This document shows positions 1 to 64,000 of a stretch of DNA of 64,000 nucleotides, one piece after another. The position numbers and the translations under genes are program-made. Source of the DNA: Lachnospiraceae bacterium (GTDB lineage: Bacteria > Bacillota > Clostridia > Lachnospirales > Lachnospiraceae); assembly GCA_022800815.1 (NCBI GenBank), contig JAAWRC010000015.1, positions 18,144 through 82,143 on the forward strand, in the 5' to 3' direction. Under the pieces are notes generated by a model, which saw only the letters and a program-made list of their open reading frames with translations, did not search any database and was not told where the DNA came from. Every line of letters begins with the position of its first letter. Within the stretch, counting starts at the first letter, position 1.

Positions 1-1
1 C

Positions 2-2917
2 CGGGAAAACGAACTTCTCATGGATCAAATGAATGTCAAAAAAGAGCAGCTCAACGACGACCCGTCTCGTTATACCTATGTAATTAGCGAGAGAACGATG
101 ATACAGGATCTACAGACGGAGGAGTCCTATCGGGCGTTTTTGGCACGGAGCGGAAAACGGGATGTTTCTGTACACCAGAATTGGAGCCTTTATATTGACG
201 TTAAGGTCAAAAAGATAAAGGGGAAGTATCTTATTTCCATTGCGCTTGTAAATGATTCCGCCGTCCAATCGAATGGCAGATCCCATCGATCGAATAAACA
301 TGATAAGGATAAAGTAACGATTGAGACATTGTTCAACTCGGGAATTGACATTTCGCTTCGAGGGGCAAGCTATTCACCTGTTGAATTGGACTACTTTTTG
401 GACGATTATAAATATGATAGGGAACAGCAGGCGATCGGCTTGAATTGTTCGATTGTGTTTGACCGTGAGAATAATACGATTTCCACGGACCATTTACCGA
501 CTTTTGCTCAGAAACGACTCATTACAAATGACAGTCTGGCTGTCAGGTTTCAAGAGTTGATTGATGTTCCGCTTGAGACGCTTAAGGGTATCCGGAAAAA
601 GATGGATATCGAGTTCAAGAAGTGGCAGGCGTATTACGGTCAGAAGAAGGCGACGCTCACAACTGCGGGGAAAGAGAAAATGAAAGCAGAAATCTCCGAG
701 TTCCGGCGCGAGATTGAGCGATTTCAAATGGGGGTCGATATACTTGAGGCGTATTCCATTGTTTTGAAAAGTTTCGTTCTCATGAATAAAGCCTTTTTAA
801 AAACATCGAAGAAGTACGACACCTGGAGGTTGTTCCAAATTGTTTTTATTGTTTCCCTTGTTCCGGATATTGTAGCCTGCGATGAAAACATCATGCCGCC
901 GGAGGAGAAACAGAAAACAACATTGAGCGAAGTGTCCCTTCTGTACTTTCCTACGGGAGGCGGCAAAACCGAGGCATTCCTGGGCGTTTTGGTATTCAAT
1001 TTGTTTTTTGACAGGTTCCGAGGTAAAGATTGTGGAGTCACGTCGATTCTCAGATACCCTTTAAGACTGCTTTCGGTGCAGCAGGTTCAGCGCCTTGCAA
1101 ATACGCTCGCCCAGGCAGAGCTCCTTCGAAGGGCTGATCCGCTGATCTGCAGCACGGAGGAGTTCTCGCTCGGATATTTTGTGGGTGATGCGAACACTCC
1201 GAACAACATAGGGCGCAAGAGGGCAATTCGATATCGAGGGATGACTCAGGAGGAAATGGACGAAGAGCGCATTATCGACATATGTCCGTTCTGCGGGCAA
1301 CCGACTGTGCATCTTAAGTTCAATGAAGAGAAATATCGCCTGATGCATTTCTGCACGAATTCCGGCTGTCCTTCCGGAGAGGCATTGCCGGTGTACATGG
1401 TTGACTATGAGGTTTACCGATACCTGCCTTCTGCAATTATCAGCACGGTTGACAAACTGGCGATTGTCGGAAATAATCCAAGCTTCCGAAATATCCTGTC
1501 TGGTGCGCCGCTTCGCTGCCCCAGACACGGTTTCACTTCGACAAGGCGCTGTCTTGTCAGTCAGGCGGGGATGGAGTTTTGCAACGAGGAAATACAGAAC
1601 TTTGAAAAAGTACAAATGTATGATCCGGCTCCCACTCTCTTCATTCAGGATGAGCTGCATCTTATCCGAGAGTCACTGGGTACATATGCTTCGCATTATG
1701 AATCGTTTATCGACTATTTTGTTCAGAATGGTTCCCCGTCTAAGCGAAGGATAAAGATCATTGGTGCGACGGCTACGATTTCCGCCTATGAGGAGCAGGT
1801 TGTGCACCTATATGGTGGACGTACACCAATTCGCTTTCCATGTGCTTCTCCGTATTTAAATAAGAATTTCTATTCTTTTATTGACGAAACGGACACACAA
1901 CGACTGATTATGGGATATGCGCCTTATGGGAAGGCGATTATCAATTCGGTGGTGTACTCGCTCAAATACATGCGTGAGGTAGTGTATCGATATCTTGCGG
2001 AACCGGAAAGGGTGTTGTCGATTCCCGGCATGACAATTACGACGAAGGAGGATGCCCTTAAGATCCTGGAAGATTACTGGATTTTTCTTGAGTATAACAA
2101 TGTGAAACGCGACGGTAACAATGTCGAGGGGGCGCTTGAGACTCCGATTAACGTAGAACTTCGGAAAGAAAACATTCCGGAGTTTCAAACCAGAAAAATG
2201 ACGGGTGACGAATCGTTCCAGGGCGTGCGGGAGGTGCTCGCTCAAGTTGAAAATACAGACAATGTATTTGCAGGAGTTAATCTGATTGCGGCAACATCCA
2301 TGATTTCACATGGTGTTGACGCAGACCGGTTTAACGTAATGTTTTTTTATGGAATCCCTGGAAACACTGCAGAGTATATCCAGGCCTATTCTCGAACGGG
2401 CAGAAGGCACTCAAGTATTGTCGTCGACATTATCAGGCCATCGAGAGAAACGGACCGAAGTTACCTGAATAATTTTGTGAATTTCCACAGGTTTAAAGAT
2501 ATTCTGGTGGAACCGGTTCCGATTAACCGGTGGGCGACAAAAGCCATTGGCGGGACGCTTCCGGGTATTTTTACCGGGCTTTTATTTACACAATACGACC
2601 CGTCCATTCAGTATAGCGTGGGACCGCTGTTTAAGATGAGAAATATTAAACAGGCAATTCAGCGGGAGCTCATACAGAAAGATACCGTGCTCAGCCAGCT
2701 GCTTCAGGCGTATGGTTGTGAAATGAATGGTGATGCCATCGATCTCGGCAATCAATACAGGGAGAGCATCAAAGCATTCACAGATCGCATCTTTACGGAA
2801 ATCGTGGATCGAAACTGGGCAGACGAAGGGATTTTCGATGGCTTTACTCTCATGGGTTACCATATTATGAACAGCCTGAGAGATACTGACGCTCAGATCA
2901 TTATAGAACTTGAGTAA
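2..2917 (+). CDS. DrmA-like (DISARM-type) superfamily 2 helicase, 5' end truncated by window edge
   Basis: Walker A YFPTGGGKTEAF, DELH box, GATAT, C-terminal MISHGVDADRFNVMFFYGIPGNTAEYIQAYSRTGRRH, internal Cys-rich insert CPFCGQ...CTNSGC. Frame stays open upstream of the ATG at 20 (R-E-N-E-L-L-M). Confidence 0.75.
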   Translation, partial: RENELLMDQMNVKKEQLNDDPSRYTYVISERTMIQDLQTEESYRAFLARSGKRDVSVHQNWSLYIDVKVKKIKGKYLISIALVNDSAVQSNGRSHRSNKHDKDKVTIETLFNSGIDISLRGASYSPVELDYFLDDYKYDREQQAIGLNCSIVFDRENNTISTDHLPTFAQKRLITNDSLAVRFQELIDVPLETLKGIRKKMDIEFKKWQAYYGQKKATLTTAGKEKMKAEISEFRREIERFQMGVDILEAYSIVLKSFVLMNKAFLKTSKKYDTWRLFQIVFIVSLVPDIVACDENIMPPEEKQKTTLSEVSLLYFPTGGGKTEAFLGVLVFNLFFDRFRGKDCGVTSILRYPLRLLSVQQVQRLANTLAQAELLRRADPLICSTEEFSLGYFVGDANTPNNIGRKRAIRYRGMTQEEMDEERIIDICPFCGQPTVHLKFNEEKYRLMHFCTNSGCPSGEALPVYMVDYEVYRYLPSAIISTVDKLAIVGNNPSFRNILSGAPLRCPRHGFTSTRRCLVSQAGMEFCNEEIQNFEKVQMYDPAPTLFIQDELHLIRESLGTYASHYESFIDYFVQNGSPSKRRIKIIGATATISAYEEQVVHLYGGRTPIRFPCASPYLNKNFYSFIDETDTQRLIMGYAPYGKAIINSVVYSLKYMREVVYRYLAEPERVLSIPGMTITTKEDALKILEDYWIFLEYNNVKRDGNNVEGALETPINVELRKENIPEFQTRKMTGDESFQGVREVLAQVENTDNVFAGVNLIAATSMISHGVDADRFNVMFFYGIPGNTAEYIQAYSRTGRRHSSIVVDIIRPSRETDRSYLNNFVNFHRFKDILVEPVPINRWATKAIGGTLPGIFTGLLFTQYDPSIQYSVGPLFKMRNIKQAIQRELIQKDTVLSQLLQAYGCEMNGDAIDLGNQYRESIKAFTDRIFTEIVDRNWADEGIFDGFTLMGYHIMNSLRDTDAQIIIELE

Positions 2918-2928
2918 GGGGGAGAACG

Positions 2929-4800
2929 ATGAGTTCTGACAGAAAGATGAAGCGCGGAAAAGTACAATCGCTTTATAAATATTTACCGGACTCCTGGATC
3001 GACTTTTCTGTACGGGGAAAAGACCGAAAGCAGTATATTGCGAAAGTGGATCACTGGAACAGTAAAAAGCTGGACGGGATCAACTCCAAACGATTGATTC
3101 GAACGGTCAATCATGCCGTTCAATCCTTTGCCGCTCAGGGAAGGGGCGGTAGCTCTGTGAACCCAATTTCAGGATTTGGTGCGGGACTCACACAAGAAAA
3201 CTGCGATATTCTCACTCCTAAAGTCTCTGATGTTGAGCGTGGAATCATTGCGAAAATCAGCCCTCTTACCTTTTACTGTAAGAAGTGCAAGAAGGTTTAT
3301 CAATTCAACAGTGAGGAGGCCTATAATCGAAATCATCGTTGCAAGAACTGTCAGATTGAACTTACGCAGTTTCGTCAGATCTATTTTTGCAAGTGTGGAT
3401 ACGCCACGGACAGGCATCCGGGATGCCCGGCGCATAACTTTAAGGATGTATATTGGGATGGTAAATATGATTTTACCTGTCGGGCTTGCAAAAGGAAGAT
3501 ATCAATGCGGGCTAAATGCCCGGAATGTGATGCAACGCTCGGCGCAAAAGTTGCGCTTGACCCTTCGCAGTATTTTACCTGCAGTCTGAGTCTTGTCGAT
3601 TTGATCGATGAAAAACTGGAGCGCTTTATCTCGGAAACAGATTATGGAAAATACATCGCCATCGCCTATTTCATTGGGAAAATATCCAGCGATCAGTTAG
3701 GGGAAGTGATTGATAAAGGGATTACCACTGATCCGGAGAAGTACAACAGAGAGTACGACAAGAATTTCCAGATGTTTAAGGTTGTGTTCGGTGACGAGAA
3801 CACTGCGGCGAATGCGGCAAAAGCGGCGACTGACAAAGAATGCGGAAAGGCCTATGCCCCCATAATAGAGGCTGTTATAGGAAAGCTTTGTGCAAAATCG
3901 GAAAACATTGCTCTGCTGGCGGAAATGATCTTAGAACATGGCATGGTAAAGGAGCTTAAAGACCACGCAACACTTGAAACGGCCATCAAGGTTGCCCGCT
4001 CGCTTAATACGAATGCTGACCCTGAATCATTTCGGAGCATTGCGGAACGGTTTGGGATTAAACATGTGAGGGCGTGTGATAAAGTGCCGTTTATTTTTTG
4101 TTCATACGGATATACCAGAGTCAAAAGTGGATATGAAGACGGAGTTCAGCTTCATGCGTTTAAGGAAGAGCAAAACGGCAGAAAGAATATATATGCTATT
4201 CACATGAACACGGAAGGCGTGCTGTTCGAGTTTGACCGGGTAGCGATTCTTGAATGGCTTGTTAAAAATGAGTTTATAGATTCTGATGATGTACCCGATC
4301 TTAACTCAGAGGAAGATGTAAAGCTCTGGTTCATAAACAACATAAAGCCGGAGGAGATCCATCCGTTTACTACGATTCATGAGGAGACATCCCCTGCGAC
4401 CTATTATGTTTATCGCCTGGTTCATTCCATTTCGCACCTGTTAATTCGAGCCGCCGCCGATATCGGAGGACTTGGCAGGGATTCCTTGTCGGAATACATC
4501 TTTCCCGGAATTCCGGCGGTACTCATTTATGTTCAGAATTCCCAAGGATTCAACCTCGGGTCATTGTTTCATACATTCGAGGCTTACTTTGACAAATGGC
4601 TGCTCCGGGCTAATGGCCTTGCACAGAAATGCGTGTTTGATCCAATCTGCATCGAACGCCACAAGGCATGTACGGGATGTTTGTTTTTGAACGAAGTGTC
4701 TTGCCAGCATTTTAATAAAGATCTTGATCGATCACTTATTATTGGACATGTGGATAAACGGGCCAAAAAGCGGGTGGTTGGATTCTGGGAGGAAAAATAA
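2929..4800 (+). CDS. DrmB-like protein: N-terminal zinc ribbons plus DUF1998-like C-terminus
   Basis: Multiple CxxC pairs (CKKC, CKNC, CRAC, CPEC); C-terminal HSISHLLIRAAADIGGLGRDSLSEYIFP...CVFDPIC...ACTGCLFLNEVSCQHFN typical of DUF1998; starts 11 nt after the upstream stop. Confidence 0.75.
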   Translation: MSSDRKMKRGKVQSLYKYLPDSWIDFSVRGKDRKQYIAKVDHWNSKKLDGINSKRLIRTVNHAVQSFAAQGRGGSSVNPISGFGAGLTQENCDILTPKVSDVERGIIAKISPLTFYCKKCKKVYQFNSEEAYNRNHRCKNCQIELTQFRQIYFCKCGYATDRHPGCPAHNFKDVYWDGKYDFTCRACKRKISMRAKCPECDATLGAKVALDPSQYFTCSLSLVDLIDEKLERFISETDYGKYIAIAYFIGKISSDQLGEVIDKGITTDPEKYNREYDKNFQMFKVVFGDENTAANAAKAATDKECGKAYAPIIEAVIGKLCAKSENIALLAEMILEHGMVKELKDHATLETAIKVARSLNTNADPESFRSIAERFGIKHVRACDKVPFIFCSYGYTRVKSGYEDGVQLHAFKEEQNGRKNIYAIHMNTEGVLFEFDRVAILEWLVKNEFIDSDDVPDLNSEEDVKLWFINNIKPEEIHPFTTIHEETSPATYYVYRLVHSISHLLIRAAADIGGLGRDSLSEYIFPGIPAVLIYVQNSQGFNLGSLFHTFEAYFDKWLLRANGLAQKCVFDPICIERHKACTGCLFLNEVSCQHFNKDLDRSLIIGHVDKRAKKRVVGFWEEK

Positions 4801-4801
4801 T

Positions 4802-6466
4802 ATGGCAGTCATGCATCCGGAGGATTTAGAGAATTACGAGTGTACTGCGACGGAGCGGGAAATGTATGAGGCGTTCCGCGACCAACTCCCGCAGAAATAT
4901 CAGGTGTTCTATTCGATTCGGTGGTTTGAAACGAATCATGAAAACAAACGAGTAGACAGTGAGTGTGATTTTCTTGTTTTTGATCCGTCTTTTGGCTTTC
5001 TCACCATCGAGGTGAAAGGTGGTATCGGGATTGACATTGAAAATGGAAGGTGGTTTCTGAACGAGTATTCGGACAGATATACTCGGTCCCGAAGAGAACT
5101 TAAATGCAACCCCTATGAGCAGGCCGAGAAGAGCATGCGTCATTTTTGCAATTACTTTGAGGAGGAGTTCCACCAAAGATTTAACGGCGTATATGGATTT
5201 GCAGTTGCATTTCCGAGATATGCGATTGATTCGGCCCTTGCCGCAGATGCTCCCATGGAGCTGACAATTGATGTCGGGGATATGAAAAACCTCGGAAAAC
5301 GAATCAACGAGATTTTTCATTATTGGCGTAATCGGAGAAATATCAATATTCCATTTTCGCCTGACCACAAAAAGAGATTCATCAGCGCTATTAATAAGCG
5401 CATCGCTCTGTCTGCCGCAGCCGGGGCTTTGATTCGGATAAAAGAAAAAGAGTTTTCAAAGATCGATTTTATGCAGGAAGCAATTCTTGACGTGCTTTAT
5501 CATTATCATCAGGTGAGAGTTCTCGGTGGGGCCGGGACCGGTAAGACATTCATAGCAATAAAAAAGGCTATGAGAGATATAAAAACCGGGAAGAGTGTTC
5601 TGTTTCTATGTTGTAATAAGGAACTCTCCCTATTCGTAAAGGATAGACTGGGCAGTGAAACTTTAATTGATTTTCGAACATATGAAGAATTGATGAGAGA
5701 AATCATCGGAGAGAAATACGACTCGGCAGGAATCAACGAAAACGGGAACCGAAGCTGTTTTGACCTCGTGTCGGAAGCGCATCCAAAGCTCTATGACTCG
5801 ATCATTGTCGATGAGGGACAGGACTTCGATGCCGACATGGGTCTGACGGTGCGTCTGCTGCTTAGGGATGAGAAGGATTCAAGCCTTTATGTGTTTTACG
5901 ATATCAATCAGAATGTGTTTGAACATAAAGCTGACAACGCCTTTGCAATAGACTGTCCGCCTTTTGTACTTCGCTATAATATCCGCAATACAGGATGTAT
6001 CTATAAATGTGCGGTTGATTCGACAGGGCTTGGGGCAGACACGATTGCCAATCAGCTTCTCGGAGTTGAGCCGGATATACGGCAGTACAATAGTGAATTG
6101 CAGGGAATAAAAGAACTTAGCAATATCGTGACGAGGCTGACCCAAAAGGAATTCGTCAGCACGAAGTCGATCGTCATTCTTTCAGATGAACCGTTTGAAA
6201 AGTCGATCCTTGCCACGGAAGAGCGAGTGGGAGCATATGACATTTCTTTTGATGAGCTGAGAGAAATCAAGGACACAGAAATCTGCTTTAGGACGACGGA
6301 AGAATTCAAAGGATTAGAGGCCGATGTGGTAATCTACCTTAAAAACGAATATCCGGGAACAGTCAGGGAGGAAATAGAGAAACGCAAAGAATATGTTGCG
6401 CTCACCAGGGCGAGATATTATCTATATGTACTTCGGACGAAGAGAAAAGTAGAGGAAACTTACTAA
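4802..6466 (+). CDS. NERD-domain nuclease fused to UvrD/SF1-type helicase
   Basis: N-terminal ECDFLVFDPSFGFLTIEVKGG (NERD), Walker A VLGGAGTGKTFIA, Walker B IIVDEGQDFD, C-terminal EFKGLEADVVIYL and YVALTRARYYLYVL. ATG at 4802, 1 nt after the drmB-like stop; the ORF-track start at 4724 is upstream read-through. Confidence 0.8.
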   Translation: MAVMHPEDLENYECTATEREMYEAFRDQLPQKYQVFYSIRWFETNHENKRVDSECDFLVFDPSFGFLTIEVKGGIGIDIENGRWFLNEYSDRYTRSRRELKCNPYEQAEKSMRHFCNYFEEEFHQRFNGVYGFAVAFPRYAIDSALAADAPMELTIDVGDMKNLGKRINEIFHYWRNRRNINIPFSPDHKKRFISAINKRIALSAAAGALIRIKEKEFSKIDFMQEAILDVLYHYHQVRVLGGAGTGKTFIAIKKAMRDIKTGKSVLFLCCNKELSLFVKDRLGSETLIDFRTYEELMREIIGEKYDSAGINENGNRSCFDLVSEAHPKLYDSIIVDEGQDFDADMGLTVRLLLRDEKDSSLYVFYDINQNVFEHKADNAFAIDCPPFVLRYNIRNTGCIYKCAVDSTGLGADTIANQLLGVEPDIRQYNSELQGIKELSNIVTRLTQKEFVSTKSIVILSDEPFEKSILATEERVGAYDISFDELREIKDTEICFRTTEEFKGLEADVVIYLKNEYPGTVREEIEKRKEYVALTRARYYLYVLRTKRKVEETY

Positions 6467-6520
6467 ACGCCGGACCCGTTCCGTCCGTGCGGAGGGCGTT
6501 TGGGGGAGACGGGAAAGGGA

Positions 6521-6587
6521 AAGAGAGAATTCCGTGGAGTTTCGAGGGCTTGAAAAAGCCGGAATTCCGCGAAATTCTCTCTTTTTT
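6521..6587 (+). terminator. Candidate terminator after the helicase operon
   Basis: Perfect 11-bp inverted repeat AAGAGAGAATT (6521-6531) / AATTCTCTCTT (6573-6583) running into a T-tract. Confidence 0.45.
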
Positions 6588-6652
6588 AGGAATCAGGGGC
6601 TAAAATCGGCACTGACCGACGGCCCCTTTTTTCGTGCAGAAAACCATGGGAC

Positions 6653-7762
6653 TTACAGGCTCCCAAGCCTTGCCAGGGTGTTCAAAAGGCTGTCGGGGGA
6701 GTCGGAGGGAGCCGAGAGAGACTGGTCGTCGATCTCTATATCCACATCGTGTTCTTCCGGCGGTTTGGTGGTCGTGCCGCCGCCTGTGTTTTCTCCTGTG
6801 CCGCCCGTGCTGCCGCCTGTACCGGGATCCGGCGTCACCGCCTTCTGGTAGGTGGGGCAGCAGCAGGTGCCGGAGGTCTCGCACTCATTTTTCAGGGTCT
6901 CTTCGTTATGGGGCGGCCCAAGCTCCAGAGGCTTGATCTCCCGGTCCAGGAGTCCGCCGGACACAAATTCCATGCAGACGCTGTCTTCCTGGGGAATGAG
7001 GCTTCCCTTGGGCACCACGGCCCGGCCGTTGTGGGGGATCAGGTACTGAGCATAATAAATGCTCTTCAAATAAACGGTCAGTCCCATGGAGGCCTCGCCG
7101 GTGGCCGGGTCGAAGCTGAGGACCTTGGGAATGACGATCATGTTGAGCCCCTGGGCCGGAGCGGCGGAGCCTGCGAGGAACCCCACGCAGTTGATGACGG
7201 GAGTGGCCGCATCGGCGGCGGAGTAGGAGACGCCATAAGGGGCGTAGAGCTCCAGTTCCACCGAGGAGGGGTTGGTATCCTCGTCAAAGTAGGCATAATC
7301 CGGTGTTCCGGAGGCGGGAAGGTAGACGGCGGATACCGGGAGGACGGCCAGGAGCCGTCTGGCGCAGTCGTAAATCTTGACGGCGAAATTCACCGTGAGA
7401 TTTCGAAGGGTTACGGAGTAGCAGTTGGGCCGTCCGTTTATGGGTGCGATGGCCGGGGCCTCTCCCGGAGCCGTGGAGAAGGCCACGGAGATGACCTCCG
7501 CCGTGGCGCTCTCGGCGTTGGGATAGGTAGTGGAAAAATCTGCGGCCAGCGTAAGCTGACGGCAGAGGTTGATGCCGATCTCGTCGTAGACGACGGGGGC
7601 CAAAAGGGTCAAGTACTGGGGCGTTCCGCAGACGGGGGTGGTGCACACGTCGAAGCAGGGCTCCGGGACGGGCGGCGCACCGTCGCAGCTTCCGTTTGCG
7701 GCTATCACGTTTACGGCGTTGGAACGGCCGCATTTGCAGCCTTTAGGCTTGTATTTAGGCAT
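6653..7762 (-). CDS. Uncharacterised Cys-rich protein with Gly/Thr-rich linker near the C-terminus
   Basis: Long ORF with RBS (GGAAGGAA) before ATG; N-terminal MPKYKPKGCKCGRSN; CETSGTCCCP; GTGGSTGGTGENTGGGTTTKPPEE linker. Confidence 0.65.
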   Translation of the reverse strand: MPKYKPKGCKCGRSNAVNVIAANGSCDGAPPVPEPCFDVCTTPVCGTPQYLTLLAPVVYDEIGINLCRQLTLAADFSTTYPNAESATAEVISVAFSTAPGEAPAIAPINGRPNCYSVTLRNLTVNFAVKIYDCARRLLAVLPVSAVYLPASGTPDYAYFDEDTNPSSVELELYAPYGVSYSAADAATPVINCVGFLAGSAAPAQGLNMIVIPKVLSFDPATGEASMGLTVYLKSIYYAQYLIPHNGRAVVPKGSLIPQEDSVCMEFVSGGLLDREIKPLELGPPHNEETLKNECETSGTCCCPTYQKAVTPDPGTGGSTGGTGENTGGGTTTKPPEEHDVDIEIDDQSLSAPSDSPDSLLNTLARLGSL

Positions 7763-7872
7763 ATGCTTAAATTCCTTCCATATGAATCGTTCACCAATAT
7801 TATATGCCTTCCGTCATAAGGCGGTGCGCCCTCCCATATACTAAAGAAAGCTCAGAAAGAGGAGCCGGTCTT

Positions 7873-8619
7873 ATGGAGTATATACACGGGCTTCCGGACG
7901 GGACAAAGCTTGCGGTTTGGGAGGAGCGGAACCAGGTTATGGCCCTCGCCCTTCCTTTTCGGCGGGGAGCGGGGGCCGCAGTCCTTGCGAGAGAGGTTTT
8001 GAAAGACCTGACCTCCCATTTGTTCCGGGGCGTGGTCTATTACGCCTGTCACAGCCTGGAGCACAGGATTCTGTTCGGAGCGGTCGGGGACGGTGCGCCT
8101 GTGGCCATTTTGTCGGACCCCACCGACGACAGGCAGTATTCGGGTCTCAGGCTCCTGGAGTGGCACGAGGAGCTGTACCTGTTTTTCCGGTCCAGGAGCC
8201 GGACGGGAAAGGGGTGGGAACTTAAGGTCATGCGGCCCCTTTCCGGCAGGGAGGTCGTGACTGTGTGGGAGGGCTTTGCGGATCCGGTGGATCCGGTGTA
8301 CGCAGACGGAGAGCGGCTTGTGATTCTGGCGGGGGGAAGGCTCTGCACCTGGGACGGAAAGCATCCGCCGGAGGAGGGGGAGCTTCTCCGTCATGGCACC
8401 GGGCAGAAGGCCAGGGACGCAATCCTCAGGCTGGAGGAGGAAAACCGGCGGCACAGACTGCGGGAGGAGGAACTCCTGCGGGAGCGGGAGTCGCTTGTAA
8501 AGAGCCACGAGGCCCGGATCGGGGAGATCAAAAAACAGTACGACGAGCTGGCGGCCTATGCGGCACAGCTTCAGCAGGAGGGGAAACGGTGGAGGGAAAA
8601 GTACTATAAAAAGCATTAA
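7873..8619 (+). CDS. Hypothetical protein, beta-rich (possibly propeller-like) N-terminus and C-terminal coiled coil
   Basis: AGAAAGAGGAG RBS before ATG at 7873; C-terminus rich in E/R/K/L heptads (AILRLEEENRRHRLREEELLRERESLVKSHEARIGEIKKQYDELAAYAAQLQQEG). Confidence 0.6.
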   Translation: MEYIHGLPDGTKLAVWEERNQVMALALPFRRGAGAAVLAREVLKDLTSHLFRGVVYYACHSLEHRILFGAVGDGAPVAILSDPTDDRQYSGLRLLEWHEELYLFFRSRSRTGKGWELKVMRPLSGREVVTVWEGFADPVDPVYADGERLVILAGGRLCTWDGKHPPEEGELLRHGTGQKARDAILRLEEENRRHRLREEELLRERESLVKSHEARIGEIKKQYDELAAYAAQLQQEGKRWREKYYKKH

Positions 8620-8630
8620 AAGGATGCTTT

Positions 8631-10118
8631 TTACGTGAACCCTATGAAGCGGTCAAGGAGATCCCCCATCCGGTTTTTGAGAAACGCCTCTGTCTCGGGC
8701 TGCTCAAGAAGTTCCGTGAAGAAGAGGCAGGCGGTGAGGCCGTCGCCGAACACTTCGGGGACGAAGCGGCCGATCCCCCGGAACACGGCCTCCAGTCGGA
8801 CGGCGTCGCGCTCGGTCCGGGAACGGAGGCTTTCGGAGAGAGCCCGCATCACGGAGACTGCGGAAGTCTCGGCCCCTCCCGCCGTCTTCCGTCCCGAGAC
8901 CGTTTCCGGTCCCCGGAGCCTGGCCTCGCAGGCCAGGCTCCTCACCTGTTCGGCCAAAAGGCGCTCCCTCGTTTCTTCCCGCTCGGAGAGGAGGCCGAAT
9001 TCCTTCTTTTTTTGCAGGGAGGCGTTCCGCCTCGCCAAAAGACCCGCACAAGTCTCCTCCAGTCCGGAAAAGTCCGGGGCAAGGCCCTCGAGGCCGTCGA
9101 TGAAGTACCCCAGGCTTTCGGCCAGGAGCCGTCCGTCGTCCCAGGCCCCGAGCTGTCCGTGGAGATTCTGCACCAGATATTCGGCCAGGCAGAGTTGTTC
9201 GTCGGCGGGAGCGTCCCTTAAGGAGGGAAAGTCCGCCGGGATGCGGCCGGTACCGGTCAAGTCCTCCAATCCGGGACTCTCCGTGAATTTCCCGTAGAGC
9301 CGGTAGTAGGAGGAGAAGCCCTCGCAGACTTCGTCACACTGGAGATACTGGGAGAAAAAGCGACGGTCTGCGGGAAGGGACAGGTCCTCGTAGGTCCCCA
9401 GGGCTTTCGACAGATCCTCCCAGCTTCTGGGGGTCACGAACTCCGTCCCGTTTTCCGTCCGTTTAAACAAGTAAAAATGTTCCGGCCGGAGGGCGAGATA
9501 GGAGAGGATGGCCCCGTGGACCGTCCGGCGCAGGGCGTAGGTCCGCCAGGCGTCAAGGTCCGGCTCCAGGGAGAGGAGGCGGACCCGGTCCAGGGTCACG
9601 ATGTCAAGTTCCCTGGCGGACCGGTTGTAGCGGCCCGGCGGATTTCCGGCGGCGGCGATGATCCAGCCGTCCGGGAGGCGATGGCTGCCGAAGGACTTGA
9701 ACTGGAGAAGTCTCAGCATGGAGGGGAGCAGGGTCTCGGACACGCAGTTGATCTCGTCCAGAAACAGGACCCCCTCCTCCATGCCGGTCTCCTCCATGGC
9801 CCGGAGGACGTCGCCGACGATCTCGCTCATGGTGTATTCCGTGATGGAATAGGGCGCCCCCCGAAAATTCCGTTCCCGGATCAAAGGGAGGCCGATGGCG
9901 CTCTGGCGGGTGTGGTGGGTCATGGCGTAGGAGAGAAAGGCCACCCGGCACTTGGCGGCGGCCTGCCTTACGACGGCGGTCTTTCCGATGCCTGGCGCCC
10001 CCATGAGCAGGAGGGGCCGCCGGGATTCCACCGGAATCCGGTAGAGCCCGGCTTCGTTTTTGGCCGTATAGGCGGTGATGGTGCGACAGAGCTCTTCGTA
10101 GGCGTCCTGGATGTTCAT
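8631..10118 (-). CDS. MoxR-family AAA+ ATPase
   Basis: Walker A GAPGIGKTAVV, Walker B VLFLDEINCVSETLLPSMLRLLQ, sensor-1 IIAAGNPPGRYNRSARELD. Confidence 0.85.
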   Translation of the reverse strand: MNIQDAYEELCRTITAYTAKNEAGLYRIPVESRRPLLLMGAPGIGKTAVVRQAAAKCRVAFLSYAMTHHTRQSAIGLPLIRERNFRGAPYSITEYTMSEIVGDVLRAMEETGMEEGVLFLDEINCVSETLLPSMLRLLQFKSFGSHRLPDGWIIAAAGNPPGRYNRSARELDIVTLDRVRLLSLEPDLDAWRTYALRRTVHGAILSYLALRPEHFYLFKRTENGTEFVTPRSWEDLSKALGTYEDLSLPADRRFFSQYLQCDEVCEGFSSYYRLYGKFTESPGLEDLTGTGRIPADFPSLRDAPADEQLCLAEYLVQNLHGQLGAWDDGRLLAESLGYFIDGLEGLAPDFSGLEETCAGLLARRNASLQKKKEFGLLSEREETRERLLAEQVRSLACEARLRGPETVSGRKTAGGAETSAVSVMRALSESLRSRTERDAVRLEAVFRGIGRFVPEVFGDGLTACLFFTELLEQPETEAFLKNRMGDLLDRFIGFT

Positions 10119-10151
10119 GTGCGGATTTTTCCTTCCTTATATATTAATATA

Positions 10152-11699
10152 TTAATCTTTTGGCTCCCCGGTCTCCAGGACCAGGATTTCGGCCCAGTCC
10201 GGCACGTCGATGGCCTCGTAGTGACCGTTCAGAAAAATGAAAACAGTCCTTGTCTCCGGCGGCTCCTCGGGATAGAGCCCGGAGCCGTCGGTGAAAAACA
10301 AGATGGCGGACAGGTCCGTAAACTCGTGACGGTCCTGTAGCTGCCGGACGTGGGCGAAGGCCGGACGAAAATCAGTGCCGCCCATGCCGCAAATTTCCAA
10401 CGTGTCGACGTAGTCCTTCAAATCCTCCGGGGAGGTCAGCTTGTCGTCCCGCCTCACCTCCCTGTCGCACTGAATGACGTGGAGGTTGAAGGGGTGGAAA
10501 AACAGATCTTCCTCCAAAAGAAGGTTTCTCGTCTCCTCGAGAAAGGCCTGGGTCATGGGGCGGGAGCAGGAGGCCGAGGTGTCGATGATGACGGCCAGCT
10601 CCCGGATTCTTGCGGTCTCTTCATATTCCAACGGTTCTAAGAGGGGCATGCCGCCGTAATGCTCCAGGCCGTAGAGGTAGGGGGCGTACTGAAATTCGCT
10701 GTCATTTAACTTCATTTCCTCCCCCCACCGGGCAAGGCTTTTTAAGAGCGTCCGGTAATCGTGGCGGCGGGTGTCGGTAAGCCTGAGAAAATATCGTGCG
10801 CCGCCGGCCTGCTCCCCCCTGCCGCCGGCCTTTTTTCCCCGTTCCGTTTCCGGGGGAAGGGGGCCGTTTGCCGCAAGCAGCTTTCCAAGCCGGTCCCAGA
10901 GAACCCTGGGTTCGGCATCTTTCTGGTTGCGGGACCGGGGCCCCGGTCTCCGGCCTTCCCCGTCGTTCCCTTCCGCCCCTCCCCCGTTCCCCGCCCGTTT
11001 CACGGAACGTCCGCCCCCCGTTCGAAACACGGGCCAGAGGCCATGGTCGTCCGAAAAGGAGGTCTCCCCGAGAAGTGCGTTTTGGAGCCGCACCCTCTCC
11101 CCGGACCCTCGCTCCTCAAGCCATTCGGCCAGGGCGGGGGCCCTGTAAAGCGGGCGGTCCGGGTGCCCTCCGGAACGTCTGGCCGATTCTTCGGAAACCG
11201 CCGTTAGAAGCCGCCCGACACCCTCCGGCAAAAGCTCCGGCGTCCAGACTCCCAGAATGTGCCAGGCGGCCAGGTCACAGGTCAGGCTCCAGACCGGGAG
11301 AGGACAGGAGCGAGGCATGGAGAAGGGGTGGCCGAGGAGACAGTGGATGACCTGGTGCAGCAGGAATGTCTCGGAAACGTTGTCGGCCTCCTCCGCAGAG
11401 AGTGCTTCCAGGACCTGTCGGTTCCAAAAGACCTGACGGCCGTCCGTGGAACAGAGAACAGAAGGACGTGGTTTCGGGATGCCGGAGACTGCGGGAGCGT
11501 CGGGAACATCAGGGTCGCCGGGAACGTCAGGGGCGCCGGAAGCCGCAGGCTCCGCCGGGGGCCAGAGGACGTCCGCAAGCTCCGCCAGGGGCCTGGCCAG
11601 GGCGTGGAGCCGCCGGTACAGCCTTTTCCGTATACAGTTCAAAAACGATTCCAGATTCCTGTCCACGAAGTCTCTCCTTTCCGGTCTGTTTGCGATCAC
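10152..11699 (-). CDS. VWA-like/DUF2201-type putative metallopeptidase
   Basis: MIDAS IIDTSASCS, GGTDFRPAF, FFTDGSG; N-terminal HQVIHCLLGH; immediately upstream of the MoxR gene in the same orientation. Confidence 0.75.
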   Translation of the reverse strand: MIANRPERRDFVDRNLESFLNCIRKRLYRRLHALARPLAELADVLWPPAEPAASGAPDVPGDPDVPDAPAVSGIPKPRPSVLCSTDGRQVFWNRQVLEALSAEEADNVSETFLLHQVIHCLLGHPFSMPRSCPLPVWSLTCDLAAWHILGVWTPELLPEGVGRLLTAVSEESARRSGGHPDRPLYRAPALAEWLEERGSGERVRLQNALLGETSFSDDHGLWPVFRTGGGRSVKRAGNGGGAEGNDGEGRRPGPRSRNQKDAEPRVLWDRLGKLLAANGPLPPETERGKKAGGRGEQAGGARYFLRLTDTRRHDYRTLLKSLARWGEEMKLNDSEFQYAPYLYGLEHYGGMPLLEPLEYEETARIRELAVIIDTSASCSRPMTQAFLEETRNLLLEEDLFFHPFNLHVIQCDREVRRDDKLTSPEDLKDYVDTLEICGMGGTDFRPAFAHVRQLQDRHEFTDLSAILFFTDGSGLYPEEPPETRTVFIFLNGHYEAIDVPDWAEILVLETGEPKD

Positions 11700-11762
11700 G
11701 AGCCCCTAAAATTCGCCGAATATTCTGGCAATATTTCGATAAATTTTATGTTTCGCAGTCAC

Positions 11763-12383
11763 CTACTGTTCCATGAGCTCGGCCAGCCGTTCCCACAGGT
11801 GCGAGGCGGCAAACCAGGTGGTCTCATAGTGCATGTAAGATAAAATATTTTCGTCCCACATGAGTTTGAGGACGGGTTCAAATTCCTCGTCGGAATCCCA
11901 AAACTGCAGGACGACGGGCAGAAAGTCAAAAATCGGAAGCCGGTAGGAGACATCCCCCACGGGTTCGCATTTTCCGCCCAGAAGCTCACAGGCGGCGGAG
12001 AGCAGCCCGATGCGGTGTTCAAACACTTTGGCGGCCCTGCGAAAAAGCGGTTCCCCTGCGGTGGAGGCCTGCACGGTTCCTTTCAATTGATTCACCGGAA
12101 CAAACCGGCCGGACAGGCCGCAGCCATCCTTCGCATAGCACAGGACGTCGAAAATGGTCATGGTTTCGTTGTATCCGGCATGGACTGCCGTGAGGAGGCC
12201 GTCCGGGGACCATTCCACCCTCCCGTTGTCACGACCGACCCGGTAGGTCCTGCCGACAAAGTTCAGATAAAGATAAGAAGAATCGTATGCCAGCCCGTAC
12301 CGTGCGATCATCCTCTCCTGGTCATACTTCAGAAATTCCCTTTCCATCTGATCCCGCATCCGGTCATAGTTTGACTCTCTCAT
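11763..12383 (-). CDS. DUF3786-like protein
   Basis: LNFVGRTYRVGRDNGRVEW...TIFDVLCYAKDGCGLSGRFVPVNQL pattern; RBS GGGAGCGAAGGG before ATG at 12383. Confidence 0.55.
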   Translation of the reverse strand: MRESNYDRMRDQMEREFLKYDQERMIARYGLAYDSSYLYLNFVGRTYRVGRDNGRVEWSPDGLLTAVHAGYNETMTIFDVLCYAKDGCGLSGRFVPVNQLKGTVQASTAGEPLFRRAAKVFEHRIGLLSAACELLGGKCEPVGDVSYRLPIFDFLPVVLQFWDSDEEFEPVLKLMWDENILSYMHYETTWFAASHLWERLAELMEQ

Positions 12384-12565
12384 AATCCCTTCGCTCCCTC
12401 TCCGCATCATCGATCAGCACGCCATTATATCTATACTATATATCAAAATTGAAAAAATGGAAAGTTTGAGATGGTGTAACTTTACATTCTTTGGACAATC
12501 TGCCATACTTTATCTCGATTATTTTTAGTCTTGAAAAATATTTTTGTAGTTTAATGAAATAGTGG

Positions 12566-12594
12566 TTGACAAGAATCTGCGAGTGGGATATAAT
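12566..12594 (+). promoter_or_regulatory. Sigma-A-type promoter of the tRNA cluster
   Basis: TTGACA (12566-12571), 17-bp spacer, TATAAT (12589-12594). Confidence 0.8.
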
Positions 12595-12625
12595 AATTCC
12601 TGCGTCAAGGAAGTCGATGATATGT

Positions 12626-12696
12626 GCGGGTGTAGTTCAATGGTAGAACACTAGCCTTCCAAGCTAGATACGTGGGTTCGATTCCCATCACCCGCT
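12626..12696 (+). tRNA. tRNA-Gly(TCC)
   Basis: Cloverleaf GCGGGTG...CACCCGC with anticodon loop CTTCCAA and GTTCGATTC T-arm. Confidence 0.95.
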
Positions 12697-12702
12697 CTTC
12701 CT

Positions 12703-12776
<74 letters not shown>

Positions 12777-12803
12777 TTTCTGTGCCGAACAGAAAAAGAA
12801 CAT

Positions 12804-12878
12804 GGTGGATATAGCGTAGTTGGTTAACGCGTCAGATTGTGGCTCTGAAGACCCAGGGTTCGAGTCCCTGTATCCACC
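12804..12878 (+). tRNA. tRNA-His(GTG)
   Basis: Acceptor GTGGATA/TATCCAC with G-1, anticodon loop TTGTGGC. Confidence 0.95.
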
Positions 12879-12924
12879 CTCATGTATGGCCAAGTGCCGT
12901 GCACATCATTCACGGGAAGATTGA

Positions 12925-12996
12925 TGGGCTATCGCCAAGCGGTAAGGCACAGGACTTTGACTCCTGCACTCGCTGGTTCGAATCCAGCTAGCCCAG
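12925..12996 (+). tRNA. tRNA-Gln(TTG)
   Basis: Acceptor TGGGCTA/TAGCCCA, anticodon loop CTTTGAC. Confidence 0.95.
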
Positions 12997-13038
12997 TGCA
13001 GATGCCACTTTAAAAGATGGCAGATGAAAAGTGAACAA

Positions 13039-13111
13039 GGGCCACTAGCTCAGTCGGTAGAGCACTTGACTTTTAATCAAGTTGTCTGGGGTTCGAATCC
13101 CCAGTGGCTCA
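13039..13111 (+). tRNA. tRNA-Lys(TTT)
   Basis: Acceptor GGGCCAC/GTGGCTC, anticodon loop CTTTTAA. Confidence 0.95.
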
Positions 13112-13221
13112 GGAAGGAAGCCTTTAAAACAAGGGCTTGTGGACAGGGAAAGCACCTAATAGGGAGGCGCTTTCCCTGTTTGACTAACAAATGTTACAAA
13201 AATCTTGGCCAACTACAGTCT

Positions 13222-13266
13222 AAAAAGGCCGGGAACCGCCTGAGAGGTGGGTCCCCGGCCTTTTTG
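13222..13266 (+). terminator. Rho-independent terminator, likely bidirectional
   Basis: AAAAAGGCCGGG ... CCCCGGCCTTTTT hairpin between the tRNA cluster and a convergent gene. Confidence 0.8.
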
Positions 13267-13289
13267 ACGTACATGTAGCGCACTGTGCT

Positions 13290-14252
13290 TTACCGGTCCA
13301 GATGCTTCCTGGGCGTTTCCTCCATAAAGGCGCGCACGTGGGCCTCATCCCTGAGGGCATGGTGGGCACCGATGGCCGTGGCGTTTAGGGAGCCGGTGGC
13401 GCAGGCGAAGTCGGCGCATTCCCGGAGGGACCATCCCTTTAAGAGGCCGTGGGTAAAGCCGCCGAGGAAATTGTCGCCGCAGCCGGTGGTATCCACGGGC
13501 GTGATCTCATAGGCGTCCGTGAAGAACCGCTCGGAGGCGTTTTTGAAGAAACAGCCGTCGCCGCCCAGTTTTAAGACCACGTTCTTCACGCCCCGGGACA
13601 GGAAAAAGTCCGCAATCTTGTCCGGGTCGGTCTCGCCGGTGGCGTAGGTCGCCTCCTCCATGCTGGGCACCATATAGTCAATGTAGGGATAGGCGCAGAG
13701 CATGGCGTCCGGGCCGATGTTGTTGATGTCGTAGGTCATGTCGCAGATGGTGAGGGTGCCGAAGGACTGGGCACGTTTTAAGACTCCGGCGATTCCGGCT
13801 CCGTCCAGGCCGGGCAGGCAGAAGAGGCTTCCCACGGTGATCGCCCGGGTACTCTTTAAAATCTCATCCGTAATGTCTTCCGGCACGAGCTGGCAGGCGG
13901 AGCTTCCCTGTTTGACCAGGAAAGAGCGCTCGCCGTCCGTCTTGATGACCACCACGGCCATCATCATCTCCGCCTTCTCGTCCCGAATGACGAGGGAGAG
14001 ATCCAGAGGTTCGTTTTCCAGAATGGAGTAGAGGCTGTTTCCGATGGAATCATAGCCGATCTTCACCAAAAGGGCGGTTTTGCTTCCCAGGCGGGCCAGG
14101 GTGATGGATTCGTTGTTGGCGTCGCCGCCGGAGGTCACGAAAGCGTCGTTGCCTACGGTGGTGTCCCGGTTCAGCGCATCCAGTGCGATGCCGGTGATGA
14201 TAATGTCTTGAACAATACAGCCGATACAGACTACGTCAAATTTGCGATTCAT
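13290..14252 (-). CDS. PfkB-family carbohydrate kinase
   Basis: GGDANNESITLARLG and C-terminal DTTGCGDNFLGGFTHGL signature. Confidence 0.9.
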   Translation of the reverse strand: MNRKFDVVCIGCIVQDIIITGIALDALNRDTTVGNDAFVTSGGDANNESITLARLGSKTALLVKIGYDSIGNSLYSILENEPLDLSLVIRDEKAEMMMAVVVIKTDGERSFLVKQGSSACQLVPEDITDEILKSTRAITVGSLFCLPGLDGAGIAGVLKRAQSFGTLTICDMTYDINNIGPDAMLCAYPYIDYMVPSMEEATYATGETDPDKIADFFLSRGVKNVVLKLGGDGCFFKNASERFFTDAYEITPVDTTGCGDNFLGGFTHGLLKGWSLRECADFACATGSLNATAIGAHHALRDEAHVRAFMEETPRKHLDR

Positions 14253-14337
14253 GAAACGATGTCCTTTCTTTACCTTTTCTATTTGCTTTTCTTTACTTTC
14301 TCTCGTTGCCTTTCGTTGCTTCTCCGGTCCGTGGTCC

Positions 14338-15378
14338 CTACTTTGCAGAAAAGCGGTAGGTGGTGCGAAGTTCCATGGGAGCGTCCTTCGTTACCACGCA
14401 GGAAGGAAATTCGGGACGGTTGATGGAATCCGGGAAAAATTGGGTTTCCATGCAGAAGCCGCTTCGATTTCCGTAATGGGTGCCGCCTTTTCCGGCCTCA
14501 TGCTCTTCCAGGGAGTTTGAGGTGTAGAACTGGAGTCCCGGGCTGTTGGTAAAGACCTCCATGAAGATGCCGCTTTTTGGGGAATAGGCCGATGCGCAGA
14601 CGCCGTCCGTTCCGTTCAGTACATAATTGTGGTCGTAGCCGCCTCCGAAGGCGAGCTGGGGATGGCTTCCGTCAATGTCCCTTCCGATGGCCTTGGGTGT
14701 GTTGAAGTCAAAATCCGTGCCGCCGATGGGGAGCAGGGTGCCGGTGGGGATGGACTCTGCGTCCACTTCCGTGATGGTGTCGGCCCCGATGAATACCTGG
14801 TGGTCCAGGACGGTGCCGGAGTCATGGCCGGACAGATTGAAATAGCAGTGGTTGGTCAGGTTGCAGAAGGCTTCCGTCTCCGTCGTGATGTGATAGGAAA
14901 TGGAAAGCGCATTGTCCTCGGTGAGAGAATAGGAAACGCAGGCCGTGAGGTCACCGGGATACCCGCCGTCCTCGTCGGGACTTTCCAGACGGAAGGTCAG
15001 GCATTTTTCCGATTCCTCCGAAACAGGCCAGAATCGACGGCCATAGGCGCCGGAAGCGCCGTGGAGATGGTTTTTGCCCTCGTTCTGTTCAAGTTGCCAG
15101 GTCTTTCCGGCGAATTGGAAGCGCCCGCCGGAGATCCGGTTCCCGTAGCGGCCCACCACGCAGCCGAAGCTGGCGGGATTGCGGTTGTAGTCCTCGCAGG
15201 TTTCGTAAGCGAGGGCCACGTCGGTGGAAGCGCCGTCCTTGTCCGGTACGGTGATGGACAAAATACTGCATCCCACGTTGCAGATGTCCACGGACATTCC
15301 CTTTTCATTAGAAAGCGTATAGCGGTATACGGTCTCCCCGGTCTTTGCGGTTCCCCATGCTTTTTTCTCAAGCTTCAT
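14338..15378 (-). CDS. galM: Aldose 1-epimerase
   Basis: GRYGNRISGGRF, NHCYFNLSGHDSGTVLDH, GGYDHNYVLNG, SNSLEEHEAGKGGTHYGNRSGFCMETQFFPDSIN; start chosen at 15378 from RBS. Confidence 0.9.
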   Translation of the reverse strand: MKLEKKAWGTAKTGETVYRYTLSNEKGMSVDICNVGCSILSITVPDKDGASTDVALAYETCEDYNRNPASFGCVVGRYGNRISGGRFQFAGKTWQLEQNEGKNHLHGASGAYGRRFWPVSEESEKCLTFRLESPDEDGGYPGDLTACVSYSLTEDNALSISYHITTETEAFCNLTNHCYFNLSGHDSGTVLDHQVFIGADTITEVDAESIPTGTLLPIGGTDFDFNTPKAIGRDIDGSHPQLAFGGGYDHNYVLNGTDGVCASAYSPKSGIFMEVFTNSPGLQFYTSNSLEEHEAGKGGTHYGNRSGFCMETQFFPDSINRPEFPSCVVTKDAPMELRTTYRFSAK

Positions 15379-15516
15379 GATCTTTCCATTCCTTTCCGTT
15401 TTTTGAAAGAGCCTCTCTGCGTTTGCGTCCCCCATAAAATATGTCATTTTTTTTGCAGGATGAGGCGCCCTTTTGATATATTTCCATAGTATATGATTTG
15501 GAGCGAAAAGTCCATA

Positions 15517-15545
15517 TTGATTTTTCCATATGAATCAAGTACAAT
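15517..15545 (+). promoter_or_regulatory. Promoter candidate upstream of the ecf operon
   Basis: TTGATT (15517-15522), 17-bp spacer, TACAAT (15540-15545). Confidence 0.5.
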
Positions 15546-15558
15546 GGAACTCTGTAAG

Positions 15559-15578
15559 TATGAAAGCGAGCTTTCATA
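15559..15578. promoter_or_regulatory. Palindromic operator candidate
   Basis: Perfect inverted repeat TATGAAAGC-GA-GCTTTCATA just downstream of the promoter candidate. Confidence 0.45.
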
Positions 15579-15659
15579 TCTACCTTTATGGCAGGTGCAA
15601 GACCTGCCATGCAGAGGAAGGAATGTAAACGAAAATCAAAGGGAAGTGGACGGTGGGCC

Positions 15660-16529
15660 ATGGGCATCATTAAGGCGAAGAACCTGATCTACAATTATAT
15701 CAAGCGGGACGAGGAAGAAAAAATCGAGGAAGTAAACGAGGCGGTGAAGGACGTGAGCCTGGACATCGAGGCGGGGCAGTTCGTGGCGGTCCTCGGCCAC
15801 AACGGTTCCGGCAAGTCCACCCTGGCGAAGCACATGAACGCCCTGCTCCTGCCCTCGGAGGGGACCGTCTGGATCGGCGGCATGGACACGAAGGACGACG
15901 ATTCCCTTCTGGAGGTCCGGCGCACGGCCGGGATGGTGTTCCAGAACCCGGACAACCAGATCATTGCCAGCGTGGTGGAGGAGGACGTGGGCTTCGGTCC
16001 GGAAAACATGGGCGTGCCCACCGACGAGATCTGGAGGCGGGTGGACGAGTGTTTGAAGGCGGTGGGCATGACGGCCTACCGGCGAAGCTCCCCGGACCGA
16101 CTTTCCGGCGGGCAGAAGCAGAGGGTGGCCATTGCGGGCGTCATGGCCATGGAGCCCAAATGCATCGTGTTGGATGAGCCGACGGCCATGCTGGACCCAA
16201 ACGGCCGCAGGGAGGTCATCCGGACCGCGCGGGAATTAAATAAGAAGAAAGGTATTACCGTCATCCTGATCACCCATTACATGGAAGAGGTGATCCATGC
16301 GGACCGGATCTATGTGATGGACGAGGGGGAGATCGCCATGGAGGGAACGCCGGAGGAGATCTTCGGCCGGGTGGACGAGCTGAAGGCCCTGCGGCTGGAC
16401 GTGCCCCAGGTGACGGAGCTGGCCCACGGCCTCCGGAAAAAGGGCGTTCCCCTCTCTCCCTGCATCCTGGACGTGGAGGAGCTTGTAGGGGAACTGGTGG
16501 GGATAAGGAAGCAGAGGACGGCGCAATGA
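15660..16529 (+). CDS. ecfA1: Energy-coupling factor transporter ATP-binding protein EcfA1
   Basis: Walker [43 protein letters not shown]; synteny with ecfA2-ecfT-truA. Confidence 0.92.
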
Positions 16530-17413
16530 TCACACTCAGGCAGGTAGAATACAAATATCAGGAAGGGACGCCCATGGAGACGGAGGCGCTCCATAAGGTA
16601 AGCCTGGAGATTAGGGACGGGGAGTTTATCGGATTGATCGGCCATACCGGCTCCGGCAAGTCCACGTTGATCCAGCATCTCAACGGGCTGGTGAGGGCCA
16701 CCGGGGGCGACATCCTCTACAACGGGGAGAGCATTTACCGGGAGGGCTTTTCCATGAAGGAGCTCCGAAGCCGGGTGGGGCTGGTATTCCAGTACCCGGA
16801 GCACCAGCTTTTCGAGGTGGACGTGTTTACGGACGTCTGCTTCGGGCCGAAGAACCAGGGCCTTTCTAAAGAAGAAATAGAAAAACGGGCCAGGGAGGCC
16901 CTCTCCCTGGTGGGGATTGGGGAGAATTATTATAAAAAGTCTCCCTTCGAGCTCTCCGGAGGGGAGAAGCGGCGAGTGGCCATCGCAGGAGTGCTGGCCA
17001 TGGAGCCGGAGGTGCTGATCCTGGACGAGCCCACGGCGGGCTTGGACCCGAAGGGACGGGACGAGATCCTGGGACAGCTCGCAAGGCTTCACAGGGAGCG
17101 GGGCATGACGGTGATCCTGGTGTCCCACAGCATGGAGGACGTGGCGAAATACGTGGACCGGATCATGGTCATGAACCACGGGTGCCTGGTCTTTGACGAT
17201 ACGCCCCGGGTGGTCTTTGGCCATTACAAAGAGCTGGAGGAGATGGGGCTTGCGGCCCCCCAGGTGACCTACATCGCCCACGCCCTTGCGGAGGCGGGCT
17301 TTCCCGTGAGGACGGACGTGATCACCGTGGAGGAGGCAGAAGAAGCGATTCTTTGCACTCTGAACATGGACGGCGTCGGGCGAATGGAGAAGGCTGACGG
17401 TGAGGGGCGGTAA
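16526..17413 (+). CDS. ecfA2: Energy-coupling factor transporter ATP-binding protein EcfA2
   Basis: [45 protein letters not shown]; 4-nt overlap with ecfA1. Confidence 0.92.
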
Positions 17414-17478
17414 TAACAGGATAAAAAGGTGTACGGGAGAAACCCGATACCATGAAAGAAGAAAGGTGAGACGATCTC

Positions 17479-18279
17479 ATGATGCGAGACATTACTCTGG
17501 GCCAGTATTATCCGGTGCAGTCGCCGGTGCATAAACTGGACCCTAGGACCAAGCTTTTCGGCACCCTGGTGCTGGTCATCGCCCTGTTTGTGGCGGACAA
17601 CGTGTATTGCTACGGGGCGGCGGCCCTGTTCCTCTTCGGGATCATTGCGGCCTCGAAGGTCCCGGTGAAGCATATTGTGAAAGGATTGAAGCCGGTGCTC
17701 TTCCTGCTCGTGTTCAGCGCCGCCTTCAACCTGTTTCTGACACCGGGGGAGGAGCTGGTCCATTTCTGGATCTTTACCATTACAAAGGAAGGGCTTGTCC
17801 GGGCGGGAATGATGGCGGTGCGACTTACGTTTCTGGTCATGGGCACCTCCCTCCTGACCTTCACCACCACGCCCAACCAGCTGACGGACGGGCTGGAGAG
17901 GAGCCTTCGGTTTTTGAACGTGGTCCACGTGCCGGTCCACGAGATCGCCATGATCATGTCCATCGCCCTGCGGTTCATCCCGATCCTGGTGGAGGAGACG
18001 GACAAGATCATGAAGGCGCAGATGGCGAGGGGGGCGGATTTTGAGACGGGCGGCCTGATCAAAAAGGCCAAAGCTATGATCCCCCTTCTGGTGCCCCTGT
18101 TCATCTCGGCCTTCCGGCGGGCCTCCGACCTGGCCCTGGCCATGGAGGCCAGATGCTACCACGGAGGAGAAGGGCGCACCAAGATGAAGCCTTTGAAATA
18201 CAGGACGGCGGACCGGCTCGCCTACCTGATCCTTCTGGCGTTCCCGACGGGCGTGGTGCTCCTTCGGGTACTGTTGTGA
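17479..18279 (+). CDS. ecfT: Energy-coupling factor transporter transmembrane protein EcfT
   Basis: LGQYYPVQSPVHKLDPRTKL N-terminus; AQMARGADFETGG coupling motif; synteny. Confidence 0.92.
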   Translation: MMRDITLGQYYPVQSPVHKLDPRTKLFGTLVLVIALFVADNVYCYGAAALFLFGIIAASKVPVKHIVKGLKPVLFLLVFSAAFNLFLTPGEELVHFWIFTITKEGLVRAGMMAVRLTFLVMGTSLLTFTTTPNQLTDGLERSLRFLNVVHVPVHEIAMIMSIALRFIPILVEETDKIMKAQMARGADFETGGLIKKAKAMIPLLVPLFISAFRRASDLALAMEARCYHGGEGRTKMKPLKYRTADRLAYLILLAFPTGVVLLRVLL

Positions 18280-18286
18280 CGGAGGA

Positions 18287-19222
18287 ATGATGAGACGGAT
18301 CAAATTAGTGGTGGCCTATGACGGCACCGATTACTGCGGCTTCCAGTTTCAGAAGAACGGTCCCACCATCGAGGCGGAGTTAAACCGGGCCCTCTCGGAG
18401 CTCACCGGGGAGGATGTCCGTGTGACGGGGGCCAGCAGGACGGATGCGGGTGTCCACGCCCTGGGAAATATCGCCGTGTTCAATACGGAGAGCCGGATCC
18501 CTGCGGAAAAATTCAGCTATGCCTTGAACAGCCGCCTGCCGGAGGACATCGCCGTCCAGTCTTCGGAGGAGGTTGCGGTTTCCTACCATCCTCGGAAATG
18601 CAATTCCGTGAAAACATATGAGTACCGGATCCTGAATCGGCGGTTCCCCGATCCCACCAGACGGCGAAACGCTGCCTTCTGCCACTGGCCTCTGGATGCG
18701 GAGCACATGCGGGCGGCGGCGGCTTATCTCGTGGGGGAGCATGATTTTGCAAGCTTCTGCTCGGCGGGGAGTCAGGCAGAGGACACGGTGCGCAGGCTCT
18801 ATGAGGCGTCCGTGACTAGGACGGGAGACCTCATCACCGTCCGCCTCTCCGGAAACGGTTTCCTCTATAATATGGTAAGAATCATTGCGGGAACCCTCAT
18901 GAGCATCGGCCAGGGGACCTTTCCCCCGGAGCACATGAGGGGAGTCTTAAACGCCAGGGACCGGCGGAGGGCGGGCGTGAAGGCGCCGGCCGAGGGGCTG
19001 ACCCTGATCTCCATCGTCCCGGCCGGGGAGCCGGAGCCTTACGAGCGGAACGTTAACGACTGGATCGATTATTCTCTGGACCGGACCGCTCTCCGCACGG
19101 AGGGGCGGATCACCATGACCATCCATCGATGTCTGGAGGGAGAGCGGGAGCGGATGATTGCCCATGCGAAAAAGCAGGCGTTCTGGGACGGGGCGGAGGA
19201 ATTTCTGGTACAAAACGGCTGA
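18287..19222 (+). CDS. truA: tRNA pseudouridine(38-40) synthase TruA
   Basis: VAYDGTDYCGFQFQ, GASRTDAGVHALGNIAVF, GNGFLYNMVRIIAGTL. Confidence 0.95.
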   Translation: MMRRIKLVVAYDGTDYCGFQFQKNGPTIEAELNRALSELTGEDVRVTGASRTDAGVHALGNIAVFNTESRIPAEKFSYALNSRLPEDIAVQSSEEVAVSYHPRKCNSVKTYEYRILNRRFPDPTRRRNAAFCHWPLDAEHMRAAAAYLVGEHDFASFCSAGSQAEDTVRRLYEASVTRTGDLITVRLSGNGFLYNMVRIIAGTLMSIGQGTFPPEHMRGVLNARDRRRAGVKAPAEGLTLISIVPAGEPEPYERNVNDWIDYSLDRTALRTEGRITMTIHRCLEGERERMIAHAKKQAFWDGAEEFLVQNG

Positions 19223-19258
19223 AGTGCGGCTGAAATGCGGAAACTCGGGAAAAATTGA

Positions 19259-19287
19259 TTGACACGCCCCGGAGAGTGTACTATAAT
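19259..19287 (+). promoter_or_regulatory. Sigma-A-type promoter of rplM-rpsI
   Basis: TTGACA (19259-19264), 17-bp spacer, TATAAT (19282-19287). Confidence 0.8.
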
Positions 19288-19449
19288 ATAAAAGCTGCGG
19301 CGCTTTCTTTGCGTCCAAAAACAGGTCTATTGACTGGCTGGTCAGGGAAAACCAAAGCCCCGGAGTTCCGGATCCGCCGTACAAATAGAGACAAGAATCA
19401 GCGTCGATATTAGAATCTTTGAAAGGTGAAATCCAAGGAGGTCAAACCA

Positions 19450-19878
19450 ATGAAAACATTTATGGCTAGCCCGTCAACCATTGAGAGAAAATGGTATGTC
19501 GTTGACGCTTCCGCATATACATTAGGACGTCTGGCATCTGAAGTCGCATCCGTCCTCAGAGGCAAGAACAAGCCCACGTTCACGCCCAACATGGATACCG
19601 GCGATTACGTGATCGTCGTGAACGCAGAGAAGGTCCAGGTTACCGGAAAGAAACTGGACCAGAAGATCTACTACAGACATTCCGAGTACGTTGGCGGCAT
19701 GAAGGAGACGACGCTTCGGGAGATGATGGCGAAGAAGCCGGAGAGAGTCATCGAACTGGCTGTGAAGGGAATGCTTCCCAAGGGACCTTTAGGCAGAGCG
19801 ATGTTCGGCAAGCTTCACGTGTACGCTGGCCCTGACCACAAGCAGCAGGCCCAGAAACCGGAAGTTCTGACATTTTAA
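19450..19878 (+). CDS. rplM: 50S ribosomal protein L13
   Basis: [42 protein letters not shown] before ATG at 19450. Confidence 0.97.
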
Positions 19879-19907
19879 TCGAAAGGTACTGAAAGGAGGA
19901 AATTACA

Positions 19908-20300
19908 GTGGCTAATTCAAAATTCTACGGAACAGGCAGAAGGAAAAAATCGATCGCAAGAGTTTATCTGTCTGCCGGCACAGGAAAGATCACCATCAAC
20001 AAGAGAGACATAGATGATTACTTTGGCCTTGAGACTCTGAAGGTCGTGGTTCGTCAGCCCTTCACCGCAACCGAGACCGAGGGCAAGTTCGACGTCATGG
20101 TAAACGTTCACGGCGGCGGCTTCACCGGCCAGGCCGGAGCCATCCGTCACGGCATCTCCAGAGCCCTCCTGCAGGCGGATGCGGAGTATCGTCCCGCCCT
20201 CAAGAAGGCAGGTTACCTGACCCGCGACCCTCGTATGAAGGAGAGAAAGAAATACGGTCTCAAAGCCGCAAGACGTGCGCCTCAGTTCTCGAAGAGATAA
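19908..20300 (+). CDS. rpsI: 30S ribosomal protein S9 (GTG start)
   Basis: [15 protein letters not shown]...[20 protein letters not shown]...[16 protein letters not shown]. Confidence 0.97.
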
Positions 20301-20545
20301 CTGTAAGACCATTAAAGAAACTAGTGAAGCCCTTGAAAGTCCGGTGTTTTCACAATGTCATTAACTTAAGGAATCTTTTGCATTTTGAATTGTAAAAGAT
20401 TCCTTTTTTGAGTGTTTTTAAATAAAGATTATATTTTACAGGACATTGCGGGGAATAAAAGACTTAAACCTTGCCATTTGTTTCGCTTCCCGATATAATA
20501 AAGGAAAGAAAAATCTGCATGAGGACAGCGGAGAGGGGGAATTTG

Positions 20546-21739
20546 ATGAAACGGGTATTTCTGATCGTGCTGGACAGCGTCGGCATCGGGGAAATGCCGG
20601 ATGCGGGGGAGTACGGGGACGAGGGCAGCAACACGCTCCGGGCCTGTGTGAAGAGCGACCGGTACTCCGTGCCCAATCTGGAAAGGCTGGGGCTCGGTGC
20701 CATAGACGGCGTGAGGGATTGGTATCCGAGGTCTGCGGGGGAGGCGGCCGGATATGCGGGAGCGGTCGGTCGGCTTAAGGAAGCTTCCAGGGGGAAGGAT
20801 ACGACCACCGGTCACTGGGAGATCGCCGGGCTGGTCTCTGAGACTCCCATGCCGCTCTTCCCGGAGGGGTTTCCCAGAGAGCTTCTGGACGAATTTGAGA
20901 GGCGGACCGGGAGGGGAATCCTCTGCAATCGGCCCTACTCCGGGACGGACGCCATCCGGGATTTCGGGGAGGAGCACATGAGGACGGGGGCTTTGATCGT
21001 CTATACGTCGGCGGACAGCGTCTTTCAGGTGGCGGCCCACGAGTCGGTGGTTCCCGTGGAAGAACTGTATCGGATCTGCGAGACGGCCAGGGAACTCTGC
21101 GTTGGGAAATTCGGCGTGGGCCGGGTGATCGCCAGACCCTTTGAGGGGGAACCGGGGAGTTTTAGGCGGACCGAGCGGCGCCATGACTTTTCCCTGCTTC
21201 CGCCAAAGGACACCATGCTGGACGTCCTGCTTGCGGGCGGGAAGGAAGTTTTGGCGGTGGGGAAGATCAACGACATTTTTGCGGGAAAGGGCATCGGGGA
21301 GTTCGTCCGCACGTCGGGGAATGCCGACGGGATCGACAGGACCATCGAGTACATGAAGCGGGATTTTGAGGGGCTCTGCTTTACGAACCTGGTGGACTAT
21401 GACATGCTCTACGGACACCGCAACGACGTGGACGGCTATGCGGAGGCGCTGACGTATTTTGACGGACGGCTTCCGGAGCTGCTCGCACTTCTCGGGGAGG
21501 AGGACGTTCTGATGATCACGGCAGACCATGGCTGCGACCCCTCGACGCCCTCCACCGACCATTCCAGGGAATACGTCCCCCTGGTGATGGCGGGGGGGCC
21601 CATAAAGGCGGGGGCCGGCATTGGGACCAGGGAGACCTTCGCCGATATCGGCGCCACGATCCTGGATTATTTTGGCCTGAAAGGCGGGATTTCCGGGAAG
21701 AGCTTCCTGAAAGAAATCTGTGATTCCCATATTTTATAG
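20546..21739 (+). CDS. deoB: Phosphopentomutase
   Basis: KRVFLIVLDSVGIGEMPDA, DTTTGHWEIAG, TADHGCDPSTPSTDHSREYVPL. Confidence 0.95.
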   Translation: MKRVFLIVLDSVGIGEMPDAGEYGDEGSNTLRACVKSDRYSVPNLERLGLGAIDGVRDWYPRSAGEAAGYAGAVGRLKEASRGKDTTTGHWEIAGLVSETPMPLFPEGFPRELLDEFERRTGRGILCNRPYSGTDAIRDFGEEHMRTGALIVYTSADSVFQVAAHESVVPVEELYRICETARELCVGKFGVGRVIARPFEGEPGSFRRTERRHDFSLLPPKDTMLDVLLAGGKEVLAVGKINDIFAGKGIGEFVRTSGNADGIDRTIEYMKRDFEGLCFTNLVDYDMLYGHRNDVDGYAEALTYFDGRLPELLALLGEEDVLMITADHGCDPSTPSTDHSREYVPLVMAGGPIKAGAGIGTRETFADIGATILDYFGLKGGISGKSFLKEICDSHIL

Positions 21740-21748
21740 GAAAAAAAC

Positions 21749-21798
21749 GACAAGATCTGCCACCATGCGGGGAAAAATCCGGTGCGGCAGGTCTTGTC
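21749..21798. terminator. Hairpin between convergent deoB and the DtxR-family gene
   Basis: GACAAGATCTGCC ... GGCAGGTCTTGTC inverted repeat, A-rich on the left flank. Confidence 0.6.
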
Positions 21799-21894
21799 AG
21801 ATTCTTTGCGCCTCCCTCGAAGGGCGCTCGGTGAACGGCGGGCAGCTTTGCCGTTTGCCATGCGTGCGGGAGCGCATGAAGAGATATGTAACCG

Positions 21895-22263
21895 TCATTT
21901 CGGGCCGGCCACGTGTTTTTTGATGGCGGCAAAGGTTTCGGCGCTGATGACGTGCTCGATCCGGCAGGCGTCCTCCCTGGCGGTTTTTTCCGATATGCCG
22001 ATCTGAATGAACCAGTCGGAGAGCAGGGTGTGCCGTTCGTAGATGGTCTCTGCGATCCGGCGGCCGGATTCCGTGAGGGTGATGTAGCCGTCACCGTCCA
22101 CAAGAATGTGCCCGGCGTTTCTCAGGTTTTTCATGGCGACGCTGACGCTGGGTTTGGAAAACTCCAGTTCGTTGGCGATGTCGATGGAGCGAACATTGCC
22201 GTTTTTCTGACTCAGAATTAAAATAGTTTCCAGATAATTTTCAGCGGATTCGCGAATTTTCAT
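21895..22263 (-). CDS. DtxR/MntR-family metal-dependent transcriptional regulator
   Basis: MKIRESAENYLETILILSQKNGNVRSIDIANELEFSKPSVSVAMKNLR; CRIEHVIS metal-site region. Confidence 0.9.
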   Translation of the reverse strand: MKIRESAENYLETILILSQKNGNVRSIDIANELEFSKPSVSVAMKNLRNAGHILVDGDGYITLTESGRRIAETIYERHTLLSDWFIQIGISEKTAREDACRIEHVISAETFAAIKKHVAGPK

Positions 22264-22440
22264 TCAGTTACCCTCCCCTTCCGAGCGTTTGATTGCCCTA
22301 TAGTATAGCATAAATGCCGGGATCTTGCAATGGCAGACAATTGTGCGTGATTCAAACACAATAATTATGTTCTATACAAATCGACGGTTTTGTGGTATAC
22401 TAATATGATACTTTTTTGAGAGATATGGGATGGAATTTAT

Positions 22441-24174
22441 ATGTGGAGCAGACGGGAACTGAAACGAGGCAGCAGAGGCATCATGAAAAAGCATTACTGG
22501 CGGGTGGTTGCCATCTGCTTCATCGTGGCCTTTTTGTCGGGCAGCAGCAATGACACCTTTTCGGCGGTGTTTTTTTATGACTCCTCCAAGGAGGCGATCG
22601 ACGCAGTCCAGGAGAATACGGTTTTTGACATCAATGACATTCAGGAGAAGAAGCCTCTGGATTACCTTCTGGAGAAGTTTGAAAAGAGGAGTGAGGAGGA
22701 GCGGGAGGTTATGGAGCGGAGCCCTTACAAGGAGGGGGTGTTCTCCGCCATCTTCAACCGGGCGGTGGCGACCGGTTCCGTTTTTTCCGGCATCATCGCT
22801 CTGTTTTTGGACCCGATCCTGGAGGGGGCGTGGCTGTCCCTCATTTCTGCGGCGGCCGGTGCGGCCCTTCTGTTTTTCTGGTGGCTTCTGGTGCGGAACA
22901 TTCTCCAGGTGGGGAGCTGCCGTTTTTTCCTGGAGAGTCATACCTATAAAAATACAAGGGGGAACCGGATCTTCTTCCTATACAAGGTGGGGCGCACGTG
23001 GCGGGTGGCCCTGATCATGCTTCGGAAATTCCTCTACCATTGGCTATGGTCCCTGACGATCGTCGGAGGCTGGATCAAGGGCTATTCCTATCTGATGGTG
23101 CCCTATCTGGCGGCAGAAAATCCGGATCTGAAGGGCGGGGAGGCCATCCGTGTTTCCAGGCAGATGATGAAGGGGAATAAGTGGCGGGCCTTTCTCCTGG
23201 ACTGCTCCTTTTTGGGCTGGCATCTGTTGAGCTTTCTCACCCTGGGGCTGGTCGACGTCCTCTATGCGAATCCCTACAAGGCCGGGGCCAGGGCGGAGCT
23301 TTACCTGGCCCTCAGGGAACGGGCGTTGGAGGAGGAGGCGGGGTACTGTCACGTGTTCACGGACGCTTTCCTGACCCGTCCGCCGAAGGAGGAAGAGCTC
23401 CGGGCGGCATTTTTGCGGGAGGCCGTCCTGGAGGAGGGGCCCGACTGGAAGGCGCAGCGGGAGAATGTCCGGAAAGCGGACTTCGACGTGCTGGAGGAAT
23501 ATCCGGCAATCCTCTTCACGCTTCCCGAGGAACTCCGCATCAAACGGCCGGGGATCGATTATCACTGCAAGTATGGGATTACGGGGATCATCCTGTTGTT
23601 TTTCATCTTCTCCTTTGCGGGCTGGTGCTGGGAGGTGGGGCTCCACATGGTCCAGAGCGGGGAGTTCGTCAACCGGGGCGTGTTCCACGGGCCCTGGCTT
23701 CCCATCTACGGCTCGGGAGGAGTCCTGGTGCTGGTGGTCCTTGGGAAGCTGCGGGACCGTCCGGTGGCCACCTTCTTTATGACGGTCCTGCTCTGCGGCA
23801 TCGTGGAATATGTGACCAGTTGGGGGTTGGAGCAGATGTACGGGGTTCGCTGGTGGGATTACAGCGGCTATTTCCTTCAGCTAAACGGACGAGTCTGTGC
23901 GGAGGGGCTTCTGGTGTTCGGCCTGGGCGGCTGTGCGTTCATCTACATTCTGGCACCTCTGATGATGGAGCACGGAATCCGGCGCCTGTCCATGAAGGTG
24001 CGGCTTCTTCTGTGCGCCCTGCTCCTGGTCCTGTTTGCGTTGGATTTCTGGTACTCCAGGGAGGCACCCAACAGCGGGGAGGGTATCAGCGGCCGGAGGG
24101 AGACGTTTTTTCAGGCGGATTCCTCCGGGGGAGTCCGGACAGAAGGAACCAGGCAAAGAGGATGCTGCCTTTGA
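22441..24174 (+). CDS. DUF975-like membrane protein with C-terminal putative ABC-transporter type IV (CmpB-like) domain
   Basis: N-terminal DUF975-like helices; C-terminal FSFAGWCWEVGLHMVQSGEFVNRGVFHGPWLPIYGSGG...EYVTSWGLEQMYGVRWWDYS. Confidence 0.75.
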   Translation: MWSRRELKRGSRGIMKKHYWRVVAICFIVAFLSGSSNDTFSAVFFYDSSKEAIDAVQENTVFDINDIQEKKPLDYLLEKFEKRSEEEREVMERSPYKEGVFSAIFNRAVATGSVFSGIIALFLDPILEGAWLSLISAAAGAALLFFWWLLVRNILQVGSCRFFLESHTYKNTRGNRIFFLYKVGRTWRVALIMLRKFLYHWLWSLTIVGGWIKGYSYLMVPYLAAENPDLKGGEAIRVSRQMMKGNKWRAFLLDCSFLGWHLLSFLTLGLVDVLYANPYKAGARAELYLALRERALEEEAGYCHVFTDAFLTRPPKEEELRAAFLREAVLEEGPDWKAQRENVRKADFDVLEEYPAILFTLPEELRIKRPGIDYHCKYGITGIILLFFIFSFAGWCWEVGLHMVQSGEFVNRGVFHGPWLPIYGSGGVLVLVVLGKLRDRPVATFFMTVLLCGIVEYVTSWGLEQMYGVRWWDYSGYFLQLNGRVCAEGLLVFGLGGCAFIYILAPLMMEHGIRRLSMKVRLLLCALLLVLFALDFWYSREAPNSGEGISGRRETFFQADSSGGVRTEGTRQRGCCL

Positions 24175-25459
24175 ATATGCTGGAAACGGTGATGCTCCAC
24201 CAGATGCCGTCAAGCCCCAGGGGGGTTTTCGTGAGGACCATGGCGGCCGGGATCCGGATGGAGGTGAAGAGGATGCCCACCAGGGAAGGCGGCAGGGTCC
24301 TTCCCAGGCCGGAGAAGGCGCCGGCGGTGGTGATCTCCACGCACATGAAAAGCTGGGAGAGACTTAAGATCTTCAGGTACTGGACGCCCATGGGGAGGAC
24401 TTCGGCATCCGGGATGAAGAACCGGAAAATGGGAGCCGGCAGGGTGAAGAGGACCAGGTTGCAGAACAGTCCCCAGAGGACGATGACGGTCATGGAGACG
24501 CAGTAGCCCTTCCGGATGCGGGAATGGTTCCCGGCCCCGAAATTCTGGGCGACAAAGGCGTTGACCGCAGCGGAGAAGCCCTCCGCAGTCATCCAGGAGA
24601 TGGATTCGATCTGACTGCCGACCTTCTGGACCGCCACGGCGGCATCGCCCCAGCCGGCGATCATTCTCGCAATGCACATGGAAATGGCGGAGAAGGCCAT
24701 GTTCTGGAGCGAGGAGGGAAGGCCGATACGGACAATGGCCAGAACCCGGCGGCGGTCCGGCTTTTGGAGGAGTCTAATACCGGAAAAGAGCAGTGGTTCC
24801 CGCCGGGCGCAGAGGAAGAACAGGAGGAACACGAAGGCCTGGGATCCCACCGTGGCGGCGGCGGCTCCGGCCACTCCCATGGCGGGTACGGGACCGGGGC
24901 CGAAAATGAGGAGCGGGTCCAGCAGGATGTTCAGGGCCATGCCGGCGGCGTTGGCCAGAAAGGGCGTCCTGCTGTTTCCCATGGCGGTGAAGAGCCTGGT
25001 GAGAATCTGGTTCAGAATGGGAAAGATCACGAGGCCGCAGGTGATGACCAGGTAGAGCCTGGCATCCGCAATGACGGAGGCGGAATTCAGACGGAAAAAC
25101 CCGATCAGCGGCCGGTTCATGAGGACGCAGAAGAGCCCGAAGAGAACGGAGAGGGAGAGGCCCATCTGGATGGAGATTCGGGCGTAGGAGGCGGCTTCCT
25201 CCCGATCCCCCGCCCCCAATTTCTGGGCGACCAGGATCTGCCCGCCGGTGCTGGCGACGAGACCGAGTCCCAGGGACAGCCAGGAGAACATGCCGGAAGC
25301 GCCCACGGCGGCCACGGCCCCCGCGCTCAGGCGGCCGATCCAGATCATGTCGGTTAAGTTGTAGGCCATCTGCACCAGGGAGGTGAGCATGATGGGAAGC
25401 GCCAGGGAGGCGAGGGCGGGAAAGATCTTGCCCTCCAGCAGGTCCACGTTTCGTTTCAT
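24086..25459 (-). CDS. MATE family efflux transporter
   Basis: LALPIMLTSLVQMAYNLTDMIWIGRLSAGAVAAVGASG; multiple TM segments. Confidence 0.92.
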   Translation of the reverse strand: MKRNVDLLEGKIFPALASLALPIMLTSLVQMAYNLTDMIWIGRLSAGAVAAVGASGMFSWLSLGLGLVASTGGQILVAQKLGAGDREEAASYARISIQMGLSLSVLFGLFCVLMNRPLIGFFRLNSASVIADARLYLVITCGLVIFPILNQILTRLFTAMGNSRTPFLANAAGMALNILLDPLLIFGPGPVPAMGVAGAAAATVGSQAFVFLLFFLCARREPLLFSGIRLLQKPDRRRVLAIVRIGLPSSLQNMAFSAISMCIARMIAGWGDAAVAVQKVGSQIESISWMTAEGFSAAVNAFVAQNFGAGNHSRIRKGYCVSMTVIVLWGLFCNLVLFTLPAPIFRFFIPDAEVLPMGVQYLKILSLSQLFMCVEITTAGAFSGLGRTLPPSLVGILFTSIRIPAAMVLTKTPLGLDGIWWSITVSSIFKGSILFAWFLLSGLPRRNPPEKTSPSGR

Positions 25460-25539
25460 GAGAGGGTCTCCTTTTGTATGTAATAGACTTTTGCATGTAA
25501 TAGATTAGATTGTAGCAAATCGGAGGGGAAATGGCAACG

Positions 25540-25783
25540 GATACTTTTCTTGAGTTTCCGTATTTTGTATTGTCGAGAGAAATACGGAAGAAAAGCGGTT
25601 CTTTTCACGCCGAAACACGCTTCCGCTCTTGAAAGCTCGTAGCGGTACTTAGAGCCTTCCTTCGCTTAGGCTCGGAACGCTCTAAGTACCGACGGCTTTC
25701 AAATGGTTTCGGCTTAGAAAAAACCGTTTTTCTTCCTGACTTTCCAAGCAAAATGCAAAATATGGAAAATCAAGATACTTTTC
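25540..25783. mobile_element. MITE-like non-coding inverted-repeat element, 224 bp, flanked by 10-bp direct repeats
   Basis: GATACTTTTC at 25540-25549 and 25774-25783; between them termini TTGAGTTTCCGTATTTT / TTGATTTTCCATATTTT (right end reverse-complemented) and near full-length imperfect palindromy including GGTACTTAGAGC/GCTCTAAGTACC. Confidence 0.7.
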
Positions 25784-25810
25784 GATTCGGGATAGAAAGG
25801 GGAGACTTGA

Positions 25811-26983
25811 ATGGAGGAACAGACCGTGGAGGGGCGGGAACGGAGCAGGGTGGTGCTGGCGTACTGCGACTCCTATGAGGAGGAGGCGGTGTATCAGGCC
25901 CTTAAGGCGGGGGTGGAGGCCCTGGGGGGCATGGCGGCCTTTGTCAGACCGGAGGAGAAGGCGCTCTTAAAGCCGAACCTGGTGCGCAGGGCAAAGCTTT
26001 CCAGGGCCGTGGTGACCCACCCGGCGGTCATGGGGGCGGCAGCCAGGCTCCTTAGGGAGGCAGGGGTGCGAAAGATCACGGCGGGAGACTCCTGCGGAGT
26101 GGGGCAGGCGACGGCGGCGGCCGCCGCCGTGGGAATGGACGCAGTCCTGGAGCGGTATCAGGTTCCCCTGGTGGATTTTACCGGAGCGGGGGAGGTTTCC
26201 TATGAGAAGGGCGTGCAGGCGAAGCGCTTCTTTTTGTCGAGGGAGGTCCTGGAGGCGGATGCCATCATCAATGTCTGCAAGATGAAGACCCACGCCCTGG
26301 AGCGGGTCACGGGAGCCGTGAAAAACATGTACGGCTGCGTCCACGGCCTTCACAAGGCGAAGGGACACACCCTCTATCCCAGCGCCGACAGCTTTGCGAG
26401 GATGCTCACGGACCTGAACCGGTTTCTTGCGCCGAGGCTTTACATCATGGACGGGATCGTGGCCATGGAGGGGAACGGCCCCACCTCCGGCGACCCGGTT
26501 CCCATGAACGTATTGCTGCTGTCCCGGGACCCGGTGGCCCTGGACGGTGTCTTCTGCCGTCTGATCAATCTGAAACCGGAGCTGGTGCCGACCAATTACC
26601 ATGGAGAAAAGCTGGGACTCGGCGTCTGGCAGGAGGAGCGGGTGGAGCTTGTCCTGGCGGCGGACGGGGAGACTGCCGAGATTTCCATGGGGGAGGCGGC
26701 AAGGAGGTTCGGCAAGGCGGACTTTGTCGTGGACAGAAGCCGGGTCAGGAGCGATTTCTGGGTGAAAATGGGCCGGTTTTTCAATGTGTTTCAGAAGAAG
26801 CCCTACGTGGACGGGGAAAAATGCGTGAAGTGCGGCGTCTGCGTGGAGAGCTGCCCGGTGGAGGGAAAGGCCCTTGCCTTTAAAAACGGACGGAAAGAGC
26901 CCCCGGTGTATGATTATAAGAAGTGTCTCCGCTGCTTCTGCTGTCAGGAGATGTGCCCTCACAAGGCCATCAAGGTGCGGTGA
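25811..26983 (+). CDS. DUF362 protein with C-terminal 2x[4Fe-4S] ferredoxin domain
   Basis: LKPNLVRRAKLSRAVVTHPAVMGA; CVKCGVCVESCP and CLRCFCCQEMCP. Confidence 0.85.
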   Translation: MEEQTVEGRERSRVVLAYCDSYEEEAVYQALKAGVEALGGMAAFVRPEEKALLKPNLVRRAKLSRAVVTHPAVMGAAARLLREAGVRKITAGDSCGVGQATAAAAAVGMDAVLERYQVPLVDFTGAGEVSYEKGVQAKRFFLSREVLEADAIINVCKMKTHALERVTGAVKNMYGCVHGLHKAKGHTLYPSADSFARMLTDLNRFLAPRLYIMDGIVAMEGNGPTSGDPVPMNVLLLSRDPVALDGVFCRLINLKPELVPTNYHGEKLGLGVWQEERVELVLAADGETAEISMGEAARRFGKADFVVDRSRVRSDFWVKMGRFFNVFQKKPYVDGEKCVKCGVCVESCPVEGKALAFKNGRKEPPVYDYKKCLRCFCCQEMCPHKAIKVR

Positions 26984-26990
26984 GGGCCGC

Positions 26991-27755
26991 TTAGGGGAGC
27001 CGGAGGCTGTCTGCGATCGCAGCTTTCACGTTTGCGTCCGGAAAGGAGGAGCCCTTTTGGATCCATTCCAGCCAGTCGAAGCGGGAGAGGACCTCCTCGT
27101 CGGTAAGTGAATACTGTTTCTGCCAGTTCCGGAGGATCTCGGGGGAAACGCCCATGCAGGCGGTATGATAATATCTCAGGATGGAGTTTTCCCGGCTCTC
27201 CAAAAGGGACTTCCGCTCCGTCCGCAAGGCTTCCCAGTCGGCCACGGAGCCTATTTTCGCAAGGAGCGGGAGGATGTGATCTTCAAAGTCCGATCGGATC
27301 TGCTCAAGGATTCGCTCCACTGGCTCGTCTTTTGGAAGATAGTTCTGATATCCGTCGATCTGATACATGTCCGCCCTGTGGAAGGGGGTGAGCAGGCCGG
27401 CGCATGGGAGAAAATCTCGTTGTAAAAGGTCCGTGCCCTGATTGTGGATCCACTGTCTGGAAAGCTCGTCTTTCATGTCGTCCGCTTTCGAGGCGCTGAA
27501 ATGGAACCGGAAGGCACAGCCGGTCACGGAACAGTTGTTTATGGAATTGTGCAGATGGACGAAGAGCCAGCCGTCGGAGAGCTCCTTCCACCAGTCCGTG
27601 CGCTTTGTCCGAAATCCGGCTTCTTTCAACAGCGGTTTCACTACGGCCTTAATGACCAGGTCCCGCTTCTTTCCGGGCGGCATGCTGACCTCTTTTTCTT
27701 TCTGCTTCTGGTAATTCCAAAGCTCTGTCTCTGTCATGTCATATATGCTTTTCAT
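26991..27755 (-). CDS. DUF4304-like protein
   Basis: VVKPLLKEAGFRTKRTDWWKELSDGWLFVHLHNSINN; RBS AGGAGG before ATG at 27755. Confidence 0.6.
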   Translation of the reverse strand: MKSIYDMTETELWNYQKQKEKEVSMPPGKKRDLVIKAVVKPLLKEAGFRTKRTDWWKELSDGWLFVHLHNSINNCSVTGCAFRFHFSASKADDMKDELSRQWIHNQGTDLLQRDFLPCAGLLTPFHRADMYQIDGYQNYLPKDEPVERILEQIRSDFEDHILPLLAKIGSVADWEALRTERKSLLESRENSILRYYHTACMGVSPEILRNWQKQYSLTDEEVLSRFDWLEWIQKGSSFPDANVKAAIADSLRLP

Positions 27756-27888
27756 GGCGACCTCCTGTTTCTTCCAGTATAGCGTGCGAAATGCCGCAGG
27801 GCAAGAGGGAGGGGGAAATACCGGCAGAAGGATGGCGGACCGTTTGCTGCCGGAGTCCGGGCATGGCGTGGGGGGAAACGTCCGGAGG

Positions 27889-28674
27889 CTATCTGACGTC
27901 CTTCCTCCGATACCGGAGAAATGCCGCCGCAATCCCGAGGACCGCAAGCCCCATCCCCACCGCCAGATAGCGGCCGTTTATGGCCCTGTCGGTGATGATG
28001 TCGGCGCTTTCCGCATAGCCGAAGGGCGTGACGTATTTTAAGAATCCGGCCTTTTTGGTCAGGTTGGCGACGATGTTGAGGAAATAGAAGAGCGCCGCCG
28101 TTCCCAGGCCGACGGATGCGCCGCCGTTTCGGATAAAGGCGGAGAAGCCGAAGCAGACGGCGGCCGTTTCCAGTTGGAGCAGGAAATAGGCCAGGAACAG
28201 GAGGGGGAAGGTTCCGGGGTCCGGCCGCTCGCCGATGGCCGTGACGGACAGCAGGACCACGCCGATGACGACCAGATTGAGGAGCGCAATCTGGAGGAAC
28301 AGGGCGGAAAGCTTCTGTAAAAGAATCCTGGAGCGGCTTATGGGATGGGTCAGCAGGAATTCCGCGGTCCCGTCCTTCTCTTCTTTTGCGAGGGCCTGGG
28401 CGCCGAGGAGGGCGGCGAAAAAGGAGCCGCCGAGGCCCAGGATGTTTCCGCACTCCACTCCGAAAAAGCCCAGGAATTCCCCGAAATTCAGTTTGTCCAT
28501 GCCAAAGGCGGCGGAGAAGACTCCCATGTCGGAGAACATTCCGCTGACCGCACTCATCTGGTCTCTGATTTCCGGATAGATGAGGACGCACAGGGCGGTC
28601 ATGGAAGCGATGATCGCGGTCCAGATGCACAGGGCGCTCCTTCCCTGGCGAAGTTCATGTTTCAGCAACGTCAT
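27889..28674 (-). CDS. ABC-2 type transporter permease
   Basis: Hydrophobic ORF following an ABC ATPase; AKEEKDGTAEFLLTHPISRSRILLQKL motif. Confidence 0.85.
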   Translation of the reverse strand: MTLLKHELRQGRSALCIWTAIIASMTALCVLIYPEIRDQMSAVSGMFSDMGVFSAAFGMDKLNFGEFLGFFGVECGNILGLGGSFFAALLGAQALAKEEKDGTAEFLLTHPISRSRILLQKLSALFLQIALLNLVVIGVVLLSVTAIGERPDPGTFPLLFLAYFLLQLETAAVCFGFSAFIRNGGASVGLGTAALFYFLNIVANLTKKAGFLKYVTPFGYAESADIITDRAINGRYLAVGMGLAVLGIAAAFLRYRRKDVR

Positions 28675-28675
28675 G

Positions 28676-29599
28676 TCACGGTTCCTCCTTGTCCGGTTCC
28701 GGTCTCTGGCCATGCCCTTCCGGCGCATAGTAATGCATGAAGACCTCCTCCAGGTCCGGCTCGGCGATGGTCACGTCGGCCAGGGGAAGGGCGGCGAGGG
28801 CGGTAAGCAGCTTTCGGGGGCTGCCGCTGTACAAAAAAGTCATGGTATCGCCGCTTCTTCTGACATTCCGGACGGTCTCCAGCCGGGGCGGTTCGTGAAG
28901 TCCCCGGACCGTCACCCGCTTTACACCGGCGTGCCCCAGGTTCTCGATGGTGTCCGAGGCCAGCAGCCGGCCCTCCCGGATCACGGCTGCGTGACGGCAG
29001 TGTCTCTGGACCTCGGAGAGTGCGTGGGAGGAGAGGAAGACCGTGGCACCCTCCCGGTTCCGCTCCTCCAGAATCTGATAGAACTCCCGCTGCATGAGCG
29101 GGTCCAGGCCGCTGGTGGGCTCGTCCAGGATGCAGAGTCGGGGCCTGTGCTGCAGGGCGCAGACCACGGACACCTTTTTTCGGTTTCCCAGGGACAGCTC
29201 GCGGACTTTCTTTTCCGTGTCCAGCTTTAGCCGTTCGCACAGCCTGGCCGCCTCCGGTGCGCAGTCCCTCCTGCGGGCCCCTCCCCTTAAGTCGGCGGAC
29301 AGTCTTATGATTTCCCGCACCTTTCGGTTTGGGTAAAAGGCGGCCTCCGAGGGCATGTAGCCGACGTCGGCCAGAAGCTCCGTCTGGTGGGCGGAAATTT
29401 CCTTCCCGAAAATTTCCGCCGTCCCGCCCGTGGGAGAGAGAAGCCCCAGGAGGGTGCGGATGGTGGTGCTCTTTCCGGCCCCGTTGGGACCGATGAAGCC
29501 AAAGAAGTCCCCCTCCTCCACCGCAAGGCTCAGGTCGATGATCCCTCTGGCCTTCCCGTAGTATTTCGTGAGGGCGGATGTCTGGATTGCGTATGCCAT
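28676..29599 (-). CDS. ABC transporter ATP-binding protein
   Basis: GPNGAGKSTTIRTLLGLL, LSLGNRKKVSVVCALQHRPRLCILDEPTSGLDP. Confidence 0.92.
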   Translation of the reverse strand: MAYAIQTSALTKYYGKARGIIDLSLAVEEGDFFGFIGPNGAGKSTTIRTLLGLLSPTGGTAEIFGKEISAHQTELLADVGYMPSEAAFYPNRKVREIIRLSADLRGGARRRDCAPEAARLCERLKLDTEKKVRELSLGNRKKVSVVCALQHRPRLCILDEPTSGLDPLMQREFYQILEERNREGATVFLSSHALSEVQRHCRHAAVIREGRLLASDTIENLGHAGVKRVTVRGLHEPPRLETVRNVRRSGDTMTFLYSGSPRKLLTALAALPLADVTIAEPDLEEVFMHYYAPEGHGQRPEPDKEEP

Positions 29600-29615
29600 G
29601 GCCGTGGCTCCTTTC

Positions 29616-30233
29616 CTAACTTTTTTTTCGCAGATAGATCGTTTTCCAGAACGCAAGGAGCCTGGCGAAGTCTTTCTCCAGGGTGTCCACGTCGAGGGAG
29701 TCCCCCAGTTGGAGCATTTCCCAGAGATACCCCTCCGAGGCCAGGTACATTTCCCGGTACATGAGCGCAAGGTCGAGACCGGGAACGAAATCTTCCGGGT
29801 CCAGCCCCGCCAGGGCGTTTCGGGCCTTTAAGCCGAAATAATGCCGGTAGCTTTTCCGAACCTCGCCGCAGATCTCGGGATCCTTTTCATAGAATGCCTT
29901 GACGGCAAAAGCGGCCATGTCCGGGTAGATGCGCATGACGGCGAGTTTCGCCCGCATGCCCCTCTCCATCATTTCAAAGAGATCCGGGGGTTCGTAGCAG
30001 CCATACCTGGAGAGGGTCTCCAGGGTGATCCTGGCGGCCTCGTCCCAGAGGAAGAGATAGAGCTCCTTTTTGTTGCGGAAGTAATGGAACAGGAGGGATT
30101 TGCTCACGCCCGCACAGTCGGCAATTTCCCGCATGGGGCTTTTTTTATAGGAGTTCTGCGAAAAGACCCGAAAGCCGGCATTGATGACGGCCTGTCTTTT
30201 TTCCTCCGTCAATGTGTAAAATTTTTCGTTCAT
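29616..30233 (-). CDS. TetR/AcrR-family transcriptional regulator
   Basis: VINAGFRVFSQNSYKKSPMREIADCAGVSKSLLFHYFRNKKELYLF HTH. Confidence 0.9.
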   Translation of the reverse strand: MNEKFYTLTEEKRQAVINAGFRVFSQNSYKKSPMREIADCAGVSKSLLFHYFRNKKELYLFLWDEAARITLETLSRYGCYEPPDLFEMMERGMRAKLAVMRIYPDMAAFAVKAFYEKDPEICGEVRKSYRHYFGLKARNALAGLDPEDFVPGLDLALMYREMYLASEGYLWEMLQLGDSLDVDTLEKDFARLLAFWKTIYLRKKS

Positions 30234-30245
30234 GGACCCTCCTGC

Positions 30246-30272
30246 TGACCGTTGCGGTCAATTTCTATTATA
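30246..30272 (-). promoter_or_regulatory. TetR autoregulatory operator/promoter
   Basis: Palindrome TGACCG-TTG-CGGTCA (30246-30260) adjacent to minus-strand -10 TATAAT (30267-30272); extra half-site TTGACCG just upstream. Confidence 0.6.
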
Positions 30273-30420
30273 CCCGATTGACCGTTTTTGGGAAGGGGGT
30301 TTCGGCGGAAACTTTTTTGTTCATAATATTTCTGGCTTTTTCATAAATGTTTAGGAAAACTTTGGTGGAAAGCGGGAAATAATAGGCTTATAATAATAGG
30401 AAAAAAGAGGGGGGAGTCTT

Positions 30421-32388
30421 ATGCTGAAAGAGCAGATCGCAGTGATCGAGCTTTTAAAAAATCTCATTCAGGGAAATACGGAGGAGTTCAGCCGGGTGAC
30501 TTACGCACCCCAGAAGCCATCCTTTTGGACTTACGGGGAGAGGGCGGGGGAAGCTCTGGCGGAGGGAAACCCGGCGCCGGGTGGCCGGAGACCCTTTTCG
30601 GACGGAGAAGAGACGGGGAGACTTCCGAGGAAGAGTCCGGAATCCCAGGGGATCTCCTCCCGGCACCTGGCGGCCTTTGTCTCGGAGTTGGCGAAAAATG
30701 AGCGGACGGACCTGCACCACGTCGTGGTGCTCCGCCACGGTGCCGTGATCGCCGAGGCCTCCGTGGCCCCTTACGTGAGCGGCATGTGGCACGCCTCCTA
30801 TTCCATGTGCAAGACCATCACGGGCATGGCCATCGGGATGCTGGTCGGCGAGGGGCGATTGTCCCTGGACGACAAGGTTCTCCCGCTTTTGGACAAAAAG
30901 ACGATTTTGACGGGGAAGAAGAATCTGACGGTGGAGCATCTTCTTACCATGAGCTCCGGTGTTGCCTTCAACGAGACAGGCATGGTATCCGGGGACGACT
31001 GGGTTTCCGGCTACCTTCAGGCTGCGGTCAGGGGGACTCCGGGGAAACGGTTTGAGTACAACAGCATGAATACCTACATCCTCTCGGCCATTGTCACGAA
31101 GGTCACGGGAGAGACGCTGACGGAATATCTGCGGCCGAGGCTGTGGGAGCCGCTAGGGATCCGTCGGGTGTTCTGGGAATCCTGTCCCAAAGGGATCAAC
31201 AAGGGAGGCTGGGGATTGTTTATCAGCACGGAGGATGCGGCGAAGCTGGGCCAGCTCGTCCTGCAGAAGGGACGATGGCAGGGAAAGCAGCTGGTGCCGG
31301 AAGAGTGGCTGGCGGCATCTGCAAAGAAGCACATGGAGACGCCGGAAAACATGGGGCCCTATGGCTACGGCTATCAGGTGTGGCTGGGCGGACGGCCCGG
31401 AAGCTGCACCTTTAACGGGATGCTGGGGCAGAACGTGGTGGTTTATCCGGATCTGGACATGGTGGTGGCCGTCAATGCGGGGAGCGACGAGCTGTTTCAG
31501 AATTGTATCCTTTTAGATATCGTGCAGAAGCACTTTGAGGGAGACTTCCATCCGGCGGCGAGCCTGCCGGAGAATCCCGGTGATCACGGGCACCTGCTGG
31601 AGCTGGAGAGACGGCTGGCGGGGGGCGGCGGACTCTGGAAGAACAAAAGCCCGGGGCGGCCGGGGCGGCGGGGCGGAAGCGGTATCTGCGGGAGGCGGCC
31701 GGGAAGCCGCCGTCTTTCGGGAGGACGTCCGGGAAGCCGGAGCGGTAGCGGCCATTGGGGCAGACGGGCGGAGAACGGCGGGGAGCTGCACTTTATGGAG
31801 GAGGAACGGGCGAAGCGCATGCTGGACGGCCGGGTCTATCGGCTGGACCAGGAGCACGTGGGCCTAAGTCCGCTGATTTTTCAGGTGTTTCACAACAATT
31901 ACACGGACGGCGTGCGTGCGGTTGCTTTCTATTATGAAGGAAGGCGGTTCTACGCAGCCTTCGAGGAGGGCGAGGAATTGAAGCGGATGGAGGTGGGCTT
32001 TGGCCGCCCGGCCGTGACGGAAGTGCTTTTTCACGGGGAACCGTATCTCCTCGGCGTGACGGGAAGCTTTGGAAAGGACGAAGACGGACGGATGGTCCTG
32101 AAGCTGGACCTCGCTTTTCTGGAGGAGGCGGTGCGCCGCAGGCTGAAATGTTATTTCCTGGAGGAGGGGGGAAAGATCGAGATTCACTGGGACGAGACGC
32201 CGGGAGGCCGCCTGATCACGGAGGGGCTTGGGGCGCTGCTTGGCGACTCTCTGAAGAATGGCTTTATGGACGTGATCCGGGACAAGGCGGGGGTGGACCT
32301 GCCGGCTCTTCTGGTCGACAGGACCATCCACCCTGTTGTCACAGGTATTGCCGCAGATCCTCCGACATGCTTTCCTCCAGCCGGATGA
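30421..32388 (+). CDS. Serine beta-lactamase-like hydrolase with Gly/Arg-rich linker and extra C-terminal domain
   Basis: SYSMCKTITG (SxxK), YNSMNTY (YxN); linker NKSPGRPGRRGGSGICGRRPGSRRLSGGRPGSRSGSG. Confidence 0.85.
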   Translation: MLKEQIAVIELLKNLIQGNTEEFSRVTYAPQKPSFWTYGERAGEALAEGNPAPGGRRPFSDGEETGRLPRKSPESQGISSRHLAAFVSELAKNERTDLHHVVVLRHGAVIAEASVAPYVSGMWHASYSMCKTITGMAIGMLVGEGRLSLDDKVLPLLDKKTILTGKKNLTVEHLLTMSSGVAFNETGMVSGDDWVSGYLQAAVRGTPGKRFEYNSMNTYILSAIVTKVTGETLTEYLRPRLWEPLGIRRVFWESCPKGINKGGWGLFISTEDAAKLGQLVLQKGRWQGKQLVPEEWLAASAKKHMETPENMGPYGYGYQVWLGGRPGSCTFNGMLGQNVVVYPDLDMVVAVNAGSDELFQNCILLDIVQKHFEGDFHPAASLPENPGDHGHLLELERRLAGGGGLWKNKSPGRPGRRGGSGICGRRPGSRRLSGGRPGSRSGSGHWGRRAENGGELHFMEEERAKRMLDGRVYRLDQEHVGLSPLIFQVFHNNYTDGVRAVAFYYEGRRFYAAFEEGEELKRMEVGFGRPAVTEVLFHGEPYLLGVTGSFGKDEDGRMVLKLDLAFLEEAVRRRLKCYFLEEGGKIEIHWDETPGGRLITEGLGALLGDSLKNGFMDVIRDKAGVDLPALLVDRTIHPVVTGIAADPPTCFPPAG

Positions 32389-32770
32389 TGTTTCCGGCGA
32401 TCTGTCTGGAGGCGTCGTCGGCGGCGGAATACTGGTTCAGATAGGCACTCAGGGATTTGATGCCCATGTTGCAGCCGTCGGTGAGCATGGAAGCGATCTT
32501 TTTGTCGGAATCATTCAGCATGAGCTTCATGCCGGTCATGATGCGGGCGGAGAGCTTTTCCATGGGGCCCAGATCCCCGGCGGCCGTTCCGCCCTGATTC
32601 GCCAGGCCGTGGAGCTTGTCCCCGAAGCTTGCGTGGGCGTTCCTGTATTTTTCCAGGCTGTCCTTAAAGTCGGGGTCATGGACGGAGGGGAGAAGCTGGT
32701 CCAGAGTCTGGACGGCCATTTTCGTCCCGGCGTTGCATTCCTTCAACAGATTTTTCGTGTCGTCGTTCAT
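32339..32770 (-). CDS. Small helical protein, DUF2383/ferritin-like family suspected
   Basis: MNDDTKNLLKECNAGTKMAVQTLDQLLP...; RBS AAGGAG before ATG at 32770. Confidence 0.5.
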   Translation of the reverse strand: MNDDTKNLLKECNAGTKMAVQTLDQLLPSVHDPDFKDSLEKYRNAHASFGDKLHGLANQGGTAAGDLGPMEKLSARIMTGMKLMLNDSDKKIASMLTDGCNMGIKSLSAYLNQYSAADDASRQIAGNIIRLEESMSEDLRQYL

Positions 32771-33066
32771 GAAGAACTCCTTTCCTAAATATTTTGGGAC
32801 AGGCAATCGCCTGATATTTTAGGAATACCCGAAAAAAGGCGGGCATCCGTTTTTAGCATACCCGAAGAAGCGCATTCTCATGCACGGAACTCAAGGCTGA
32901 AACGGTTGCCTGGGACTGCGGAATGTGTTATAATCAAACAGGTTTTACGGGCACCCCGCAATGCATGCCCATGCGGGCGGACAGCTTCGCTGACATTGTA
33001 TAAAAAAAAAACATGGAGCAATCCCCTTCCCATTTCTCCCGTTTTGTTGTATCATATTATCTGCAA

Positions 33067-33114
33067 CTTCAAGATATAGTGTTTCAGAGCGAGAGCAATA
33101 CCAATATATGGTGT
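33067..33114 (+). promoter_or_regulatory. Tandem NrdR-box-like sites upstream of nrdDG
   Basis: CTTCAAGATATAGTGT (33067-33082) and TACCAATATATGGTGT (33099-33114), 32 bp apart, matching acaCWATATATWGtgt. Confidence 0.7.
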
Positions 33115-33134
33115 GACAGCGGACGAGGAGAATT

Positions 33135-35324
33135 ATGAGCGCAGAAGTAATGAATCGAGTGATCAAGCGGAATGGGGAGGAAGTGACCTTCGATCTGTCC
33201 AAGATCGTCAATGCGATTGAGAAGGCAAACCGCGAGGTGGGCAACATTCACAGGATGAATGAATATCAGATTTTTGCCGTTGCCGACAACGTGGCCGACA
33301 AGATCAACGAGTCGACCCATGCGGTCAGCGTGGAAGATATCCAGGACATGGTGGAGACCGGGATCATGGAGATGCGGGGCTACGAGGTGGCTCAGAAATA
33401 CGTGCGCTACCGTTACAGGCGGGAGCTGACCAGGAAGTCCAACACCACGGATAACGGGATTCTTTCCCTGCTTGACAATATCAATGAAGAGGTGACCCAG
33501 GAAAATTCCAACAAGAACCCGGTGATCAACTCCACCCAGAGGGACTACATGGCCGGGGAGGTCAGCAAGGATCTGTCCAAAAGGGTTCTGCTTCCCGCCG
33601 AGGTGGTGCGGGCCCATGAGGAGGGGATCATCCATTTTCACGATACGGATTATTACGCCCAGAGGGAGCACAACTGCGACCTGATCAACCTGGAGGACAT
33701 GCTCCAGAACGGGACGGTCATCAGCGAGACCATGATCGAGAAGCCCCACAGCTTCTTTACGGCCTGCAACGTGACCACCCAGATCGTGGCCCAGGTCGCC
33801 AGCAACCAGTACGGCGGCCAGTCTTTCTCCCTGGCTCATCTGGCTCCCTTCGTGGACATCAGCCGGAAGAAACTGAGAAAGGCCGTGATTGCGGAGCGGG
33901 AGGCCTGCGGTGAGCCTTTGGACGAGGCGGTCATCGACAAGGTAACCGAGTGCCGCCTGAAGGAAGAGGTGAAGAGCGGGATCCAGACCATCCAGTATCA
34001 GCTCATCACCCTGATGACCTGTAACGGCCAGGCTCCCTTCGTGACCGTGTTCATGTATCTGGACGAGGTGCCGGCGGGCCGGACCAGGGAGGATCTGGCG
34101 ATGATCACGGAGGAGGTGCTGCGCCAGAGGATACAAGGGGTTAAGAATGAGAAGGGCGTGTGGATCACTCCGGCCTTCCCCAAGCTGATCTACGTGCTGG
34201 ACGAGGACAATATTACGGAGGACTCCAGGTATTGGTATCTGACGGAGTTGGCGGCGAAATGTACGGCCAAGCGGATGGTGCCCGACTACATTTCCGCAAA
34301 GATGATGCGGGAGCTCAAAAAGGGCAACGTGTATACCTGCATGGGCTGCCGTTCCTTCCTGACAGTGGAGGAGAGCCAGAAGAATCCCGACGGGAGTTAC
34401 AAGTTTTACGGAAGGTTCAACCAGGGCGTCGTGACCATCAACCTGGTAGACGTGGCCTGCTCCGCGGAAGGGGACATGGACAAATTCTGGGAGATCCTGG
34501 ACGACCGGCTGGAGCTGTGCCACCGGGCCCTCCGGTGCCGCCATGAGCGGCTGAAGGGAACCGTTTCCGACGTGGCTCCCATCCTCTGGCAGTACGGGGC
34601 CCTGGCGAGGCTGAAAAAGGGGGAGCGCATCGACAAACTTCTGTATGGCGGGTACTCCACCATTTCCCTGGGCTATGCGGGGCTCTACGAGATGTGCATG
34701 CGCATGAAGGGAAAATCCCACACGGACCCGGAGGCGAAGCCCTTCGCCCTGGCGGTCATGCAGCGGCTCAACGACAAGTGCGCCGAGTGGAAGGCGGCGG
34801 AGAACATCAGCTATTCCGTGTACGGGACGCCCATGGAGTCCACCACCTATAAATTTGCGAAATGTTTACAGAAACGGTTCGGGATCATTCCCGGCGTGAC
34901 GGATAAAAATTACATTACCAACAGCTATCACGTCCATGTGTCCGAGGAGATCGACGCCTTCAGCAAGTTAAAGTTCGAGTCGGATTTTCAGAAGCTGTCC
35001 CCGGGCGGCGCCATCAGCTACGTGGAGGTGCCCAACATGCAGCAGAACATTCCGGCGGTGCTGTCGGTGATGAAATTCATTTATGACAACATCATGTATG
35101 CGGAGCTCAACACCAAGAGCGACTTCTGCGAGAGCTGTGGCTATGACGGAGAGATTGTGATCAAGGAGCAGGAGGACGGGAAGCTTGTCTGGGAGTGCCC
35201 GAGCTGCGGGAACCGGGATCAGGACAAGATGTTCGTGGCCCGTCGGACCTGCGGCTATATCGGAACCCAGTTCTGGAACCAGGGCAGGACCCAGGAGATC
35301 AAGGACCGGGTGCTGCACCTGTAA
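33135..35324 (+). CDS. nrdD: Anaerobic ribonucleoside-triphosphate reductase
   Basis: N-terminal ATP-cone, C-terminal CESCGYDGEI...CPSCG zinc site and glycyl-radical motif RRTCGYIGTQFWNQGR. Confidence 0.97.
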   Translation: MSAEVMNRVIKRNGEEVTFDLSKIVNAIEKANREVGNIHRMNEYQIFAVADNVADKINESTHAVSVEDIQDMVETGIMEMRGYEVAQKYVRYRYRRELTRKSNTTDNGILSLLDNINEEVTQENSNKNPVINSTQRDYMAGEVSKDLSKRVLLPAEVVRAHEEGIIHFHDTDYYAQREHNCDLINLEDMLQNGTVISETMIEKPHSFFTACNVTTQIVAQVASNQYGGQSFSLAHLAPFVDISRKKLRKAVIAEREACGEPLDEAVIDKVTECRLKEEVKSGIQTIQYQLITLMTCNGQAPFVTVFMYLDEVPAGRTREDLAMITEEVLRQRIQGVKNEKGVWITPAFPKLIYVLDEDNITEDSRYWYLTELAAKCTAKRMVPDYISAKMMRELKKGNVYTCMGCRSFLTVEESQKNPDGSYKFYGRFNQGVVTINLVDVACSAEGDMDKFWEILDDRLELCHRALRCRHERLKGTVSDVAPILWQYGALARLKKGERIDKLLYGGYSTISLGYAGLYEMCMRMKGKSHTDPEAKPFALAVMQRLNDKCAEWKAAENISYSVYGTPMESTTYKFAKCLQKRFGIIPGVTDKNYITNSYHVHVSEEIDAFSKLKFESDFQKLSPGGAISYVEVPNMQQNIPAVLSVMKFIYDNIMYAELNTKSDFCESCGYDGEIVIKEQEDGKLVWECPSCGNRDQDKMFVARRTCGYIGTQFWNQGRTQEIKDRVLHL

Positions 35325-35383
35325 GGATGCGCTTGCTGTAAAAGCGCAGCGGGGGAAAGGGCCGGGGCGAGGGGTGAAAAGCG

Positions 35384-35896
35384 ATGTATTATGGAAATAT
35401 CAAGGAATGTGATATTGCGGACGGCCCCGGCGTGCGGGTGACGCTGTTCGTGTCCGGCTGCCGCAATCACTGCAAGGGATGCTTCAATTCCGAGACTTGG
35501 GATTTTTCCTACGGGCAGCCCTACACGGAGGAGGCGGAGGAAAGGCTTCTTGCACTTCTTGGGCCGGACTATATTCAGGGCTTTACCCTCCTGGGAGGCG
35601 AACCCTTTGAGCCGGAGAACCAGAGAGTCTGCGTGACGCTTTTGAGAAAGGTCAGAGAGGCTTACCCCAAGAAGGATATCTGGTGTTATTCCGGATATCT
35701 CATCGACCGTGACATGGTTCCCGGCGGGAAGGTTTATACCGAGGTGACGGAGGAGATGCTCTCGTATATCGACGTGCTGGTGGACGGCCGGTTCGTGGAG
35801 GAGGAGAAGGATCTGACCCTTGTCTTTCGCGGCAGCAGGAACCAGAGGGTTCTGAGGCTGGAAAATGGGAAGGCAGCGGAGAGATTATATTGTTAG
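35384..35896 (+). CDS. nrdG: Anaerobic ribonucleotide reductase activating protein
   Basis: GCRNHCKGCFN radical-SAM cluster motif, FTLLGGEPFEPEN, downstream of nrdD. Confidence 0.95.
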   Translation: MYYGNIKECDIADGPGVRVTLFVSGCRNHCKGCFNSETWDFSYGQPYTEEAEERLLALLGPDYIQGFTLLGGEPFEPENQRVCVTLLRKVREAYPKKDIWCYSGYLIDRDMVPGGKVYTEVTEEMLSYIDVLVDGRFVEEEKDLTLVFRGSRNQRVLRLENGKAAERLYC

Positions 35897-35928
35897 AAGA
35901 TATCGGAAAATAAAGATGTCGGAAAGAT

Positions 35929-35958
35929 GGGACTGCAGAGCGGCGGTCCCGTTTTTTT
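35929..35958 (+). terminator. Terminator after nrdG
   Basis: GGGACTGC ... GGTCCC followed by GTTTTTTT. Confidence 0.7.
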
Positions 35959-36133
35959 CGTTAAAACATTTTGTCCGGTGAAACAAAATTCCCGCTTTCC
36001 CCGTCTTATAGTATAGAAAGCTTTCAAAAACTGCAGATACAGGAGAGAGGTAATTGAAAAAGGTATACCCAAAGGGCACTCGTGAATGCATGCGCCTTGT
36101 GCTGTAAAACTGAGATATAAGGGGGAAGACGAT

Positions 36134-36895
36134 ATGAACACGGAGATTTTGGCCGCCCGGGCAAAGGAGGGAGACGCAGATGCGTTTCCCAACGTCACGG
36201 TGGACGGTGTCAGGCTCAGCATGGGAGGCGGATTTTATGACGGTTACTACATGTCCAACGAGGGAGGGGGAATGTGCCTAAAAGACGAGGACGTCGAAAA
36301 TTATCGGTTTGCGGACGGTTCCATGGAATATAGAATACATCTTTCGACGACGGAGCGGGGGTTTATGCTGAACAAGCCCATCCATGTAGAATTTAGGGAA
36401 ATCGGTTATAATACGTCGGAGCTTTCGGAGCCGGTGACCGACGTGGAGGGGAGCTGGACCATAGAATGGACCCTTCAGGGGAGTAATGAAATCTATGAGG
36501 CGGATATTGAACATGGCGTTATTGGAGACACGGGAGCCACGCTGACCCACGTGGGGCTGTCGCCGATCTCCGCCAGGATACTTGTGCGTTATCCGAAGAA
36601 GGAAGAACGGGTGTTTTGGACGGATGACGACGGAAACGTTCGATCCTTTCTGGAATGGGAAATGCCCCCGCAGCTCGTGGGTGCGAAAATGAAGGACGGA
36701 ACGTCCTGTTACTATGCGTGGGTCGGCGGCGGAGGCTCTGCAGGGTACCGGGGGCAGGAAGATATCTGCGAGATGATCTGTAACGGAGAGCAGATCTTGG
36801 ACGTTCATCAGATCGAATATCTGATGTTCGTTAAGGATTATCCGGAGGACGGCAATGTTACCGACGACAATTTCTGGTTTGTGAAGGTTCGGTGA
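36134..36895 (+). CDS. Chimeric protein: short ECF-sigma-like N-terminus joined to anti-sigma-like (DUF4179/DUF5643-type) C-terminal domain
   Basis: MNTEILAARAKEGDADAF resembles sigma-70 region 2 start; followed by NVTVDGVRLSMGGGFYDG...IHVEFREIGY...VEGSWTIEWTLQG. Confidence 0.55.
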   Translation: MNTEILAARAKEGDADAFPNVTVDGVRLSMGGGFYDGYYMSNEGGGMCLKDEDVENYRFADGSMEYRIHLSTTERGFMLNKPIHVEFREIGYNTSELSEPVTDVEGSWTIEWTLQGSNEIYEADIEHGVIGDTGATLTHVGLSPISARILVRYPKKEERVFWTDDDGNVRSFLEWEMPPQLVGAKMKDGTSCYYAWVGGGGSAGYRGQEDICEMICNGEQILDVHQIEYLMFVKDYPEDGNVTDDNFWFVKVR

Positions 36896-36923
36896 GAGAA
36901 GGATAAAAGAAGGGCCTGAAATG

Positions 36924-36958
36924 CTCCGGGCAGCCTGCGTTTTGCGGGCTGCCCGGAG
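36924..36958. terminator. Strong hairpin between convergent genes
   Basis: CTCCGGGCAGCC ... GGCTGCCCGGAG. Confidence 0.5.
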
Positions 36959-37007
36959 TGTCTTATGTAGAATGAGAATGAAATAAGATAGCTGGCTGTT
37001 TCAGGGA

Positions 37008-38753
37008 TTATTCCACGTCCTGCAGGGCGGCGTAATCTTCCTCGCCGGTGCGGATCTTGACGACCCTGGCCACGTTGTAGACGAAGATTTTGCCGTCGCC
37101 GATATGGCCGGTGTAGAGGGCCTTCTTGGCGGCCTTGATGATCTCCGCCACGGGAATCTTGCTGACGACCACCTCGATCTTGACCTTGGGAAGGAGGGTG
37201 GCGTCCATCTCCACGCCCCGGTACATTTCGCCGGCTCCCTTCTGGACGCCGCAGCCCATGACCTGGGTCACGGTCATGCCGGTGACGCCCAGGTTGTTCA
37301 TGGCCTTCTTTAGCTTGTCATAGCGGGAGAGCTTGGCAATGACCACCACCTTGTAAATGCCGGTGGAGAGGTCTGCCTGGCTGACCACCGGAACGGCGGC
37401 CGCCCGCTGGATTTCGGAGGCGCTCTCGTAATCCTCCGTGCCCAGGTCCGTGTTTTCGTTGATGTCCATGGTCATGGTGTTGGAGACGTCCATGATGCTG
37501 AAGCCGGAGTAGGCGGAAGCCAGGCCGTGCTCCTTTGCGTCCAGGCCGATGATCTCCTCCTCCTCGGTGACCCGCAGTCCCACGAGGGCCCGGATGATGA
37601 GGAAGGCGATGGTGATGGTGACGGCCGTCCATGCGGCCACGGCCGCAAAGCCCAAAAGCTGGAGGCCGAGCTGTTTTACGCCGCCGCCGTAGAAGAGGCC
37701 AACGATGGTGTCATTTCCGGGGGCGGAGGTGGTGGCGAAAAGTCCCACGGCGATGGTGCCCCAGATGCCGTTTAAGCAGTGGACGGCCACGGCGCCCACC
37801 GGGTCGTCCACCCGGAGCTTGTGGTCCAGGAACCAGACGCCGAACACCACCAGAAGCCCGGCCACGGCGCCGATTGCGATGGCCCCGAAGCAGTCCGTTA
37901 CGTCACAGGGGGCGGTGATGGCCACCAGCCCGGCCAGGGAGGCGTTTAAGCACATGGAGACGTCCGGCTTTCCGTATTTGAGCCAGGTGAAGACCATGCA
38001 CACCACGGTTGCGATGGCGGGGGCCACAGTAGTGGTCAGGGTGATCGAGGCAAGCTGTTCCACGCTGGTGGCCGCCGCCCCGTTGAAGCCGTACCAGCCC
38101 AGCCAGAGGATGAACACGCCCAGACAGCCGATGGGCAGGTTGTGGCCGGGGAAGGCATTGACCTTGGTGATCTTTCCGGCCTTGTCTTTCACGAACTTTC
38201 CGATCCGGGGCCCCAAGAGGGCGGCGCCGATCAGGGCGGAGATGCCGCCGACCATGTGGATGGCGCAGGAGCCGGCAAAGTCATGGAAGCCCATCTGGGA
38301 CAGCCAGCCGCCGCCCCAGATCCAATGGGCCTCGATGGGGTAGATCACTGCGGAAATTACCGCAGAGTAAATGCAGTAGGATAAGAATTTGGTCCGCTCC
38401 GCCATGGCGCCGGACACGATGGTGGCCGTCGTGGCGCAGAACACCAGGTTGAACACAAAGTTGGACCAGTCAAAATTCGCATAGTCGCTGAAAATGTCGA
38501 ATCCGGGTTCCCCGATCAGTCCCATCACGTCTTCGCCCAGAAGCAGGCCGAAGCCCACCAGGATGAAGACCACGGTACCGATGCAGAAGTCCATCAGGTT
38601 TTTCATCAAAATGTTGCCGGTATTTTTGGCCCTTGTGAAACCGGCCTCCACCATGGCGAAGCCGGCCTGCATCCAGAATACCAGGGCGGCTCCGATCAGG
38701 AACCAGACGCCGAAGACCTGGCCGTTTACGGCACTTAAGATTTCTTCTGTCAT
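37008..38753 (-). CDS. Ammonium transporter (Amt) fused to C-terminal P-II signalling domain
   Basis: Amt: FWMQAGFAMVEAGFTRAKNTGNILMKNLMDFC..., DFAGSCAIHMVGG; PII: YKVVVIAKLSRYDKLKKAMNNLGVTGMTVTQVMGCG...EMYRGVEMDATLLPKVKIEVVV...GDGKIFVYNVARVVKIRTGE. Confidence 0.92.
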   Translation of the reverse strand: MTEEILSAVNGQVFGVWFLIGAALVFWMQAGFAMVEAGFTRAKNTGNILMKNLMDFCIGTVVFILVGFGLLLGEDVMGLIGEPGFDIFSDYANFDWSNFVFNLVFCATTATIVSGAMAERTKFLSYCIYSAVISAVIYPIEAHWIWGGGWLSQMGFHDFAGSCAIHMVGGISALIGAALLGPRIGKFVKDKAGKITKVNAFPGHNLPIGCLGVFILWLGWYGFNGAAATSVEQLASITLTTTVAPAIATVVCMVFTWLKYGKPDVSMCLNASLAGLVAITAPCDVTDCFGAIAIGAVAGLLVVFGVWFLDHKLRVDDPVGAVAVHCLNGIWGTIAVGLFATTSAPGNDTIVGLFYGGGVKQLGLQLLGFAAVAAWTAVTITIAFLIIRALVGLRVTEEEEIIGLDAKEHGLASAYSGFSIMDVSNTMTMDINENTDLGTEDYESASEIQRAAAVPVVSQADLSTGIYKVVVIAKLSRYDKLKKAMNNLGVTGMTVTQVMGCGVQKGAGEMYRGVEMDATLLPKVKIEVVVSKIPVAEIIKAAKKALYTGHIGDGKIFVYNVARVVKIRTGEEDYAALQDVE

Positions 38754-39133
38754 AGATTTCCTCCTCCCGACGCTCCTAAAGCGTCGTTGTCCCTTTGAAA
38801 TTCCTGTCTGCGGCGCGCCCCGTAACATAGAATTAGAGTTTTGCGCAGGGAAACGTTTCTTTATGTTTTCCCCGCATATGGAAAAGGCGCCTTGGAAAAT
38901 CCAAAGCGCCTTTGCCTTACGCCTGACAGTCTACCATTCGGTGGAAAGAAAGTCAATTGGCGTTCCGGCCAAAGAATTTGGAAAAAAAATCTAAAATTTG
39001 TAAAAAGTTTATAAACTGAAAAATGGAAAAAGAGTGGAAAAAAAGAACTATTAATCATATTAGTCCTTGCGCTGGAGGAAAAAAGGTGTATAATAAAAGA
39101 GGAGTCAATAAATAAATAATAAGGAGAGGTATT

Positions 39134-40162
39134 ATGAACAGAAAAGAACTGGTATTGAAAACGTTCCACAACGAGCCGACGGACAAGCTGTTGGTTGGTT
39201 TCTGGCATCATTTCCTGGAGGACGAGCTGGTGGACGGCCTGCACAATCCGGAGTACATTGCCAAAAACCTGGAGGGGGCAAAAAAATTCAAAGAAGAATT
39301 CGATCCCGACTTTGTAAAGGTCATGACGGACGGGTATTTCTTCATGCCCTGCAATTATGAGGACATGAACAGCGCTTCGGATCTCAGGAACCTGAAACCC
39401 ACGGACGAGATGGATCTGTATCTGGACAAATGCGTGGAATTTGCGAAGGCCACCAGGGAGATCTACGGCAATGACGTGCTGATGTACTACAACGTGTTCT
39501 CCCCAACCTTCCAGGTCAACCACAGGATGAACCAGACCCATCCGCTGATGTCGGCGGGCAAGTTGGAGGCGCCCATCGTCCAGTTGATCAAGGAGGACCC
39601 GGAAGCGACCCAGGCGGCCCTTGACCTGCTTGCGGATTACACGGAGAAGCTGATCGACAAAATCGTCGGCGCAGGAATCATGGACGGCATTTATTTCAGC
39701 GTGTCCTGTTTCAACCGGGGAATTTCTCCTGCGGTTTACAACAAATACGTGGCGCCCGGCGAGAAGAGGATCATCGCCAAGGCCAACTCCTATGCCAAGG
39801 ACAACCTGCTTCATATCTGCGGCTGGAGGGGCAACCTGAACAATCTTTCCATCTTCACGGACTATGACTGCAGCGTCATCAACTGGGCCGTTCATGCGGA
39901 GGAAGTCTCCGTGGCGGAGGGCAAGAAGATGTTCGGCGGCAAGTGCGTGATCGGCGGCTTCGGAAACAACAATACGGACCTGATCTGCACCGGAACCAAG
40001 CAGGAAATTCAGGATTACGTGGAGAAGATCGTGGACGAGGCGGGAACCACCGGCATTATCATCGGTGCGGACTGCACCACCCATCTGGACACGCCGGACG
40101 AGCATATCCACTGGGTATATGAGAAGGCGGCGGAGATTTCCGAGAGGCTTTTGAAGAAATAA
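39134..40162 (+). CDS. Uroporphyrinogen decarboxylase (URO-D)-family protein
   Basis: LLHICGWRGNLNNL, VIGGFGNNNTDLICTGTKQEIQDYVEKIVDEAG; overall URO-D/MtaA-like pattern. Confidence 0.8.
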   Translation: MNRKELVLKTFHNEPTDKLLVGFWHHFLEDELVDGLHNPEYIAKNLEGAKKFKEEFDPDFVKVMTDGYFFMPCNYEDMNSASDLRNLKPTDEMDLYLDKCVEFAKATREIYGNDVLMYYNVFSPTFQVNHRMNQTHPLMSAGKLEAPIVQLIKEDPEATQAALDLLADYTEKLIDKIVGAGIMDGIYFSVSCFNRGISPAVYNKYVAPGEKRIIAKANSYAKDNLLHICGWRGNLNNLSIFTDYDCSVINWAVHAEEVSVAEGKKMFGGKCVIGGFGNNNTDLICTGTKQEIQDYVEKIVDEAGTTGIIIGADCTTHLDTPDEHIHWVYEKAAEISERLLKK

Positions 40163-40196
40163 ACAGACATGCCTGCGGGCATAACCTGTAACTATC

Positions 40197-40247
40197 CGGG
40201 GCTGTCACCCGGCTGAAAATTTCAGCCGGGCGGCGGCCCCGTTTTTT
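40197..40247 (+). terminator. Rho-independent terminator
   Basis: CGGGGCTGTCACCCGGCTGAAA...TTTCAGCCGGGCGGCGGCCCCG then TTTTTT. Confidence 0.85.
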
Positions 40248-40357
40248 CGTAATTGTCTTAAAGCGGACGTGGATTGACACGCAAGACCGCCGTGTAGTAT
40301 TATGAACCATAGAAGATGCCGGACAATCCTTTATGGCGGGAGTGGAGGGATGCGTAT

Positions 40358-40894
40358 ATGGAAGTGCTGAAAAAAGAAAAAGTTCATACAATTGATGATA
40401 TTTATGCACTGCCCGAGGGAGAGCGTGCAGAATTGATTGACGGTAAAATTTACTATATGACGCCGCCGGGCCTGAGACATCAGAGGATCAGCCGGAAGCT
40501 GCATCAGGCGATCGCAAATTATATTGACAAAAGTCACGGAGAATGTGAGGTCCTGGCGGCGCCTTTTGCCGTATTTTTGAGTGAGGACGCAATGAATTAC
40601 GTAGAGCCGGACCTTTCCGTTATCTGTGACCCGTCCAAGCTGGATGATGCGGGATGCCATGGCGCACCGGGTTGGGTGATAGAAATTGTCTCGCCGGGCA
40701 GCAGGGCAAGAGACTACATGACGAAATTGTTCAAGTATCGCGCGGCGGGCGTCAGAGAGTATTGGATTGTGGATCCGGAAAAACAGATGGTGACGGTTTA
40801 TGGATTTGAAAAGGATGCCCTTGCGCAGTATGATTTTGGCGAAGAGGTATCGGTTGGAATATATGAAGGGCTTTCTATAAAAACCGAATGGTAA
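40358..40894 (+). CDS. Uma2-family (DUF820) putative endonuclease
   Basis: AELIDGKIYYMTPPG, YVEPDLSVICDPSKL, PGWVIEIVSPGSRARDYMTKLFKYRAAGVREYWIVDPEK. Confidence 0.85.
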   Translation: MEVLKKEKVHTIDDIYALPEGERAELIDGKIYYMTPPGLRHQRISRKLHQAIANYIDKSHGECEVLAAPFAVFLSEDAMNYVEPDLSVICDPSKLDDAGCHGAPGWVIEIVSPGSRARDYMTKLFKYRAAGVREYWIVDPEKQMVTVYGFEKDALAQYDFGEEVSVGIYEGLSIKTEW

Positions 40895-41004
40895 AAGGAA
40901 CAAAAAACTGTCGGAAGATGCGAATCTGCCGGCAGTTTTTTGTGCACGCGGGGCGGAAATCTTCCCTGCCCGATCTGCAGATGCCAAAATCCGTGTGTGG
41001 GAGC

Positions 41005-42033
41005 TCACGTTTCCGGCGGGAGACTCCGTATGGCGTTGCCGTCGATGATTTTCGGCATGAACATCACTTCCCTGTTTCCGATGGGCTGGTCGGTCTGGAT
41101 CCGTTCCAGGAGCATCTGTCCGATGCGGGAACCCAGGCCCCAGGTGTCCGGCAGGGCCCTGGAGGGATTGACATAAAAAAGGTCCACCAGATTGACATTG
41201 CAGGGAGAGGCAATGGAAAGCCTGTCCGGAATTGGGATCCTGTTTTGCCGGCAGTAGCGCAGCAGGCCGATGCAGGTTTCGTTGTGGCAGGGGATGATGG
41301 CGGTGGGCGGGTCGGAACGTGACAGCAGGAGAGAGGCGGCCCGGTATCCGAATTCAGAGTCATGGGGGCCCTCCACCATGTAGGGGTAGGTGGGATCCAC
41401 TTCTATGTCAATTTCTTTCATGGCACGTCTGAAGTTCTGAAAACGCTCAAAGGCAGAGCTGATGGAAAGAGGGCCGCTGATCAGCCCGATTTTCCGGTGA
41501 TTGTTCCGGATGAGCTGCATGGTCATTTCGTAGGTGCTGTTTCCAAAATCTGCATCCACGAAATCACCCAGGAAATCAGGATTGTTGATGCGGCGGTGTA
41601 TCAGTATGATGGGGATCCGCTTGCTGATCTGTGTGATAAACTGGTCATTTCTTCCGCAGCTGTTGAGGATGATCCCGTCCACGTTCCGTTCGTAAAGCAT
41701 GGTGAGATAGTTTTTTTCGATCTCACTGTCATTGAAGCAGTTGCAGATGAACAGGGTATAACCGTATTCCTTGATGATCTGTATAATTGCCTGAGAAATC
41801 TGGCTATAATATTCATTGGTGCTGTCGGCGATGAGAAATGCAATGGTTTTGGAAGCATGGCTTTTCAATTCCCTTGCCGCCCGGTTGGGGAAATAATTCA
41901 GCTCCTGTATGGCGTCCTGAACCCGCTGCTGGGCTTTGGGGGATACATTTGAGTGATTGTTAATTACACGTGAAACGGTGGCAACCGAAACGTTGGCGTG
42001 ATCGGCGATGTCCCTGATGGTAATGTTTTTCAT
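41005..42033 (-). CDS. LacI-family transcriptional regulator
   Basis: MKNITIRDIADHANVSVATVSRVINNHSNVSPKAQQRVQDAIQELNYFPNRAAREL. Confidence 0.95.
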   Translation of the reverse strand: MKNITIRDIADHANVSVATVSRVINNHSNVSPKAQQRVQDAIQELNYFPNRAARELKSHASKTIAFLIADSTNEYYSQISQAIIQIIKEYGYTLFICNCFNDSEIEKNYLTMLYERNVDGIILNSCGRNDQFITQISKRIPIILIHRRINNPDFLGDFVDADFGNSTYEMTMQLIRNNHRKIGLISGPLSISSAFERFQNFRRAMKEIDIEVDPTYPYMVEGPHDSEFGYRAASLLLSRSDPPTAIIPCHNETCIGLLRYCRQNRIPIPDRLSIASPCNVNLVDLFYVNPSRALPDTWGLGSRIGQMLLERIQTDQPIGNREVMFMPKIIDGNAIRSLPPET

Positions 42034-42114
42034 TCGTTCCTCCTGCTGGTAAAGAAATCAGAACCATTATAATATAAAAAACTGCGAAATGCAACGAATA
42101 ATATTGAATCAATG

Positions 42115-42128
42115 TGATAACGTTTACA
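42115..42128. promoter_or_regulatory. LacI-family operator candidate 1
   Basis: TGATAACGTTTACA, near-palindrome. Confidence 0.55.
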
Positions 42129-42217
42129 AAATTAAGAAAGAGAGGTGATAATAGACAAAGATAGACAGAAAAAATAGTACAAGATTGACAAAAAGAAAAG
42201 AAAAATAGAAGAAAATG

Positions 42218-42246
42218 TTGACAAAAAAACGGATATATAATAAAAT
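42218..42246 (+). promoter_or_regulatory. Promoter of the liv-type operon
   Basis: TTGACA (42218-42223), 17-bp spacer, TAAAAT (42241-42246). Confidence 0.6.
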
Positions 42247-42252
42247 GAAAAA

Positions 42253-42266
42253 TGTAAACGATTACA
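42253..42266. promoter_or_regulatory. LacI-family operator candidate 2, overlapping the predicted +1
   Basis: TGTAAACGATTACA, near-perfect palindrome with central CG. Confidence 0.6.
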
Positions 42267-42315
42267 CCAGAAGAAAACATGATGTAAGCACGAAAAACAA
42301 AAAGGAGGTTTGTTC

Positions 42316-43578
42316 ATGAAGAAGGTAACGGCACTTTTGATGGCGGCATTGCTGGTCTTTAGCCTTGCGGGCTGCGGCCAGAAAGAGGAGGCAGAGAGCA
42401 AAGGCGAAGAAAAAAAGACCACGGAAGCGGCAAAGGCGGAGACGGAGGCGGCCCGGGAAGAGACGTCCGGCAGCCCGGGGGAATCCGGGGAGGCATCCGG
42501 CGACCCGATCAAGATCGGCCTGACGACGGTGCTGACCGGCGACCGTTCCCTGGAAGGACAGTATGCGTCCAACGCAGTGGAACTGATCGAGGAGGAGATT
42601 AACGGTGCGGGCGGCGTCCTGGGGCGCCCCGTGGAAGTGGTGATCGAGGATGCGCTGGGCACGGACGTGGGTGCGGTGAACGCCTACCGGAAGCTGGCGG
42701 CGGACGAGGACATCGTCGCAATCATCGGGCCGGACAGCTCCAACGACGGAATGGCCCAGTCTCCTTCCGCCCTGGAATTTGAAATTCTCACGACGGCGCA
42801 GGGTTCCTCCCCGACTTTGCGGGACATGTGCAACAATGACAATGAGTGGCTGTTCCAGCTGAGAGCCTGTGACGAGACCCTCTGTGCGGCACTGATCAAA
42901 TATGCGGTGGAGGATATGGGGCTGGAGAGTTTTGCAATCCTCCACGACACGGAGACGTCTTCCGCGGACCAGGCCAGACTGTTTACGGAGGCCCTGGCGG
43001 CTTATGACATCGAACCGGAGGTGGTGGTTCCCTTCACCACCGGGACAAAGGATTTTTCCTCCCAGATCGCACAGGTGCAGAACTCCGGGGCGGAGGCCAT
43101 CATCGGCGCCGCCTTCCAGACCGAGGCGGCGATCCTGGTGACCCAGATCCGCTCCATGGGAATGGACGTGCCGATCCTGGGATCCAACGCATTTGCGGAT
43201 CCGGTCACCATCCAGCTTGCCGGTGATGCGACGGACGACGTGTACTGCGCTTCCGCTTGGGTTCCCAATACACCCAATCCCAAGGGCAATGCGTTTGCCG
43301 CCAAATATCAGGAGACTTATGGCGAGGAATGCGGGAAAGCTGCGGCACAGATCTATGACCATGTCTCCATTATCTGCGAGGCCATCGAGCGGGCGGGCTC
43401 CACGGACCGGGCGGCGGTGAGAGACGCCATGAACACCATTGACAGCTACGAGGGTGCCATCACGACCTATGACTGCAGGACCAACGGGGACTGCGGCCGC
43501 GGCGGCCTGCTGGTGAGGGTGCAGGATCAGAAAGCGGAGATCATTGCACAGATCACGTCGGAGAAAGTGATTGATTGA
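42316..43578 (+). CDS. Liv-type ABC transporter substrate-binding lipoprotein
   Basis: Lipobox FSLAGCG; KIGLTTVLTGDRSLEGQ...AVELIEEEINGAGGVLGRPVEVVIED. Confidence 0.9.
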   Translation: MKKVTALLMAALLVFSLAGCGQKEEAESKGEEKKTTEAAKAETEAAREETSGSPGESGEASGDPIKIGLTTVLTGDRSLEGQYASNAVELIEEEINGAGGVLGRPVEVVIEDALGTDVGAVNAYRKLAADEDIVAIIGPDSSNDGMAQSPSALEFEILTTAQGSSPTLRDMCNNDNEWLFQLRACDETLCAALIKYAVEDMGLESFAILHDTETSSADQARLFTEALAAYDIEPEVVVPFTTGTKDFSSQIAQVQNSGAEAIIGAAFQTEAAILVTQIRSMGMDVPILGSNAFADPVTIQLAGDATDDVYCASAWVPNTPNPKGNAFAAKYQETYGEECGKAAAQIYDHVSIICEAIERAGSTDRAAVRDAMNTIDSYEGAITTYDCRTNGDCGRGGLLVRVQDQKAEIIAQITSEKVID

Positions 43579-43638
43579 CGGGCGGGAAAATGGGGAGCCG
43601 GAGAAGCTCCCCATTCTCTTAGAAAGGACGGTGAGACT

Positions 43639-44505
43639 ATGAACCTGCAGTTGTTGATTTCCGGCGTGTCCATGGGAATCGTCTACGGGCTGATCGCCAT
43701 GGGCATGGTGCTGATCTTCCGGTCTGTGGGAATTATGAATTTTGCCCAGGGCGAGTTTCTGATGTTCGGCGGCTATTTCTGCTATACCTATAATCAGATT
43801 TTTGGTCTGCCCATTGTGGTATCCCTGATTCTGGCCTCTCTTTCCATGGGCGTGGTCGGCGTCTTGTTTATGAGATCTTCCTACTGGCCTCTCAGAAAGG
43901 CGCAGGCGAAGGCGATCATTGTGAGCGCCATGGGCGCCTCCATCGCATTTAAGGAAGGGGCCAGACTCATATGGGGCTCCATACCGGTCAGCATGGACCG
44001 GGTGGTCGAGGGGACGGTCAAAGTGGGAACGGCTTCGGTGCAGTGGCAGCACATTGCCATCATTGCGACCTCGGCGGTCATCATGGTGGCCGTGTACCTG
44101 CTCCTGGAGAAAACCTTTATAGGGAATATTATGCAGGCCACGGCCCAGGATCAGTACATGGCTTCCCTGACGGGGATCCCGGTGGTGTTTTCCATCGGCC
44201 TGACCTTTGCCCTGTCCGCCATGATCACGGGGGTGGGCGGAGGGCTTCTGGCGCCGATCTTCTTCCTGAACAACGTGATGGGGGCCACGGCGGGGTCCAA
44301 AGCCTTTGCGGCCATCGTGATCGGCGGTTTCGGAAGCGTACAGGGGGCCATCATCGGCGGACTGATCGTGGGGCTGGTGGAATCCTTCGGCGGAGCCTAC
44401 ATTTCCAGCACGTACCAGCTTGTTCTGATTTATGTGGTGCTGATTGCGATTCTGATGATCCGCCCCCAGGGAATCTTTGGGGAAAAAATACAGGAGAAAG
44501 CGTAG
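43639..44505 (+). CDS. Liv-type ABC transporter permease (LivH-like)
   Basis: GVSMGIVYGLIAMGMVLIFRSVGIMNFAQGEFLMFG; GGFGSVQGAIIGGLIVGLVES. Confidence 0.92.
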   Translation: MNLQLLISGVSMGIVYGLIAMGMVLIFRSVGIMNFAQGEFLMFGGYFCYTYNQIFGLPIVVSLILASLSMGVVGVLFMRSSYWPLRKAQAKAIIVSAMGASIAFKEGARLIWGSIPVSMDRVVEGTVKVGTASVQWQHIAIIATSAVIMVAVYLLLEKTFIGNIMQATAQDQYMASLTGIPVVFSIGLTFALSAMITGVGGGLLAPIFFLNNVMGATAGSKAFAAIVIGGFGSVQGAIIGGLIVGLVESFGGAYISSTYQLVLIYVVLIAILMIRPQGIFGEKIQEKA

Positions 44506-45498
44506 GTGACGGCGATGATCGAAGGATTCAGATCCATAAAAAAGCCTTTTATAATTATGATGCTTGCTGTGCTCGTTCTCGGCAGCGGGCTGCCTTTTGT
44601 GACGTCCAGCTATATGCTCAGGGTGCTTAACATTGCCATGATCACATACCTGTGCGTGCTGAGCGTATATGTACTTCTGGGGATGTGCGGACAGAATTCC
44701 TTTGCCCAGGCGGGACTTTGGGGTGTGGGGGCTTACATAACGGCCAACGCCACCCTGAGACTGGGATTCGGGTCCATTCCCGCCATGCTGGCGGCGATTG
44801 CCGGAACTGCGCTGTTTGCCTTTGTCCTGGGTTTTGCCTTTTTCCGTCTGAGGCAGTATTACTTTACCTTTGCCTCCATCGGCCTTATGACGATCTTGAA
44901 CGGCCTGTTCATGAACTGGACGCCGGTGACGGGAGGGGCCTTGGGAATTTCCGACATTCCCCCCTTTCGGATTTTTGGGTTCACGGCCGACGGGGAAATC
45001 GCAAAGTTTTTTGTGATTTTTATCGTGTGTCTGCTGGTGAACGTGGTGATCCGGGTGCTGTTTCATTCTCCCCTGGGACGGTCCTTTATGGCGATCCGTG
45101 ATAACGAGCTGGCGGCCGACTGCCTGGGGGTCAACAGCCTGCTGGCCAAAAGCACCGCTTTTGCGATCTCGGGGGCGCTGTGCGGGGCGGCGGGGGCGCT
45201 GTATGCGTTTTTGTCCGGTTATCTCAGCTACCAGACCTTTACCTATCAGCAGTCCACCATGTACCTGATCATGATCATGCTGGGTGGAACCATCTCGCCG
45301 GTGGGGGCCATCATCGGAACCCTGTGCATTTCCTTGCTTCAGGAATGGGTGCGTCCTCTGCAGAATTACATGCAGTTCATCTATGGAATCGGAATCATGA
45401 TCCTGATGGTCGTTCAGCCGGAAGGTATTTTGGGAGGGGGGAAGACGCTTTATGAAAAATACATTAAACCCAAAAAGCGCAGTTCTGAAGCTGGATAA
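44506..45498 (+). CDS. Liv-type ABC transporter permease (LivM-like)
   Basis: LGMCGQNSFAQAGLWGVGAYITAN; GRSFMAIRDNELAADCLGVN. Confidence 0.92.
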   Translation: MTAMIEGFRSIKKPFIIMMLAVLVLGSGLPFVTSSYMLRVLNIAMITYLCVLSVYVLLGMCGQNSFAQAGLWGVGAYITANATLRLGFGSIPAMLAAIAGTALFAFVLGFAFFRLRQYYFTFASIGLMTILNGLFMNWTPVTGGALGISDIPPFRIFGFTADGEIAKFFVIFIVCLLVNVVIRVLFHSPLGRSFMAIRDNELAADCLGVNSLLAKSTAFAISGALCGAAGALYAFLSGYLSYQTFTYQQSTMYLIMIMLGGTISPVGAIIGTLCISLLQEWVRPLQNYMQFIYGIGIMILMVVQPEGILGGGKTLYEKYIKPKKRSSEAG

Positions 45499-46213
45499 CG
45501 TCTGCAAGAATTTCGGCGGGGTCACGGCGGCCGACGCCATCTGCCTGGAGTTGTATCGGGGCGAGGTCTTTGGGCTGATCGGGCCCAACGGGGCCGGAAA
45601 GACCACGCTGTTAAACCTGATCACCGGAATCTACATGCCGGACAAGGGAACCGTGATTCTGGAAGACAAAAATATTTCCAGGCAGCCCACCTACCGGCGG
45701 GCGCGGGCGGGGATCGCCAGAACCTTCCAGCATCCAAGGCTCCTGGGCAGATGTGACATCCGGACCAACATTTACATGGGCGTCGACCTGGCCAGTAAGC
45801 GAAAGAAAAAAGCGGCAGACGAGGGGGAGCTTTCCTTCCTCATGGAGAGTGCGGGGCTGGGTCAGGTGGATTTGAAGGATACGGTGGACAAGCTCTCCTA
45901 CGGCCAGCAGAAGCTTCTGGAGATTATCCGGGCAATCCTCTGTGAACCAGGCGTCATGCTCCTTGATGAGCCGGCGGCGGGGCTGAATAACAAAGAAATG
46001 GAATATGTGGGAGCCCTGATTCGGATTGCGGTGGAAAAAAACATTGCGGTGCTTTTGATCGAACACGCCATGGATTTCGTGATGAATATCTGCGACCGGA
46101 TCACCGTGCTGAATTTCGGGCACCAGATCATGACGGGCACGCCGAAGGAGGTCCAGGAGGACGAGGAAGTGATCAAGGCTTATCTGGGAGGTGGAAATCA
46201 TGCTGGTCGTTAA
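45452..46213 (+). CDS. Liv-type ABC transporter ATP-binding protein (LivG-like)
   Basis: GPNGAGKTTLLNLITG; LSYGQQKLLEIIRAILCEPGVMLLDEPAAGLNNKE. Confidence 0.92.
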   Translation: MKNTLNPKSAVLKLDNVCKNFGGVTAADAICLELYRGEVFGLIGPNGAGKTTLLNLITGIYMPDKGTVILEDKNISRQPTYRRARAGIARTFQHPRLLGRCDIRTNIYMGVDLASKRKKKAADEGELSFLMESAGLGQVDLKDTVDKLSYGQQKLLEIIRAILCEPGVMLLDEPAAGLNNKEMEYVGALIRIAVEKNIAVLLIEHAMDFVMNICDRITVLNFGHQIMTGTPKEVQEDEEVIKAYLGGGNHAGR

Positions 46214-46940
46214 AGGGCTGCACTCTTTTTACGGAAATATAGAGGCTCTTCACGGCGTGGAGATCGAGGTGAAGGACAAAGAGATCGTTGCGCTCATCGG
46301 CAGCAACGGCGCCGGGAAGACCACGCTCTTAAACTCGGTTTCCGGACATGTGACAAAGACAGGGGAGATCCGCTTTCAGGAGGAGGATATCACGAAACTG
46401 CCGCCCCACAAGATTGCCAAAAGAAATCTTCTCCAGGTGCCGGAGGGACGCCACGTGTTTCCCGGGCTTTCCGTGGAGCAGAATCTCCTGGTGGGGACCA
46501 CGGCGGAGAAAGGACTCCGCGTGAGGGCCGGGAACAACGAAGAACTGCTGGAGATGGTATATGAGATTTTTCCCAGGCTCCTGGAACGGAAAAAGCAGCT
46601 GGCCTGGTCCCTTTCCGGCGGAGAACAGCAGATGCTGGCCATCGGCAGAGCGCTTATGGGGAAACCGAAGCTTTTGATGCTGGACGAGCCTTCCATGGGG
46701 CTGGCGCCCCTGATCATTGAAGAGCTGTTTGAAAAGATCGTGGAGATCAACAAAGCGGGAACCCCCGTGCTATTGGTGGAGCAGAATGCCCGTCTGGCCC
46801 TTAAGATTTCCGAGCGGGCCTATATTCTGGAGCGGGGCAAGATCACCCTTTCCGGGAAATCCGCCGATCTGATTCACGACAGCCGGGTGACGGAGGCGTA
46901 TCTTGGAAAACGAAACAAAGAACAGGAGAGAGGAACATGA
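46200..46940 (+). CDS. Liv-type ABC transporter ATP-binding protein (LivF-like)
   Basis: GSNGAGKTTLLNSVSG; LSGGEQQMLAIGRALMGKPKLLMLDEPSMGLAP. Confidence 0.92.
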   Translation: MLVVKGLHSFYGNIEALHGVEIEVKDKEIVALIGSNGAGKTTLLNSVSGHVTKTGEIRFQEEDITKLPPHKIAKRNLLQVPEGRHVFPGLSVEQNLLVGTTAEKGLRVRAGNNEELLEMVYEIFPRLLERKKQLAWSLSGGEQQMLAIGRALMGKPKLLMLDEPSMGLAPLIIEELFEKIVEINKAGTPVLLVEQNARLALKISERAYILERGKITLSGKSADLIHDSRVTEAYLGKRNKEQERGT

Positions 46941-47389
46941 TAATATCAGTAGGAAGCGATCATGCGGGATACAATCTGAAAAAGGCAATGATACCGTATA
47001 TGGAATCTCTTGGGCATACGGTGATTGATCATGGAAACAACGGTTCGGATGATCTGGTATACTTTCCGGACATGGCAAGAAAGGTGTGCGGGCCCCTGGT
47101 GAGGGGGGAGGCCCAGCGGGGAGTGATGTTCTGCGGAACGGGCGTGGGCGCCTCCATCGCCTGCAATAAAATACCGGGCATCCGAGCCTCCATTGTCCAT
47201 GACTACCACTGCGCCCACCAGTGCGTGGAGCATGACCATGCCAATGTCATGTGCATCGGGGAGAAGATTGCCGGGGAATGGCTGGCGAAGGATCTGCTGA
47301 AGGCGTTTTTTGAGGCGGAGGGCAATACGGACGAGAGAACGAAGCATGTGATTGAATTGTTGGACGAGATGGACGAAGGATACAAATAA
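46937..47389 (+). CDS. RpiB/LacA/LacB-family sugar-phosphate isomerase
   Basis: VGSDHAGYNLKKAMIPYMESLGH, GVMFCGTGVGASIACNKIPGIRAS; 4-nt overlap with the livF-like gene. Confidence 0.9.
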   Translation: MIISVGSDHAGYNLKKAMIPYMESLGHTVIDHGNNGSDDLVYFPDMARKVCGPLVRGEAQRGVMFCGTGVGASIACNKIPGIRASIVHDYHCAHQCVEHDHANVMCIGEKIAGEWLAKDLLKAFFEAEGNTDERTKHVIELLDEMDEGYK

Positions 47390-47399
47390 GGAGGGCAGA

Positions 47400-48185
47400 A
47401 TGGACAGGCAGTATTATATTTTTGACGCCGATACCCATATGTCGCCCTATGAGAATTTTGAGGGGAGCATCCACGCAGAGCAGTGGGAAGCCAGAATGTG
47501 CGCTGCCGGAGCGGACCGGGCGCTGGCCTGGCTGCTTCCCCAGGGGGTTCGGGACGTATCGGAGAGCAATGCCTATCTCTATGAGAACGCCAAAAAGAAT
47601 CCCAGGATTCTTCCCTTTGGCTGGGCCAACATCAAAGAAGGGCTGGAAAAGGCGAAGCGGGATGTGAAAACCTGCCTTTTGGAATACGGGTTTAAAGGCG
47701 TGAAGCTCAACGGGGCGCAGAATGAATACTATATTGACTCTCCGGAGGCGCTGGAGGTAATCCGCATAATTGCAGAGCACGGAGGGATGACGGCCTTCCA
47801 CATCGGGGCAGATTATCCGGAGTTTACGGATCCGGGGCGGGCGGCGAAAGCGGCCGGAATGTTCCCGGAGATGCCCATCCTCATGGTACATATGGGCGGA
47901 GCGGGGGATCCGGACGTCAGCGAGGCGGTGATTGAGACCGCCAGAGAAAATCCCAACATGTATCTGGTGGGGAGCGCCATCGGCGTGGACAAGGTGAAGC
48001 GGGCCATTGACATTCTGGGGCCGGACCGGGTTCTGTTTGGCTCGGACACTCCATTTTATGATGCGGGGAAAGTAAAACGGGAATATCTGCGGATGCTTGC
48101 TGCTTATGATGAGGAGACGACGGCAAAGGTGATGGGGCTCAACGCAAAGAGACTGTTTGGGATTGAGCCGGAAGGGAACGGGTAA
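47400..48185 (+). CDS. Amidohydrolase-family (PF04909-type) protein
   Basis: YYIFDADTHMSPYENFEGS; HGGMTAFHIGADYPEF; VLFGSDTPFYDAGKVKREYL. Confidence 0.85.
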   Translation: MDRQYYIFDADTHMSPYENFEGSIHAEQWEARMCAAGADRALAWLLPQGVRDVSESNAYLYENAKKNPRILPFGWANIKEGLEKAKRDVKTCLLEYGFKGVKLNGAQNEYYIDSPEALEVIRIIAEHGGMTAFHIGADYPEFTDPGRAAKAAGMFPEMPILMVHMGGAGDPDVSEAVIETARENPNMYLVGSAIGVDKVKRAIDILGPDRVLFGSDTPFYDAGKVKREYLRMLAAYDEETTAKVMGLNAKRLFGIEPEGNG

Positions 48186-48187
48186 CC

Positions 48188-49117
48188 ATGAATTTGGCGG
48201 TTTTGCTGGCGAGACAGATCGTGGTGATGTTTATTCTCATCAGTTTTGGCTTTGTGGCGGCGAAGTGCGGGATCGTCTCCAAGGAGGACGGTAAGGGGCT
48301 CTCCAAAATGGCCCTTTATGTCATTATTCCCTGCGTTCTCCTGAATTCCTTCCAGATCGAATTTACGGAGGACACCTACAGGGGGCTTTTCCTGGCCTTT
48401 GCCGCAAGCCTTCTGATCAACGTGTTTTACGTGGCCCTGACCTGGCTCTTAAATAAGAAATTTCCCATGAGCGTGGTGGAGCGGGCGTCGCTCATCTATC
48501 CCAATGCGGGGAACCTGATCATCCCGATGGTGGGGGCGGTCCTCGGAGAGGAGATGATTCTCTACTGCAGCGCTTTTATGGTGGTTCAGAATGTGTTCAT
48601 CTGGACCCACGGGAAGTTCCTGATCAGCGGGGAACGAAAGCTTTCCTTCCGGACCTTCTTTTTGAACAGCAGCATGATCGCAATCCTGGCGGGAATTTTC
48701 ATGGCGGTGACCGGGCTTAAGCTTCCTCCGGTGCTCCAGGAGGCGGTCGGCTCTGCCGGAAAGGCGATCGCGCCGGTCTGCATGTTCGTGACCGGAATCA
48801 TCATCGGCGGCGCTCGCTTTTCGGAGATTTTCCGGAGCGGGCGGGTGTATGTCATCTGCCTTGGAAGGCTGATTTTGTACCCTGCGTTGGTTGCGGCCCT
48901 GTTCTGGGCAAGCGGCATCTGGAGCGGGATGCCGGGCTCGAAGGAACTGCTTCTCATTGTTTTCCTGGCCAGCGCCGCACCGTCTGCCTCGAATATCGTG
49001 CAGTTTGCCCAGGTGTATGAAAAGGACGAGGTCAGCGCAGGGATGATCAACGTGCTGTCCACCTTGCTTTGCATCCTGACCATGCCGCTTGGCGTGCTGC
49101 TTTATCAGGCGCTGTAA
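48188..49117 (+). CDS. AEC (auxin efflux carrier)-family transporter
   Basis: GFVAAKCGIVSKEDGKGLSKMALYVIIPCVLLNSFQIEF; YPNAGNLIIPMVGAVLGEE. Confidence 0.85.
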   Translation: MNLAVLLARQIVVMFILISFGFVAAKCGIVSKEDGKGLSKMALYVIIPCVLLNSFQIEFTEDTYRGLFLAFAASLLINVFYVALTWLLNKKFPMSVVERASLIYPNAGNLIIPMVGAVLGEEMILYCSAFMVVQNVFIWTHGKFLISGERKLSFRTFFLNSSMIAILAGIFMAVTGLKLPPVLQEAVGSAGKAIAPVCMFVTGIIIGGARFSEIFRSGRVYVICLGRLILYPALVAALFWASGIWSGMPGSKELLLIVFLASAAPSASNIVQFAQVYEKDEVSAGMINVLSTLLCILTMPLGVLLYQAL

Positions 49118-49239
49118 CTGAAGCTGTTCTTCCATGGATTCGTGATCGTTTGTGGGAGAACAGCTTCCTTTTTGTCTCATAACCATCCGTTTTCTCCTCA
49201 TATAGTATAGATGATCGGACTTATGGGGGAGGTATTCCT

Positions 49240-49935
49240 TTGAAACGATGTGTGGAGTTTGTCATGGGCGTGGTCCTTTTGCTGGCGGTATTTGTCCTGT
49301 CCGGGCCGGCGGCCGGAGTCCTCTGGAACGGAAGTGCGGCCGTATCGGGAGGGACGTCGCCGGTGGTGGCCCTGGATGCCGGCCACGGAGGGGCGGACCC
49401 GGGCAAGATCGGCATCAACGAGGTCCTGGAGAAGGACATCAACCTGGCGATCACGCTGAAAACCAAGGAGCTTTTGGAGAAGGAGGGCGTGCAGGTGGTC
49501 CTCACCAGGACGGACGACAGGGGGCTTTATAAGGAGACGGATGGGAACAAGAAGCGGGCGGATTTAAACAGACGGTGCGAGATTATCGAGGAGAATCAGG
49601 TGGATTTCGTGGTCAGCATTCACCAGAACAGCTACGGCGACGGGGACGTTCACGGATCTCAGATGTTTTATTATAAAAGCTCTGAGAAGGGGAAAAAGCT
49701 GGCGGAGATTCTTCAAAAGGTCTTCAACGAGTCGGTCAGCAGCCGGGAGCTTAAGGCGAAGGAGAACGGGGAATACTATATGCTGCTCCATGTGTCCTGC
49801 CCCATTGTCATTGCGGAATGCGGCTTCTTAAGCAACTGGGAGGATGCGGAAAAGCTTCGGACGGAGAGCTACCAGGAGGAGGTGGCAAAGGCTCTGACAA
49901 AAGGGATCCTGCAGTACATAGACGAAGAGTTCTGA
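49240..49935 (+). CDS. cwlD: N-acetylmuramoyl-L-alanine amidase, CwlD-like (TTG start)
   Basis: VVALDAGHGGADPGKIGINEVLEKDINLAITLKTKELLEKEGVQVVLTRTDD; SIHQNSY; VIAECGFLSNWEDAEKL. Confidence 0.85.
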   Translation: MKRCVEFVMGVVLLLAVFVLSGPAAGVLWNGSAAVSGGTSPVVALDAGHGGADPGKIGINEVLEKDINLAITLKTKELLEKEGVQVVLTRTDDRGLYKETDGNKKRADLNRRCEIIEENQVDFVVSIHQNSYGDGDVHGSQMFYYKSSEKGKKLAEILQKVFNESVSSRELKAKENGEYYMLLHVSCPIVIAECGFLSNWEDAEKLRTESYQEEVAKALTKGILQYIDEEF

Positions 49936-50011
49936 TGCGGATATAAAATTTCTGCAATTTTTACAAAGAGTGGTCTTTCCATTTTTGGAAAAGGGTGATA
50001 TACTGAGTTTT

Positions 50012-51088
50012 ATGATGATCACGAAGCTGGTAAGGATAGACGAACTCCATATGGACGAGGCCGCCATTTGCGAGGCCGGGAGGGTGCTGGCGGGCGGCGG
50101 CCTGGTGGCGTTTCCCACGGAGACGGTGTACGGCCTGGGGGCCAACGGGCTGGATTCGGAGGCTTCCTCCAGAATTTATGAGGCCAAGGGACGTCCCTCG
50201 GACAATCCGCTGATCCTTCATATCACTTCCATGGAGGAGCTTTATCCTCTGGCGGCTGAGATTCCAAAGACAGCTTTGGCCTTGGCGGAGACCTTTTGGC
50301 CGGGGCCGCTGACGATGATTTTTAAGAAGACGGAGCTGGTTCCCCATGAGACCACGGGCGGCCTTGACACGGTGGCGGTGCGGATGCCGTCTCACCCGGT
50401 GGCGAGGGCCATCATCCGGGCGGCGGGGGTTCCCATTGCGGCTCCCAGCGCCAATGCCTCCGGCAGACCCAGCCCCACGAAGGCGCTCCACGTCCTGGAA
50501 GATCTGGACGGGCGGGTGGACATGGTCGTGGACGGCGGGACAGTGGGGATCGGACTGGAATCGACCATCATTGATGTCTCGGGGAAGAAGCCTGTGATTC
50601 TCAGGCCGGGATATATCACAGAGGAGATGCTCGCATCCCTGATCGGGACGGTGGAGCTTGACCCGGCTGTAACGGGGAGGCCGGGGGCGGATGTGAGGCC
50701 CAGGGCTCCGGGCATGAAATACCGGCATTATGCGCCGAAGGCGGAGGTGACCGTGTTTCTCGGAAGTCCCACCGAGGTGTGTGCGGCCATCGAGGAAGCG
50801 CTGCGAAAAGCGTCGTCGGCGGGAAAGCGGGCGGGAGTCCTCTGCACGGAGGAGTCCGAGCGGTTTTACGAGGCCCCGGTGAAGAAATGTGCCGGCAGCA
50901 GAAACGAGCCGGAGAGCGTGGCGAGGAGCCTCTACGACGTGCTTCGGGCCTTTGACAGGGAACAGGTGGACTGTATATTTTCAGAGAGTTTTGAGGAAAG
51001 CCCCCTCGGCGGGGCGATCATGAACCGCCTCTTAAAGGCGGCGGGATACAGAGTAGTAAGATGCGGAGAGACTTCGCCGCCAGGGTGA
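50012..51088 (+). CDS. L-threonylcarbamoyladenylate synthase (Sua5/YwlC-type)
   Basis: GGLVAFPTETVYGLGANGLDSEASSRIYEAKGRPSDNPLI; APSANASGRPSPT; RPRAPGMKYRHYAPKAEV (Sua5 C-terminal domain). Confidence 0.93.
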   Translation: MMITKLVRIDELHMDEAAICEAGRVLAGGGLVAFPTETVYGLGANGLDSEASSRIYEAKGRPSDNPLILHITSMEELYPLAAEIPKTALALAETFWPGPLTMIFKKTELVPHETTGGLDTVAVRMPSHPVARAIIRAAGVPIAAPSANASGRPSPTKALHVLEDLDGRVDMVVDGGTVGIGLESTIIDVSGKKPVILRPGYITEEMLASLIGTVELDPAVTGRPGADVRPRAPGMKYRHYAPKAEVTVFLGSPTEVCAAIEEALRKASSAGKRAGVLCTEESERFYEAPVKKCAGSRNEPESVARSLYDVLRAFDREQVDCIFSESFEESPLGGAIMNRLLKAAGYRVVRCGETSPPG

Positions 51089-51142
51089 CGGAGCGCCGCA
51101 TCGGATGTACATTGGCAATGAGAAAAAGTCAGGAGTGATGGT

Positions 51143-51619
51143 ATGTCAGCAGTGAAGAGGGTTATTTTTGTCTGTACGGACAATACCTGTCTGAGTAATA
51201 TGGCGGCGGCCGTATTTGAAGGGATTCGGAACGGGCGGGAGATCGAGGTGATGTCCAGAGGTCTGGTGGTGCTTTTTCCGGAGCCCATCAACCAGAAGGC
51301 GGTTGCCATTCTGACAAGCCACAGGCTTTCCCTTCTGGCTGACGAGGCAAAGGTATTGGAAAGCACGGATTTGATTCCCGGAACCTTAGTGTTAACCATG
51401 ACGGGGGCCGAGCGAGAGGAAGTGCGGGAGCGGTTTCCGGATCTGTTAAACGTATTTACTCTCCGGGAGTTTGCTGGACAGGACGGGGATATTACAGAGC
51501 CCCTGGGTGGAAGTCTTGCAGACTATGGAGCCTGCTACGAGCACATTGACCTGTTCACGAAGCTGGCGGCAGAGATTATATTCAAGGAGGAAGAGGCAGA
51601 TGATAGCATTGGGGTGTGA
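51143..51619 (+). CDS. LMW protein-tyrosine/arginine-phosphatase-like protein with degenerate active site
   Basis: RVIFVCTDNTCLSNMAAAVF versus family C-x5-R-S; GDITEPLGGSLADY aligns to the DPFGGS region; sits at the ywlE position between ywlC-like and rpiB. Confidence 0.8.
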   Translation: MSAVKRVIFVCTDNTCLSNMAAAVFEGIRNGREIEVMSRGLVVLFPEPINQKAVAILTSHRLSLLADEAKVLESTDLIPGTLVLTMTGAEREEVRERFPDLLNVFTLREFAGQDGDITEPLGGSLADYGACYEHIDLFTKLAAEIIFKEEEADDSIGV

Positions 51620-52028
51620 CCATGGCGGATATGAATTGAAACAGGAGATCATGGCATGGCTTGACAAGAACCATTTGGAATATAAGGATTACGGATGTTT
51701 TAGCGGGGAGGCGGTGGATTACCCCGTGTATGCGAAATTGGTGGGACATGCGGTGGCGGACGGCGAGTGCGAGAAGGGGATTTTGATCTGCGGGACCGGC
51801 ATCGGCATCTCCATTGCGGCGAATAAGATCAAGGGGATCCGGGCGGCCCTCTGTTCCGACTGTTTTTCGGCGGAGGCCACCAGGCTTCACAACGATGCCA
51901 ATATTCTGGCCATGGGAGCCAGGGTGGTGGGACCCGGACTGGCGCTTAAAATTGTAGATACCTTTTTAAATACGTCTTTTTCCGGGGATGAGCGCCATGC
52001 GAGGCGGGTCGGCCTGATTGAAGACTAG
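51600..52028 (+). CDS. rpiB: Ribose-5-phosphate isomerase B
   Basis: MIALGCDHGGYELKQEIMAWL; GILICGTGIGISIAANKIKGIRAALC. Confidence 0.93.
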   Translation: MIALGCDHGGYELKQEIMAWLDKNHLEYKDYGCFSGEAVDYPVYAKLVGHAVADGECEKGILICGTGIGISIAANKIKGIRAALCSDCFSAEATRLHNDANILAMGARVVGPGLALKIVDTFLNTSFSGDERHARRVGLIED

Positions 52029-52041
52029 CGGAGGGTGAGCG

Positions 52042-52530
52042 ATGAGCGGGAAACGTCAGGATTACATTTCCTGGGACGAATATTTCATGGGCGTGGCGGA
52101 GCTTTCGGCCATGCGCTCCAAAGATCCGGGCACCCAGGTGGGGGCCTGCATCGTCAGCGAGGAAAACAAGATTCTTTCCATGGGTTATAACGGGTTCCCA
52201 AAGGGATGCCCGGACGATGAGTTCCCCTGGGAGAGGGAGGGCGAGGACCCTTATGAGACCAAGTATTTTTACAGTACCCACAGTGAACTCAATGCCATCT
52301 TAAACTATCGGGGCGGGAGCCTGGAGGGCAGCAAGCTCTATGTGACCTTGTTTCCCTGCAATGAATGTGCCAAGGCGATTATACAAAGCGGAATTAAGAC
52401 GATAATTTATGCAGACGACAAATACGGCGATACGTCCGCAGTGCGGGCGTCCAAGCGGATGCTCCGGTCTGCGGGGGTGGAACTGGTGCTCTACCGGCCG
52501 ACCGGAAGACGGCTGGAGGTATCCGTATGA
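52042..52530 (+). CDS. comEB: dCMP deaminase
   Basis: SKDPGTQVGACIVSEENKILSMGYNGFPKG; HSELNAILNY; TLFPCNECAKAIIQSGI. Confidence 0.92.
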   Translation: MSGKRQDYISWDEYFMGVAELSAMRSKDPGTQVGACIVSEENKILSMGYNGFPKGCPDDEFPWEREGEDPYETKYFYSTHSELNAILNYRGGSLEGSKLYVTLFPCNECAKAIIQSGIKTIIYADDKYGDTSAVRASKRMLRSAGVELVLYRPTGRRLEVSV

Positions 52531-52766
52531 ATAAAAAGCACAGGGAGCTTGTCCGCTGCCTGTCTTTGGTTAGCCAGTTGGGGATCACCATGCTGACGCC
52601 GGTGATTCTCTGCACTTTGCTCGGTGTGTGGCTGGATAATCGGTTTTCCACGTATTTTACGCTTCCCCTTTTGATCATGGGGATTTTGGCCGGTGCGAGA
52701 AGCGCCTACCTTCTGGCGAAGAAGGCGGTCCGGCCGGAGGAAGACGAGGAGAGAGAAGATGATTAA
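52527..52766 (+). CDS. AtpZ/AtpI-like small membrane protein
   Basis: LSLVSQLGITMLTPVILCTLLGVWLDNRF; directly upstream of the atp operon. Confidence 0.75.
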   Translation: MNKKHRELVRCLSLVSQLGITMLTPVILCTLLGVWLDNRFSTYFTLPLLIMGILAGARSAYLLAKKAVRPEEDEEREDD

Positions 52767-53169
52767 ATATGTCGGCCAGGTGGTGCGGGAGGTGCTCCTT
52801 GGCATCGGCCTGTGGGGCATTGTCGGGACGGCGGTCATCCTGGCGGCCTGGGGGCTTTCAGACGGGATTCTGTACGGTTTCCTTCTGGGCGTCCTGCTTT
52901 CTGTCGGTTATTTTATCCATATGAGCATTACACTGGAGACCTCCATGGACATGATGGAGGAGAAATCAGCGAAGAACCATGCCCTCCGGTCCTATCTGAT
53001 CCGGGTGGCCGTCGGGGCCGTTGCCCTTACGCTTGCCTGGTTGTCCGGCTGGTTCAACATGCTGGCGATCCTTGCGGGCTTTTTCACCCTGAAGCTGGGG
53101 GTGTACGCAAGGCCGCTTATTCACAAGGCTTTCTGTCATTTTGGAATTGTAAAAGATTCCGAAGACTGA
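52759..53169 (+). CDS. ATP synthase I (AtpI)-like membrane protein
   Basis: Four predicted TM segments, position between the AtpZ-like gene and atpB. Confidence 0.7.
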   Translation: MIKYVGQVVREVLLGIGLWGIVGTAVILAAWGLSDGILYGFLLGVLLSVGYFIHMSITLETSMDMMEEKSAKNHALRSYLIRVAVGAVALTLAWLSGWFNMLAILAGFFTLKLGVYARPLIHKAFCHFGIVKDSED

Positions 53170-53239
53170 AAGATAAAATGCGACGACTCCTTTGTGGTCG
53201 CAGCAAAAAACCTATTTCCATAAAGAAAGGGGTGAGAGC

Positions 53240-53935
53240 ATGAGAATGATTTTATGTGAAGCAGATTTCGCCATAAAAGGTCTGGTGAATTACCAGATGT
53301 TCGGGCATACCTTCTGGCTGACTTCGACCCACGTTTCCATGATTATCGTGACGGTCGTACTTTTGATTTTTGCTTTTGCAGCGAACCGCTGTATGAAGAA
53401 AGCTAAGGATGTGCCGACCGGGTTCCAGAACGTGGTGGAAATCATAGTCGAGATGCTTGGCAACATGGTCAAGACCAATATGAAGCAGCCGAAAAAATTC
53501 ATGAATTATATCGGCACACTCTTTCTGTTCATATTGATCTGCAACCTGTCGGGGCTTCTCGGGCTTCGGGGGCCGACGGCAGATTACGGCGTGACGCTTT
53601 GTCTGGGACTTATCACCTTCTGCCTGATCCAGTACAACGGGGTCAAGTGTCAGAAGGCAGGGCATTTCAAGGCGCTGTTTGAACCGATCCCGCTGTTTTT
53701 CCCGATCAACCTGATCGGCGAGATTGCGACACCGATTTCATTGTCATTGCGTCTGTTCGCCAATATGCTGGCCGGAACCATCATAATGGCGCTCTGGTAT
53801 GGACTCATACCGCTTGTAATTGTAAAGCTGGGAATACCGGCGTTTCTGCATGCCTATCTGGATCTGTTTTCCGGGTGTATCCAGACCTACGTGTTCTGTA
53901 TGCTGACCATGGTGTACGTGGACGACAAGATGTAG
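53240..53935 (+). CDS. atpB: F0F1 ATP synthase subunit a
   Basis: PINLIGEIATPISLSLRLFANMLAGTIIM. Confidence 0.95.
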   Translation: MRMILCEADFAIKGLVNYQMFGHTFWLTSTHVSMIIVTVVLLIFAFAANRCMKKAKDVPTGFQNVVEIIVEMLGNMVKTNMKQPKKFMNYIGTLFLFILICNLSGLLGLRGPTADYGVTLCLGLITFCLIQYNGVKCQKAGHFKALFEPIPLFFPINLIGEIATPISLSLRLFANMLAGTIIMALWYGLIPLVIVKLGIPAFLHAYLDLFSGCIQTYVFCMLTMVYVDDKM

Positions 53936-54238
<303 letters not shown>

Positions 54239-54289
54239 AGCTTTTCTAAAGCTTATCTTTGAGAAAAAAGAGAGAAAGGAGGAGGAGCA

Positions 54290-54843
54290 TTGGAATCCAT
54301 ATTGGCAGCAGGAAGCTTTCTGATAGCCAGCGGGGAGCCCTACGAAAGGATTCTCGGACTTGACCCGCAGCTTATTCACGATGCCATTTTGCTGGGCGTC
54401 AATATATTTATCCTGTTTTTTGCCTTGTCTTATCTGCTCTTCAATCCGGCGAGAAAGATGCTGGAGAAGCGTACTGAGCGAATCCGGACGGATTTGGAGG
54501 GCGCCGCAAAGGAAAAGGAAACGGCCGAGGGCCTGAAGACGGAGTATGAGGCGAAGCTTAAGGATATCGACAAGGAAGCGGAGGCGATCCTTTCCGATGC
54601 CAGGAAGAAGGCCCTGAGAAGGGAAGAGGAGATCCTGGAGGAGGCGAAGGCGGAGTCCGCCCGCATCATCGAGAGAGCCGGCCGGGAGGCGGAGCTTGAG
54701 AAGAAGAAGGCTCTTGACGAGATGAAGCAGGAAATGATCACCATTGCGTCCCTCATGGCCGGGAAGGCCGTGGCAGGCTCCATGGATGTGAAAATCCAGA
54801 ATGAGCTTATTGACAGGACGTTAAAGGAAATAGGGGATGAAAC

Positions 54844-54856
<13 letters not shown>
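54290..54856 (+). CDS. atpF: F0F1 ATP synthase subunit b (TTG start)
   Basis: N-terminal TM then long charged helix; atp operon order. Confidence 0.93.
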
Positions 54857-56924
<2,068 letters not shown>

Positions 56925-56928
56925 TCCT

Positions 56929-57798
56929 ATGGCGACAATGCGTGAGATCAAAAGAAGGAGAGCCAGCATTCAGAGCACGGGACAGATCACCAATGCCATG
57001 AAGCTGGTGTCCACGGTGAAGCTGCAGAAGTCCAGGGCAAGGGCCGAGAACACCAGGCCTTACTTTGACATGACCTACAGCACCGTCTGCTCCATTCTGG
57101 CCCATACGCAGAACGTGCGCCACCGTTATCTGGTGAGGGGCGCTTCCGATAAGCAGGCAGTCATTGCCATCACCTCCAACAGAGGTCTGGCGGGCGGCTA
57201 CAACTCCAATATCGTGAAGGCGGTTCTTTCCGGAATCGAGGCGGAGAGGGCGCACCTTTATGCCATCGGAAAGAAGGGGCGGGATGCTCTTGCAAGAAGA
57301 GGCTATATGCTGACGGCGGATTACTCCGACGTGATCGAGGCCCCTTCCTATGCGGACGCGTCGGCCATCGGAAAGGCGGTCCTGGAGGCTTATCAGAAGG
57401 GAGAGGTGGGCGAGATCTATCTGGCCTATACTTCCTTTAAGAACACGGTCAGCCATGATCCGAAGCTGATCAAGCTTCTGCCGGTGGAACTTACCGAGGA
57501 GGAGATCCAGGCGGGAAGCGAGGCGGCGAAGGAGCGGGAATGCCCGATGAATTATGACGGGGATGAGGAGGAAGTACTGGATGCCCTGATTCCCGGCTAT
57601 GTATATAATCTGATCTATGGCGGCATGCTGGAGTCCATCGCCAGCGAAAACGGCGCCAGGATGCAGGCAATGGATTCCGCTACCAGCAATGCGGAGGAGA
57701 TGATCGAGAAACTGTCCCTGCAGTACAACCGGGCGAGACAGTCCTCCATCACCCAGGAGCTGACGGAGATCATTGCAGGCGCAGAGGCGCTCAACTAA
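56929..57798 (+). CDS. atpG: F0F1 ATP synthase subunit gamma
   Basis: MREIKRRRASIQSTGQITNAMKLVSTVKLQKSR; C-terminal YNRARQSSITQELTEIIAGAEAL. Confidence 0.97.
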   Translation: MATMREIKRRRASIQSTGQITNAMKLVSTVKLQKSRARAENTRPYFDMTYSTVCSILAHTQNVRHRYLVRGASDKQAVIAITSNRGLAGGYNSNIVKAVLSGIEAERAHLYAIGKKGRDALARRGYMLTADYSDVIEAPSYADASAIGKAVLEAYQKGEVGEIYLAYTSFKNTVSHDPKLIKLLPVELTEEEIQAGSEAAKERECPMNYDGDEEEVLDALIPGYVYNLIYGGMLESIASENGARMQAMDSATSNAEEMIEKLSLQYNRARQSSITQELTEIIAGAEALN

Positions 57799-57823
57799 TT
57801 AAGAGATGCAGAATAAACAATAA

Positions 57824-59230
<1,407 letters not shown>

Positions 59231-59241
59231 GGGGTGTGTGA

Positions 59242-59649
59242 ATGGCTTCGGAAAAATCGTTTGAGCTTCGAGTGATTACGCCCGACCGCGTCTTCTACGA
59301 GGGCAGTGTCCAGATGGTGGAAATGGACACCAGGGAGGGAGCCATCGGCGTTTACAAGAGCCATGTGCCCACCACCTGCATTCTGCGGCCCGGGATCCTG
59401 ACCATCCATCTGGAGGATGGCGAGGCGAAGCAGGCGGCCCTCCACGGCGGCTTTGTGGAGATCCTCAAAGAGAGCGTCACCGTGCTGGCGGAAGCGGCCG
59501 AGTGGCCGGGAGAGATCGACGTGGAGCGTGCCGAGCAGGCGAAAGAGCGTGCGGAGACAAGGCTTCAGGCCCACAACGAGGATCTGGATCCCCTCCGGGC
59601 AGAGATGGCCCTTAGGCGTGCGATTACGAGAATTAAGGCGGCAAAATAA
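59242..59649 (+). CDS. atpC: F0F1 ATP synthase subunit epsilon
   Basis: FELRVITPDRVFYEGSVQMVEMDTREGAIGVYKSHVPTTCIL. Confidence 0.95.
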   Translation: MASEKSFELRVITPDRVFYEGSVQMVEMDTREGAIGVYKSHVPTTCILRPGILTIHLEDGEAKQAALHGGFVEILKESVTVLAEAAEWPGEIDVERAEQAKERAETRLQAHNEDLDPLRAEMALRRAITRIKAAK

Positions 59650-59692
59650 AAATTATAAAATCAATACGGCAGTCTGCAGACAAGCCGTGCGG

Positions 59693-59745
59693 AAAATCTC
59701 CCGTCCTGTCGATAACAGAAATCAATCGGGCGGGAGAATCTTTTT
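59693..59745 (+). terminator. Terminator after the atp operon
   Basis: AAAATCTCCCGTCC ... CGGGCGGGAGAATCTTTTT. Confidence 0.7.
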
Positions 59746-59948
59746 ATATGGAATGACCTGGAGCAGCTTTTAAGCAAGACAGATATTTGTTGAAAAAACA
59801 GCTTCCTTTTATTTGCAATTTATGGTATAATTTTTCTAAAGTCTGTCGTCCATCAGTTCGATATGTCATAAGGCGTATGAACAAAAGGACGGTTGGCTTT
59901 TTGTTCTGTTTATTAATAAAAATCATCGAGAAAAGGAGCGATAGGAAC

Positions 59949-61988
59949 GTGGCGGGAAAGCAAGCGAACTCCCTTGCCGGACGGGGGACAAAACGGAGCC
60001 TGAATGGAAGGATATTAAAAAACACGACGCTTAATATCCTGATTTTGGTGGTCATATGCAGTACTATTATGGTTCTTGCCATGCAGTCACTTGCCAACAA
60101 CATTTTATTGGACAGTCTTCAGCCGATGGCGCGGCAGTCGGCCAAGACGGTAGAGGCCAACATCCATATGCTGGCAGACCGTATGATGACCATTGCCAGT
60201 GATCCCCGGATGAATGAGGGAACTGCTGCAGGCTTAGAGGGAACGGAGGCGTCCAGTTCAAATATTGCAGAAACTGAAAAGAACCGTAAGGCGGTACTGG
60301 AAGAGGCGGCAGAGATTTATGAATTATACACAATCGCGCTGTATGACTTGGACGGACGGCTTATACAGGGGATCAATGATGCACCGGAAAATCTGGATGG
60401 CAGTTTCCTGTCGCTTTTGCAAGAAACAGATAATTTGACTACCGATTCCTCCACGATCTATCAGGGAAAGCTGGGCATTATGATGGGTATGCCGGTGAAG
60501 GAGGAAGGCGAAACCGTTCTTTATGTGATGGGGGTATATAAATATGATACCCTTAACGATGTTATCAGCAGTATCAATTTAGGAAAGAGCGGCATGGCCT
60601 ATGTGGCTAACCGAGAGGGCATTGTTGTCGGACATCCGGATCAGTCTCTGGCGCTCAATAAAAGTTCCCTGGCTGAACTCAGCGGCGGCAACACGGACGC
60701 GGTGGAGAGAGTAACTACCGGAGAAACAGGGGCAACTGAACTTCCTATTGATGGGGAACGGATGCTGGTCGCCTTTTCTCCTATTCGGGGAACTCAGTGG
60801 TCGCTGGTCATTCAAATTCCCAAGTCGGATTACAACCATTTCATTAATGGGGCAATGCTTGTCTCAATCCTGGCGAATTTGGTGATCTTGGCAGTTTCCA
60901 TGTTGCTGGTCCTGCGCCTTGCCCGTTCCATCTCTCTCCCGGTGAAGCGTGTAACGGAGCGGATGGTAGCCCTCTCCGACGGCGACCTGCATACGGATGT
61001 ACTTCCGGTTAATACAAGAGATGAACTGGAAGTGATGACACAGACGCTGGACGCTACATTAGAAAGCGTAAACCGGTACATATCCGACATTCAGCAGGTA
61101 TTGACACAGGTTGCGGACGGCGATTTGCGCACCGGACCCAAGGTGGATTACAAGGGTGATTTCGTGTTGATCCGTGGCAGTCTGTGTACAATTACCGAAT
61201 CGATTAACGAAACGCTCCTTGGATTCCGTGCCGCTGCGGATCGGCTTACCGATATGGCAGAGCAATTGAGCGGACAGTCCGTAAAACTGCATCAGGCGTC
61301 CCTGGAGCAGAATCAGTCTGCCGAAGGGCTGGTCCACGAGGTGAGCCAGGTAAAGGCCCGGTTGGCCGATGTCACAGAGAGCAGCGGTCAGACTCGTTCC
61401 CAGACGGAGGAGATTACTCAGTGTATTCAAAGCGCCAACGAACAAATGGGCGCTTTATCCTCTGCAATGGACGATATCAGCGATAATGCACAGCAAATCA
61501 CAAAAATTGCAAAGGATATTGAGGATATCGCATTCCAGACCAATATTCTAGCGCTCAATGCCTCTGTAGAGGCGGCCCGCGCCGGAGCCTCGGGAAAGGG
61601 TTTTGCAGTTGTAGCTAATGAGGTGAAGCAGTTGGCGGCTAAGAGCGCTGAGGCCGCACAGAGCGCCACAGATATGCTCAGTAACACTAGGGCAATTATC
61701 CGGACCGGTGTGGTGTTGACAGCAAATACGGCTGATTCTCTCCGTGCAATTTCCGACGTTTCTGCAAAGATTGGCATCATTTCGGATCAACTGACAACGG
61801 CGGTACAGGGGCAGGAAACTGCGTTGACTGTTATGGAGGCAAGGATTGCCGCCATTTCCGCTATTGCGGATCGCAATTTGCAAAACGCAGGAGAAACAGA
61901 GCAGTCCAGCGGCTCGTTGGCGAAAGAAGCTGAGGCGCTTCAGTCTCAGGTGAGGAAATTTATTTTGAAGGAGAACTACAGTAAATGA
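59949..61988 (+). CDS. Methyl-accepting chemotaxis protein (Cache-type sensor, HAMP, MCP signalling domain)
   Basis: [28 protein letters not shown] (HAMP); [54 protein letters not shown] start at 59949 with AAAAGGAG RBS. Confidence 0.92.
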
Positions 61989-62428
61989 AACGAATTTTTT
62001 CCATACTTTTAAGTTTACTGATGATGGCATCGCTGTTAACGGCCTGCGGAAATCAGGAGAAGCTTCAGGACGGATATTATACTGCTCAAATATCGGAGTT
62101 CAGCCATGGCTGGAAAGAGTATATTACCATCCTGGTAAAGGGAGGGAGCATTATTTCCGTAGAGTACAATGCGGAAAATGCGAGTGGTTTTATTAAAAGC
62201 TGGGATAACGCCTATATGCAGACAATGCTCCATACCAATGGAACTTACCCCAATGAGTATACTCGCTATTATGCAAATCAGCTCTTGGAGGAGCAGAGCG
62301 AAAGCGGTATTGACGCGCTCTCAGGAGCGTCATCTTCTCACGGAACGTTCCAAATGCTGGTCCAGGCTGTTCTGGAGCAGGCCCGGAAGGGGGATTCCAG
62401 TATCGTATTCGTGGATGTAGCCCACTGA
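61985..62428 (+). CDS. Lipoprotein with FMN-binding-like domain
   Basis: Signal/lipobox [53 protein letters not shown]...[17 protein letters not shown] overlap with the MCP stop. Confidence 0.7.
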
Positions 62429-62572
62429 AGCCTGTACAGAAGCCAACTGTTTTTGTAACATTTGTGAGAGCGGCGCTTTTTTGAGGCTCGTTTTCTCTTG
62501 GCGTAAAAATGCAATTTCATAAAAAAGGGGCTGTCGGTTAATACCAATTTTTTGTCTCTGACAGTTGAAAAT

Positions 62573-62630
62573 GAGGCGATCCCGCAGAATCGAGCTTTTT
62601 GAAGGCTGGATTTCATTGCGGGATCGTCTC
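62573..62630. terminator. Hairpin downstream of the lipoprotein gene / upstream of the remnant region
   Basis: GAGGCGATCCCGCA ... TGCGGGATCGTCTC followed by a T-rich stretch. Confidence 0.45.
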
Positions 62631-62673
62631 CTTCTTTTTATAACCTCTATTTTAGGGCGCAAAAAACCCTTGT

Positions 62674-63084
62674 TTGGATTTTTCGGGGCACACGGCCTCC
62701 CTTGGGACTTTGACAATCAATGCCTTGGCTGCGTCGGATGAAGTCATTATCACGGTCAATCCCCAGCTTCTGGCTATGATGGGGATGCAGGACTTCCTGC
62801 GGACGGTGGTGAAGATTAGGAAGCGGATCAATCCGGGGCTGGGGATTGCGGGCATCCGGATGACCATGTGCGAGTTCAGGACGAAGCTGTGCAGGGTTCT
62901 AACGGAGGAAGTGACGGAGAGTTTCCAGGAGCAGATACGGGTGTTTGAGACGAGGATTCCCAGTACGGTGAAGGTGGGAGAGAGCATTTATTACAGCCTG
63001 CCGATGGCGGAGTACAGCCCGAAGGCGAGCGTAGGGATGGCTTACAGAGAGTTTGCAAAGGAGTTGGTTTCGTATGAAGGTTAA
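62674..63084 (+). pseudogene. ParA/Soj-family ATPase fragment lacking Walker A N-terminus
   Basis: ASLGTLTINALAASDEVIITVNPQLLAMMGMQDFLRTVVKIRKRINPGLGIAGIRMTMCEFRTKLCRVLTEEV matches the ParA C-terminal half only. Confidence 0.75.
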
Positions 63085-63400
63085 TGGGACGAAGAGGAAG
63101 ATTTTTAATGACGCTGTGGACCTTCTGGCGGGGGCGGAGGAGATCGGGAGGCTGGATAGGTCTCATTTTAACATTATTCTGGCGGAGGAATATGATGTGA
63201 CGCTCCAGTCAAAGAATACGGGGCATATCTGGTATATCCATAACCCGGAGTATCCTGGGGAGGGAGAGTGTATTATTTTTCATAAGCACAGGGCTTCCCA
63301 GCCGTATCATCAGCATGGCAGGGCCAGGAGTCTGGGGCAGGCGGTGAAGAGTATCAAAGGGCATGATGTGTTCCAGATGAATGGGCGGAAGCGTTTGTAA
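63074..63400 (+). CDS. Small conserved-looking protein downstream of the ParA remnant
   Basis: ORF starting MKVNGTKRKIFNDAVDLLAGAEEIGRLDRSHFNIILAEEYDV; 11-nt overlap with the ParA remnant. Confidence 0.45.
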   Translation: MKVNGTKRKIFNDAVDLLAGAEEIGRLDRSHFNIILAEEYDVTLQSKNTGHIWYIHNPEYPGEGECIIFHKHRASQPYHQHGRARSLGQAVKSIKGHDVFQMNGRKRL

Positions 63401-63594
63401 TATATGGCCTAAGGGTAAAATAGGGAATACTCTGGCGTATTGATATATGTCGGAGTTTTCTTATGTAAGTACATTGTAGCTGTATATGTATTGATTTGTT
63501 TTTGGTAAGTTCTTAGAAAGTCCGTTCCATTGGCTAGGGATATGCTGTATAATAGAGTCTGTTATGGAAGATGATCCATCAGGGAGGCGGAAAA

Positions 63595-64000
63595 GTGATC
63601 TGTAAAATACGAAAATGGGATTTGGCGGCGGCTCTTTCCAATAGAAAAGTACAGGATAATCTTAGAGATGGGTTGCCGTACCCTTATACGGAACAGGACG
63701 GGGGGGCTTTATTTCTGCTATGCTGTCTGCGGATGAAAATGAAACATTTGCTTTTGCCATAACTGTAGATGGACGGGTGGTGGGAAGTATCGGTGTTTTC
63801 CGCCAGGGGAATATCCACAGGCGGACAGCCGAGTTGGGATATTATATAGCGGAAGGATACTGGGGAAAGGGAATTATGACAGAGGCTGTAAGACAGGTCT
63901 GTATGGAAAGGCTTATACTGGATATGATGGGGTGGGCAGATGTATCGGAGAGGGAACTGTGCGAAAAGGAGGAAATTATTACTGATTTTGGAGAAAAGCT
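63595..64000 (+). pseudogene. GNAT-family acetyltransferase interrupted by frameshift at a G7 run; continues past window
   Basis: Frame 1 ICKIRKWDLAAALSNRKVQDNLRDGLPYPYTEQDG; after GGGGGGG (63700-63706) another frame reads FISAMLSADENETFAFAITVDGRVVGSIGVFRQGNIHRRTAELGYYIAEGYWGKGIMTEAVRQ. Confidence 0.75.

What the first reader, a model, noticed from the sequence alone, without database searches (positions are those of the whole stretch)
2..6466. Non-canonical DISARM-related cluster: DrmA-like helicase, DrmB-like DUF1998 protein and a NERD/UvrD helicase-nuclease
Sequence shows three tightly packed co-directional genes (gaps of 11 nt and 1 nt). Established: drmA helicase plus drmB DUF1998 are the shared core of DISARM, normally with drmC (PLD nuclease), drmD or drmE and a DNA methyltransferase. 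Here the next gene is instead a NERD-nuclease/SF1 helicase fusion, and no methyltransferase or PLD gene follows. Inference: a variant or minimal DISARM-like anti-phage system in which the NERD-UvrD protein supplies the nuclease.
Basis: partly seen in the sequence, partly recalled or inferred. Interest (0 to 1): 0.78.

Follow-up and report, generated by a model that had tools for sequence, protein, structure and literature searches.

The report
DISARM variant with paired UvrD helicase-nucleases
This is a conserved four-gene relative of the DISARM antiphage system in which the usual nuclease and an accessory protein are replaced by two related UvrD-type helicases, one with an intact NERD nuclease site, which suggests a built-in nuclease for a defence family whose cutting step is unresolved.

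Summary
DrmA (cut by the window edge; complete on the contig), DrmB and a NERD-nuclease/UvrD-helicase protein ("NU") lie 11 nt and 1 nt apart. The window hides the fourth member: a UvrD-like helicase gene (UvrD1) lies just upstream of drmA. Upstream of that is a complete type 4 BREX operon, not DISARM.

The quartet UvrD1-DrmA-DrmB-NU forms one DrmA clade of 16 loci nested among class 2 DISARM DrmAs. UvrD1 is present in 16/16 and NU in 15/15 loci that can be judged; DrmE and the PLD nuclease DrmC are absent from all. The four proteins diverge together (r 0.96-0.99). NU keeps every NERD and helicase catalytic residue. UvrD1 looks like a NERD-UvrD protein with a dead nuclease, so the pair may work as a two-motor helicase-nuclease.

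The modification partner varies. One half of the clade mostly carries adenine methyltransferases; the window's half carries a radical-SAM/GHKL-ATPase pair, which this genome encodes on another contig. No other quartet examined adjoins BREX.

Verdict: a new DISARM variant. It is not minimal DISARM, and it is not shown to be part of BREX. Antiphage function is inferred.

The parts
2..2917 (+). drmA-like SF2 (YprA-family) helicase gene, 3' 971 codons; the full gene is C65:17602-21060 (1152 aa)
   Evidence: PADLOC DrmA 2e-162 on the full protein; PDB 7s9v_A DrmA 6.7e-181 with profile A1; clade
950..970 (+). Walker A (PTGGGKT, residues 498-504 of full DrmA)
   Evidence: invariant in the five-sequence alignment A1
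2929..4800 (+). drmB-like gene, 623 aa
   Evidence: PADLOC DrmB 4.6e-52; PDB 7s9v_B DrmB 7.9e-19 over the C-terminal part
4630..4704 (+). C-terminal Cys cluster of DrmB (C568, C574, C581, C584, C592), DUF1998-type
   Evidence: invariant in 14 homologues
4802..6466 (+). NU: NERD nuclease fused to UvrD-like SF1 helicase, 554 aa
   Evidence: Pfam NERD PF08378 1.2e-8 and UvrD_C PF13361 8.5e-6, both above cut-off; model pLDDT 85
4850..5170 (+). NERD nuclease domain (residues 17-123) with E18, D56, E70, K72 all invariant
5525..5548 (+). Walker A of the NU helicase (GGAGTGKT, residues 242-249)
   Evidence: GxGKT residues invariant in 15 homologues

Best explanation
A DISARM-derived antiphage module of four genes, UvrD1-DrmA-DrmB-NU. 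Inferred mechanism: DrmAB, autoinhibited as in characterised DISARM, loads on single-stranded or 5'-overhang phage DNA and translocates. UvrD1 (helicase with an apparently dead NERD domain) and NU (helicase with a live NERD domain) act as a paralogous two-motor helicase-nuclease, analogous in layout to AddAB/AdnAB, and degrade the DNA that DrmAB has engaged. They take the places of DrmE and the PLD nuclease DrmC. Self-protection comes from an exchangeable modification cassette: adenine methylation in some relatives, and in the window's subclade possibly the radical-SAM/GHKL pair, here encoded in trans. Shown by computation: gene identity, clade, replacement of DrmE/DrmC, co-divergence, catalytic residues, the split location of the rSAM-GHKL pair. 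Inferred: antiphage activity, DNA loading rule, complex of UvrD1 with NU, role of the modification cassette.
For: Profiles and PDB matches. Tree of 82 DrmA: 16-row clade, SH-aLRT 100, UvrD1 16/16, NU 15/15 assessable, DrmC 0, DrmE 0, nested among DrmE/DrmC-bearing class 2 DISARM. Loci were fetched by DrmA similarity, not by NU or UvrD1. DrmA-DrmB and DrmB-NU spacings are short or overlapping in all; UvrD1-DrmA is short except where one gene is inserted. Pairwise distances of the four proteins correlate 0.956-0.992, Mantel p=2e-4. NERD E18/D56/E70/K72 and the helicase motifs are invariant. UvrD1 N-terminal part shares strand-helix order and the spaced P, E and G with NU but lacks D and ExK. UvrD1 is unrelated to DrmE, and NU to DrmC. 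DrmAB biochemistry of Serratia DISARM: PMC9142583.
Against: No phage assay exists for this clade. DrmA and DrmB score below NCBIfam's DISARM equivalog cut-offs (359 of 950, 80 of 240). The trigger loop and the methylation-sensing valine of Serratia DrmA were not located: the pairwise alignment stops at DrmA residue 1190 of 7s9v_A. The homology of the UvrD1 N-terminal domain to NERD is not significant in local profile comparison; it rests on register and secondary structure.
Confidence: 0.6

Rival explanations
1. The four genes are the restriction arm of the adjacent type 4 BREX: BREX provides phosphorothioate marking and the quartet destroys unmarked DNA.
For: A complete BREX-4 set with DndA-like cysteine desulfurase lies 2-15 kb upstream on the same strand; no other DNA-modification gene was found on that contig stretch.
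Against: None of the other fetched quartet loci has a BREX gene within the fetched flank, though several flanks are cut by contig ends. BREX-4 is a complete system itself (PMC12839542). An Rpn-like gene and about 700 bp of non-coding sequence separate them.
Confidence: 0.1
2. Canonical DISARM logic with NU simply taking over the job of DrmC; UvrD1 and the rSAM-GHKL pair are incidental.
For: NU sits exactly where DrmC sits in class 2 DISARM.
Against: UvrD1 is present in 16/16 and diverges with the others at r>0.95. DrmC is reported to be dispensable in DISARM (PMC9142583), so a one-for-one swap explains little.
Confidence: 0.14
3. A DNA-repair or end-processing complex (MrfAB- or AddAB-like), not defence.
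For: DrmA is of the YprA/MrfA family and NU/UvrD1 are RecBCD-superfamily-like helicases.
Against: Rare and patchy (2 of 391 genomes of the class), found across phyla, repeatedly next to restriction-modification genes, and closest to DISARM DrmA, not MrfA.
Confidence: 0.06
4. A decaying remnant in this genome: the ancestral operon lost one GHKL and the beta-solenoid gene, and the rSAM-GHKL pair was separated.
For: Nearest relative L015 has eight contiguous genes; the window genome has four plus two elsewhere.
Against: All six proteins are full length without stops, with conserved catalytic residues. Subclade 2 does without rSAM-GHKL beside the quartet.
Confidence: 0.1

Closest known systems
DISARM class 2 (DrmE-DrmA-DrmB-DrmC-DrmMII)
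   Same: DrmA and DrmB families, their order, split helicase/DUF1998 genes; window DrmA clade is nested among these
   Different: DrmE and the PLD nuclease DrmC are absent from all 16; UvrD1 and NERD-UvrD stand in their positions; no fixed cytosine methyltransferase
DISARM-like loci of the other large DrmA branch (Rhizobium and Azospirillum plasmids, Actinobacteria)
   Same: UvrD-DrmA-DrmB-NERD/UvrD in L008 and L009; DrmA-DrmB-NERD/UvrD in L124 and L126
   Different: DrmA is only 24-25% identical and lies in a distant clade; NU is in another branch, so probably a separate assembly
TALON and ARMADA (Bell et al., PMC12458937)
   Same: YprA-family helicase; TALON has a NERD nuclease
   [quoted passage not shown] none are here
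BREX type 4
   Same: Adjacent upstream on the same strand
   Different: None of the quartet genes is described as BREX type 4 core in PMC12839542
AddAB, AdnAB, RecBCD
   Same: Two UvrD-type motors, one with a live and one with a dead nuclease domain (inference)
   Different: Here the nuclease is an N-terminal NERD domain, not a C-terminal one, and the pair is tied to DrmAB
PADLOC RTasNERD-Hel (DRT-associated)
   Same: NU matches over its full length, 243 bits
   Different: No reverse transcriptase recognised among the upstream genes

Membership tests
DISARM | DrmA helicase | tested here: met
   PADLOC 2e-162; PDB 7s9v_A 6.7e-181; below the NCBIfam equivalog cut-off, 359 of 950 bits
DISARM | Separate DrmB with DUF1998-type Cys cluster | tested here: met
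   PADLOC 4.6e-52; 7s9v_B 7.9e-19; five invariant Cys; below the NCBIfam cut-off, 80 of 240 bits
DISARM | DrmC PLD nuclease | tested here: not met
   No hit of a DrmC profile in 16 clade loci. DrmC is reported as often missing from DISARM, so this alone does not exclude membership
DISARM | DrmE (class 2) or DrmD (class 1) | tested here: not met
   No DrmE profile hit in 16 loci; UvrD1 unrelated to DrmE. DrmD was not profiled; no PADLOC DrmD match among the upstream genes
DISARM | Operonic DNA methyltransferase (DrmMI or DrmMII) | tested here: not met
   None from the contig start to about 5 kb past NU. D12 methyltransferases lie next to relatives L023, L024, L027, L055, G313
DISARM | Protection against phage | not testable with these tools
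   needs a phage assay
BREX type 4 (upstream neighbour) | BrxP, BrxC, PglZ type 4, BrxL | tested here: met
   BREX_PglZ_4 388 bits, cut-off 140; BrxP 1.1e-240; BrxC 1.6e-256; BrxL 4.6e-225
BREX type 4 including the quartet | Recurrent linkage of quartet and BREX | tested here: not met
   No BREX query hit beside any other quartet locus within up to 10 kb
TALON | TPR-CSD and TATA-binding protein genes | tested here: not met
   Not among the profile-searched upstream genes; downstream not searched
PbeABCD | HKD-SF2 helicase, CxC ABC-ATPase, DndE-like protein | tested here: not met
   Defined in PMC10853773; none of these in the locus
Gabija | GajA OLD-TOPRIM next to GajB | tested here: not met
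   Only weak GajB helicase matches; no GajA found upstream

The most novel reading that the evidence does not exclude
The radical-SAM/GHKL-ATPase pair that follows NU in the window's subclade, and is held in trans in this genome, is a new self-marking or invader-sensing module that replaces the DNA methyltransferase of DISARM, possibly through an unusual DNA modification.
Probability: 0.2. Interest if true: 0.85.

Novelty: new variant of a known kind. Interest (0 to 1): 0.6.

Why it matters
In DISARM the nuclease step is unresolved: DrmC is dispensable and often absent, and how DNA is degraded 'has remained a mystery' (PMC9142583). A lineage in which a live NERD nuclease-helicase and its dead-nuclease paralogue are fixed parts makes that step directly testable by point mutation. 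The exchange of methyltransferase for radical-SAM/GHKL between two halves of one clade gives a route to find what the latter does.

Tried and rejected
PbeABCD: my first idea, because BREX-4 makes phosphorothioate and four genes follow; rejected after reading its domain content. UvrD1 as a diverged DrmE: rejected, hhalign probability 0.9%. NU as a diverged DrmC: rejected. BREX-4 linkage as a general rule: rejected. One origin of all DrmAB-linked NUs: the AU test rejected it, but L124 was mislabelled as lacking DrmB in that test, so it is not relied on; only the monophyly of the clade's 15 NUs is used. First N-terminal profile comparison was void because of a wrong motif pattern and was redone, where the NERD match was not significant. 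Promoter scan upstream of UvrD1: 17 sites against 10.2 expected in shuffles, no clear site assigned. DrmA in phages: no match. Literature searches for class 3 DISARM or DISARM with NERD and UvrD found no description of this quartet in open-access papers. The main paper on BREX-4 phosphorothioation was not held.
Full report
OBSERVATION. The three ORFs are present at 2-2917, 2929-4800 and 4802-6466 on +, 11 nt and 1 nt apart. The window is C65:18144-82143 of a 3.4 Mb, 75-contig genome, so the 18 kb upstream could be read. drmA is complete there (C65:17602-21060). PADLOC, Pfam and PDB comparisons give DrmA, DrmB and NERD+UvrD. The matches to DISARM equivalog models fall well below NCBI's cut-offs, so these are divergent members.

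SURROUNDINGS. Going upstream from drmA: a 653-aa UvrD-like helicase (UvrD1, C65:15545-17506), an Rpn-like gene (named by eye; no Pfam hit), a DndA-like cysteine desulfurase, a 66-aa protein, BrxL, PglZ of type 4, BrxC, BrxP, and an unassigned 722-aa protein. This is a type 4 BREX system with the cysteine desulfurase that a 2026 survey proposes as its sixth core part (PMC12839542). Downstream of NU there is no methyltransferase or PLD gene that I could recognise in about 5 kb.

RECURRENCE. DrmB of this kind is rare: 2 of 391 genomes of the class. The second, G313, has the same four genes in the same order, without BREX and next to a D12 methyltransferase, a restriction enzyme and an AIPR/AbiU-like protein. 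A scan of 85,462 species genomes by DrmA alone gave 80 loci. The nearest DrmAs, in Clostridia, Erysipelotrichaceae, Desulfovibrio, Bacteroidetes and Spirochaetaceae, carry UvrD1 before and NU after DrmAB. On a tree of 82 DrmAs the window's clade has 16 rows (SH-aLRT 100). UvrD1 is present in 16; NU in 15, the sixteenth being cut by its contig end; DrmC and DrmE in none. The clade is nested among class 2 DISARM loci; among the 66 rows outside it DrmE is near DrmA in 23, DrmC in 24 and NU in 6. The tree is a quick one with a warning about a deep long-branch join, which does not touch this clade. Pairwise distances of the four proteins over 15 loci correlate at 0.956-0.992 (Mantel p 2e-4). NU of the clade is monophyletic.

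SECOND ASSEMBLY. Rhizobium plasmids carry UvrD-DrmA-DrmB-NERD/UvrD, and Azospirillum and Shinella plasmids DrmA-DrmB-NERD/UvrD, with DrmA of a distant branch (24-25% identity for the Rhizobium ones). DrmAB has therefore probably joined NERD-UvrD proteins more than once.

ACTIVE SITES. In 15 NUs the NERD residues E18, D56, E70, K72 and the helicase Walker A, Walker B and motif VI arginine are invariant. In UvrD1 the helicase motifs are invariant. Its first 120 residues are predicted as strand-helix-three strands-helix-strand, the order seen in the NERD part of NU. Merged profiles place P, E and G of the two in register while the catalytic D and ExK are missing in UvrD1. The local profile score is not significant, so 'dead NERD' is a well-grounded inference, not a demonstrated homology. 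The two helicase parts are clearly homologous (99.8%).

MODIFICATION CASSETTES. In the half of the clade without the window, L023, L024, L027 and L055 carry a D12 adenine methyltransferase and, next to it, a gene of the size and type shown for L023 to be a DGQHR (DndB/DpdB-family) protein; L026 has DpnII-type restriction-modification genes; G313 has a D12 methyltransferase and a restriction enzyme. In the window's half, L015, L017, L018, L020 and L040 have a radical-SAM gene right after NU, L019 a shorter one. L015, L017 and L040 also have a second GHKL ATPase after it, and L015, L017, L018, L020 and L040 a GHKL ATPase before UvrD1; a 350-550-aa gene, with a weak FapA beta-solenoid match in L017, lies between UvrD1 and DrmA. 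The window genome has none of these in place, but a radical-SAM gene and a GHKL gene, nearly touching, lie on contig C47:32186-35768. That radical-SAM protein is sister to the one in L015 (bootstrap/SH-aLRT 100/99) inside the quartet-linked group, as the quartet proteins themselves are. The CxxxCxxC motif is invariant. I read this as one operon that was split. Radical-SAM/GHKL genes also occur without DrmB in ten other genomes of the class sample, so the pair is a module of its own.

MECHANISM. From published work, Serratia DrmAB is autoinhibited, is activated by 5'-overhang DNA, is damped by methylation, and its nuclease partner is unknown (PMC9142583). I infer that this lineage supplies the missing step with UvrD1 and NU as a two-motor helicase-nuclease, and that self-protection is delegated to exchangeable cassettes. 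The BREX-4 neighbour could supply such a mark, but no other quartet locus adjoins BREX, so I treat it as a separate defence system in the same island.

MEMBERSHIP AND NOVELTY. The locus meets the DISARM core (DrmA, DrmB) and fails the tests for DrmC, DrmE and an operonic methyltransferase. I therefore call it a DISARM-derived variant, not a member of class 1 or class 2. I found no description of this quartet in the open-access papers searched, which is not proof that none exists.

Noticed in passing
L002:218-13864 (C65, just upstream of the window): Complete type 4 BREX operon with cysteine desulfurase and 66-aa protein, plus an unassigned 722-aa gene overlapping brxP with no Pfam, PADLOC or NCBIfam match.
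   Followed up: partly
L095:14187-17769 (G000 C47:32186-35768): Radical-SAM and GHKL ATPase pair, orthologous to the genes that follow NU in L015.
   Followed up: yes
L118, L119, L121, L122, L123: Recurring operon of two unassigned genes (about 380 and 555 aa, the second HerA-like by eye), a GHKL ATPase and a radical-SAM protein, without DrmB; a candidate unnamed defence system.
   Followed up: partly
L023:16910-20034, also L024, L027, L055: Quartet followed by a D12 adenine methyltransferase and a large gene; in L023 that gene encodes a DGQHR (DndB/DpdB-family) protein.
   Followed up: partly
L008:960-15075: Rhizobium plasmid with cytosine methyltransferase, DUF2357 (McrC-type) protein and Vsr directly before UvrD-DrmA-DrmB-NERD/UvrD.
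   Followed up: partly
L030:1138-10246 and L063: Genes resembling a type III restriction-modification pair (Mod confirmed by profile in L030) directly before UvrD1-DrmA.
   Followed up: partly
L011:5142-11704 and L125: NERD-UvrD directly after a very large protein (sacsin/NOV_C in L011; annotated as DEAD/DEAH helicase in L125): another partnership of this family.
   Followed up: no
L096:1783-4936 (G000 C47:38782-41935): Type IIG restriction-methyltransferase and specificity gene about 3 kb from the radical-SAM/GHKL pair.
   Followed up: no
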